From NCBI GenBank assembly GCA_027293415.1, contig JAPUFX010000163.1, positions 1-36,039 on the forward strand: 36,039 nt of DNA, in the 5' to 3' direction. The notes beneath the pieces are model-generated. The model saw only the letters and a list, made by a program, of their open reading frames with translations. It made no database searches and was not told where the DNA came from. Position 1 is the first letter of the stretch; the number at the start of each line of letters is the position of its first letter. Below, piece after piece: positions 1 through 36,039 of this stretch. Made by a program: the position numbers and the translations under genes. This stretch comes from Candidatus Methylomirabilota bacterium. GTDB taxonomy: Bacteria > Methylomirabilota > Methylomirabilia > Methylomirabilales > CSP1-5.

Positions 1-195
1 CCTTCCCACACATTCTCGATCCCTGCGCAAGTAGTATGGACGCGCGGGGAGGAACTCTCGCCGAGTGCCACCACCGGAATGGGAGTGAAGTTCCTCGAAG
101 TCAACCCCTCTTTAGAGGCTGCCCTGATAGACGCTGTCATCGATCGCCTTCGCGCGGAAGCCTCTCCCTCGCCGGATTCCTCCCAGTCCGAATAA
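1..195 (+). CDS. PilZ-domain protein, C-terminal end (5' cut by window edge)
   Basis: Frame 1 is open from the first base to a TAA at 193-195. The 64 visible residues match the end of a PilZ domain: an IPAQVVW strand, then GMGVKFLEVNP, then a helix and a Ser/Pro-rich tail (EASPSPDSS). PilZ domains bind cyclic di-GMP or act as inactive relatives in motility and polysaccharide control. The c-di-GMP-binding N-terminal RxxxR part would lie outside the window. The same tail and nearly the same residues end the protein at 33048-33752, so the two are recent paralogues. Nothing can be said about its start or promoter. Confidence 0.75.
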   Translation, partial: PSHTFSIPAQVVWTRGEELSPSATTGMGVKFLEVNPSLEAALIDAVIDRLRAEASPSPDSSQSE

Positions 196-300
196 CCAAG
201 CGCCAGATGTTGGTGACGGAAAATGATCACGCCCTCCCGCGGCTGTTTCACCCGTCCTTACCCCGGTTCCATCCCTGCTATTCCTAAGGGTCCCAAGCCT

Positions 301-461
301 CCACTACCGCTACAGAGTATACCAATATTCTTTCGCGTGAGTTACGGTGCGCAGTCGATGGTGGCGGGGGTGGGCCGGGGATAATGATCACCCGGGATAG
401 ATTGTCAAATAGAGCCTTGACGTCTTCCGCGATGTTGAAAAAGTCAAATGTCCCCTTTATT
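301..461. repeat. 160-bp direct repeat, copy A
   Basis: This stretch is nearly identical to 2088-2249, starting with ccactaccgctacag and ending with the gtcaaatgtcccc-type motif. A shorter piece of its right end recurs at 2592-2635. Both long copies lie just beyond the 3' end of a minus-strand gene (470-832 and 2245-2520). It contains no open frame that looks coding. It may be an intergenic mobile or recombinogenic element. Confidence 0.85.
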
Positions 462-469
462 AGGACTTC

Positions 470-832
470 CTAGCGGGATTTTTTGGACTTGGGCGCGGCT
501 TTGATTTTCTTGCTAGAGTTTACTGGAAGAGGATCCCACCCAAAGTGGAACCCGACCTTGTTCAGATACTCCCGGTTGTTGTCACAAAAAGCCACCCACT
601 TTTCATGTCCCAGTGCCCAGTTTTCCCATGCGGAGGCATGCGTGAAATACGGTTCACTCTGACGCGTGGCATCTTTGGGACCCGACATGCAATCTCGAAT
701 GTGTCGGCCGGCATCTTCATACTCCTTGGCCATTTGCATTCCAACGCTGTGCCGAATTTCCTCCGTGTACGTGATGGTCTGACCGTACACCGGGATCGGA
801 TGGGCTGGGATATCGTTGTCGTATAAGGGCAT
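470..832 (-). CDS. hypothetical protein, 120 aa
   Basis: I do not recognise a family. The chosen ATG (832) has a good Shine-Dalgarno CAGGAG nine bases upstream; the longer open frame up to 952 lacks one and its extra residues look like translated intergenic DNA. The protein is soluble, without signal peptide or membrane segment. It is rich in aromatic residues in the middle (WENWALGHEKW) and ends in a basic lysine-rich tail (KKIKAAPKSKKSR). A promoter of the TTGACA-17-GATGCT type lies about 150 bases upstream at 989-1017. It stands alone as a transcription unit, followed by the 160-bp repeat. Confidence 0.6.
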   Translation of the reverse strand: MPLYDNDIPAHPIPVYGQTITYTEEIRHSVGMQMAKEYEDAGRHIRDCMSGPKDATRQSEPYFTHASAWENWALGHEKWVAFCDNNREYLNKVGFHFGWDPLPVNSSKKIKAAPKSKKSR

Positions 833-988
833 GATTTTAAGCTCCTGAGATTTACGGAGATACGGCCGATAATGAAAACGCCTTCGCGGCTGTGCTTGAC
901 CCGCGAAGGCGACGCAACCCTTGTGCCACCAGTGGCCCGGGGCTCTGGCCACCCCGGTTCTATGCCTGTCCCTCCTGGGGAATGCCTC

Positions 989-1017
989 AGCATCCTTGAT
1001 AAGGTTAGGCGTGTCAA
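989..1017 (-). promoter_or_regulatory. sigma70-type promoter for the 470-832 gene
   Basis: On the minus strand TTGACA (1017-1012) is followed after exactly 17 bp by GATGCT (994-989). The flanks (TTGACACGCCT and GAGGC after the -10) match the promoter-like sites at 1700-1728, 2644-2672 and 2791-2821, so this is one of a family of related promoters. Confidence 0.55.
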
Positions 1018-1098
1018 AAACCTACACAGGCTGGTACAGCCGCCAAAAAATCAAGAGGGGAATGAGAGGAAGGCGGCAGGCACACAGTTTCTCTATGA

Positions 1099-1647
1099 TC
1101 ATTTCCTCTCTATCTGAACCTTGACACGCGTCCCAGTGCTAACAACATCGTACACAGGCGACAGCTTAGTTAATGCTTTCAGCTCTTCCACATCTTTCAG
1201 ATCCGTCTTGACTTTGAAATTTACCCGGATTTCCTGATAGCCTGGCCTGACTTCATCAGAGATTGCCAAAAAGCCCCTGAGGTCAAGATCGCCCTCCAAC
1301 GCCGATTCCACTTCGTCCAACTTTATACCGCGAACTGCGGCATGGTAGACCATGGTGGTAGTCATTCACGTTGCCAGAGCATTCAAAAGGTGCTCTACAG
1401 GATTCGGTCCTCGATCTTGTCCCGCCAGGATGGGGGGTTCGTCTGCAACCAGGGCAAATGGTTCGGCATGCGAAATCTCCTGACCGGCACTGTAAAAGCC
1501 TGTGATGGTAGTCCGATTGTATCCACCCTCGATCCATTCGTTGTTCGCTCGGAATTTGGACTTGGCAAGGGTAGGTTTCTCATTTACGGCCTTCACCAAA
1601 CCTACAACCGCATCCACATCCACACCGTTGAGAATTCTTCCCGACAT
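1099..1647 (-). CDS. OsmC-family protein, probable selenoprotein (UGA at residue 94)
   Basis: OsmC/Ohr proteins reduce organic peroxides through a reactive cysteine. Here two adjoining open segments in the same frame form one full-length OsmC protein of 182 residues, split only by a TGA at 1366-1368. The N-terminal part contains GPNPVEHLLNALAT and the C-terminal part begins MTTTMVYHAAVRG. In the family a cysteine stands exactly between these blocks, so the TGA replaces the catalytic Cys. A hairpin with a G in its apical loop lies 31 bases after the TGA (1325-1343), fitting the bacterial SECIS rule. The start ATG at 1647 has GGGAGG upstream; the ATG right after the TGA has no Shine-Dalgarno, arguing against a separate second gene. 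The usual second cysteine of Ohr is Ser here (LSPVYD). A single promoter lies at 1700-1728. The alternative is a nonsense mutation. Confidence 0.8.
1325..1343 (-). promoter_or_regulatory. SECIS-like hairpin of the OsmC selenoprotein gene
   Basis: On the minus strand ATGCCGC and GCGGTAT pair over seven positions (one G-U) around the five-base loop AGTTC. The loop G is second in the loop and is 31 bases after the TGA, within the 16-37 base window described for bacterial SECIS elements read by SelB. The hairpin lies inside the coding sequence, as expected for bacteria. Confidence 0.7.
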
Positions 1648-1699
1648 GGCATTGCCTCCCTGTTGTGAGATGAAGATTCCCTCTCCTGAACGGGGCCTG

Positions 1700-1728
1700 A
1701 GTATCCCCCAATGGGGCAGGCGTGTCAA
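1700..1728 (-). promoter_or_regulatory. sigma70-type promoter of the OsmC gene
   Basis: Minus strand TTGACA (1728-1723), a 17-bp spacer, then GATACT (1705-1700). Transcription would start about 45 bases before the ATG at 1647. The sequence around it is shared with the sites at 2644-2672 and 2791-2821. Confidence 0.65.
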
Positions 1729-1787
1729 GGTCGCGGAGAGGGTGGCGACGTGTCAATTGTAACGCGGTGACCGCAATTGCCCTCTCG

Positions 1788-2054
1788 CTATGCCAGCATC
1801 TCGTGGATTGTGCTTTCGTACTCAGGAAAATACTGGCTGATGACAGAAAGATTGAAGCGTCTCAAGATGCTGGTGTTGGGTTCTCGTTCGAGAAGGAATT
1901 CGAAGGATTTTTCCACCAACGTGGCCGGGGGAACGCGTTTGCCGCTGAGCTTTTCGTAATATGATGGATCGACTGTGACCGAGTGTTTCGTGGTCACGCG
2001 GCCTTGCACGGTGACCTCGAAGGTGCTGTCGTCAATTTGCTGAACGTCGATCAT
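1788..2054 (-). CDS. small conserved-type hypothetical protein, 88 aa
   Basis: Function unknown. The ATG at 2054 is preceded by GGAGG with a six-base spacer, a strong start. The protein has an N-terminal beta-rich half (STFEVTVQGRVTTKHSVTV) and a helical half with VEKSFEFLLEREPNTSIL and ISQYFPEY. This pattern resembles a small uncharacterised family I have seen in environmental bacteria, but I cannot attach a role to it. It has no signal peptide or membrane segment. It lies upstream of and parallel to the OsmC gene, about 140 bases away, but the OsmC gene has its own promoter. The 160-bp repeat B lies just upstream and may carry its promoter (a TATAAC box on the minus strand). Confidence 0.7.
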   Translation of the reverse strand: MIDVQQIDDSTFEVTVQGRVTTKHSVTVDPSYYEKLSGKRVPPATLVEKSFEFLLEREPNTSILRRFNLSVISQYFPEYESTIHEMLA

Positions 2055-2087
2055 CGGTAGCCTCCAACTTCACTCGTGCTACATTCT

Positions 2088-2249
2088 CCACTACCGCTAC
2101 AGCGTTATACCAATATTCTTTCGTGTGACGTACGGTGCGCAGTCGATGGTGGCGGGAGTGGGCCGGGGATTATGATCACCCGGGATAGATTGTAAAATAG
2201 AGCCTTGACGCCTTCCGCGATTGTGAAAAAGTCAAATGCCCCCTTTATT
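2088..2249. repeat. 160-bp direct repeat, copy B
   Basis: Near-identical to 301-461, with a handful of substitutions and single-base indels. Copy B overlaps the last few codons of the minus-strand gene ending at 2245 and lies 34 bases upstream of the ATG of the gene at 1788-2054. It could therefore supply that gene's promoter. Confidence 0.85.
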
Positions 2250-2520
2250 GCTTTTCCTTTGGGCCGGGCCAATACCCAATTTCCTTAAACTCATATTTCC
2301 TTCGCTCCACGTCGGGGCCGCCCAAGGCCAGTGTCCGAATCTCTCCCGTGTATGTGTCCAGGCGATGGACAAAAAAAGCGTCCCTGGGCGAGGCGATCTG
2401 ATAGCGAGCCGTCGTGCTACGGCTCATCAGGACCAAGGCCACTATCAGGGCAAACACCAAGGCCCCGGCCCACTTTAAGTAACGATGCTCCCGTTCCAGT
2501 CGGTTGAGGCGCTCGTCCAT
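2245..2520 (-). CDS. small single-pass membrane protein with coiled-coil N-terminus
   Basis: Ninety-one residues when started at the second of two adjacent ATGs (2520); AAGGAGG lies at a better distance from this ATG than from the one at 2523. The first 16 residues (DERLNRLEREHRYLKW) are a short amphipathic helix. A hydrophobic segment follows (WAGALVFALIVALVLM, about residues 16-32) and then a soluble domain that would be outside the membrane. No enzyme motif is visible. A similar LDKVERE-type N-terminus is found as a broken fragment at 35549-35629. A promoter with consensus boxes lies at 2644-2672. The function is unknown. Confidence 0.65.
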   Translation of the reverse strand: MDERLNRLEREHRYLKWAGALVFALIVALVLMSRSTTARYQIASPRDAFFVHRLDTYTGEIRTLALGGPDVERRKYEFKEIGYWPGPKEKQ

Positions 2521-2591
2521 CATCCCCTCCTTTTCGTTCAGGGTGCACTCCAGATGACCTTCCCAGCCTGGTCAAAGAAGGCCGGGCCCTA

Positions 2592-2635
2592 CTTGACACC
2601 TTCCGCGATTGTGAAAAAGTCAAATGTCCCCTTTG
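2592..2635. repeat. partial third copy of the 160-bp repeat end
   Basis: The 44 bases contain ttccgcgattgtgaaaaag and gtcaaatgtcccctttg, matching the right end of copies A (about 418-461) and B (about 2206-2249). Only the terminal quarter of the repeat is present, so this end can move or survive alone. Confidence 0.75.
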
Positions 2636-2643
2636 TGGTTCTA

Positions 2644-2672
2644 AGTATCCTGCGCCGGTGCGGGGGTGTCAA
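2644..2672 (-). promoter_or_regulatory. sigma70-type promoter for the gene at 2245-2520
   Basis: Minus strand TTGACA (2672-2667), 17-bp spacer, GATACT (2649-2644), followed by TAG as in the other family members. The downstream ATG is about 125 bases away, and the partial repeat 2592-2635 lies in the untranslated leader. Confidence 0.6.
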
Positions 2673-2790
2673 GGCCGCCAAAGGAGGAGGGTAATTCAAT
2701 AATTGGGGGGCGCTGGAACAATTGTGCCGGAGATGGGCTAGCAGCAATTCCTAGTCCGGTTGCATCCCAACTTATCCCGAAAGGGGCCTA

Positions 2791-2821
2791 AGTATCCCCC
2801 ACTGAGATCGGAGGGTGTCAA
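2791..2821 (-). promoter_or_regulatory. promoter-like sequence of the TTGACAC..GATACT family
   Basis: Minus strand TTGACA (2821-2816) and GATACT (2796-2791) are separated by 19 bp, longer than optimal. The surrounding GGGGGATACTTAGGCCCC is nearly the same as at 1700-1728. It points in the same direction as the 2644-2672 promoter and may be a decayed duplicate. Confidence 0.4.
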
Positions 2822-2876
2822 GCGCATCGAGTGTGTTATTGTGAGACCTGGCTCCACAACTTCCCATTGATCTGAG

Positions 2877-3209
2877 GTGCACCCATTGGCGAAAAGCCCA
2901 CGCTCTCACAAGCTAAGCGAGCGACACGCAACGGTACGGTCGGCGCTCAGGCAGGTACTCAGGGAGCGCTCGCTCACGGCTCGTGAGCTCTCGGCGCGTG
3001 TCGGGATCGGCGAGAAAGAAGTCTCCGGCCACCTCGAGCACGTAGCGCGTTCGCTCAGGCATAGCGGCGAGCGCTTGCGTGTCGAACCGGCGCAATGCCT
3101 CGCCTGCGAATTCGTCTTCAAGCAGCGCACTCGACTGAGCAAGCCGTCCAAGTGTCCCGTGTGCAGGAGTCAGCGCTTGGACCCACCGCGCTTTATCATC
3201 CTCACATAG
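2877..3209 (+). CDS. HTH plus zinc-ribbon transcriptional regulator (COG3357-like)
   Basis: A 110-residue predicted DNA-binding protein. Residues 20-65 form a winged-helix type helix-turn-helix (LTARELSARVGIGEKEVSGHLEHV). Residues 74-101 form a zinc ribbon with two CxxC knuckles (CLAC and CPVC). This two-domain layout is that of small predicted regulators grouped as COG3357, whose targets are not known. The GTG at 2877 is given as start; a TTG at 2886 has GAGG at a better distance and is a good alternative. The stop codon TAG overlaps the first base of a 23-bp repeat (3207-3229). It faces budA convergently, so a regulatory link is not implied. Confidence 0.75.
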   Translation: MHPLAKSPRSHKLSERHATVRSALRQVLRERSLTARELSARVGIGEKEVSGHLEHVARSLRHSGERLRVEPAQCLACEFVFKQRTRLSKPSKCPVCRSQRLDPPRFIILT

Positions 3210-3229
3210 CAAATCGCAAGCCTGACCCC
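3207..3229. repeat. 23-bp direct repeat, left copy flanking budA
   Basis: The sequence tagcaaatcgcaagcctg followed by acccc is identical to 4103-4125. The two copies bracket the acetolactate decarboxylase gene. Read on the minus strand it begins GGGGTCAGGCTTGC, similar in form to other GGGGTCA/GGGGACA repeats in this window. Confidence 0.85.
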
Positions 3230-3281
3230 CACTCTTCTACACACCCAAGTGCTCGAAGTTATTTAATCTCCTGTTTAGCTC

Positions 3282-4088
3282 TTATTCCTCTGCCTGGCGC
3301 AGCGTTTCTCGTTGGTCTTGGGACAAGTCGGCGTTCAAGAACATTCCCTCCTTGGGTAGTTCCATATGGAAATTCGACGTATGTTCGACCGCGAGCTTCC
3401 CCCGTTGCAGTTGGAGGTCGAGGACGTGCCCGCCTGCCTTGTGGTCCTCGGTGAGAAAGTGCAGGTGGTAGCCCGGCATATTCATGCCTTGGGCGTAGTC
3501 GGGAAAGCGAAAGCCCACAAGCGCGCCCGAAACGTCAAAGAACTCGAAGACTGGCTGGGTCTTTGTCACCTCGACTAATGGGGGGTACGGTTTGGTCTGC
3601 CGAGGCACACTCCTTGTTTTGACGTATTTGAAAAGGCCATCAAGGCGGATTGCGTAGAAGAAATTCATTATTGGAATCACGGTCTGCAAGTAGTCTTTGA
3701 GTTGTTCGTACTCCATCTCGCGGTCGATCACGTAGTGGGCTTCTGGCTCGAAAAACTGCACAACCGCAAATGGCGTCTTCTGTGCGTCGTCCACGGGGTA
3801 GGCGACGCCATCCGACTTTACTTGGTAAAAGTTTCCGTTCAAAGCGATCATCTCCCCGTCCAAGGCGTTGAAGGTGCCAAGACCGAAGTCACCATGTTCA
3901 CGCAACCCCCCATAGGTCATTTCGCCATCGTAAATCCCTTCGAGTAAGGCATTGATCGTTGAGGTCTGAAAGACTTCATGTGCGTGGCGGTGGTCGCTCT
4001 CGTGCACCCGGGAGTGCTTGCCGTGGGGATGTTTTCGGTGATGCCGGAGAGCGTGAAGAAACTGAATGAATTTTTCCTCAATGGCCAT
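3282..4088 (-). CDS. budA: alpha-acetolactate decarboxylase
   Basis: Converts (S)-2-acetolactate to acetoin and CO2 (EC 4.1.1.5), diverting pyruvate-derived acetolactate from valine/leucine synthesis to acetoin or butanediol. The 268-residue product has the family's blocks: an N-terminal substrate-pocket region around TINALLEGIYDGEMTYGGL, GLGTFNALDGEMIALNG, and the zinc site GYHLHFL followed nine residues later by GGH, giving the HxH...H ligand set. The open frame runs on to 4211, but the ATG at 4088 begins the normal N-terminus, and the extension would translate a 23-bp repeat. No acetolactate synthase or butanediol dehydrogenase is adjacent, so the gene stands alone. The flanking direct repeats suggest it may have arrived as a cassette. 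Confidence 0.9.
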   Translation of the reverse strand: MAIEEKFIQFLHALRHHRKHPHGKHSRVHESDHRHAHEVFQTSTINALLEGIYDGEMTYGGLREHGDFGLGTFNALDGEMIALNGNFYQVKSDGVAYPVDDAQKTPFAVVQFFEPEAHYVIDREMEYEQLKDYLQTVIPIMNFFYAIRLDGLFKYVKTRSVPRQTKPYPPLVEVTKTQPVFEFFDVSGALVGFRFPDYAQGMNMPGYHLHFLTEDHKAGGHVLDLQLQRGKLAVEHTSNFHMELPKEGMFLNADLSQDQRETLRQAEE

Positions 4089-4102
4089 AAGACTTGCCCC
4101 TG

Positions 4103-4125
4103 TAGCAAATCGCAAGCCTGACCCC
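4103..4125. repeat. 23-bp direct repeat, right copy flanking budA
   Basis: Identical to 3207-3229 and in the same orientation. It lies 15 bases upstream of the budA ATG, so it forms part of the budA leader. Confidence 0.85.
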
Positions 4126-4336
4126 ATCCCTAATGCTTCTTCTTTCTGGTGACCTTCATCTTGTCCTGCTGTACCTGCTTGCCAGGTGCTCGGGGCAAAC
4201 GCACTCTCCAAATCTTCTTTCTTGGCTTCTGTAGCTTTCCCACGAGAACTGTACGCCTCTCTCTAACGGGGTGTTGGGCAATAAAATAAATCTGTCCCCG
4301 ATTTTCAGCTAGTGCCCCTCCAACTCACTCCTCCTA

Positions 4337-4407
4337 AGCACCCCAGGGTTCCGCCGGGGGCACTGAGGGGTTGTAGGGGAGAGGCTCCCCTACGCCTGGG
4401 GGGTGCT
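4337..4407. repeat. nested palindrome, possible REP-like structure
   Basis: Outer arms agcaccccagg (4337-4347) and cctggggggtgct (4395-4407) are complementary apart from a two-base bulge. An inner perfect 8-bp hairpin GTAGGGGA/TCCCCTAC (4373-4393) sits inside. Folded as RNA or single-stranded DNA it would give a branched structure. There is no T-run, so it does not look like a simple terminator. Confidence 0.6.
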
Positions 4408-4457
4408 CAGCGAGGCGAACGCCGAGTGCCGAAGGGGGGGCCTGCCCCCCTAGCGGA

Positions 4458-4521
4458 AGTGCCGCACCAGCGCGGAATACTCGTGAGAAATAGTTGGTGC
4501 GGCACTAGTTGGTGCGGCACT
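4458..4521. repeat. 12-bp inverted repeat with tandem duplicated right arm
   Basis: AGTGCCGCACCA (4458-4469) is complementary to TGGTGCGGCACT at 4495-4506, and the right arm is repeated directly at 4510-4521. It lies just downstream of the adenine deaminase stop codon and might act as its transcript end or as a mobile palindrome. Confidence 0.7.
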
Positions 4522-4529
4522 AGGGATGG

Positions 4530-6173
4530 TTAGGAAGTCTCTATCAGCAGTGGGACTATCTGACCCGTTTTGACCTGGACAAGCCCGCGCTCCCTGAGCC
4601 TCAAGGCCGGAATCGCGGTGAAGGTAAGGGCCTGGAGGGTGAGGAGGGGATCCTGAAGCAGTGAGCCCAGGTCTTTGAGCACCCGCTTTATTCGATCGAG
4701 CTTCTCGGCCAAGTTCGGGACCGGCTCTTCGCTAATGATCCCCCCGATCGGCATGGGGAGCTCCTCTACGACCTCCCCATCGACTACTACGACAAAGCCG
4801 CCGCCGATCTCTACCAATCGGTTCAGAACTCGTGCGATATCTGCATCCCGGGCCCCGACGGCCACTAGATTGCTCACGTCGTAGGAAAGGCTCGAGGCAA
4901 CCGCCCCTTGCCGCAGGCCAAATCCTTTGACGAACCCGACCGTCCTCTGCCCAAGACCTCTCCGGTCAAAGACGGCAGCCTTCAGAACATCCGCTTGAGG
5001 CTCCATGATCACCTCTCCCCCCTCGACCGGCAGTGACAGTGTGAGTTCCCGTGTCAGAATGGGTCCCGCAATGCCTAGAACCCTCACCTGGGTCCACCCA
5101 CCTAAGCGGTCCGCAGGGACTTTGAGATCCCCCGGCGTGAGAGGGTGCGGCAACGTAGGCGCGGGGAGAACCCGCCGGATTTGAGAATTCCCCTTGACCC
5201 TTACGAGACATCTTCCGTCCTGCGCCACCACGCTACCCTTACTAATTACCACCTCGGGTTCCATCCGCGTAAGATCCGGAACTACCAAGAGGTTGGCATA
5301 CTTGCCCGGACCAAGGCCCCCCACCAGGTGGTCGAGACCGAAGTGCTCGGCACAGGAGAGGCTGGCCGCCCGGACTGCCGCAACGCGATCGAGACCAAGC
5401 TCGATGGCACGGCGGACCGCATGGTCCATGACGCCCCGGCGCAAGAGATCATCGGGCCAGACAGTATCGGTTACCAGGATCAGACGCCGGAGATCCACCC
5501 CGGACGAGACCACTTCCTTCAGGACGCCCAGGTCCTGCCGCACCGAACCCTCCCGAACCATTGTATGTACCCCCAGGCGAAGCCGGTCGATCACGTCCTC
5601 TGGTGTGATTGACTCGTGGCAGGAGCCGATTCCGAGGCCCATGTACTGCTGGAGCTTCCACCCGCGGGCCCCGGCGGCGTGCCCCTCCACCTGCTTTCGC
5701 AGACGACGGGCCTTTTCGATCAGGGCCATGAGGTCGGGCGGGGCCTGCAGTGCGAGATGCCAGTAGACCTCCCCGAGCCCCAGCACGAGAGGGTGCTCCA
5801 GCAGGTCTGCCACTTCGTCAGATGAAATGGCCGACCGGCCATCCCCCCGGTCAGAGCAGAGAAGGGAGATAGAAGGAGCGGTGGTGTAAACCAGAATCGG
5901 GAGGTCCTCCAGACCCGCCAGGAAGGTCCGGAAGGCTGCGGCCCCTCCTACATTTGCCACGTGGACTAACTCTGTAATGACAGTGGTGAGTCCCCTTGGC
6001 ACGGCCTCATACAGGAACTCATGCAGGCTTTGGATGTTATCTAGGTGGGTGTGTCCATCAATCAGACCCGGGGTGAGATACTTACCTGCCGCCTCGACAA
6101 TTTTGGTCTCGGGACCAATAAGATGGCTGAGGTCGAGGCCTAAAGCGACAATCCGCTCCCCGCGAATCGCCAC
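4530..6173 (-). CDS. ade: adenine deaminase (start codon unclear)
   Basis: Amidohydrolase that converts adenine to hypoxanthine and ammonia (EC 3.5.4.2) in purine salvage. Motifs visible: LTPGLIDGHTHLDN (metal-binding HxH), an EVYWH segment, EGHAAG, SCHES, and the C-terminal adenine-deaminase domain with GGGFVVVVDGEVVEELPMPIGGI. GTG at 6173 gives 547 residues, but homology clearly continues upstream in frame: DLVVRGGTLLNVYTGELLEGWG, the usual first strands, is encoded at about 6175-6240. No ATG, GTG or TTG occurs in frame before a TGA at 6300-6302. CTG codons at 6290 and 6284, the former behind GGGGGAGGG, would give about 586 residues, the usual length. A CTG start or a damaged 5' end are both possible. 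Confidence 0.88.
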   Translation of the reverse strand: MAIRGERIVALGLDLSHLIGPETKIVEAAGKYLTPGLIDGHTHLDNIQSLHEFLYEAVPRGLTTVITELVHVANVGGAAAFRTFLAGLEDLPILVYTTAPSISLLCSDRGDGRSAISSDEVADLLEHPLVLGLGEVYWHLALQAPPDLMALIEKARRLRKQVEGHAAGARGWKLQQYMGLGIGSCHESITPEDVIDRLRLGVHTMVREGSVRQDLGVLKEVVSSGVDLRRLILVTDTVWPDDLLRRGVMDHAVRRAIELGLDRVAAVRAASLSCAEHFGLDHLVGGLGPGKYANLLVVPDLTRMEPEVVISKGSVVAQDGRCLVRVKGNSQIRRVLPAPTLPHPLTPGDLKVPADRLGGWTQVRVLGIAGPILTRELTLSLPVEGGEVIMEPQADVLKAAVFDRRGLGQRTVGFVKGFGLRQGAVASSLSYDVSNLVAVGARDADIARVLNRLVEIGGGFVVVVDGEVVEELPMPIGGIISEEPVPNLAEKLDRIKRVLKDLGSLLQDPLLTLQALTFTAIPALRLRERGLVQVKTGQIVPLLIETS

Positions 6174-6303
6174 GCCCCAGCCCTCAAGCAGTTCCCCCGT
6201 ATAGACATTAAGAAGGGTTCCGCCCCGAACTACCAGGTCTGCCGGGTCAGTTGCTCCCGAATTCTTACGAGGTGCCTGTTCCAGCCCCAGCCCTCCCCCT
6301 CAG

Positions 6304-6350
6304 AAAAAAAAGACCCCGGGACCCGCAACGCAATCCTCCAGGTCCCGGGT
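6304..6350 (-). terminator. rho-independent terminator of the TPR gene
   Basis: On the minus strand CCCGGGACC and GGTCCCGGG form a strong 9-bp stem around a 17-base loop, followed by CT and a run of eight T. It ends transcription from the 6361-6846 gene and so separates it from adenine deaminase. Confidence 0.85.
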
Positions 6351-6360
6351 GGTCGGTCCG

Positions 6361-6846
6361 TTAGTTAAGCATGCCGATCAGGCGGTGCAGTTCTCGGCGA
6401 GCCCCCTGGTGATCGGGTTCGATTTTTAATGCCTTCCGAACCTCGGCAATGGCCTCGTGGGTCTTCCCCATCTTGGCATATACACGGCTCAGGTTGATGT
6501 GGGGATAGTGTCGGGGTTCGTATCGTTTGGCTTCCATGGCCTTCGTGAGCCAGGGGATGGCTTCGTCGTATTCCCCCTTTTCCATAAGATAGACCGCGAT
6601 GTCGTTATAGGGATTGCCAAAATTGGGGTCGACTTGGATGGCAATCTCGCACTCTTGAATGGCTTTATCGATCTTTCCCTGAAAGCTATACGCCCATCCC
6701 AGAAAGGTGTGGGCCTCTGCAGTGGGATAGAGCTCGATAGAGCGCCGGTAGTGCTCGACGGCCGCATCGAGATCACCGTTCATTTGATGTCGATAACCCT
6801 CCTGAAAGAAGAATTCCGCCTGCTCGAGACGGGCAGGATCCTCCAT
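6361..6846 (-). CDS. tetratricopeptide-repeat protein
   Basis: A 161-residue soluble protein built almost wholly of TPR helices. At least four units can be seen, for example EGYRHQMNGDLDAAVEHYRRSIELYP, AHTFLGWAYSFQGKIDKAIQE, NDIAVYLMEKGEYDEAIPWLTKAM and SRVYAKMGKTHEAIAEVRKALKIEP. TPRs mediate protein-protein contacts; the partner is unknown. The ATG at 6846 is chosen because purine-rich GGGG and GAGGAG precede it; a GTG at 6900 adds 18 residues but lacks a ribosome-binding site. No signal peptide is present. It lies downstream of the M48 protease gene on the same strand (about 90 bases) and ends at a strong terminator. Confidence 0.85.
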   Translation of the reverse strand: MEDPARLEQAEFFFQEGYRHQMNGDLDAAVEHYRRSIELYPTAEAHTFLGWAYSFQGKIDKAIQECEIAIQVDPNFGNPYNDIAVYLMEKGEYDEAIPWLTKAMEAKRYEPRHYPHINLSRVYAKMGKTHEAIAEVRKALKIEPDHQGARRELHRLIGMLN

Positions 6847-6934
6847 CTCCTCTTTCCCCTTTCCGGACCCAATAGCGTCCTTATCACGGTCAGGTACCAC
6901 AGAATTTTGAAAGAGTCAAGATAGGGGGGATATC

Positions 6935-8143
6935 TTACGTCTGCTCCGCGACCGAGATACGCTCAAGAACCGGGGGGTGCGTATACAGGAAAAGGACGGC
7001 CCAGCCGGGGGGAGTGATATCGGCCAGGTTGGATCGCGCCAAATCTACTTCTACTTTAACGTACGCGTCGCGATTTTCCGAAAGCTCGAGCGCCGCAAGA
7101 TCCGCTTGGCGTTCGAACCCTCGAGAGATGGCATTCTGGAGTGGAAGGGTCACAAGGCTCAGAGCGAAAAGGGTCAATAAGAGCAGAGGGAGCCCCGCGG
7201 GATCGGCCGAATGCGTGAGGAGACCCCGGGTGGTCCCCCACTGGAGGACCAGTGCGGCGATAACGAAACCTAGGAAAAACGCGAGGACGGAAAGACCTAC
7301 CCCCTTCCAAATGTGGTGATACATCCGGTGGCCGATCTCGTGGGCCAAGACTACCTCAACCTCATCAGCAGAGGCTCGCTTCACGAGCGTATCATAGAGA
7401 ACAATACGCTTAGTCCGGCCGAAGCCGGTAACATAGGCATTCGCCTTTACCGTTCTTCGGCTGGCATCCGTCTCTAGCACCTGCTCCACGGGGATTCCCG
7501 CACGCTCTGCCAGTCTCAGGACTCGGGCCTTCAGGTCGGCATCCTTGAGTGGGGTGAAGGTGTGAAAGAGAGGATCGATCAGTACCGGGGCCAGGAAGGT
7601 GAGGAGGAGGATCATGATCCCGAGAATCCCGGCGCCCGCGACGAACCAGCGGTGGGGGTCCCGACGGATAAGAACATAGAGCAGGTTCACCGCCGGCAAG
7701 AGTAGAATCACCTGCAGGATCAGTCCCTTCCCCCAGTCCTTGAACCACCCATCGAGCCCCTGGGTCGAGAGGCCATAGGCGTGCTCCCGAAAGTACCCTC
7801 CGTAGAGATCTATCGGGAGGAGAAGAAGCCGATAGAGCAGCAACAGGCATGCAGCATAGAAGGTCAACGCGAGCCATGGCCGATAGCCGGCCCAGGTCGC
7901 GCTGAAGTCCCGCAGGGTTCGTGAGGCAGGTGTGAAGACGAATAGAAGAAAGAAACCAAGAGTAATTGCGCTGCGGGCGGCGAAGAGAAGGTACCGCCCT
8001 CCCATGTAGCTTTTGCCCCGCGCGATCTCCTCCGGGGTAAAGTAACGGAGCGCGATCTCCTTGACCGAGGCACCGGTGTTACTGAGGCTCACTCCTGCTA
8101 CCAGGAGACTCAAGCAGAATATCCCGATCACGGTGGAACGCAT
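6935..8143 (-). CDS. M48 family membrane metalloprotease (Ste24/CAAX protease 1 type)
   Basis: Integral-membrane zinc endopeptidase of 402 residues. It has an N-terminal signal-anchor (residues 4-20), several further hydrophobic segments, the HEIGH zinc motif at residues 268-272 (VVLAHEIGHRMYHH) and a third ligand glutamate in the downstream FERQADLAAL block. A conserved TDASRRTVKANAYVTGFG precedes the catalytic helix, and WAVLFLYTHPPVLERI ends the domain. These mark the Ste24-like branch, which in bacteria is thought to act in membrane protein quality control, as CAAX proteins are lacking. The start ATG has GGAG nine bases upstream. The gene follows ligA by 22 bases and is probably cotranscribed. 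Confidence 0.9.
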   Translation of the reverse strand: MRSTVIGIFCLSLLVAGVSLSNTGASVKEIALRYFTPEEIARGKSYMGGRYLLFAARSAITLGFFLLFVFTPASRTLRDFSATWAGYRPWLALTFYAACLLLLYRLLLLPIDLYGGYFREHAYGLSTQGLDGWFKDWGKGLILQVILLLPAVNLLYVLIRRDPHRWFVAGAGILGIMILLLTFLAPVLIDPLFHTFTPLKDADLKARVLRLAERAGIPVEQVLETDASRRTVKANAYVTGFGRTKRIVLYDTLVKRASADEVEVVLAHEIGHRMYHHIWKGVGLSVLAFFLGFVIAALVLQWGTTRGLLTHSADPAGLPLLLLTLFALSLVTLPLQNAISRGFERQADLAALELSENRDAYVKVEVDLARSNLADITPPGWAVLFLYTHPPVLERISVAEQT

Positions 8144-8165
8144 TGTCGAAGCTCCAAAGGGGCTT

Positions 8166-10199
<2,034 letters not shown>

Positions 10200-10384
10200 C
10201 TACGTATCACAACCACGCCTCCCTTCCCGACTATTACCAGAGTCCCACGGCCTATGCAACGCCCCCGCCGTTCCGCTCGCTCCTTCGGCCCAACTCAGCA
10301 TAATTCTTGCACGGGCTGCTGTAGGCCTGTTTTGCCTGGGCAGCTCTTCCGGTACCCATATTGTGTGAAGGGGGACTTCTTTTC

Positions 10385-10915
10385 ATGACCGTAACACACA
10401 CGCAATCGCTCCGATGGATGTACTTCTTATATGGCATCTTGGTCATCGGGGTGACCGTTTTTCTCTTGTACGGGAGGCCCCCGATAACGGACAAAAACAT
10501 CACGTGGGCTGAGATTTTCTTCCTGGCGCCTGGCATCATGCTCTATCTGCCGATACTACTGCTCTCCGGTGGAGTCCACTGGAGCATCCTCCCGTTTTGG
10601 GCCCGTATGCCATTTTGGGGGACATTAAACGTTCTCGGGTACCTCGCGATTCCCGTTGTCACTCAGAGGATCTTCAGGTCGTGGCGAGAATGGAAAAAGT
10701 CGGGGAAGCAGGGGAGTTTTTGGCTCGAGCTGCTTCGGCGACCATCAGTGCTCGTAGTGGTTGGCGTAAGCTGTATGTTGCTGGGCCTAAATGGAATTCT
10801 CCAAATCTGGCGGGAACAGACGGACCAACGGATTTCGCGAATGCGGTGTTGGGTCCGTTGGCGGCAATCGGTTTCTGGTTCCTTGCGTACTACCTCTATC
10901 GGCACGGCGCGGTGA
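10385..10915 (+). CDS. integral membrane protein of unknown function, probably frameshifted
   Basis: The open frame has about four hydrophobic segments (for example FLYGILVIGVTVFLLYG, IFFLAPGIMLYLPILLL, VLVVVGVSCMLLGLNGIL) up to about 10815. After that its residues turn basic and low-quality, while hydrophobic coding continues in frame 1 to 11133. I recognise no family. A purine-rich AAGGGGG lies 12 bases before the ATG. It diverges from ligA and is read toward the pyr operon. It is probably one protein of about 250 residues with a single-base indel near 10815-10840; see the following entry. Confidence 0.5.
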   Translation: MTVTHTQSLRWMYFLYGILVIGVTVFLLYGRPPITDKNITWAEIFFLAPGIMLYLPILLLSGGVHWSILPFWARMPFWGTLNVLGYLAIPVVTQRIFRSWREWKKSGKQGSFWLELLRRPSVLVVVGVSCMLLGLNGILQIWREQTDQRISRMRCWVRWRQSVSGSLRTTSIGTAR

Positions 10916-11133
10916 TCCGGCTTACTGATAAGGGGCTCCCCGCCTGGACCCGGTGGGCCGTACCACTCGCGGCGCTAACCGGTGCGGTAATCGGTGGAAG
11001 ACTCGCCTATGGGGAGGTGAGGATAGTCGGCTGGAGTACTACCTCTGCGGGAGCATTGGCGGTTGCTGTTACAGGCATCACAGTACTTATGGTACTGATT
11101 GCCTTCCGCCTCGTCCAAAGACAACTGAAATGA
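10846..11133 (+). pseudogene. C-terminal part of the same membrane protein in a shifted frame
   Basis: Frame 1 encodes three hydrophobic segments (VLGPLAAIGFWFLAYYLY, VPLAALTGAVIGG, ALAVAVTGITVLMVLIAF) separated by charged loops, ending with TGA at 11131-11133. There is no Shine-Dalgarno for a separate start; a GTG at 10846 is the nearest candidate. It reads as the continuation of the 10385 gene after a minus-one shift. An assembly indel or real decay could explain it. Confidence 0.45.
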
Positions 11134-11212
11134 ATACCTCAGGGAACCCTAAAATATTCAGACCTTTGCATAGCTTGGGTGGGGGTGCGCCTGGTGAGGT
11201 TGTTAAAATCCC

Positions 11213-11241
11213 TTGACATTTGCGACAGCCGGAGGTAAATT
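11213..11241 (+). promoter_or_regulatory. promoter of the pyr operon
   Basis: A consensus -35 TTGACA (11213-11218) is followed after 17 bp by TAAATT (11236-11241). Transcription would begin about 11248, immediately before the PyrR-binding-like sequence, leaving a leader of about 120 bases. Confidence 0.65.
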
Positions 11242-11248
11242 ATAGTGG

Positions 11249-12052
<804 letters not shown>

Positions 12053-12053
12053 G

Positions 12054-12986
12054 ATGGCCTTGAAGCGAAAGGATCTGCTAACGATCCGAGAGCTGGAGTC
12101 GGATGAGATCCATCTGATCCTGGACACCGCTGACTCGATGAAAGAGATCGCCTCTCGAGAGATCAAGAAGGTTCCCACGCTCCGCGGGAAGACCCTGATC
12201 AACCTCTTTTACGAGCCGAGCACCCGCACGCGGACCTCGTTCGAGATCGCCGGCAAGTGGCTCAGTGCCGATGTCATCAACATTTCCACAACCGTTTCTT
12301 CGGTGACCAAGGGCGAGTCCCTCCTCGATACTGGGAAAACCCTTCAGGCTATGCGACCGGATGTGGTGGTGATCCGCCACCCGGTCCCGGGGGCGCCCAA
12401 GATCCTGGCCGATCGCCTCCAAGCCTCGATCATAAACGCCGGGGACGGGGCCCACGAGCATCCTACTCAGGCCCTCCTCGACCTGCTCACCATCCGAGAG
12501 CGTCTGGGACGTTTAAAAGGCCTCACGGTCGCCATCGTGGGAGATATCAGCCACAGCCGGGTCGCGCGATCCGGGATCCAGGCTATGCGCAAGGTAGGAA
12601 TGGATGTTCGCGTGGCAGGCCCGCCCACGCTACTGCCCCGACACCCCGAGGAGCTCGGCGCCCAGGTCACCACCGACGTGGAAGCTGCCATCGCGGATGC
12701 CGACGTGATCATGATGTTGCGAATCCAGAGGGAGCGGCAGGGGCCCACCCTCCTCCCCTCCCTCCGCGAGTATAGCCGGCTCTTCGGTCTCACCGTCGAC
12801 CGTGTGAAAAGGGCGAGGGAGGGAGTCCTGATCATGCACCCAGGGCCTCTCAATCGGGGTGTCGAGATCGCCCCGGAGGTTGCCGATGGTCCCTACAGCC
12901 TCATCCTCGATCAGGTCACGAACGGGGTGGCCATCCGCATGGCGTTGCTGTATCTCCTCATGGGCGGACACGCGGCCACCAACTAA
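12054..12986 (+). CDS. pyrB: aspartate carbamoyltransferase catalytic chain
   Basis: Condenses carbamoyl phosphate with aspartate (EC 2.1.3.2), the first committed step of pyrimidine synthesis. The 310-residue chain has the carbamoyl-phosphate motif [13 protein letters not shown] (residues 52-64), HPTQALLDL and the C-terminal [12 protein letters not shown]. No pyrI regulatory chain is present, and pyrC follows, as in PyrR-controlled operons. The ATG at 12054 is preceded by GGAG. Length and motifs are normal and no repeat insertion was noticed inside this gene, in contrast to most of its operon neighbours. Confidence 0.97.
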
Positions 12987-12992
12987 GGCGTT

Positions 12993-13130
12993 GACCGATG
13001 TCCGACGACCGACTACCGAAGAAGAACACGTTTTCGGGTCTCTTAAGGTCACCGGACATGGACACTCGGTCATCGGTAGTGGCAAGCATCGCTTTACGGT
13101 CATCGGTCAACGGTTTACGGTGAACGGCTA
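12993..13130. repeat. degenerate heptamer repeats between pyrB and pyrC
   Basis: The spacer is almost wholly made of 7-bp-periodic text: tccgacg-accgact-accgaag, then tcatcgg/tcaacgg and ttacggt units up to gtgaacgg at 13119-13127. The pyrC ribosome-binding site follows directly. Confidence 0.8.
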
Positions 13131-13142
13131 GTGGAGTATGAG

Positions 13143-14444
13143 ATGCGACTCTTAATTACAGGTGGGCGAGTGATTGATCCGGCCAACGGGGTCGACGACA
13201 CCCTCGATGTCCTGGTCGAAGAGGGGCAAATCCTTCAAGTAGGCAAGGTTCAGGGTTCAGGTTCGGGGAAGAACAAAAAGCCGGAGACCCGAGTTATCGA
13301 TGCGACCGGCAAGATCGTGGTGCCGGGTCTTATTGATATGCACGTGCATCTCAGGGAACCGGGACGAGAAGATGAGGAGACCATCGCCTCAGGGACCGCT
13401 GCCGCGGCACGGGGAGGGTTCACCTCTATCTGTTGCATGCCGAATACCGATCCGGTGAACGACACTGCATCGGTCACCGAGTACATCCTAGAGCAGGCCA
13501 AGAAGGTGGGACGCGTGAATGTCTTCCCCATCGGATGCATCTCGAGGGGCCACCACGGCGAACAGCTGGCGGATATCGGGGACCTTGCGGCCGCGGGGTG
13601 CGTCGGGCTCTCCGATGACGGTAAGCCGGTGACAAATGCCGAACTCATGCGGCGGGCGATGGAGTACGCCACCATGTTCGACATCATGGTGATCCCCCAC
13701 TGTGAAGATCTCACACTCTCCGAAGGGGGGGTAATGCACGAGGGGCGCGTGAGTACCAAATTGGGGCTCAAGGGAATCCCCTCTGCCGCGGAGGCAGTGA
13801 TGGTGGGGCGAGACATCCTGTTGAGTGAGTACACAGGGGCCCGCCTCCACGTCTGTCATGTAAGCACGACGGAGTCAATCCGTCTGATCCGGGAGGCGAG
13901 GGCCCGGGGTGCTCACGTGAGCGGCGAGGCGACACCTCACCACTTGATCCTCACCGACGAAGTGGTCCGGGATTTTCACACCAATACCAAGATGAATCCC
14001 CCCCTCCGCTCGGCCGAGGATGTCACGGCGCTCCGGGAGGCGCTCATCGATGGGACCATCGAGGTCATCGCCACCGATCATGCCCCCCATGCCAGCTTCG
14101 AGAAGGAGATGGAATATGATTACGCCCCCTTCGGCATCATTGGGCTCGAGACCGCTCTCGGCCTCATCCTCACCGAGTTCTATCACACCCGTCTCCTCAC
14201 CCTCCCCATGATTGTAGAGCGCTTCACGACCAACCCGGCCCGTATTCTACAGCTCAAGCACAAGGGAACGCTGGTGCCAGGCGCGGATGCAGATATCACC
14301 ATCCTCGATCCGGATCAGGAATGGATCGTTGAGGAGAATGACTGGCAATCGAAGAGTAAGAACTCCCCCTTCATCGGATGGAAGCTCAAGGGGAAGGCCA
14401 TGATGACCATCGTGGCCGGTCAGGTGGTTTGGGAGACGTCATGA
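13143..14444 (+). CDS. pyrC: dihydroorotase (type I)
   Basis: Zinc amidohydrolase that cyclises carbamoyl aspartate to dihydroorotate (EC 3.5.2.3). Motifs in order: [13 protein letters not shown] (metal HxH), [28 protein letters not shown] and ATDHAPH. The 433-residue length fits class I enzymes. ATG 13143 has GGAG six bases upstream; a GTG at 13131 is less likely. Around residues 35-44 an in-frame heptamer tract (gttcagg-gttcagg-ttcgggg, 13248-13268) adds a Gly/Ser-rich [10 protein letters not shown] loop in the N-terminal beta-sandwich. It overlaps carA by ATGA, implying translational coupling. Confidence 0.96.
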
Positions 14445-15730
14445 AGTCCGCGATCCTGGCCTTGGCAGACGGAACCGTCTTTGAGGGGCGTGCCTTCGGT
14501 GGCGAAGGCGAATGCGTCGGCGAGGTAGTCTTCAATACAGCCATGACCGGCTATCAAGAGATCCTCACCGATCCCTCGTACAAGGGGCAGATCGTCTGCA
14601 TGACTTACCCCCTCATCGGTAATTACGGGATCAATCCCGAGGACATCGAGTCCCAACGCCCCTTTCTGGAAGGCTTTATCGTGAAGGAAGGCTCCCCCTA
14701 TCCGAGCAATTGGCGAAAGTCCAAGACACTCGAAGCGTATCTCCAGGAATGTGGCATCGTGGGGATCCAGGGGATTGATACGCGCGCCCTCACCAAGCAC
14801 ATCCGAGACCGGGGCGCGATGGAAGGCGTCATCTCCACGGCCGACTCGAGTCCGCAGAGCCTTGTCGAGAAGGCCCGGTCGTCTCCGGGTCTCATCGGCC
14901 GTGATCTGGTGAAGGAAGTGACGTGCAGCGAGTCCTTCCGATGGCGGCAGGGGGAGTGGCGATGGGGACACGGTTACAGCGATGACCGCGTACCGACGAC
15001 CGACGACCGGGAGCATAAGCGCGCGCAGTTAGATCTGTTCGGTGAACGGACATCGGACTTCGGCGAGCTCAGTCGAGCCGTTGTCGGTCAACGGTTCCAG
15101 GTGGTAGCCATCGACTGTGGGATTAAGTACAACATCCTTCGGCAGCTGGTGAGTACCGGTTGCGATGTGGTGGTTGTCCCGGCCACGACCACCGCCAACG
15201 AGATTCTGGCCTTGGATCCGGACGGCATCTTCATCAGCAATGGGCCTGGGGACCCTGAGGGAGTTATGCACCTGGTCGAGACCACCCGGCAGCTCCTTGG
15301 GAAAAGACCGATTTTCGGGATCTGTCTCGGACACCAGATTCTAGGCCTCGCCCTGGGTGGCCGTACATATAAACTCAAATTTGGCCATCACGGGGCCAAC
15401 CACCCGGTCAAGGAGCTTCACACCGGGAAGGTTGAGGTCACGACTCAAAACCACGGGTTTGCCGTCGACATCGACTCAATCCCGGGCGGGGAGGTGGAAC
15501 TGACTCACGTGAATTTGAATGATGGGACCGTCGAAGGGATGCGGCACATTCGCCTACCCGTCTTTTCGGTTCAGTACCATCCCGAGGCCTCGCCGGGCCC
15601 GCACGACTCGCGCTACCTCTTTGACCGTTTTGTGGCTTTGATGGAGCGAAACCGGTGTACGCGCGAGCCGGTGGAGCTTCTCCACGTCGAGGGCACCCGG
15701 ATCCGCCAGCGAGGAGGCATCGCCATCTAA
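14441..15730 (+). CDS. carA: carbamoyl-phosphate synthase small chain
   Basis: Glutamine amidotransferase subunit of carbamoyl phosphate synthetase (EC 6.3.5.5); it releases ammonia from glutamine for CarB. The N-terminal CarA domain contains [17 protein letters not shown], and the class I GATase domain has the nucleophile cysteine in [15 protein letters not shown] and the His/Glu pair in [13 protein letters not shown] 14441 overlaps the pyrC stop. The 429 residues exceed typical CarA by about 40. The excess is a linker at about residues 181-218 (14981-15095), encoded by repeat units such as accgacg-accgacg and ttgtcgg-tcaacgg, between the two domains. The domain cores are intact. Confidence 0.96.
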
Positions 15731-15801
15731 CCAGCTGTCAGCTATCGGCTGTCGGCTTCCGATTGTTCGGGCTGACTGCTGATTGCTGGCTGCTAACGGC
15801 A
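15731..15801. repeat. heptamer-type repeats between carA and carB
   Basis: The spacer reads as 7-bp-periodic units: gctgtca-gctatcg-gctgtcg-gcttccg and later gctgact-gctgatt-gctggct-gctaacg. They form a third sequence class compared with the gttcagg and tcatcgg types. Only a weak ribosome-binding site remains before carB. Confidence 0.75.
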
Positions 15802-15809
15802 GTTACGAG

Positions 15810-18800
15810 ATGCCTAAGCGTACGGACATTCAAAAGATTCTGATTATCGGTTCCGGACCAATTATCATCGGGCAGGCCTGCGAGTTCGACTACTCTGGGA
15901 CGCAGGCGTGCAAGGTCCTGCGCCAGGAAGGCTTCGAGATCGTCCTGGTCAACTCGAATCCCGCTACCATCATGACCGATCCAGAGCTGGCCCACCGGAC
16001 CTATGTCGAGCCGCTGACCGTGGAAATCTTGGAGAAGGTCATCGAGCGGGAGCGCCCGGAGGCCCTTCTCCCCACCCTCGGCGGGCAGACCGGGCTCAAC
16101 CTCGCCGTAGCGTTAGCCGAAAGCGGCATCCTGGACACGTATGAGGTGGAGCTGATCGGGGGAACGCTCGAAGCCATTAAGAAAGCCGAGGACCGGGATC
16201 TGTTCAGGGAGGCCATGGCCAGGATCGGCCTCGAGGTTCCAAAGAGTGGGTATGCCAAGTCGATTGAGGAAGCCGATGCGATCATTGAACGGGTCGGCTT
16301 TCCCGCCATCATCCGCCCCTCCTTCACCCTGGGTGGGACCGGCGGCAGCATCGCTTACAACCGAAAGGAATTCCAAGAGCACGTCCAGTGGGGCTTGAAC
16401 ACGAGCCCAGTACACCAAGTCCTGATCGAGGTCTCGGTCATCGGGTGGAAAGAGTTCGAGCTCGAGGTGATGCGGGACAGAAAGGATAACGTAGTCATCG
16501 TCTGCTCCATCGAGAACGTGGACCCGATGGGAATCCACACCGGGGATTCCATCACCGTCGCACCCGTGCAAACCCTCACCGACAAGGAATACCAGATCAT
16601 GCGGGACGCCGCGATCGCCATCATCCGGGAGATCGGGGTAGAGACCGGTGGGTCCAACATCCAATTCGCCGTCAACCCCTCCGATGGCCGACTGGTCGTG
16701 ATCGAGATGAACCCCAGGGTTTCCCGCTCCTCCGCCCTCGCCAGTAAAGCGACCGGATTCCCCATCGCCAAGATTGCCGCCCTCCTCTCCGTTGGCTACA
16801 CCTTGGACGAGATCAAAAACGACATCACGCAGTCCACCCCTGCCTCTTTCGAGCCCACGCTGGATTATTGTGTGGTGAAGATCCCTCGTTTTGCCTTTGA
16901 GAAATTCCCGGGGGCGGATGAAACGCTGACGACCCAGATGAAGTCGGTGGGCGAAGTGATGGCCATCGGCCGAACCTTCAAGGAAGCACTGCAGAAGGCC
17001 ATCCGCGCTTTGGAGATCGACGTCTACGGCCTGACGAGCCGTGTCACGGGTCACGGTTCCAGGGCCACAGAGATGAACGGCGAGTCTTGGCGCGAGCTCA
17101 TCCGAGAGCGGCTTCGCATCCCCAACTGGGAGCGGGTCTTTTACATCGCTGAGGCCTTCCGCCAGCTCATGGATGTTCAAGAGATCTACGAACTGACCCA
17201 AATCGACCCCTGGTTTCTGGAGAATATTCGGGAGATCGTCGATTTGGAGAAAGAGTTCGTACACGAGCGGTCCAAGAGCCTCCTCCGCCTCCTGACCCCC
17301 GAGAAATTGCGAGCCGCCAAGGAAATGGGTTTCGCCGACCGGAGGTTGGCCCAGCTGACCGGCTCTGACGAACTGACCATCCGGGACGCTCGGCGGAAGC
17401 TGGGGATCCAGGCCACCTTCAAGATGGTGGACACCTGTGCGGCCGAATTCCAGGCCTTCACCCCCTATCTCTATTCGACCTACGAGCGGGAGTGTGAAGC
17501 GAACCCGACGACCCGGAAGAAAACCGTGATCCTGGGATCCGGCCCCAACCGGATCGGCCAGGGAATCGAATTCGACTACTGTTGTGTCCACGCCGCCTTT
17601 GCCCTGAAGGAACTCGGTTACGAGGCCATCATGGTCAACTGCAACCCCGAAACGGTCTCCACCGACTACGACACCTCCGACCGGCTCTACTTCGAGCCCG
17701 TGACACTCGAGGATGTCTTGAACATCGTGGACCGAGAGCAGCCGGACGGCGTCATCGTTCAGTTCGGCGGCCAGACCCCACTGAAACTCGCCGTCCCCCT
17801 CGAGCGGGCCGGGGTCCGCATCTGGGGAACCTCGTCGGATGCCATTGACCGGGCAGAAGACCGGGAGCGGTTTCGACAGTTGCTCATCCAGCTAGGGCTC
17901 AACCAGGCCCCCAGCGGGACGGCCATCTCGGCCAGCGAGGCAGCCCGGATCGCCAAACAGATTGGCTATCCAGTCCTGGTCCGCCCTTCGTATGTCCTCG
18001 GGGGGCGGGCCATGGAGATCGTCTACGACGAGGCGAGCCTCCTCGATTATATGGAGCGGGCCGTCCAGGCCTCTCCCGGGCATCCCGTCCTGATCGACAA
18101 GTTTTTGGAAGATGCGATCGAGATGGACGTCGATGCCATCGCGGACGGGCGGCGGGTCGTGATCGGCGGAATTATGGAGCACATCGAAGAGGCGGGTATC
18201 CACTCGGGAGACTCGGCATGTTCCCTTCCGCCGCGGTCGGTGCCCGACAAGATTCTGGACGAGATCCGCGAGCAGACGACCGCCCTGGCGGTGGAGCTTC
18301 AGGTCGTGGGACTTCTCAACATCCAATTCGCTATCAAGAACTCCACGGTCTATGTCCTCGAGGTGAATCCCCGGGGCTCCCGAACGGTCCCCTTCGTCAG
18401 CAAGGCGACGGGGGTCCCCCTGGCCAAGCTCGCCACCAAGGTGATGGCTGGCATGACCTTAGATGAGCTGGGGCTCACCCGGGAACCGGTCCTGCGCCAC
18501 GTGGCGGTGAAGGAAGCGGTTCTACCCTTCGTCAAGTTTCCAGGTGTCGATGCCATCCTGGGGCCGGAGATGAAGTCCACGGGCGAGGTCATGGGGATCG
18601 ATCGGGACTTTGGTCGCGCCTTCGCAAAGTCCCAGATCGCGGCCAGCGGGACGCTGCCACTGGAGGGGACGGTCTTCTTGAGCGTTCGGGATCCGGACAA
18701 ACCTCACCTTCCCCCGCTCGGCCATGCGTTTGCCGAACTCGGCTTTCACATCCTGGCCACTACCGGCACGGCCCACTGCCTTCAGGAGGCAGGGATCCCC

Positions 18801-19079
18801 GCCGAGCGCGTGTACAAGGTGACCGAGGGGGTTCGACCCCACATCGTGGACCGGATGAAGAGCGGCGAAATCGGCTTGGTGGTGAACACCCCAGAGGGGC
18901 GAACCTCCCGCCTTGACTCGTACTCCATCCGCCGAACCGCCGTCACCCAGGGGATCCCATGCTTTACGACCATGGCAGCGGCCAACGCGGCGGTAGAGGG
19001 GATTCGAGCCCTAAAGGTGGAAGGTCTCCAGGTAAAGGCGTTGCAGGAGTACAACGGGGGGCTGGGTGGTGCAGGCTGA
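15810..19079 (+). CDS. carB: carbamoyl-phosphate synthase large chain
   Basis: Makes carbamoyl phosphate from bicarbonate, ammonia and two ATP. The 1089-residue chain has two homologous ATP-grasp halves: the first begins [22 protein letters not shown] and the second [22 protein letters not shown], each with its metal-binding EMNPR or EVNPRGSR motif. An oligomerisation region lies between them and an MGS-like allosteric domain at the end. The ATG at 15810 lies behind repeat DNA with only a weak ribosome-binding site (ACGAG). Near residues 410-420 a small in-frame heptamer insert (gtgtcacgggtcacggttcc, 17041-17060) lengthens a loop. The 3' end overlaps pyrK by 14 bases. Confidence 0.98.
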
Positions 19080-20094
19080 GGTGCAGTCCCTTCAGAGGTT
19101 CCACCCGGATTACTTCCTCCAGCGCTTTACCTCAGAGCCCCTCAGTTTTCAGCCCGGACAGTTCGTCATGGTGAAACCCTCGGGATCGCTCGACCCCTTT
19201 CTGCCAAGGGCCTACAGCATCCTGAGGGTCCGGCGCCCGAGCGGCAGAAAAAGCGGGCACATGGTGGAGATCTTGTACAAAGAGATGGGGAAGGGATCCA
19301 CCGCCCTCTCCCGCCTTAAGCCGAGAGATCGGGTGGACCTCCTGGGCCCATTGGGGAATGGCTACCACGTGCCGCCGAGCCTCACCACGGCCCTGCTGGT
19401 CGGCGGAGGCATCGGGGTCCCTCCGGTGGTGGCCCTCGCCGAGCGCCTTGCAGGTTCGGGGTTCAGAGTTGAGGGTTCAGGAGATGGAAAGACTGGTCGG
19501 GCGGCATCGGCCAAAGGACTTCGGCGAGCTCCCTTCGGGTCTGAGCCTCAGGGTCGAAGACAGTCGAGCCGTCGTCGGCCAAAGGGCTTCGGCGAGACCT
19601 CGGCGAGATCGGTCGAGCCGCTCAGTCGAGCCGTCGTCGGTCGTCGGAATCTGGTGGCCTTCGTCGGAGGCAAGACCTCTGACGATGTCCTTTGTCTCAC
19701 CGATCTTAGAAAGGCAGGGGCAAAGGTCCATGTCGCCACAGAAGATGGCAGCGTCGGCCGCCGGGGGCTCGTGGTCGATCTTCTGGAAGCGCATCTCCGA
19801 TCACAGACCAGCCGAGAAGGATCGACGATCTATGCCTGCGGTCCGCACGCGATGCTCCATGCCGTCGCTCAGATGGCCGAGCGATTCCAGGTCCCCTGCC
19901 AGGTCTCTTTGGAGGCCGACATGGCTTGTGGCTTTGGGGCCTGCATGGGTTGCGTCATCCCGGTGAAGCAGTCAGCAATCAGCAATCAGCAGTCAGCGGA
20001 AATCGGACCGGTGGCGGACAGCGGACAGCGGACAGCTTACAAGCTCTGTTGTAAGGACGGGCCGGCCTTCGACGCCCGGGAGATTGCCTGGTGA
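19066..20094 (+). CDS. pyrK: dihydroorotate dehydrogenase B electron-transfer subunit
   Basis: FAD and [2Fe-2S] protein that passes electrons from PyrD to NAD+. It has the ferredoxin-reductase fold: FMVKPSG, RAYSILR (FAD), GNGYHVP and [16 protein letters not shown] (NAD), then [10 protein letters not shown] plus a last cysteine in LCCKDGPAF for the cluster. At 342 residues it is about 70-90 longer than usual. Two in-frame repeat tracts explain this: residues about 129-195 (19452-19650), between the NAD-binding glycine loop and the next strand, and residues about 301-324 (19969-20037), between the third and fourth cluster cysteines. GTG 19066 or 19069 within carB is the start. pyrD overlaps its stop by GTGA. 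Confidence 0.93.
19452..19650 (+). repeat. in-frame repeat tract inside pyrK (first)
   Basis: Starts with gttcggg-gttcaga-gttgagg-gttcagg and continues with multiple copies of tcggcgag, gtcgagccg and cgtcgtcgg-type text. It encodes Gly/Arg/Ser-rich residues that the PyrK family lacks, with no stop codon or net frame change over about 200 bases. Confidence 0.75.
19969..20037 (+). repeat. in-frame repeat tract inside pyrK (second)
   Basis: Perfect or near-perfect heptamers: cagtcag-caatcag-caatcag-cagtcag followed by cggacag-cggacag-cggacag. The tract is translated as Gln/Ser/Ile-rich residues between two Fe-S ligand cysteines. Confidence 0.85.
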
Positions 20095-21140
20095 AGAAGC
20101 GCTCAGGGTTCAGAGTTCAGGGTTCAGAGAAAGACCGTTCGCGGTCCACAGTGCACGGGTCACGCAAAGGACGGAGTCGTCGCCGGTCATCGGTCCTCGG
20201 TCCTCGGTCACCGGAGAAGCGTCCAAACATGGGCGTCGAGATTGCCGGAATCCCGTTGAAAAACCCGGTGATGACCGCCTCCGGAACCTTCGGGTACGGG
20301 GACGAGTTCACCCCCTTCTTTGATCTCAATGCCCTTGGTGCCATCATTGTCAAGACGGTGACGATGCATCCGCGACCGGGCAACGCACCTCCCAGGATCG
20401 CCGAGACCCCGGGAGGGATGCTCAACTCCATCGGGCTGCAGAACGTCGGGATCGACCTCTTTCTCAAGCAAAAGCTCCCGTTCCTCCGAACGTTGGCCAC
20501 CCCGCTCCTGGTCAACATTGCCGGAAAGTCAGTAGAAGAGTTCGCCGATCTGGCCAAGCGTCTCTCTGACGCCGAGGGAGTGGCCGGGATCGAACTCAAC
20601 ATCTCCTGCCCCAACGTAGCCGGGGGGCTCGATTTTGGCACCGACCCGCGTCTCGCCTACGAGGTGGTGCGGTCGGTCCGGCAAGCCACTCCCCTTCCGA
20701 TAATCCCCAAGCTTTCCCCGAATGTAACCGATGTCACCGTGATTGCCCGAGCGGCCGCCGACGCGGGGGCCCATGCCCTCTCGCTCATTAACACCATCGT
20801 CGGCATGGTCATTGACCTCCGCAGCCGCCGGCCAAAACTCCCCGGAGCCACCGGTGGTCTCTCCGGCCCGGCCATCCGTCCAATCGCTGTACGGATGGTC
20901 TGGGAGGTGGCCCAAGAGGTGAAAATCCCCGTCATCGGTATCGGGGGGATCATGACCGGTCATGATGCAGTGGAGTTCCTTCTCGCCGGGGCCACTGCGG
21001 TCCAGGTGGGGACCGCCAATTTCCTCGATCCGTTGGCCCCAATGAAGGTCCTGGCCGACATCGAGGCCTACCTGATCCGCCACAAGTTCGCTGCCGTCAC
21101 CCAGCTGATCGGGGCCGCTATTCCCTCCGAGGCGCGTTAG
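20091..21140 (+). CDS. pyrD: dihydroorotate dehydrogenase B catalytic subunit
   Basis: Class 1B FMN enzyme that oxidises dihydroorotate to orotate with PyrK. Motifs: NPVMTASGTFGYG, GGMLNSIGLQN, LNISCPN (with the active-site cysteine of class 1B), KLSPNVTD, GIGGIMTG and VQVGTANF. The true catalytic domain begins at MGVEIAGIPLKNPV (20229). However, the GTG at 20091 overlaps the pyrK stop as GTGA and has GGGAG eight bases upstream, the expected coupled start. The 46 residues between are encoded by heptamer repeats (20098-20222) and are basic, Arg/Ser-rich and unlike the family. If translated, PyrD carries a repeat-born N-terminal extension; if not, initiation is at 20229 with poor signals. Confidence 0.94.
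   Translation: MKKRSGFRVQGSEKDRSRSTVHGSRKGRSRRRSSVLGPRSPEKRPNMGVEIAGIPLKNPVMTASGTFGYGDEFTPFFDLNALGAIIVKTVTMHPRPGNAPPRIAETPGGMLNSIGLQNVGIDLFLKQKLPFLRTLATPLLVNIAGKSVEEFADLAKRLSDAEGVAGIELNISCPNVAGGLDFGTDPRLAYEVVRSVRQATPLPIIPKLSPNVTDVTVIARAAADAGAHALSLINTIVGMVIDLRSRRPKLPGATGGLSGPAIRPIAVRMVWEVAQEVKIPVIGIGGIMTGHDAVEFLLAGATAVQVGTANFLDPLAPMKVLADIEAYLIRHKFAAVTQLIGAAIPSEAR
20098..20222 (+). repeat. heptamer repeats at the pyrD 5' end
   Basis: Units of gttcaga-gttcagg-gttcaga (about 20106-20128), then cgggtca and tcatcgg-tcctcgg-tcctcgg-tcaccgg (20180-20210). The phase stays open in the pyrD frame throughout. Confidence 0.8.
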
Positions 21141-21164
21141 TCCGCCTGGGGCCGAAGCCCGATT

Positions 21165-21275
21165 GGTGTCCAAGGTTCACAGTCCGAGGTGCGAGGTTAC
21201 TTAGAACAGACAGACCAAGGGCTTGAACGATGTCATCGGAGCTTGGACACCGGACTTCGGACATGGGACAGAGGG
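21165..21275. repeat. weak heptamer-like repeats after pyrD
   Basis: The spacer contains gttcaca, gtccgaggtgcgaggt, tcatcgg and ggacaccggacttcggacat units, less regular than those inside the operon. They lie between the convergent 3' ends of pyrD and the uppS-like pseudogene. No clear terminator was found for either. Confidence 0.5.
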
Positions 21276-21278
21276 GGC

Positions 21279-22063
21279 TTACGTGCCGAAGCGACGCTTC
21301 CGTTGCTGATAACTCCAGATGGCCCGGAGCATATCGATCTTCCGGAAGGCGGGCCAGTAGGCGTCACAAAAATAGAACTCGCTATAGGCGCTCTGCCACA
21401 GGAGAAAGTCGGAGAGGCGGACCTCGCCACTCGTTCGGATGATGAGGTCCGGATCGGGAAGATCATACGTATACAGATACTTTCCAATCTCTTCGGGTGT
21501 GATCTCTTCCGCCACCTGCTCAAGGGCGGCTCCCCGCCGGACTCGATCTCTCAGGAGCAGCTTCACCGCATCGGCAATTTCTTGCCTCCCCCCATACCCG
21601 ACGGCGATATTGAGGAAGAAGTTATTGTACGTGTGGGTGGCCTCCTCCGCTCGGTCGATGGCCGCTTGCAGGGATGCGGGTAAGAGTTCCATCTGCCCGA
21701 CCGCCCGGATCCGGACCCCTTTCTCGTGGATCTTTGGGGCCACCGCTACGGCTCGCATCTTTGACTCCATAAGATTCAGGAGGCGCGTGAGCTCGCCGTG
21801 AGGGCGGGAGAGGTTTTCCGTGGAGAGGACATAGATAGTAATAATCCAGATGTGTAGCTCACCCAGCCAGTCCAAGACCTACCCGAGCTTGTCCGCCCCC
21901 AGCCGGTGCCCCTCGAGTGGATCGGCGAGGCCGAGTTCCAGCGCGTATGTCGGTTGCCATCCAGGATGAGGCCGATGTGCCGGGGCAACACCCTTCGCTG
22001 GACCTCCCGGAGAATTCGGCGCTCGTAGAACCGGTAGAGAAGAGAAATTGGATCAAACATCAT
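21279..22063 (-). pseudogene. uppS: isoprenyl (undecaprenyl) diphosphate synthase-like gene with frameshift and amber stop
   Basis: Cis-prenyltransferases build the C55 lipid carrier for cell-wall synthesis. The N-terminal part reads RHIGLILDGNR with the catalytic aspartate; the C-terminal part has TIYVLSTENLSRP, FLNIAVGYGGRQEI, PDLIIRTSGEVRLSDFLLWQ and EFYFCDAYWPAFRK. Between them the frame shifts at about 21948 (one base missing) and a TAG at 21879-21881 interrupts the new frame where family members continue DWLGELHIW. Without these two lesions the product would be about 260 residues, normal length. The start is one of two ATGs (22063, 22060), close behind the thioredoxin gene. Either a true pseudogene with another copy elsewhere, or sequence errors. 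Confidence 0.8.
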
Positions 22064-22089
22064 CGGCAAGTCGATATCTTACCGGCGGA

Positions 22090-22659
22090 TCATTTGTTGT
22101 CCGAGAGTTGCTCAAGCACCGCGGTCAATTCATCGAGGTGCATTCTTCCCCGGACCAAGGCAGCAACGTTTCCATCCGGGTAAACGATAAAAGTGATCGG
22201 CGTCGCGTCCACACGGTAAAGCGTGGTAATGCGACTCCCCTTATCATGCCCCACCGCATAGGGGACCTTTCGATCCTCTGCAAATTTCCGAGCGTTCCCC
22301 TCATTGTCCCAAGGAACATTGACCCCAAGGAACCTTGCTCCCCGGTCCTTGAACATCTCGTAAGCCTTAATCAGAACGGGAGACTCCCGCTGGCAGGCTG
22401 GTCACGCGGAGTGCCAGAAGTTCAAAACCACGACCTTCCCCCGGAAGTCTTTGAGTTCGACTTTTTCGCCCGAGAAAAGGGTCAGACTGAAATCGGGGGC
22501 TGGTTTATCTACCATTTTCACAAGACCGGGAGGCAGCCGCACAGGACCGGAAGGAGATTGTGCCAGGGCAACCGGGACTCCCACCCACAAGAGGCCTGCC
22601 ACGATCAGACATGATACGAGGGACCTTCCCACGCCCACACCGCCTCTGATGTTTTTCAT
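22090..22659 (-). CDS. TlpA-like thioredoxin, probable selenoprotein (UGA at residue 86)
   Basis: Secreted or membrane-anchored thiol-disulfide oxidoreductase. It has an N-terminal signal peptide (VSCLIVAGLLWVGVPVALAQ), the AlkC/TSA-Redoxin pattern KPAPDFSLTLFSGEKVELKDFRGKVVVLNFW, and then HSA-TGA-PAC. The TGA (22402-22404) sits where the first cysteine of the CxxC redox motif belongs, so the site would be Sec-Pro-Ala-Cys. The frame continues with QRESPVLIKAYEMFKDRGARF, the cis-proline motif ATPITF and GNVAALVRGRM, a complete thioredoxin fold of 189 residues. A perfect hairpin with a G at the start of its three-base loop lies 18 bases after the TGA. The ATG 22659 has GGAGG seven bases upstream. 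The downstream half has no plausible independent start. It is followed 27 bases later by the uppS-like gene. Confidence 0.85.
22377..22389 (-). promoter_or_regulatory. SECIS-like hairpin of the thioredoxin gene
   Basis: On the minus strand CGGGA and TCCCG pair perfectly around the loop GTC. The loop's first base is G and lies 18 bases after the TGA, within the 16-37 base range of bacterial SECIS elements with a G in the first two loop positions. The stem can be extended by G-U and A-U pairs. Confidence 0.75.
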
Positions 22660-22750
22660 CGGTTCCTCCCCTCACTCCTTGGATTCCAGGTGGGGGAGGG
22701 TACCATGGAACCCCCCGTACGACAACGAAAATTAGATTGCGGGTTTCGGC

Positions 22751-22779
22751 TTGACACACTAACTCCTTCCCGCTATAGG
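22751..22779 (+). promoter_or_regulatory. promoter of the aminotransferase-serA unit
   Basis: TTGACA (22751-22756), a 17-bp spacer and TATAGG (22774-22779), followed by the repeated text tatagaggtatagtgg, which offers further -10-like boxes. It implies an untranslated leader of about 190 bases. Confidence 0.65.
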
Positions 22780-22785
22780 TATAGA

Positions 22786-22981
22786 GGTATAGTGGTATTT
22801 CGTGATCGGGGTCGGACCGCTTGAAAGCCAAGAGGCGGACCCCGGGTGTGATTATCATGTCAGAGAAGCCTCCAAATCGAAAGCACCTTCATTTCCCCGT
22901 ATCGGGGTGAGGTACCCCTTCCCCCGGGCACTTTCCAGGTTTATTCCCCCCGCTCACACCCCCTTTTCAGGAGAGGCCTGA
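22786..22981 (+). other. long structured leader of the aminotransferase gene
   Basis: The transcribed, non-coding leader contains a strong hairpin: GGGGTC and GACCCC arms with further pairs inside (about 22808-22842). Later two alternative stems compete: CCCCG/CGGGG around 22898-22910 and GGGGT/ACCCC around 22906-22920. No T-run terminator is visible. It matches no riboswitch class I can name. The rest of the gap from 22660 holds only the two divergent upstream regions. Confidence 0.4.
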
Positions 22982-24124
22982 ATGAAAAAACCGCATCTTT
23001 TTGCCCCCGGCCCGACACCCGTCCTTCCCGACGCCGTGTTGGCGATGGCCCGTCCCATTCCCCACCATCGGGCTCCGGAGTTTGAAGCTCTCCTTGCCGA
23101 AGTGCGGGAAGGCCTCAAGCACCTGTTCCAGACGACAGAGGAGGTCCTCCTCTTCGCCGCGACGGGGACCGGAGGGATGGAGGCGGCGGTGGCAAACACG
23201 CTGTCGCCAGGCGACACGGCGCTGGTCATCCGAGGAGGGAAGTTTGGCGAGCGATGGGGAGAGATTTGTCAGGCCTACGCCATCAACTTCACCCCGATTG
23301 ACATTCCTTACGGGAAAGCGGTAGATCCGGGCCTCGTCGCCGCCGCGCTCGAGAAGGACCCCAAGATTTCTGCCGTGTTCAGCACCCATAGCGAAACCTC
23401 GACGGGTGTCCTCCACGACATCCAGGCCATCGCCCAGATCGTCCGAAAGACCCCCACCGTCTTGGTGGTCGATGCGATTAGCAGCCTGGGGGTGGTGGAC
23501 CTTCCGATGGATGCTTGGGGTGCGGACGTCGTGGTCGCCGGTTCCCAGAAGGCCCTCATGCTGCCTCCCGGCCTTACCCTGGTGGGGGTAAGCCGAAAGG
23601 CGTGGGACGTGGTGGAGCGGTCTCGACTCCCCAAGTACTATTTTGACTTCCGCGCAGAGCGGAAGACCCTGGTCAAAAACCAAGCCCACTTTACTCCGGC
23701 CATCTCGTTGGTCATCGGGCTTCAGGAGACCCTCAGGATGATCCGGAGCGAAGGGCTTCAAGACGTCTTTCGCCGACACGAGCGACTCGCGGCCGCCATG
23801 CGCGCGGGGGTCACGGCCCTTGGCCTGGAACTCTTTGCGGAACGACCGAGCCCGGCGGTGACCGCCATCAAGGCCCCGCAAGGCATCGATGGTACAGCGA
23901 TCGTGAAGACGCTCCGCGAGAAGCATGGGGTGACCATCGCCGGAGGTCAGGGATCGATGAAGGGAAAAATCTTTCGATTGGCCACCATGGGGTACGCCGA
24001 CACCTCCGATGTGGTCGTCGCGCTCTCCGCGCTGGAACTCACGCTTTCGGAGCTGGGGTACCCGAGCAAACCGGGCGAGGGAATCCGGGCTGCCCAGGAA
24101 GTCCTCAGGCATTCGGAAGGATAA
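22982..24124 (+). CDS. class V aminotransferase (serine-pyruvate / alanine-glyoxylate type)
   Basis: PLP-dependent enzyme of 380 residues. Key features: LFAPGPTPVLP at the N-terminus, FAATGTGGMEAAVANTL, STHSETSTGV, VVDAISSLG (Asp164 contacts the PLP nitrogen) and AGSQKALMLPPGL (Lys190 forms the Schiff base). The family includes alanine-glyoxylate and serine-pyruvate aminotransferases. Lying 37 bases before serA and cotranscribed, it most likely acts as the phosphoserine or serine transaminase in serine synthesis, as proposed for class V enzymes in organisms without classical SerC; this is inference. GGAGAGG lies just before the ATG. A structured leader and a clear promoter precede it. Confidence 0.92.
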   Translation: MKKPHLFAPGPTPVLPDAVLAMARPIPHHRAPEFEALLAEVREGLKHLFQTTEEVLLFAATGTGGMEAAVANTLSPGDTALVIRGGKFGERWGEICQAYAINFTPIDIPYGKAVDPGLVAAALEKDPKISAVFSTHSETSTGVLHDIQAIAQIVRKTPTVLVVDAISSLGVVDLPMDAWGADVVVAGSQKALMLPPGLTLVGVSRKAWDVVERSRLPKYYFDFRAERKTLVKNQAHFTPAISLVIGLQETLRMIRSEGLQDVFRRHERLAAAMRAGVTALGLELFAERPSPAVTAIKAPQGIDGTAIVKTLREKHGVTIAGGQGSMKGKIFRLATMGYADTSDVVVALSALELTLSELGYPSKPGEGIRAAQEVLRHSEG

Positions 24125-24161
24125 AGATAGGGAGAATATAGACAACATCATGGAGAGACCG

Positions 24162-25742
24162 ATGCGAGTTTTGGTCACCGATGATCTGTCTCCGCGAGGC
24201 GTCGAGGTACTCCGGCAGATTCCGGACATTCAGGTAGACGTCAGACCAAAGACGAAACCTGAAGACCTTGTCCAGATCATCGAGCAATACGACGCCCTGA
24301 TCGTCCGAAGCGCCACAAAGGTGACCGCCGATGCGATTCAGGCAGGGAAGCAACTCAAAGTGATTGGCCGGGCGGGAGTTGGGGTAGATAACGTCGATGT
24401 GGAGGTGGCGACCGCCCAGGGGATCGTTGTGATGAACACCCCCACGGGCAACACCATCACCACTGCCGAGCACACCATGTCCCTCCTCTTGGCCCTCGCT
24501 AAGAATGTTCCCCAGGCAGTGGACTCCCTGAAGGGGGGACAGTGGGCGAAGGGAAAGTTTCTGAACATTGAGCTCTACAACAAGACCTTGGGAATCATCG
24601 GACTTGGGCGAATCGGTTCCGAGGTTGCCAAACGGGCCAAGGGCTTTGCCATGCGTGTCATTGCCTACGATCCCTTCATCTCGGCCGAGGTGGCCAGCCG
24701 CATCGGCGTGGAACTGACCGACCCGGAAGAGGTTTACCGGCAAGCGGACTTCATCACCCTCCACGTGCCTTTCGGCCCTGACACCTCTCACATGATTAAC
24801 CGCGAGACCATCAGCCAGATGAAACCGGGCGTGCGAATCGTGAATTGCGCCCGGGGGGGTATCGTGGAAGAGAAGGCCCTCTACGACGCCATGGTGACCG
24901 GACACGTGGCGGGCGCTGCCTTTGATGTGTTTGAGGATGAGCCCGCTACGACCAGTCCGTTGCTTTCCCTGGAGAACTTCATCGGCACCCCCCACCTGGG
25001 CGCTGCAACCGCTGAAGCCCAGGAAAACGTCGCCGTCGCCATTGCCCAACAGGTGGCGGACTATCTCACCCGGGGGATCATTCTGAACTCGGTGAACACG
25101 CCGTCAATCGAGCCAGAACTCTTAGCCAAGATTCAGCCGTATCTCACGTTAGCGGAAAAACTCGGGCGGCTCGACTCGCAGCTCGCCGAGGGTCGGTTCC
25201 AGGAGATCCGTATTGACTACACCGGGGAGGTGGCGAGCTACGACACCTCGCCTCTGACGGCGGTGGTGGTGAAGGGGGTGCTTGACTCTATCACTTCTGG
25301 GGCCATCAACATGGTTAATGCTCTCCCCTTCGCTCGACAGCGGGGGATCCGCGTGGTGGAGTCAAAAAGCAGCCAGGAAGAGGACTACACCAGCCTCATC
25401 TCCGTCGTCATCCAGACCGACCGAGGACAATGCGTCGTCGCCGGAACTTTGTTCAGCCGGCGGGAACCCCGTGTGGTGAGGATTGATGAGTTCTCCCTCG
25501 AGGCTGTACCGGAAGGACACCTGCTCGTCTTCTCCAACCTGGATGTCCCGGGCGTGATCGGGAAGATTGGCACCCTCCTCGGTCAAAACGGGGTCAACAT
25601 CGCCGGCATGAACCTAGGCCGAGAGAAGCCGGGCGGCCAAGCGCTTTCCGTCGTCAACGTGGACAGCCCGATTCCAACGCCCGTCCTCGATGAAATCCGG
25701 CGGATGCCCAACATCGTCTATGCCAAGGTGGTAAAGGTCTGA
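24162..25742 (+). CDS. serA: D-3-phosphoglycerate dehydrogenase, long form
   Basis: Oxidises 3-phosphoglycerate, the first step of serine synthesis (EC 1.1.1.95). The 526-residue long form has the substrate domain (RVLVTDDLSPRGVEVL), the NAD domain with GLGRIGSEVAKRA, catalytic residues in NCARGGIVEE (Arg), DVFEDEP (Glu) and TPHLGA (His), an intervening allosteric-substrate-binding domain, and a C-terminal ACT domain (HLLVFSNLDVPGVIGKIGTLLGQNGVNIAGM) for serine feedback. ATG 24162 has GGAG six bases upstream, inside the codons following the ATG at 24150, which is less well placed. It follows the aminotransferase gene directly; hisZ begins 1 base after its stop. Confidence 0.97.
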   Translation: MRVLVTDDLSPRGVEVLRQIPDIQVDVRPKTKPEDLVQIIEQYDALIVRSATKVTADAIQAGKQLKVIGRAGVGVDNVDVEVATAQGIVVMNTPTGNTITTAEHTMSLLLALAKNVPQAVDSLKGGQWAKGKFLNIELYNKTLGIIGLGRIGSEVAKRAKGFAMRVIAYDPFISAEVASRIGVELTDPEEVYRQADFITLHVPFGPDTSHMINRETISQMKPGVRIVNCARGGIVEEKALYDAMVTGHVAGAAFDVFEDEPATTSPLLSLENFIGTPHLGAATAEAQENVAVAIAQQVADYLTRGIILNSVNTPSIEPELLAKIQPYLTLAEKLGRLDSQLAEGRFQEIRIDYTGEVASYDTSPLTAVVVKGVLDSITSGAINMVNALPFARQRGIRVVESKSSQEEDYTSLISVVIQTDRGQCVVAGTLFSRREPRVVRIDEFSLEAVPEGHLLVFSNLDVPGVIGKIGTLLGQNGVNIAGMNLGREKPGGQALSVVNVDSPIPTPVLDEIRRMPNIVYAKVVKV

Positions 25743-25743
25743 G

Positions 25744-27039
25744 GTGATCCCCACCGCCATTCCTAAAGGGGTTCGGGGCCTCTCCCCGCCCGAGGCGGCC
25801 CGCCTCAGGTGGGTAGAGAAGACGCTCCTGACTGTTTTTCATCGCTGGGGGTTTCGCGAAATTCTAACCCCCACCTTTGAATACCTAGAGGTCTTCGCCC
25901 ACGGGACGGGGGACGGCGACCAGGGAAAAACCTTCAAGTTCGTGGACCGACAGACCGGTCTCCTCCTGGCACTGCGATCTGATCTGACCCCCCAGGTCGC
26001 ACGGATGGTGGCTGCGACGATGCAACATGACCCTCTCCCCCTTCGCTTGGCCTACTCTGCCTCTGTCTTCCGCCATGAGGAACCCCAGGGAGGACGGCAC
26101 CGGGAGTTCTTTCAGGCCGGGGTAGAGCTCATCGGCCTCGATCGGCCCGAGGCGGATGCCGAGATAATTTCCATGGCAGTCGAGGGATGCCAGGAAGTCG
26201 GGATCCCCCGCTTTCAGATCGACGTCGGACAAGTGGAGTATCTCCGAGGAATGCTAAACGCGCTGAACCCGTCCCCCGAGCTTCGTCGAAAGATCCTCTC
26301 GGCCCTCCGACGGAAGGACGCCGTGGAACTCGAACTCACTTTGAGTCCCCTTCCTGTCGAGGACAAACTGAAAGAGGGGATACTGAACCTGACCACTCTC
26401 TACGGTGGCGAAGCAGTGCTGGAAAAGGCGAAGGCCTGGGCGGTCACAGAGCAGTCCCGACTTGCCCTTGAAAACCTCATACAGGTCTACAAGATCCTCA
26501 AGACATACGGCCTGGCCGAGCACATCATTATTGACCTCGGAGAGACGTACGCTTTTGACTACCACACCGGTGTCGTCTTCCAAGTCTTCACCGAGGGCTT
26601 GGGCTCCCCCATCGGGGGTGGTGGCCGGTACGACAACCTGATTGGCCACTTCGGCTATCCTTGCCCCGCCATCGGATTTGCCTTCGAGATGGAGAAGGTT
26701 CTGGCCGCACTCGAGGTGGAGGGTATCCTTCCGGCAGATCAAGGCCCGGACTTCCTCATAATCGACTTTAATCCGGACAAGCATCAGGCTCTTCACCTGG
26801 CCCAGACCCTGCGGAGTAAGGGCTATGCTGTCGCAAGGGACATCATCCAGCGCGACCAAGCGGGGTCACTTGATTACGCTCGGGTGAATGCAATCCCCCG
26901 AGTAATCATCCTAGGGCTCGAAGGAATTCCCCGGAACGAACTCAATCTGCGCGATCTCATGACGGGGACCGAAACAACCCTCCCCTTTGCAGAGTTTTGC
27001 CAACACGTCAAAGATGGGACTCTCCAATGGCCAACGTGA
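25744..27039 (+). CDS. hisZ: ATP phosphoribosyltransferase regulatory subunit
   Basis: Catalytically inactive histidyl-tRNA synthetase paralogue that forms the ATP-PRT complex with short HisG and carries the histidine feedback site. The 431 residues keep the class II fold (GFREILTPTFEYLEVF, LALRSDLTPQVARM, RLAYSASVFRHEEPQGGRHREFFQAGVELIG), with an alpha-helical insertion and GGGGRYDNLI. A C-terminal segment from about residue 335 looks like the anticodon-binding fold of HisRS (DFLIIDFNPDKHQALHLAQTLR). A true HisRS would keep full histidine A motifs and tRNA-binding elements, so HisZ is favoured because of the loop pattern and the purA neighbour, as seen in other genomes. GTG start, overlapping GAGG. 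The end overlaps purA by 13 bases. Confidence 0.88.
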   Translation: MIPTAIPKGVRGLSPPEAARLRWVEKTLLTVFHRWGFREILTPTFEYLEVFAHGTGDGDQGKTFKFVDRQTGLLLALRSDLTPQVARMVAATMQHDPLPLRLAYSASVFRHEEPQGGRHREFFQAGVELIGLDRPEADAEIISMAVEGCQEVGIPRFQIDVGQVEYLRGMLNALNPSPELRRKILSALRRKDAVELELTLSPLPVEDKLKEGILNLTTLYGGEAVLEKAKAWAVTEQSRLALENLIQVYKILKTYGLAEHIIIDLGETYAFDYHTGVVFQVFTEGLGSPIGGGGRYDNLIGHFGYPCPAIGFAFEMEKVLAALEVEGILPADQGPDFLIIDFNPDKHQALHLAQTLRSKGYAVARDIIQRDQAGSLDYARVNAIPRVIILGLEGIPRNELNLRDLMTGTETTLPFAEFCQHVKDGTLQWPT

Positions 27040-28331
27040 TCGTGGTGGGCACCCAGTGGGGCGACGAGGGGAAGGGAAAGATTGTTGACACCATCAGCGA
27101 ATCTTTCGACGCCGTGGCCCGCTATCAGGGGGGAAACAATGCGGGACACACGGTGGTCGTGGGGAGGGAGAAGGTGGTCCTGCACCTGGTTCCCTCCGGA
27201 ATCCTCCGGAAAGGGAAACCGTGCATCCTAGGAAACGGGGTGGTAGTCGATCTTCCGGGGCTCACCCACGAACTCAACCAGCTCCGCCGCCTGGCCGTGG
27301 ATCCGGAGGGGCATCTCTTCATCGGAAAAAATGCCCACCTGGTTCTCCCGTATCACAAGATTCTGGACAGGGAGCAGGAGCAAAATACCGCCCGACCCAT
27401 CGGGACCACCGGACGCGGGATCGGTCCGGCGTACTCCGATAAGGCGGCCAGAGTGGGAATCCGAATCGGGGATCTCCTCGATCCGCCCCTCTTCCGAGAT
27501 CGACTGTGCGCCAACTTGTCCGAGAAGAAGGCCCATGCCCCGAAGGAAAGCGCCCTCCACACCCTCGACCCCGAGACCATCTTTGACGAACAGATGGTCC
27601 ACTTCGCCGAGGTCCAGCCCTTTCTCGTAGATGCCTCGGCGGTCCTGAACGGGATGATTGAAGAGGGCAAGAATATTCTTTTCGAGGGAGCGCAGGGGAC
27701 ACTCCTGGATGTAGATCTGGGAACGTATCCGTATGTCACCTCAAGCAGTGCAACAGCTGGAGGCGCCTGCATTGGAACCGGGGTCGGACCGTCCCGGATT
27801 GACGGAGTCTTGGGTGTCATGAAGGTCTATACGACGCGGGTGGGAGAGGGTCCATTTCCCACGGAGCTCGGGGATCGTACCGGCGAGGAGCTTCGTAAGC
27901 GCGGAGAAGAGTTTGGGGCCACCACGGGGAGGCCCAGGCGATGCGGGTGGCTCGACGCAACCTCCCTCCGATATGCCATCCGGGTAAACGGTATAACCAC
28001 TCTGGCACTCACGAAGCTGGATGTCCTAGACTCCTTCCCGGTGGTTCAGATTTGTCTGGCGTATCGGTACCGTGGACAAACCCTGGAGGGATTTCCCAAC
28101 GAGACCGACATCCTCCAGAAATGCCAGCCGCTTTATGAGGAGATAGAGGGATGGCAAGAGAGCACGCTGGGGCGCCAGTCCATTGGGGAACTCCCGAAAA
28201 AGTGTCGGGCATTCTTGGATCGCTTGGAAACCATGCTCGGCATTGACATCTCGCTCATCTCCACGGGTCCCGAGCGGGACCAGACCATTCTTCTGCCGAC
28301 CCCATCCTTCAAGCAGTGGGGCCTCGTCTAG
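27027..28331 (+). CDS. purA: adenylosuccinate synthetase
   Basis: Joins IMP and aspartate using GTP (EC 6.3.4.4), the first AMP-specific step. The 434-residue product starts NVIVVGTQWGDEGKGKIVD, with the catalytic aspartate and P-loop GDEGKGK at residues 12-18. It also shows QGGNNAGHTVV, GTTGRGIGPAYSDKAAR, FEGAQGTLLDVDLGTYPYVTSS, the TGRPRRCGW IMP/Arg segment and the C-terminal ISTGPERDQTI. Length is normal. The ATG lies inside hisZ, indicating coupling. It is the last gene of the serA-hisZ-purA run; a heptamer tract and a possible terminator follow. Confidence 0.98.
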   Translation: MANVIVVGTQWGDEGKGKIVDTISESFDAVARYQGGNNAGHTVVVGREKVVLHLVPSGILRKGKPCILGNGVVVDLPGLTHELNQLRRLAVDPEGHLFIGKNAHLVLPYHKILDREQEQNTARPIGTTGRGIGPAYSDKAARVGIRIGDLLDPPLFRDRLCANLSEKKAHAPKESALHTLDPETIFDEQMVHFAEVQPFLVDASAVLNGMIEEGKNILFEGAQGTLLDVDLGTYPYVTSSSATAGGACIGTGVGPSRIDGVLGVMKVYTTRVGEGPFPTELGDRTGEELRKRGEEFGATTGRPRRCGWLDATSLRYAIRVNGITTLALTKLDVLDSFPVVQICLAYRYRGQTLEGFPNETDILQKCQPLYEEIEGWQESTLGRQSIGELPKKCRAFLDRLETMLGIDISLISTGPERDQTILLPTPSFKQWGLV

Positions 28332-28366
28332 TTCACGGTTGACGGTTCATGGTTCATGGTTCACAG
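28331..28366. repeat. heptamer repeats directly after purA
   Basis: Units gttcacg-gttgacg-gttcatg-gttcatg-gttcaca begin at the base after the purA stop codon. They match the gttcatg class found between pyrR and pyrB, about 16 kb away. Confidence 0.85.
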
Positions 28367-28396
28367 CAAGGGCAGGCGAGCCGCGCTTGTCTTTTT
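28367..28396 (+). terminator. possible terminator of the serA-hisZ-purA unit
   Basis: CAAG-GGC pairs with GCC-(GCG)-CTTG leaving a small bulge, followed by TC and five T. The stem is modest, so this is tentative. Confidence 0.4.
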
Positions 28397-28402
28397 ACTC
28401 GC

Positions 28403-28432
28403 TTGACACATCATATAAAGGTGGGCGATATT
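28403..28432 (+). promoter_or_regulatory. possible promoter of the 28596 gene
   Basis: A perfect TTGACA (28403-28408) is followed after 18 bp by GATATT (28427-28432). The leader to the ATG would be about 155 bases with no structure noticed. Confidence 0.4.
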
Positions 28433-28595
28433 AAGGCCCCCCCTAAGGCAATCTCCTCAGGGGTCCCACACGGGTTCTGGCCAGGACAGGAATTCTCTTT
28501 TTACCTCTGGCCCATTTTATGAAGCACTCCAGAAGCGTCCCAGCGGTGAAACACATCAATTAACCGAACAATTCTTCAGAGAATCGAGACCCGAT

Positions 28596-29921
28596 ATGAA
28601 CTGCCTCATCATCGCTGCAGGACGGGGGAGACGGTTTTTCTCGCAAACGGACCCCAAGCCGCTTATTCCACTGTTGGGATTGCCCCTAGTCGAACGGGTC
28701 ATTCTCACCGCAAACAGTGCCGGGCTGAATGACTTCTTTGTGGTCAGCGGGTACAATGGCGAAAGAGTCCGTCACGCCTTGGACCGCATGGCTTCTTCCC
28801 GAAACGTAAGAATCAGCCATCTAATCAACGAAGACTGGGAGAAGGAAAACGGTTTCTCCGTTCTCAAGGCAAAGACGGTCCTGAATGACAATTTTATCCT
28901 CATAATGGCGGACCACATCCTCGATGAATCAATCCTACTGTCCCTTAAGAATCGATCCATCGGCGAAGATGAGGTCATCCTGGCCGTTGATTACAACATC
29001 CATGGAAACAAGTTTGTGGATCCCCATGATGTAACGAAGGTGCTGGTTGAGGACGGCCTCATCCTGGATATCGGCAAGGACATCAAGAAGTATAACGCGT
29101 ACGATACCGGGGTTTTTCTGTGTTCACCCGCCATATTTCCTGCCATTGAAGAAAGTGTGCATCGTGGTCTTGGCTCACTGTCCGGGGGAATTCGGGTACT
29201 GGCTCAAAAAGGGAAGGCCAAAGCGGCTGACATTCAGGATGCGTTCTGGATTGATGTGGATGATGACATGTCGCTCAGGAAGGCCGAAGGTCAACTCTTA
29301 GCCACGTTGGACAAGCCTTCTGACGGCGTGATCTCACGATACGTCAACAGACCCCTCTCGACCAGAATCACTAAACATCTCTTAAAAACCACGATTACCC
29401 CCAACCGTGTCTCCTTCTTTTCATTTGTCCTCTCGATGCTTGGCGCGGTTTTCTTCCTTTTCGCAGGATATATTCCGCTCCTCATTGGCGCCACACTGGC
29501 ACAACTTGCCTCGGTCATTGATGGTTGTGATGGGGAGATCGCCAGACTAAAATCCCGAATGACGGAATTTGGTGGGTGGTTTGATGCCGTCCTCGATCGC
29601 TATGCTGATGGATTTCTCCTCCTCGGCTTGACGTATCATGTCTACTCTCCGAATAAGGATTTTCTGATAATCGCTATCGGCTTTCTGGCAATTCTCGGGA
29701 CATTCATGAACAGCTATACCGCCGACAAGTATGACCAATTCATGCAAAGAAAACTTGGTCGGGGAGAGCATTATTTTCGAATGGGCCGTGATGCCAGAAT
29801 GTTTCTCATCTTTCTTGGAGGTTTGGTGAATCAGCCCCTTTCGATCTTGGTTCTTATTGCTCTGTTTATGAACACAGAAAATATCAGGAGGATGCTCGTT
29901 CTATACAAAAGCGAATCGTGA
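28596..29921 (+). CDS. fused CTP:inositol-1-phosphate cytidylyltransferase / CDP-alcohol phosphatidyltransferase (DIPP-synthase-like)
   Basis: The 441-residue protein has a nucleotidyltransferase domain (residues 1 to about 235; AAGRGRRF, DPKPLIPLLG, a DHILD metal segment) fused to a membrane CDP-alcohol phosphatidyltransferase with four to six hydrophobic segments. The motif DGx2ARx8Gx3Dx3D is fully kept (D312, G313, A316, R317, G326, D330, D334). This architecture is that of the bifunctional enzymes that make CDP-inositol and then di-myo-inositol-phosphate phosphate in heat-loving archaea and Thermotoga-like bacteria. In this genome it could serve an inositol solute or an inositol lipid; inositol-1-phosphate synthase is not in the window. 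It stands alone between the core block and the accessory region and its codon use seems more AT-rich than its neighbours. Confidence 0.85.
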   Translation: MNCLIIAAGRGRRFFSQTDPKPLIPLLGLPLVERVILTANSAGLNDFFVVSGYNGERVRHALDRMASSRNVRISHLINEDWEKENGFSVLKAKTVLNDNFILIMADHILDESILLSLKNRSIGEDEVILAVDYNIHGNKFVDPHDVTKVLVEDGLILDIGKDIKKYNAYDTGVFLCSPAIFPAIEESVHRGLGSLSGGIRVLAQKGKAKAADIQDAFWIDVDDDMSLRKAEGQLLATLDKPSDGVISRYVNRPLSTRITKHLLKTTITPNRVSFFSFVLSMLGAVFFLFAGYIPLLIGATLAQLASVIDGCDGEIARLKSRMTEFGGWFDAVLDRYADGFLLLGLTYHVYSPNKDFLIIAIGFLAILGTFMNSYTADKYDQFMQRKLGRGEHYFRMGRDARMFLIFLGGLVNQPLSILVLIALFMNTENIRRMLVLYKSES

Positions 29922-30053
29922 TCTGTCGCCTGCACGCTCCGTGCCCCTGCCAATGAACCGCTTCCGGTCCCGGGGAGCCCGAGTTGTAGGGGGAGGCCCA
30001 GATCGGAAATATTCTACTGAAGGCCGCAAGGCGACGGCGGATGCTTTTCGTCC
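29922..30053. other. short gap before the half-tRNA unit
   Basis: No gene or repeat is seen here beyond GC-rich text with a small GCCGC..GCGGC-like inverted segment near 30022-30040. It leads into the promoter at 30054. Confidence 0.4.
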
Positions 30054-30081
30054 TTGAGTGTCGTGTACCCCTTGCTATAAT
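30054..30081 (+). promoter_or_regulatory. promoter of the truncated tRNA-Lys unit
   Basis: TTGAGT (30054-30059), a 16-bp spacer and a perfect TATAAT (30076-30081), placed 8 bases before the first tRNA-like base. This is a normal layout for a stable-RNA gene. Confidence 0.75.
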
Positions 30082-30089
30082 GAGCCTGT

Positions 30090-30129
30090 GACCCGTTAGC
30101 TCAGCTGGCAGAGCACCTGCCTTTTAAGC
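30090..30129 (+). tRNA. tRNA-Lys (TTT) 5' half, truncated after the anticodon loop
   Basis: Bases 30090-30096 (GACCCGT) match the acceptor strand, TA follows, then the D arm GCTC/GAGC with loop AGCTGGCA, the anticodon 5' strand CCTGC and the loop CTTTTAA with anticodon TTT. After two bases (GC) the expected GCAGG, variable region, T arm and acceptor 3' strand are missing. Instead gccctaatggagttcaaaac leads straight to a terminator. It cannot form a normal tRNA. It looks like a tRNA gene cut by recombination or by deletion of its 3' half. Confidence 0.8.
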
Positions 30130-30146
30130 CCTAATGGAGTTCAAAA

Positions 30147-30184
30147 CCCCTCGGTAAATCGCTGATTTATCGGGGGGTTTTCTA
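30147..30184 (+). terminator. strong rho-independent terminator after the half tRNA
   Basis: CCCCTCGGTAAATC (30147-30160) pairs along all 14 positions (two G-U) with GATTTATCGGGGGG (30164-30177) around GCT, followed by TTTTCT. With the upstream promoter it defines a transcript of about 95 bases. Confidence 0.9.
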
Positions 30185-30185
30185 T

Positions 30186-30312
30186 TTCTAGTTGGCTAGC
30201 GGGGGGTGATTTTGGGTAGCTTTTGGGCCGTCGCGGGCACGTTTTCGGGCACGTCAGGCCCGTGGCCTAGAGCAGAGCCGGTCTGGGGTTTTGGGGGAAG
30301 GATTCCAAGAAA
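30186..30312. other. gap between the half-tRNA unit and the toxin-antitoxin operon
   Basis: No gene is seen. A direct repeat cgggcacg occurs at 30234-30241 and 30246-30253 within gcgggcacgttttcgggcac, text of the kind found beside integrase attachment sites, but no integrase is present in the window. Confidence 0.4.
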
Positions 30313-30352
30313 CACTTGACATAGATGTAAGGACTTGATAAATTGTCAAGTG
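30313..30352 (+). promoter_or_regulatory. promoter with overlapping palindromic operator of the toxin-antitoxin operon
   Basis: TTGACA (30316-30321), a 17-bp spacer and TAAATT (30339-30344). A perfect 9-bp inverted repeat CACTTGACA (30313-30321) and TGTCAAGTG (30344-30352) covers the -35 box and the end of the -10 box. A protein bound there would block RNA polymerase; the antitoxin is the likely binder. Confidence 0.75.
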
Positions 30353-30397
30353 GCGAATGGGGGGCCACATAGATGGAGTCGGTAAGGAAAAGAGTCT

Positions 30398-30694
30398 ATG
30401 GGAAAAATCATCCCGCTACGCAATCCCGGGAATTATCGGCGTGCGCACCAACGTATCAGGGCCTTGTGGGAAGAACGCGAGGTGATCAACCATGCCAAGC
30501 GTCGGATGCAGGAACGCGGATTCGACATGACGGACATCGAGCACGCCATCCGCTATGGCCGCGTCACCGACCATAGTAAGCCCCACGCCTGGTGGCGGTA
30601 CGTCCTGGATGTCAGGTCCGTGGACGGGAGGCCGATGCGGGTGGTGGTGGAGATCGACGGGCGCCTCATCATCGTAACCGTAGTCCGGAGGTAG
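30398..30694 (+). CDS. DUF4258-family putative toxin
   Basis: A 98-residue basic protein. The region HAKRRMQERGFDMTDIEHAIRYG followed by RYVLDVRSVDGRPMRVVVEID and a final IIVTVVRR strand is the DUF4258 pattern, a small fold related to RelE/MqsR-like toxins. Such proteins are usually paired with MqsA-like zinc-finger/HTH antitoxins, as here: the partner starts 7 bases after the stop. The ATG has AAGGA nine bases upstream. If active, it would probably act on RNA, but no catalytic residue can be assigned from sequence alone. Toxin-first order, common promoter and operator. Confidence 0.8.
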   Translation: MGKIIPLRNPGNYRRAHQRIRALWEEREVINHAKRRMQERGFDMTDIEHAIRYGRVTDHSKPHAWWRYVLDVRSVDGRPMRVVVEIDGRLIIVTVVRR

Positions 30695-30701
30695 GTAGAA
30701 G

Positions 30702-31211
30702 ATGCAGTGTGAGTGTGGCAGGTCCATGCGCAAGCGCCAGGTGACAAAGGCCGCGCCGTATGCGTATACGGAAAGCGGGCTGGACAACGTCGTGTTGTCC
30801 GGCATCACGGTCTACGTGTGCCCGTACTGCCAGGCCGAGGTGCCCGTCATCCCCCGGATCGGGCAGCTCCATCGGGTGATCGCGGACACCCTGCTACACA
30901 AACCGGAACTGCTGACCGGGCAGGAGCTCCGGTTCCTTCGGAAGCATGCGGGCCTCCCCGCGCAGAAATTCGCGGATCTGCTTGAGGTCAGGCCGGAACA
31001 CCTCTCCCGGATCGAGAATGGCCACACGAAGGCGCTCGGCAAGCCGACAGACCGCCTGGCGCGTGCGCTGGTGTTGGCAGCGAGCAGCCGGGAGGATGTA
31101 CGGGGCGTGCTCCTGCGCATGGCCGAGGAGCTCGGGCGGCGTCGGCGCATGCGGAAGGCGAAGCGGCCGGTATTCACCTTGGTCAAGAACCAATGGCGGC
31201 TGGCAGCGTAA
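30702..31211 (+). CDS. MqsA-like antitoxin with zinc finger and XRE helix-turn-helix
   Basis: Predicted antitoxin and autorepressor of 169 residues. The N-terminal domain has a zinc site from CEC (residues 3-5) and CPYC (about 40-43), as in YgiT/MqsA proteins. The C-terminal domain has an HTH: LTGQELRFLRKHAGLPAQKFADLLEVRPEHLSRIENGHT. A basic helix RRRRMRKAKR and a hydrophobic end follow. It forms a two-gene operon with the DUF4258 protein and probably binds the palindrome at 30313-30352. Confidence 0.85.
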   Translation: MQCECGRSMRKRQVTKAAPYAYTESGLDNVVLSGITVYVCPYCQAEVPVIPRIGQLHRVIADTLLHKPELLTGQELRFLRKHAGLPAQKFADLLEVRPEHLSRIENGHTKALGKPTDRLARALVLAASSREDVRGVLLRMAEELGRRRRMRKAKRPVFTLVKNQWRLAA

Positions 31212-31334
31212 GAACACGGTGGCTCAGGCCGGCCCCGGCGGCCCTGCACCAGAGGCATGGCGCAGGCAATTCGCCGGGGCTTCTGGCTTTCTGGGAGGGG
31301 TTTGGTAAACATCCGCGCCCGTTTGGATAATCCT

Positions 31335-32126
31335 ATGCACGTTTTCGAGATCTCGTTCCCAGGCACCTTTTTGGACCATGCCGACCGTGATTGGATCGCC
31401 CGTATTCAAACGTTTCTGCGCCTATTAGAAGATCAGTTCACAGATGCAGTTGTTGCTCTTAACCTCTTCGAGACTGAACAAGCGCGCTTGCTCGATGAGT
31501 TACACGCGAGAGGTCAAAAAGAAACCGATAAGGAAGAGGAACCTTTTCGTCACACTTTAGAGCAGAATATTCTTGAGGAAGTGGGTGAAGAGAAGTTCTT
31601 TCGGATGTATCCCGTAATTCTTCATTTCATTGAATTGGAGATGAGAAGGCAATCTCGGGAATCGGGGCAGATGCCTCACGAGTACCAACGTCGCCTTCTT
31701 TGGATTTACGCACACGCCTATGTGTACGCTTTAGACAGCTTCCACAAGGTCCTTGAGAACCTCACAAAAGAACGTGACAGACCCAATACTATTGAAAAAG
31801 AGCTGACGAAATTTCGAGCCGCATTTCCACACCTCAAGGGCATTAGAGATTCCGCACATCATCTTGAGGACAGGAGCCTAGGCCGTGACAGGCGTGGAAA
31901 CCCGCTCAAGTTGGAGCCGATTGACAATGGAATCGTTCACGCTCCTGGCGGCGGCGTACTTCTGCTCAGCGTGCTAGAAGGAAACAGGCTTTGGTATACC
32001 CTAGAAGATGGCAGCCATGGTGAACTAGCGATCAGTCACGACAATATTGCAATAGCTGCCGAGGTATTCCAATCGGTGATTAACGCATTTCGATGGAAGG
32101 GGAGGCCGCGGCTTATTCCATCTTAG
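31335..32126 (+). CDS. HEPN-like uncharacterised protein
   Basis: A 263-residue, largely helical soluble protein. Near residue 190 it carries IRDSAHHLEDR, an R-x4-H arrangement like the catalytic motif of HEPN nucleases, preceded by FRAAFPHLKG. The C-terminal part is beta-rich (VLLLSVLEGNRLWYTLEDG). HEPN proteins often act in RNA-targeting defence, but no nucleotidyltransferase partner lies beside it, so the role is open. The start is uncertain: ATG 31335 begins a natural-looking MHVFEISFPGTF; TTG 31302 has GGGAGG upstream; ATG 31257 is the longest. It follows the toxin-antitoxin pair on the same strand. Confidence 0.6.
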   Translation: MHVFEISFPGTFLDHADRDWIARIQTFLRLLEDQFTDAVVALNLFETEQARLLDELHARGQKETDKEEEPFRHTLEQNILEEVGEEKFFRMYPVILHFIELEMRRQSRESGQMPHEYQRRLLWIYAHAYVYALDSFHKVLENLTKERDRPNTIEKELTKFRAAFPHLKGIRDSAHHLEDRSLGRDRRGNPLKLEPIDNGIVHAPGGGVLLLSVLEGNRLWYTLEDGSHGELAISHDNIAIAAEVFQSVINAFRWKGRPRLIPS

Positions 32127-32438
32127 TGACGCTGGCTGCTGCCATCATCGCGGGTCTAGAAGAGAGCTCCCGAAAGGCCGTTTCCCTGACACACCGTGAT
32201 TGGAAGGGTCGTCCCGGGCATTCGCGGGCACAGGGATTACGACGACGAGAGGAGTCGCAACACGTTGGGCCACTGGCTTTGGGTATAATTCGACAGCGAG
32301 ATCCATGGGCACGATTTATCGCCCTCCTCCCCAATCAGGAGCTCCAGGACGCACTGGCGCCTGAGCTAAACGAGCTTCAACGAGATCCCCGCGGTAAAAT
32401 CAACGGGGTCGGGGTAAAATCAACGGGGTCGGAGTCGA
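32127..32438 (+). other. non-genic stretch with possible gene debris and a short tandem repeat
   Basis: No complete gene is seen. A short open segment around 32305-32395 encodes RFIALLPNQELQDALAPELNEL, which looks like a protein fragment but has no start. A TATAAT at 32283-32288 lacks a good -35. At the right end ggtaaaatcaacggggtc occurs twice in tandem (about 32392-32431), running into a GGGGTCGGAG motif. Confidence 0.4.
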
Positions 32439-32588
32439 TTGATTTTCGAGGAACTACTCCGGGCCATGATGTTCGAGACAGAGGCTACACGGCGGGTGTT
32501 GGTGCGGAAGGGCCTCCTGACCAACGAGGAGGTGTTAGAGGAGATCAAGGCGGTACGGCGGGAGATGGAGGGGAAGCGGGGACGGTAA
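32439..32588 (+). pseudogene. small repeated gene family, copy 1 (5' end replaced)
   Basis: The frame encodes FEELLRAMMFETEATRRVL then VRKGLLTNEEVLEEIKAVR and REMEGKRGR before TAA. It matches copy 2 (34394-34574) residue for residue over most of its length. No proper ATG with ribosome-binding site precedes it; the upstream sequence is the ggtaaaatcaacggggtc repeat. It is probably the 3' part of a gene of about 55-60 codons. The function is unknown; the sequence suggests a short helical protein. Confidence 0.6.
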
Positions 32589-32705
32589 GTGGCAGGCAGC
32601 AATGAATATCCAAGCCAGATTAATCATTCCTCTATCCGTTCAATAAATGCGATGCATTGTGGAAAAACGCCGTTGATGGGTGTGATAGCATGTTCGTTCA
32701 AGAGT
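32559..32705. repeat. 147-bp duplicated block, copy 1
   Basis: From ggagatggagggg through gtggcaggcag, ttcaataaatgcg and tgtggaaaaacgcc this block matches 35602-35745 with scattered differences. It joins the 3' end of the small gene family to the 3' end of a convergent gene. Confidence 0.75.
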
Positions 32706-32707
32706 GC
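32624..32707 (-). pseudogene. C-terminal remnant of a paralogue of the 35665-35868 gene
   Basis: The minus strand encodes LLNEHAITPINGVFPQCIAF then IERIEE, resembling the end of the intact protein at 35665-35868 (KGVFPQSDAFIERIVQ). Upstream of this the similarity stops and the PilZ gene begins. It is a truncated duplicate. Confidence 0.6.
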
Positions 32708-32709
32708 CG

Positions 32710-33051
32710 CTAGCCGCCCAGCTCCTGCTGCCGCGCCGACTCTCTCGCGTGGAACCTCCAGATCTCTTCCTGTTCCTGGAGATTCAGGTGAGAGAACTCC
32801 ACCCCGACCGAGCAATCATCCACCCACTTCACCGTGCAGGCGATCCGGACGGGCCGGTTGCTGAGAGGGAGGTAGAAGCGTAGGACCAGCTCGGCCCCGA
32901 GCGGGACCGACTCCTGCGTGGTGAGGAGCGTCCCCACGGTTCCGAGCTTGGTGATCCGTCCCTCCTGGGGGCGGTCGTCCTGGACTTGGTACTCCATGGG
33001 GATGTCGCAGGAAACACGGGGGGAACGTCGCGTATAAGTCGGGTTATTCAT
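32710..33051 (-). CDS. PilZ-domain protein
   Basis: A 113-residue single PilZ domain. The RRSPRVSCDIPMEY segment supplies the RxxxR-type c-di-GMP contact, and later CTVKWVDDCSVGVEFSHL gives the D/NxSxxG-like part in altered form (DCSVGVEF). It probably senses or transmits cyclic di-GMP. Its ATG overlaps the stop of the upstream PilZ gene by ATGA, so the two are translationally coupled and probably work together. No output domain is attached. Confidence 0.85.
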   Translation of the reverse strand: MNNPTYTRRSPRVSCDIPMEYQVQDDRPQEGRITKLGTVGTLLTTQESVPLGAELVLRFYLPLSNRPVRIACTVKWVDDCSVGVEFSHLNLQEQEEIWRFHARESARQQELGG

Positions 33052-33752
33052 GGTGACGGCGGAAGGGAGGAATCCGGCGAGGGGGAAGCCTCCCCGAGAA
33101 GCCGATCGACGACGGTGCCGATCAAGACAGCCTCCTCCGGGTTGACTGCGAGGAACTTCACTCCTATGCCCGTGACAACACTCGGCCCGCTTGCCTCCCC
33201 GCGCACCCAGGCCACTTCGGCAGGGATCAACAGCATGTGGGAAGTATCGTGCAGCTTAAAACGGAGCAAGGTGACAGTCCCTGGTGTGGGCGGAACATCC
33301 ATAGTGGTGATAAACATCCCGCCCCTGCTCTGACTCAGGCAAGTGCCATGTCGCTCCTTTCCCGCCCCGGTGAACTCCACATCGAACTGGACTCGGACTC
33401 GGGGATGGGCTCGTTTTCTTGCGTTGAGCACCCATCGCCGTATCCGGTCTGCGTCGACCGGCTGATCAAAAGCGACACCATGGGGGACGCTAGTTACCAA
33501 ATCAGTTGAGATGGGCCTGTCACGCCAGATAACAAGCCCGGGCAGCGGTTCCTCCTGACAGACCTGGATCGATAGTGAGGTCCTGAGGGGGGTCGTATCG
33601 GGAAGCAGAAGTCCCAGTCCACCGGGACTGATGGACTTGGTCTTGCCGGTGATCATCTTCCCCGTGGGCTGCCCGTGGCTTAGAAGAGTGCACTGAACGG
33701 GTAACCAGACCATGAGGCGCGGGTAATCGCGGACATGTGTGTAGGAAGACAC
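33048..33752 (-). CDS. protein with two PilZ-like domains
   Basis: A 234-residue product. GTG 33752 is preceded by GGAGG with a six-base spacer; the open frame beyond is not supported. The first PilZ-like half (YPRLMVWLPVQCTLL, KSISPGGLGLLLP) is followed by a second (RKRAHPRVRVQFDVEF, CLSQSRGGMFI, AEVAWVRGEASGPSVVTGIGVKFLAVNP). The second has RxxxR and an SRGGMF segment, consistent with c-di-GMP binding. The C-terminus EASPSPDSS is the same as in the partial PilZ protein at 1-195. It is the first gene of a coupled PilZ pair with 32710-33051. Confidence 0.82.
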   Translation of the reverse strand: MSSYTHVRDYPRLMVWLPVQCTLLSHGQPTGKMITGKTKSISPGGLGLLLPDTTPLRTSLSIQVCQEEPLPGLVIWRDRPISTDLVTSVPHGVAFDQPVDADRIRRWVLNARKRAHPRVRVQFDVEFTGAGKERHGTCLSQSRGGMFITTMDVPPTPGTVTLLRFKLHDTSHMLLIPAEVAWVRGEASGPSVVTGIGVKFLAVNPEEAVLIGTVVDRLLGEASPSPDSSLPPSP

Positions 33753-33861
33753 AAGTTTCCTCCACGGCGAAGGAGAGCAAGGACCATGCCAGACGGCGGG
33801 CGGGTAGAGGATTTGGAGTTCTGAGGCTACAGTGGGAGGCGAGGGAGGCTGGAAGGGGGTT

Positions 33862-34338
33862 GTGGAGCCAGACATCAATCCAGTAGGGAGAAGCGGAATA
33901 TCCGTCCCACCGCCGGTCATCTACCTAGTGGCGCTGTTGGTCGGGCTCGGGCTCGACCATCTTTGGCCTACCGCGCCTTTCTCAGCGCGATGGGGCTATG
34001 TCGCTGGAGCAGTCCTAATAATTTTGCCCATTGTGATAATGCCACCCGTTCTGATTCGGTTTCGGCGAGCGGGCACGCCGTTCGTTGTGTGGAAAACGGC
34101 TTCCGCCCTGATTACGGACGGCCCTTACCGGTTCTCCCGCAATCCAACGTATGTGTCATTGACGCTCCTCTACGTCGGTCTGGGTGTTGTTCTGAACACC
34201 GTTTGGGTGCTGCTTTTGGTGATTCCAGTGCTGTTGGTTATGCACTTTGGAGTGGTACTTAGAGAAGAGCGTCACCTGGGAGCCGCATTCGGTGAAGAGT
34301 ACGTTCGGTACAAGTCGGCTGTCCGTCGCTGGTTGTAA
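33862..34338 (+). CDS. isoprenylcysteine carboxyl methyltransferase-family membrane protein
   Basis: A 158-residue protein with about four hydrophobic segments and the family's signature DGPYRFSRNPTYVSLTLLYVGLG followed by REERHLGAAFGEEYVRYKSAVRRWL. Bacterial members are SAM-dependent methyltransferases or related proteins of mostly unknown substrates; they are not expected to act on prenylated cysteine. GTG 33862 is preceded by GGAAGGGGG. The frame opens at GTG 33832 as an alternative. It is transcribed divergently from the PilZ pair. Confidence 0.88.
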   Translation: MEPDINPVGRSGISVPPPVIYLVALLVGLGLDHLWPTAPFSARWGYVAGAVLIILPIVIMPPVLIRFRRAGTPFVVWKTASALITDGPYRFSRNPTYVSLTLLYVGLGVVLNTVWVLLLVIPVLLVMHFGVVLREERHLGAAFGEEYVRYKSAVRRWL

Positions 34339-34393
34339 GGACTGGCTCCAAGCCGCTGCAGGGCTGACGGTGGGGCGAAGAGGAGAGTTTAAC

Positions 34394-34574
34394 ATGGTCC
34401 AAAAAACTCGATCCAAAGCAAGTCGTCACCTTCGAGGAACTGCTCCGGGCCATGATGATGGAGCAGGATGCCACACGGCGGGTGCTCGTGCGGAAGGGCC
34501 TACTGACCAACGAGGAGGTCTTGGAGGAGATCAAGGTGGTGAGAAGGGAGATGGAGGGAAAGGCTGCTTCCTAA
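34394..34574 (+). pseudogene. small repeated gene family, copy 2, frameshifted at an A6 run
   Basis: ATG 34394 has GAGGAG ten bases upstream. After MVQK the frame is lost: the run of six A at 34401-34406 needs one A fewer to continue as LDPKQVVTFEELLRAMMMEQ, then DATRRVLVRKGLLTNEEVLE and EIKVVRREMEGKAAS before TAA at 34572. A one-base shift in a homopolymer could be a sequencing error, slippage-dependent expression or a real mutation. Copy 1 confirms that the shifted frame is the coding one. The intact product would be about 59 residues. Confidence 0.65.
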
Positions 34575-34630
34575 ATCTATTTTGAGCCACCACGACAGGA
34601 TACGCGGGTTGCTCGTCATTGAATAATTGA

Positions 34631-34912
34631 ATGAACTGGTTTGTACTTTGGCTTTACTTTAGTGCCCCGTGGACGTGGGGGCCTGTCCCGATTCCGCCAG
34701 GATGGGCAAGTGTGGCTGTGTTTCAAGATCAAGAAACGTGCATGACTGCGTTGAAGGCAAGGAAAGAAAATAGACAAATGCTGGAGGAATTTGGAGTTGT
34801 TACTGTTTCGAAAAGGGGTCTTTGCTTAGGGCCTAATGAAAGGCCGTATGAGGGTCCCGCCTTAGAGGATATCTTTGACCGGTACGAGGAAACCATCCTC
34901 TATGGTGAGTAA
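34631..34912 (+). CDS. hypothetical protein, 93 aa
   Basis: Unknown. The first 20 residues (NWFVLWLYFSAPWTWGPVPI) are aromatic and hydrophobic and could act as a signal or anchor; the rest is soluble with two cysteines (ETCMTAL and GLCLGP) that might pair after export. There is no clear ribosome-binding site, and the base composition is more AT-rich than the core genes. A truncated member of the small repeated family starts just downstream. Confidence 0.5.
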   Translation: MNWFVLWLYFSAPWTWGPVPIPPGWASVAVFQDQETCMTALKARKENRQMLEEFGVVTVSKRGLCLGPNERPYEGPALEDIFDRYEETILYGE

Positions 34913-34917
34913 CAGCG

Positions 34918-34977
34918 GAGGTCTTGGGACGGATCAAGGCGGTACGGCGGGAGATGGAGGGGAAGCGGGGGCGGTAA
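34918..34977 (+). pseudogene. small repeated gene family, copy 3 (3' fragment)
   Basis: The frame encodes EVLGRIKAVRREMEGKRGR before TAA. The last 48 bases differ from copy 1 (32541-32588) at only three or so positions. There is no upstream part of the gene, so this is a short duplicated end. Confidence 0.65.
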
Positions 34978-34988
34978 AGGGGGAAGTC

Positions 34989-35537
34989 ATGATGGTTCGC
35001 AAAGGTAGCCGATGGTTCAGTGAGGTCCCGGAGGGTGATATTGAGCCGCGGACTAGGGAGGCTGCGCTCACGATACTTGAGTTTGTGCGAGAGGATCTCG
35101 GCCTGGACGACGTGTTGCTAAAATGGTTTGCCTACGTGAGACAGAGTAGCAAACCACCCGATGTCCCGGCTGATGATCCCGCACTTAACTCGCTTAATGA
35201 AGATGTGCACGAGAGGTTTAGAGATCGCCCGGATAGGATACGGAACGTAGACGGTTGGGGTTTGACTAGCCCCCGCCCTGTGATTTGGGTCAAGGGAAGG
35301 CTCAAACCGGACGCTGCCGCCTTTGAAGTTGCGCATCGGGCCCATCTCCTCTGGCAACAGAAGAAGTGGGGAACATCACCGGCTCCCGGATCAAAAGAGA
35401 GTGGAGATCGAATCCAGGACGCCGGTGAATATGCGATGTGGATACCACACTATCTCGAAAAAGGGAAAGATCGAGATGAACCCGAGCCGCCGAAGCCGAA
35501 GCGAAAAATTGGTTTTACGTCCCCTGACATAAAGTGA
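34989..35537 (+). CDS. hypothetical protein, 182 aa
   Basis: I recognise no family. ATG 34989 (or the adjacent 34992) follows AAAGGGGGAAG, an acceptable ribosome-binding site; the open frame further upstream translates copy 3 of the repeated gene. The protein is soluble with a central helical stretch FEVAHRAHLLWQQKKW holding two histidines, and a basic, proline-rich C-terminus (PEPPKPKRKIGFTSPDIK). No catalytic motif can be claimed. Twelve bases later another short reading frame begins. Confidence 0.6.
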   Translation: MMVRKGSRWFSEVPEGDIEPRTREAALTILEFVREDLGLDDVLLKWFAYVRQSSKPPDVPADDPALNSLNEDVHERFRDRPDRIRNVDGWGLTSPRPVIWVKGRLKPDAAAFEVAHRAHLLWQQKKWGTSPAPGSKESGDRIQDAGEYAMWIPHYLEKGKDRDEPEPPKPKRKIGFTSPDIK

Positions 35538-35548
35538 AGGAGATTGCG

Positions 35549-35629
35549 ATGAATGAACCAACAATGGAAACCCTGACACAACATCTGGATAAGGTGGAGC
35601 GGGAGATGGAGGGGAAACGGGGACAGTAA
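35549..35629 (+). pseudogene. chimeric 26-codon reading frame: coiled-coil gene start fused to small-family end
   Basis: ATG 35549 has AAGGAG upstream. The first part (MNEPTMETLTQHLDKVERE) looks like the N-terminus of a membrane-anchored coiled-coil protein such as the one at 2245-2520. It then switches to MEGKRGQ and TAA, the end of the small repeated gene family (copy 4). The junction at about 35603 coincides with the start of the 35602-35745 duplicated block. It seems to be a product of recombination rather than a functional gene, though it could be translated. Confidence 0.55.
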
Positions 35630-35745
35630 GTGGCAGGCAGTAATGGATATCCGATCCAGATTAATTATTGCACTATGCGTTCAATAAATGCGTCGCTTTG
35701 TGGAAAAACGCCCTTGTTGCGTTTGCTAGCATCTTCGATCAAGCC
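35602..35745. repeat. 147-bp duplicated block, copy 2
   Basis: Matches 32559-32705. Here the convergent minus-strand gene (35665-35868) is intact, so this is closer to the parent arrangement. Confidence 0.75.
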
Positions 35746-35868
35746 CACAATCATCTCCCGGTAGGCGGGCTCATCCTTCGGACGGATCTTCCACCGAAAA
35801 TCAGACCCGATAGCACTTCGTATCCACGCTTCGAACTCTTCCCATGTGCCGCTCAGGTATTTATTCAT
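35665..35868 (-). CDS. hypothetical protein, 67 aa
   Basis: Small soluble protein of unknown function, with a tryptophan-rich first half (TWEEFEAWIRSAIGSDFRW) and a helical second half ending in GVFPQSDAFIERIVQ. The ATG at 35868 has AGAGGGGGG six bases upstream. A truncated paralogue lies at 32624-32707. It follows the zinc-ribbon gene at 35899 on the same strand by about 30 bases and may be cotranscribed. Confidence 0.65.
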   Translation of the reverse strand: MNKYLSGTWEEFEAWIRSAIGSDFRWKIRPKDEPAYREMIVGLIEDASKRNKGVFPQSDAFIERIVQ

Positions 35869-35898
35869 GGATCACCCCCCTCTCATATTGATGTCACG

Positions 35899-36039
35899 CT
35901 ACTTGATAAGCTGCAAACCACAATGCACGCAATACTTGTACCTGTCCTTTCGGCTCACCGCATGTTCTGCGTCGCTGCATTTCTTGAGGATAATGTTCTC
36001 GTTTACCACTTCACCACAGCTTGGGCAGTACCGGACGGG
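35899..36039 (-). CDS. small zinc-ribbon protein, C-terminal end (5' cut by window edge)
   Basis: The minus-strand frame is open from the window edge to TAG at 35899-35901. The 46 visible residues contain RYCPSCGEVVNENI and later RYKYCVHCGLQLIK, two CxxC knuckles that form a zinc ribbon, with one more cysteine between them (KKCSDAEH). Such mini zinc-ribbon proteins are common in accessory regions and their roles are mostly unknown. The start is outside the window. Confidence 0.75.
   Translation of the reverse strand, partial: PVRYCPSCGEVVNENIILKKCSDAEHAVSRKDRYKYCVHCGLQLIK

Follow-up and report, generated by a model that had tools for sequence, protein, structure and literature searches.

Does the TGA at 1368-1366 of the window (the whole stretch of 36,039 nucleotides of Candidatus Methylomirabilota DNA analysed here) end a short gene, or does it encode selenocysteine (Sec) at the reactive site of a full-length OsmC-like protein? 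An OsmC-domain frame of 182 residues is interrupted only by this TGA, as an earlier note on this DNA had claimed without giving the strand; the frame proved to lie on the minus strand, and the plus-strand frame of 1099-1647, which was also examined, is not OsmC. The features discussed below are the following.

1099..1647, minus strand: osmC-like gene, predicted selenoprotein of 182 residues plus stop, Sec at codon 94
1366..1368, minus strand: in-frame TGA (predicted UGA-Sec), codon 94, on the reactive-Cys position
1099..1101, minus strand: terminating TGA of the osmC-like gene, where the homologue alignment stops
1655..1660, minus strand: Shine-Dalgarno sequence GGGAGG for ATG 1647 (sequence AACAGGGAGGCAATGCCATG)
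1325..1343, minus strand: putative bSECIS hairpin AUGCCGC-AGUUC-GCGGUAU, stem of 7 bp, with the apical loop starting 29 nt downstream of the UGA

The reading frame across the TGA

The gene starts at ATG 1647-1645, and the GGGAGG motif ends 7 nt upstream of it. The read-through protein matches the Pfam OsmC domain (PF02566) with 57.7 bits (E 1.7e-15), above the gathering cut-off of 27.5 bits, and the domain spans the TGA. A homologue scan of one genome per species, covering about 85,000 species, returned 76 related loci. The position of U94 is TGC or TGT in 68 of the 68 Cys homologues scored, which bears out the earlier claim that the TGA falls on the conserved reactive Cys; eight distinct genomes have TGA there. 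These belong to two Methylomirabilis species and six delta-type MAGs labelled Deltaproteobacteria, Desulfobacterales, Desulfobacteraceae, Syntrophobacterales or Proteobacteria. The second Methylomirabilis, Candidatus Methylomirabilis MAG-BB-18 (the same gene as in genome G004), has a full-length, TGA-containing orthologue that is 97% identical.

If the UGA were a true stop, the downstream ATG would begin a second polypeptide, or the gene would be decaying. An ATG does stand straight after the TGA, and standard gene callers would split the locus there. However, the same TGA occurs within an intact flanking frame in all eight genomes, and a stop would break the OsmC domain at its reactive residue. 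ATG 1365 has no Shine-Dalgarno sequence (GGCAACGTGAATG), in agreement with the earlier note, which had found it to lack a ribosome-binding site, and the Met95 that it specifies is not conserved (Ile in L053). Moreover, dN/dS on the 3' side of the TGA is 0.07-0.29 for every pair among six Sec genes, well below 1, and is similar on the 5' side. Both halves of the gene are under purifying selection, and the similarity of dN/dS on the two sides means that the 3' half, too, is translated into protein. That the locus holds two separate genes or a pseudogene is highly improbable.

The window's genome was searched family by family for the Sec machinery, and the four components that the earlier note had named as a check are all present: selA (616.7 bits), selB (389 bits) and selD (402.8 bits), each over its cut-off, and tRNA-Sec (selC, 75.9 bits) with the anticodon TCA. 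Among the seven other TGA-bearing genomes, selA exceeds the cut-off in six and the seventh has selB, while tRNA-Sec exceeds it in five, the two misses being fragmented MAGs. The genome with the TGA-bearing locus L080 (G082) has selB and neither selA nor tRNA-Sec over cut-off; it is probably an incomplete MAG. The selD gene of the window's genome (L124:1501-2427, G000:C34) is a selenoprotein gene itself, with an in-frame TGA in HGAGUACK.

A UGA read as Trp, Cys or Gly, through code reassignment or by a suppressor tRNA, would fit the conserved read-through. Yet UGA stops this same gene at 1101-1099, tRNA-Sec(UCA), SelA and SelB are present, and the hairpin described below is conserved; besides the TGA genomes, the homologues carry Cys at this position, never Trp or Gly. 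We regard such a reading as extremely improbable. A sequencing or assembly error turning TGC or TGT into TGA, conceivable in a single MAG assembly and raised in the earlier note as a possible refutation, has a negligible probability and is refuted by independent assemblies, as the TGA recurs in seven further distinct genomes (another Methylomirabilis and the six delta-type genomes). Judged from these comparisons, it is almost certain that the in-frame TGA stands for selenocysteine in the reactive position.

The hairpin downstream of the TGA

The published bSECIS rule demands a loop of 3-9 nt with a G in the first two positions, a stem of 4-16 bp, and a distance of 16-37 nt between the UGA and the loop (PMC13188914). 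The hairpin at 1343-1325, whose loop AGUUC has a G at position 2, lies within these limits. The earlier note was right that a hairpin with a loop G fits the rule, but the fit alone is little proof: a loose form of the rule is satisfied by 3147 of 20,000 synonymous resamples (16%) and by 15 of the 68 Cys homologues. As stand-alone evidence the rule was rejected, being obeyed too frequently by chance.

The same hairpin (7 bp, loop AGUUC, 29 nt after the UGA) is present in all Sec members, and the sole variation in its stem is a change from G-U to G-C. Codons 102-106 (CAT GCC GCA GTT CGC) are all invariant across the eight Sec genes, the proteins of which are 66-97% identical, and outside these codons no two neighbouring codons are invariant. 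Among informative codons, 5 of 7 are invariant in the hairpin vs 14 of 83 outside it (Fisher p 0.004), and a run as long appeared in 447 of 100,000 trials with permuted flags (p 0.0045), shared ancestry being not fully removed from either value. In the Cys homologue sets, none of the 5 informative codons of that region is invariant. Pairwise codon-identity tests within the hairpin were not significant for most pairs, and the whole set alone is; an Rfam scan of window positions 1-5000 gave no SECIS family match. The hairpin is significant because its sequence is conserved beyond coding need in the Sec set, not because it obeys the rule. Its conservation suggests that it would direct Sec insertion, the UGA at 1368-1366 being read by SelB and tRNA-Sec.

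Known relatives and proposed chemistry

An 'OsmC-like protein' with the motif UxxT has been on record as a selenoprotein since 2005 (PMC1088965), and OsmC-like selenoproteins are likewise found on a 2008 list (PMC2398784) and in current inventories (PMC13188914), so the precedent cited in the earlier note is correct. The published proteins (COG1765/PF02566) share with the present one the OsmC domain, a Sec replacing the first conserved Cys and a bSECIS downstream, and their UxxT motif recurs here as U94-M-T-T97, a likeness at the level of motif and description. They come from the Sargasso Sea and GOS marine metagenomes, whereas the present clade is non-marine. The osmC-like selenoprotein belongs to an already reported selenoprotein kind. 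A search of the literature on Methylomirabilis selenoproteins led only to a review, which mentions a Methylomirabilota MAG with 63 predicted selenoprotein genes.

The best NCBIfam match is NF041052 (OsmC_like_Se), which covers the Sec site and scores 53.1 bits against a curated cut-off of 95 bits; the closest Sec relatives likewise score only 52-55 bits. PDB 2opl, the nearest protein of solved structure, is a hypothetical OsmC-like protein for which no function is named; it is of the same subfamily over the full length (E 3.7e-48 with the single sequence, 1.8e-69 with a profile) and has Cys in place of the Sec. The fold of the osmC-like protein is fixed by this sequence match.

Ohr and OsmC are peroxidases in which Arg and Glu neighbour the reactive residue and a second Cys is present (PMC4069020, PMC8945050). 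The osmC-like protein shares with them the OsmC fold and the position of the peroxidatic Cys, but the residue aligned to the OhrB Glu (NPE motif) is Val84, NPVE being invariant in the family, and their resolving Cys has no counterpart, as Sec94 is the sole Cys/Sec residue. The N-terminal part, the region of the active-site Arg, is not alignable to OhrB, and the NCBIfam Ohr and OsmC models do not match the protein. The YhfA class, which is without Arg and Glu and is uncharacterised (PMC8945050), likewise lacks the neighbouring Glu but keeps two cysteines, where the osmC-like protein has Sec94 only. The earlier placing of Sec on the conserved Cys stands; 'catalytic position' is better worded as 'reactive-Cys position', because neither the active-site Glu of Ohr/OsmC nor their second Cys is kept in this protein.

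Proteins of the OsmC fold employ a reactive Cys where Sec94 stands here. In the proposed chemistry, Sec94 would react with an oxidant or electrophile; most likely its selenolate would attack an oxidised substrate, and a thiol would then reduce the selenenic acid or selenosulfide. This reductant would have to be an external thiol and not an internal resolving Cys, as there is no other Cys or Sec residue. On the sequence features, the most likely function is that of a one-selenol redox enzyme regenerated by an external thiol, and a peroxidase activity may only be inferred. A selenoprotein that is not a peroxidase-type redox enzyme, serving instead in the binding of alkylating agents or metal(loid)s or in a lipoyl/thiol-transfer role, is possible, though on balance we doubt it. 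The missing Ohr-type Glu and resolving Cys speak for such a role, as does the related, uncharacterised YhfA class, in which Arg and Glu are missing; the retention of the reactive Cys/Sec position and of the OsmC fold speaks against it, and so does the fact that Sec mostly serves redox catalysis.

The window's genome also encodes a second, distant OsmC-like protein (L035:1393-1824; G000:C133, 23630-23944) whose frame likewise contains a TGA at the corresponding position, in the motif GALGA-U-MGIT, and which retains a second Cys (RCPTHK). Many genomes belonging to the same class have similar TGA copies, with a different putative SECIS hairpin whose loops are, for example, UGUA.

Probable gain, transfer and loss of selenocysteine

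When the Sec or Cys label was mapped on a tree of 73 proteins, two changes sufficed, both forced by supported branches, and none of 500 shuffles gave a number as low. Sec was gained at the base of a nine-member clade (support 100/99). The reversion to Cys is found in L048 (L048:3001-3543), nested inside the Sec clade, where the codon is TGT and synonymous changes have occurred at two hairpin positions that are invariant in the Sec genes. The L048 genome retains selA and tRNA-Sec; here Sec apparently reverted to Cys and the machinery was kept.

The Methylomirabilis pair is placed among delta-type sequences in the tree. The osmC DNA is about 88% identical to L047 and L049, with unrelated flanks, and the OsmC proteins are 83-85% identical, compared with 65% for the conserved CarB of the same delta genomes. 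The flanking genes match only the other Methylomirabilis genome, and the osmC-like gene is present in only two of the seven genomes of the genus. This distribution is best read as a single-gene horizontal transfer between phyla, probably into Methylomirabilis. The gene would have originated through one Cys-to-Sec change within a Cys-type subfamily, spread by single-gene transfer between delta-type bacteria and Methylomirabilis, and later reverted to Cys at least once.

The neighbouring frames at 470-835, 1788-2054 and 2245-2523 have no Pfam match; their conservation extends only to the other Methylomirabilis, and they therefore give no functional clue. A 163-bp direct repeat (93% identical) at 299-461 and 2086-2249 flanks the osmC segment on both sides. 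Part of a third copy lies at 2592-2634 and another copy on contig C193; in the sister genome the copy corresponding to 299-461 is absent at that place. Further along the window, 4304-4510 is an interspersed repeat of about 200 bp that the genome matches, in full or in part, about 50 times, and several of these matches lie at contig ends. It overlaps a sub-threshold Rfam match (RF02937, 33.3 vs 58.6 bits) and resembles a MITE-type element at which the assembly breaks.

Taken jointly, a single OsmC-like Sec gene, decoded through SelB, tRNA-Sec and the hairpin, with a one-selenol redox product and a history of gain, transfer and reversion, is an account in which we place high confidence. It also seems fairly likely that the protein represents a distinct OsmC-like subfamily, with Sec as its sole Cys/Sec residue and no Ohr Glu, in which Sec was gained once, moved alone between phyla together with its SECIS, and was lost once with drift of the SECIS.

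These results correct an osmC-like gene that automatic annotation splits, and they add a non-marine, cross-phylum clade to the OsmC-like selenoproteins. The close Sec and Cys orthologues, 80% identical and with the Cys one inside the Sec clade, would make the benefit of selenium in this fold directly measurable and, if the reading is true, would offer a naturally occurring series of Sec and Cys forms for comparison, in a protein without the Ohr active-site Glu. The locus also documents the passage of a selenoprotein gene, best read as a transfer, between phyla that both possess the Sec machinery. Its main added interest lies in a gain, an inter-phylum transfer and a loss of selenocysteine that can be traced within one gene.
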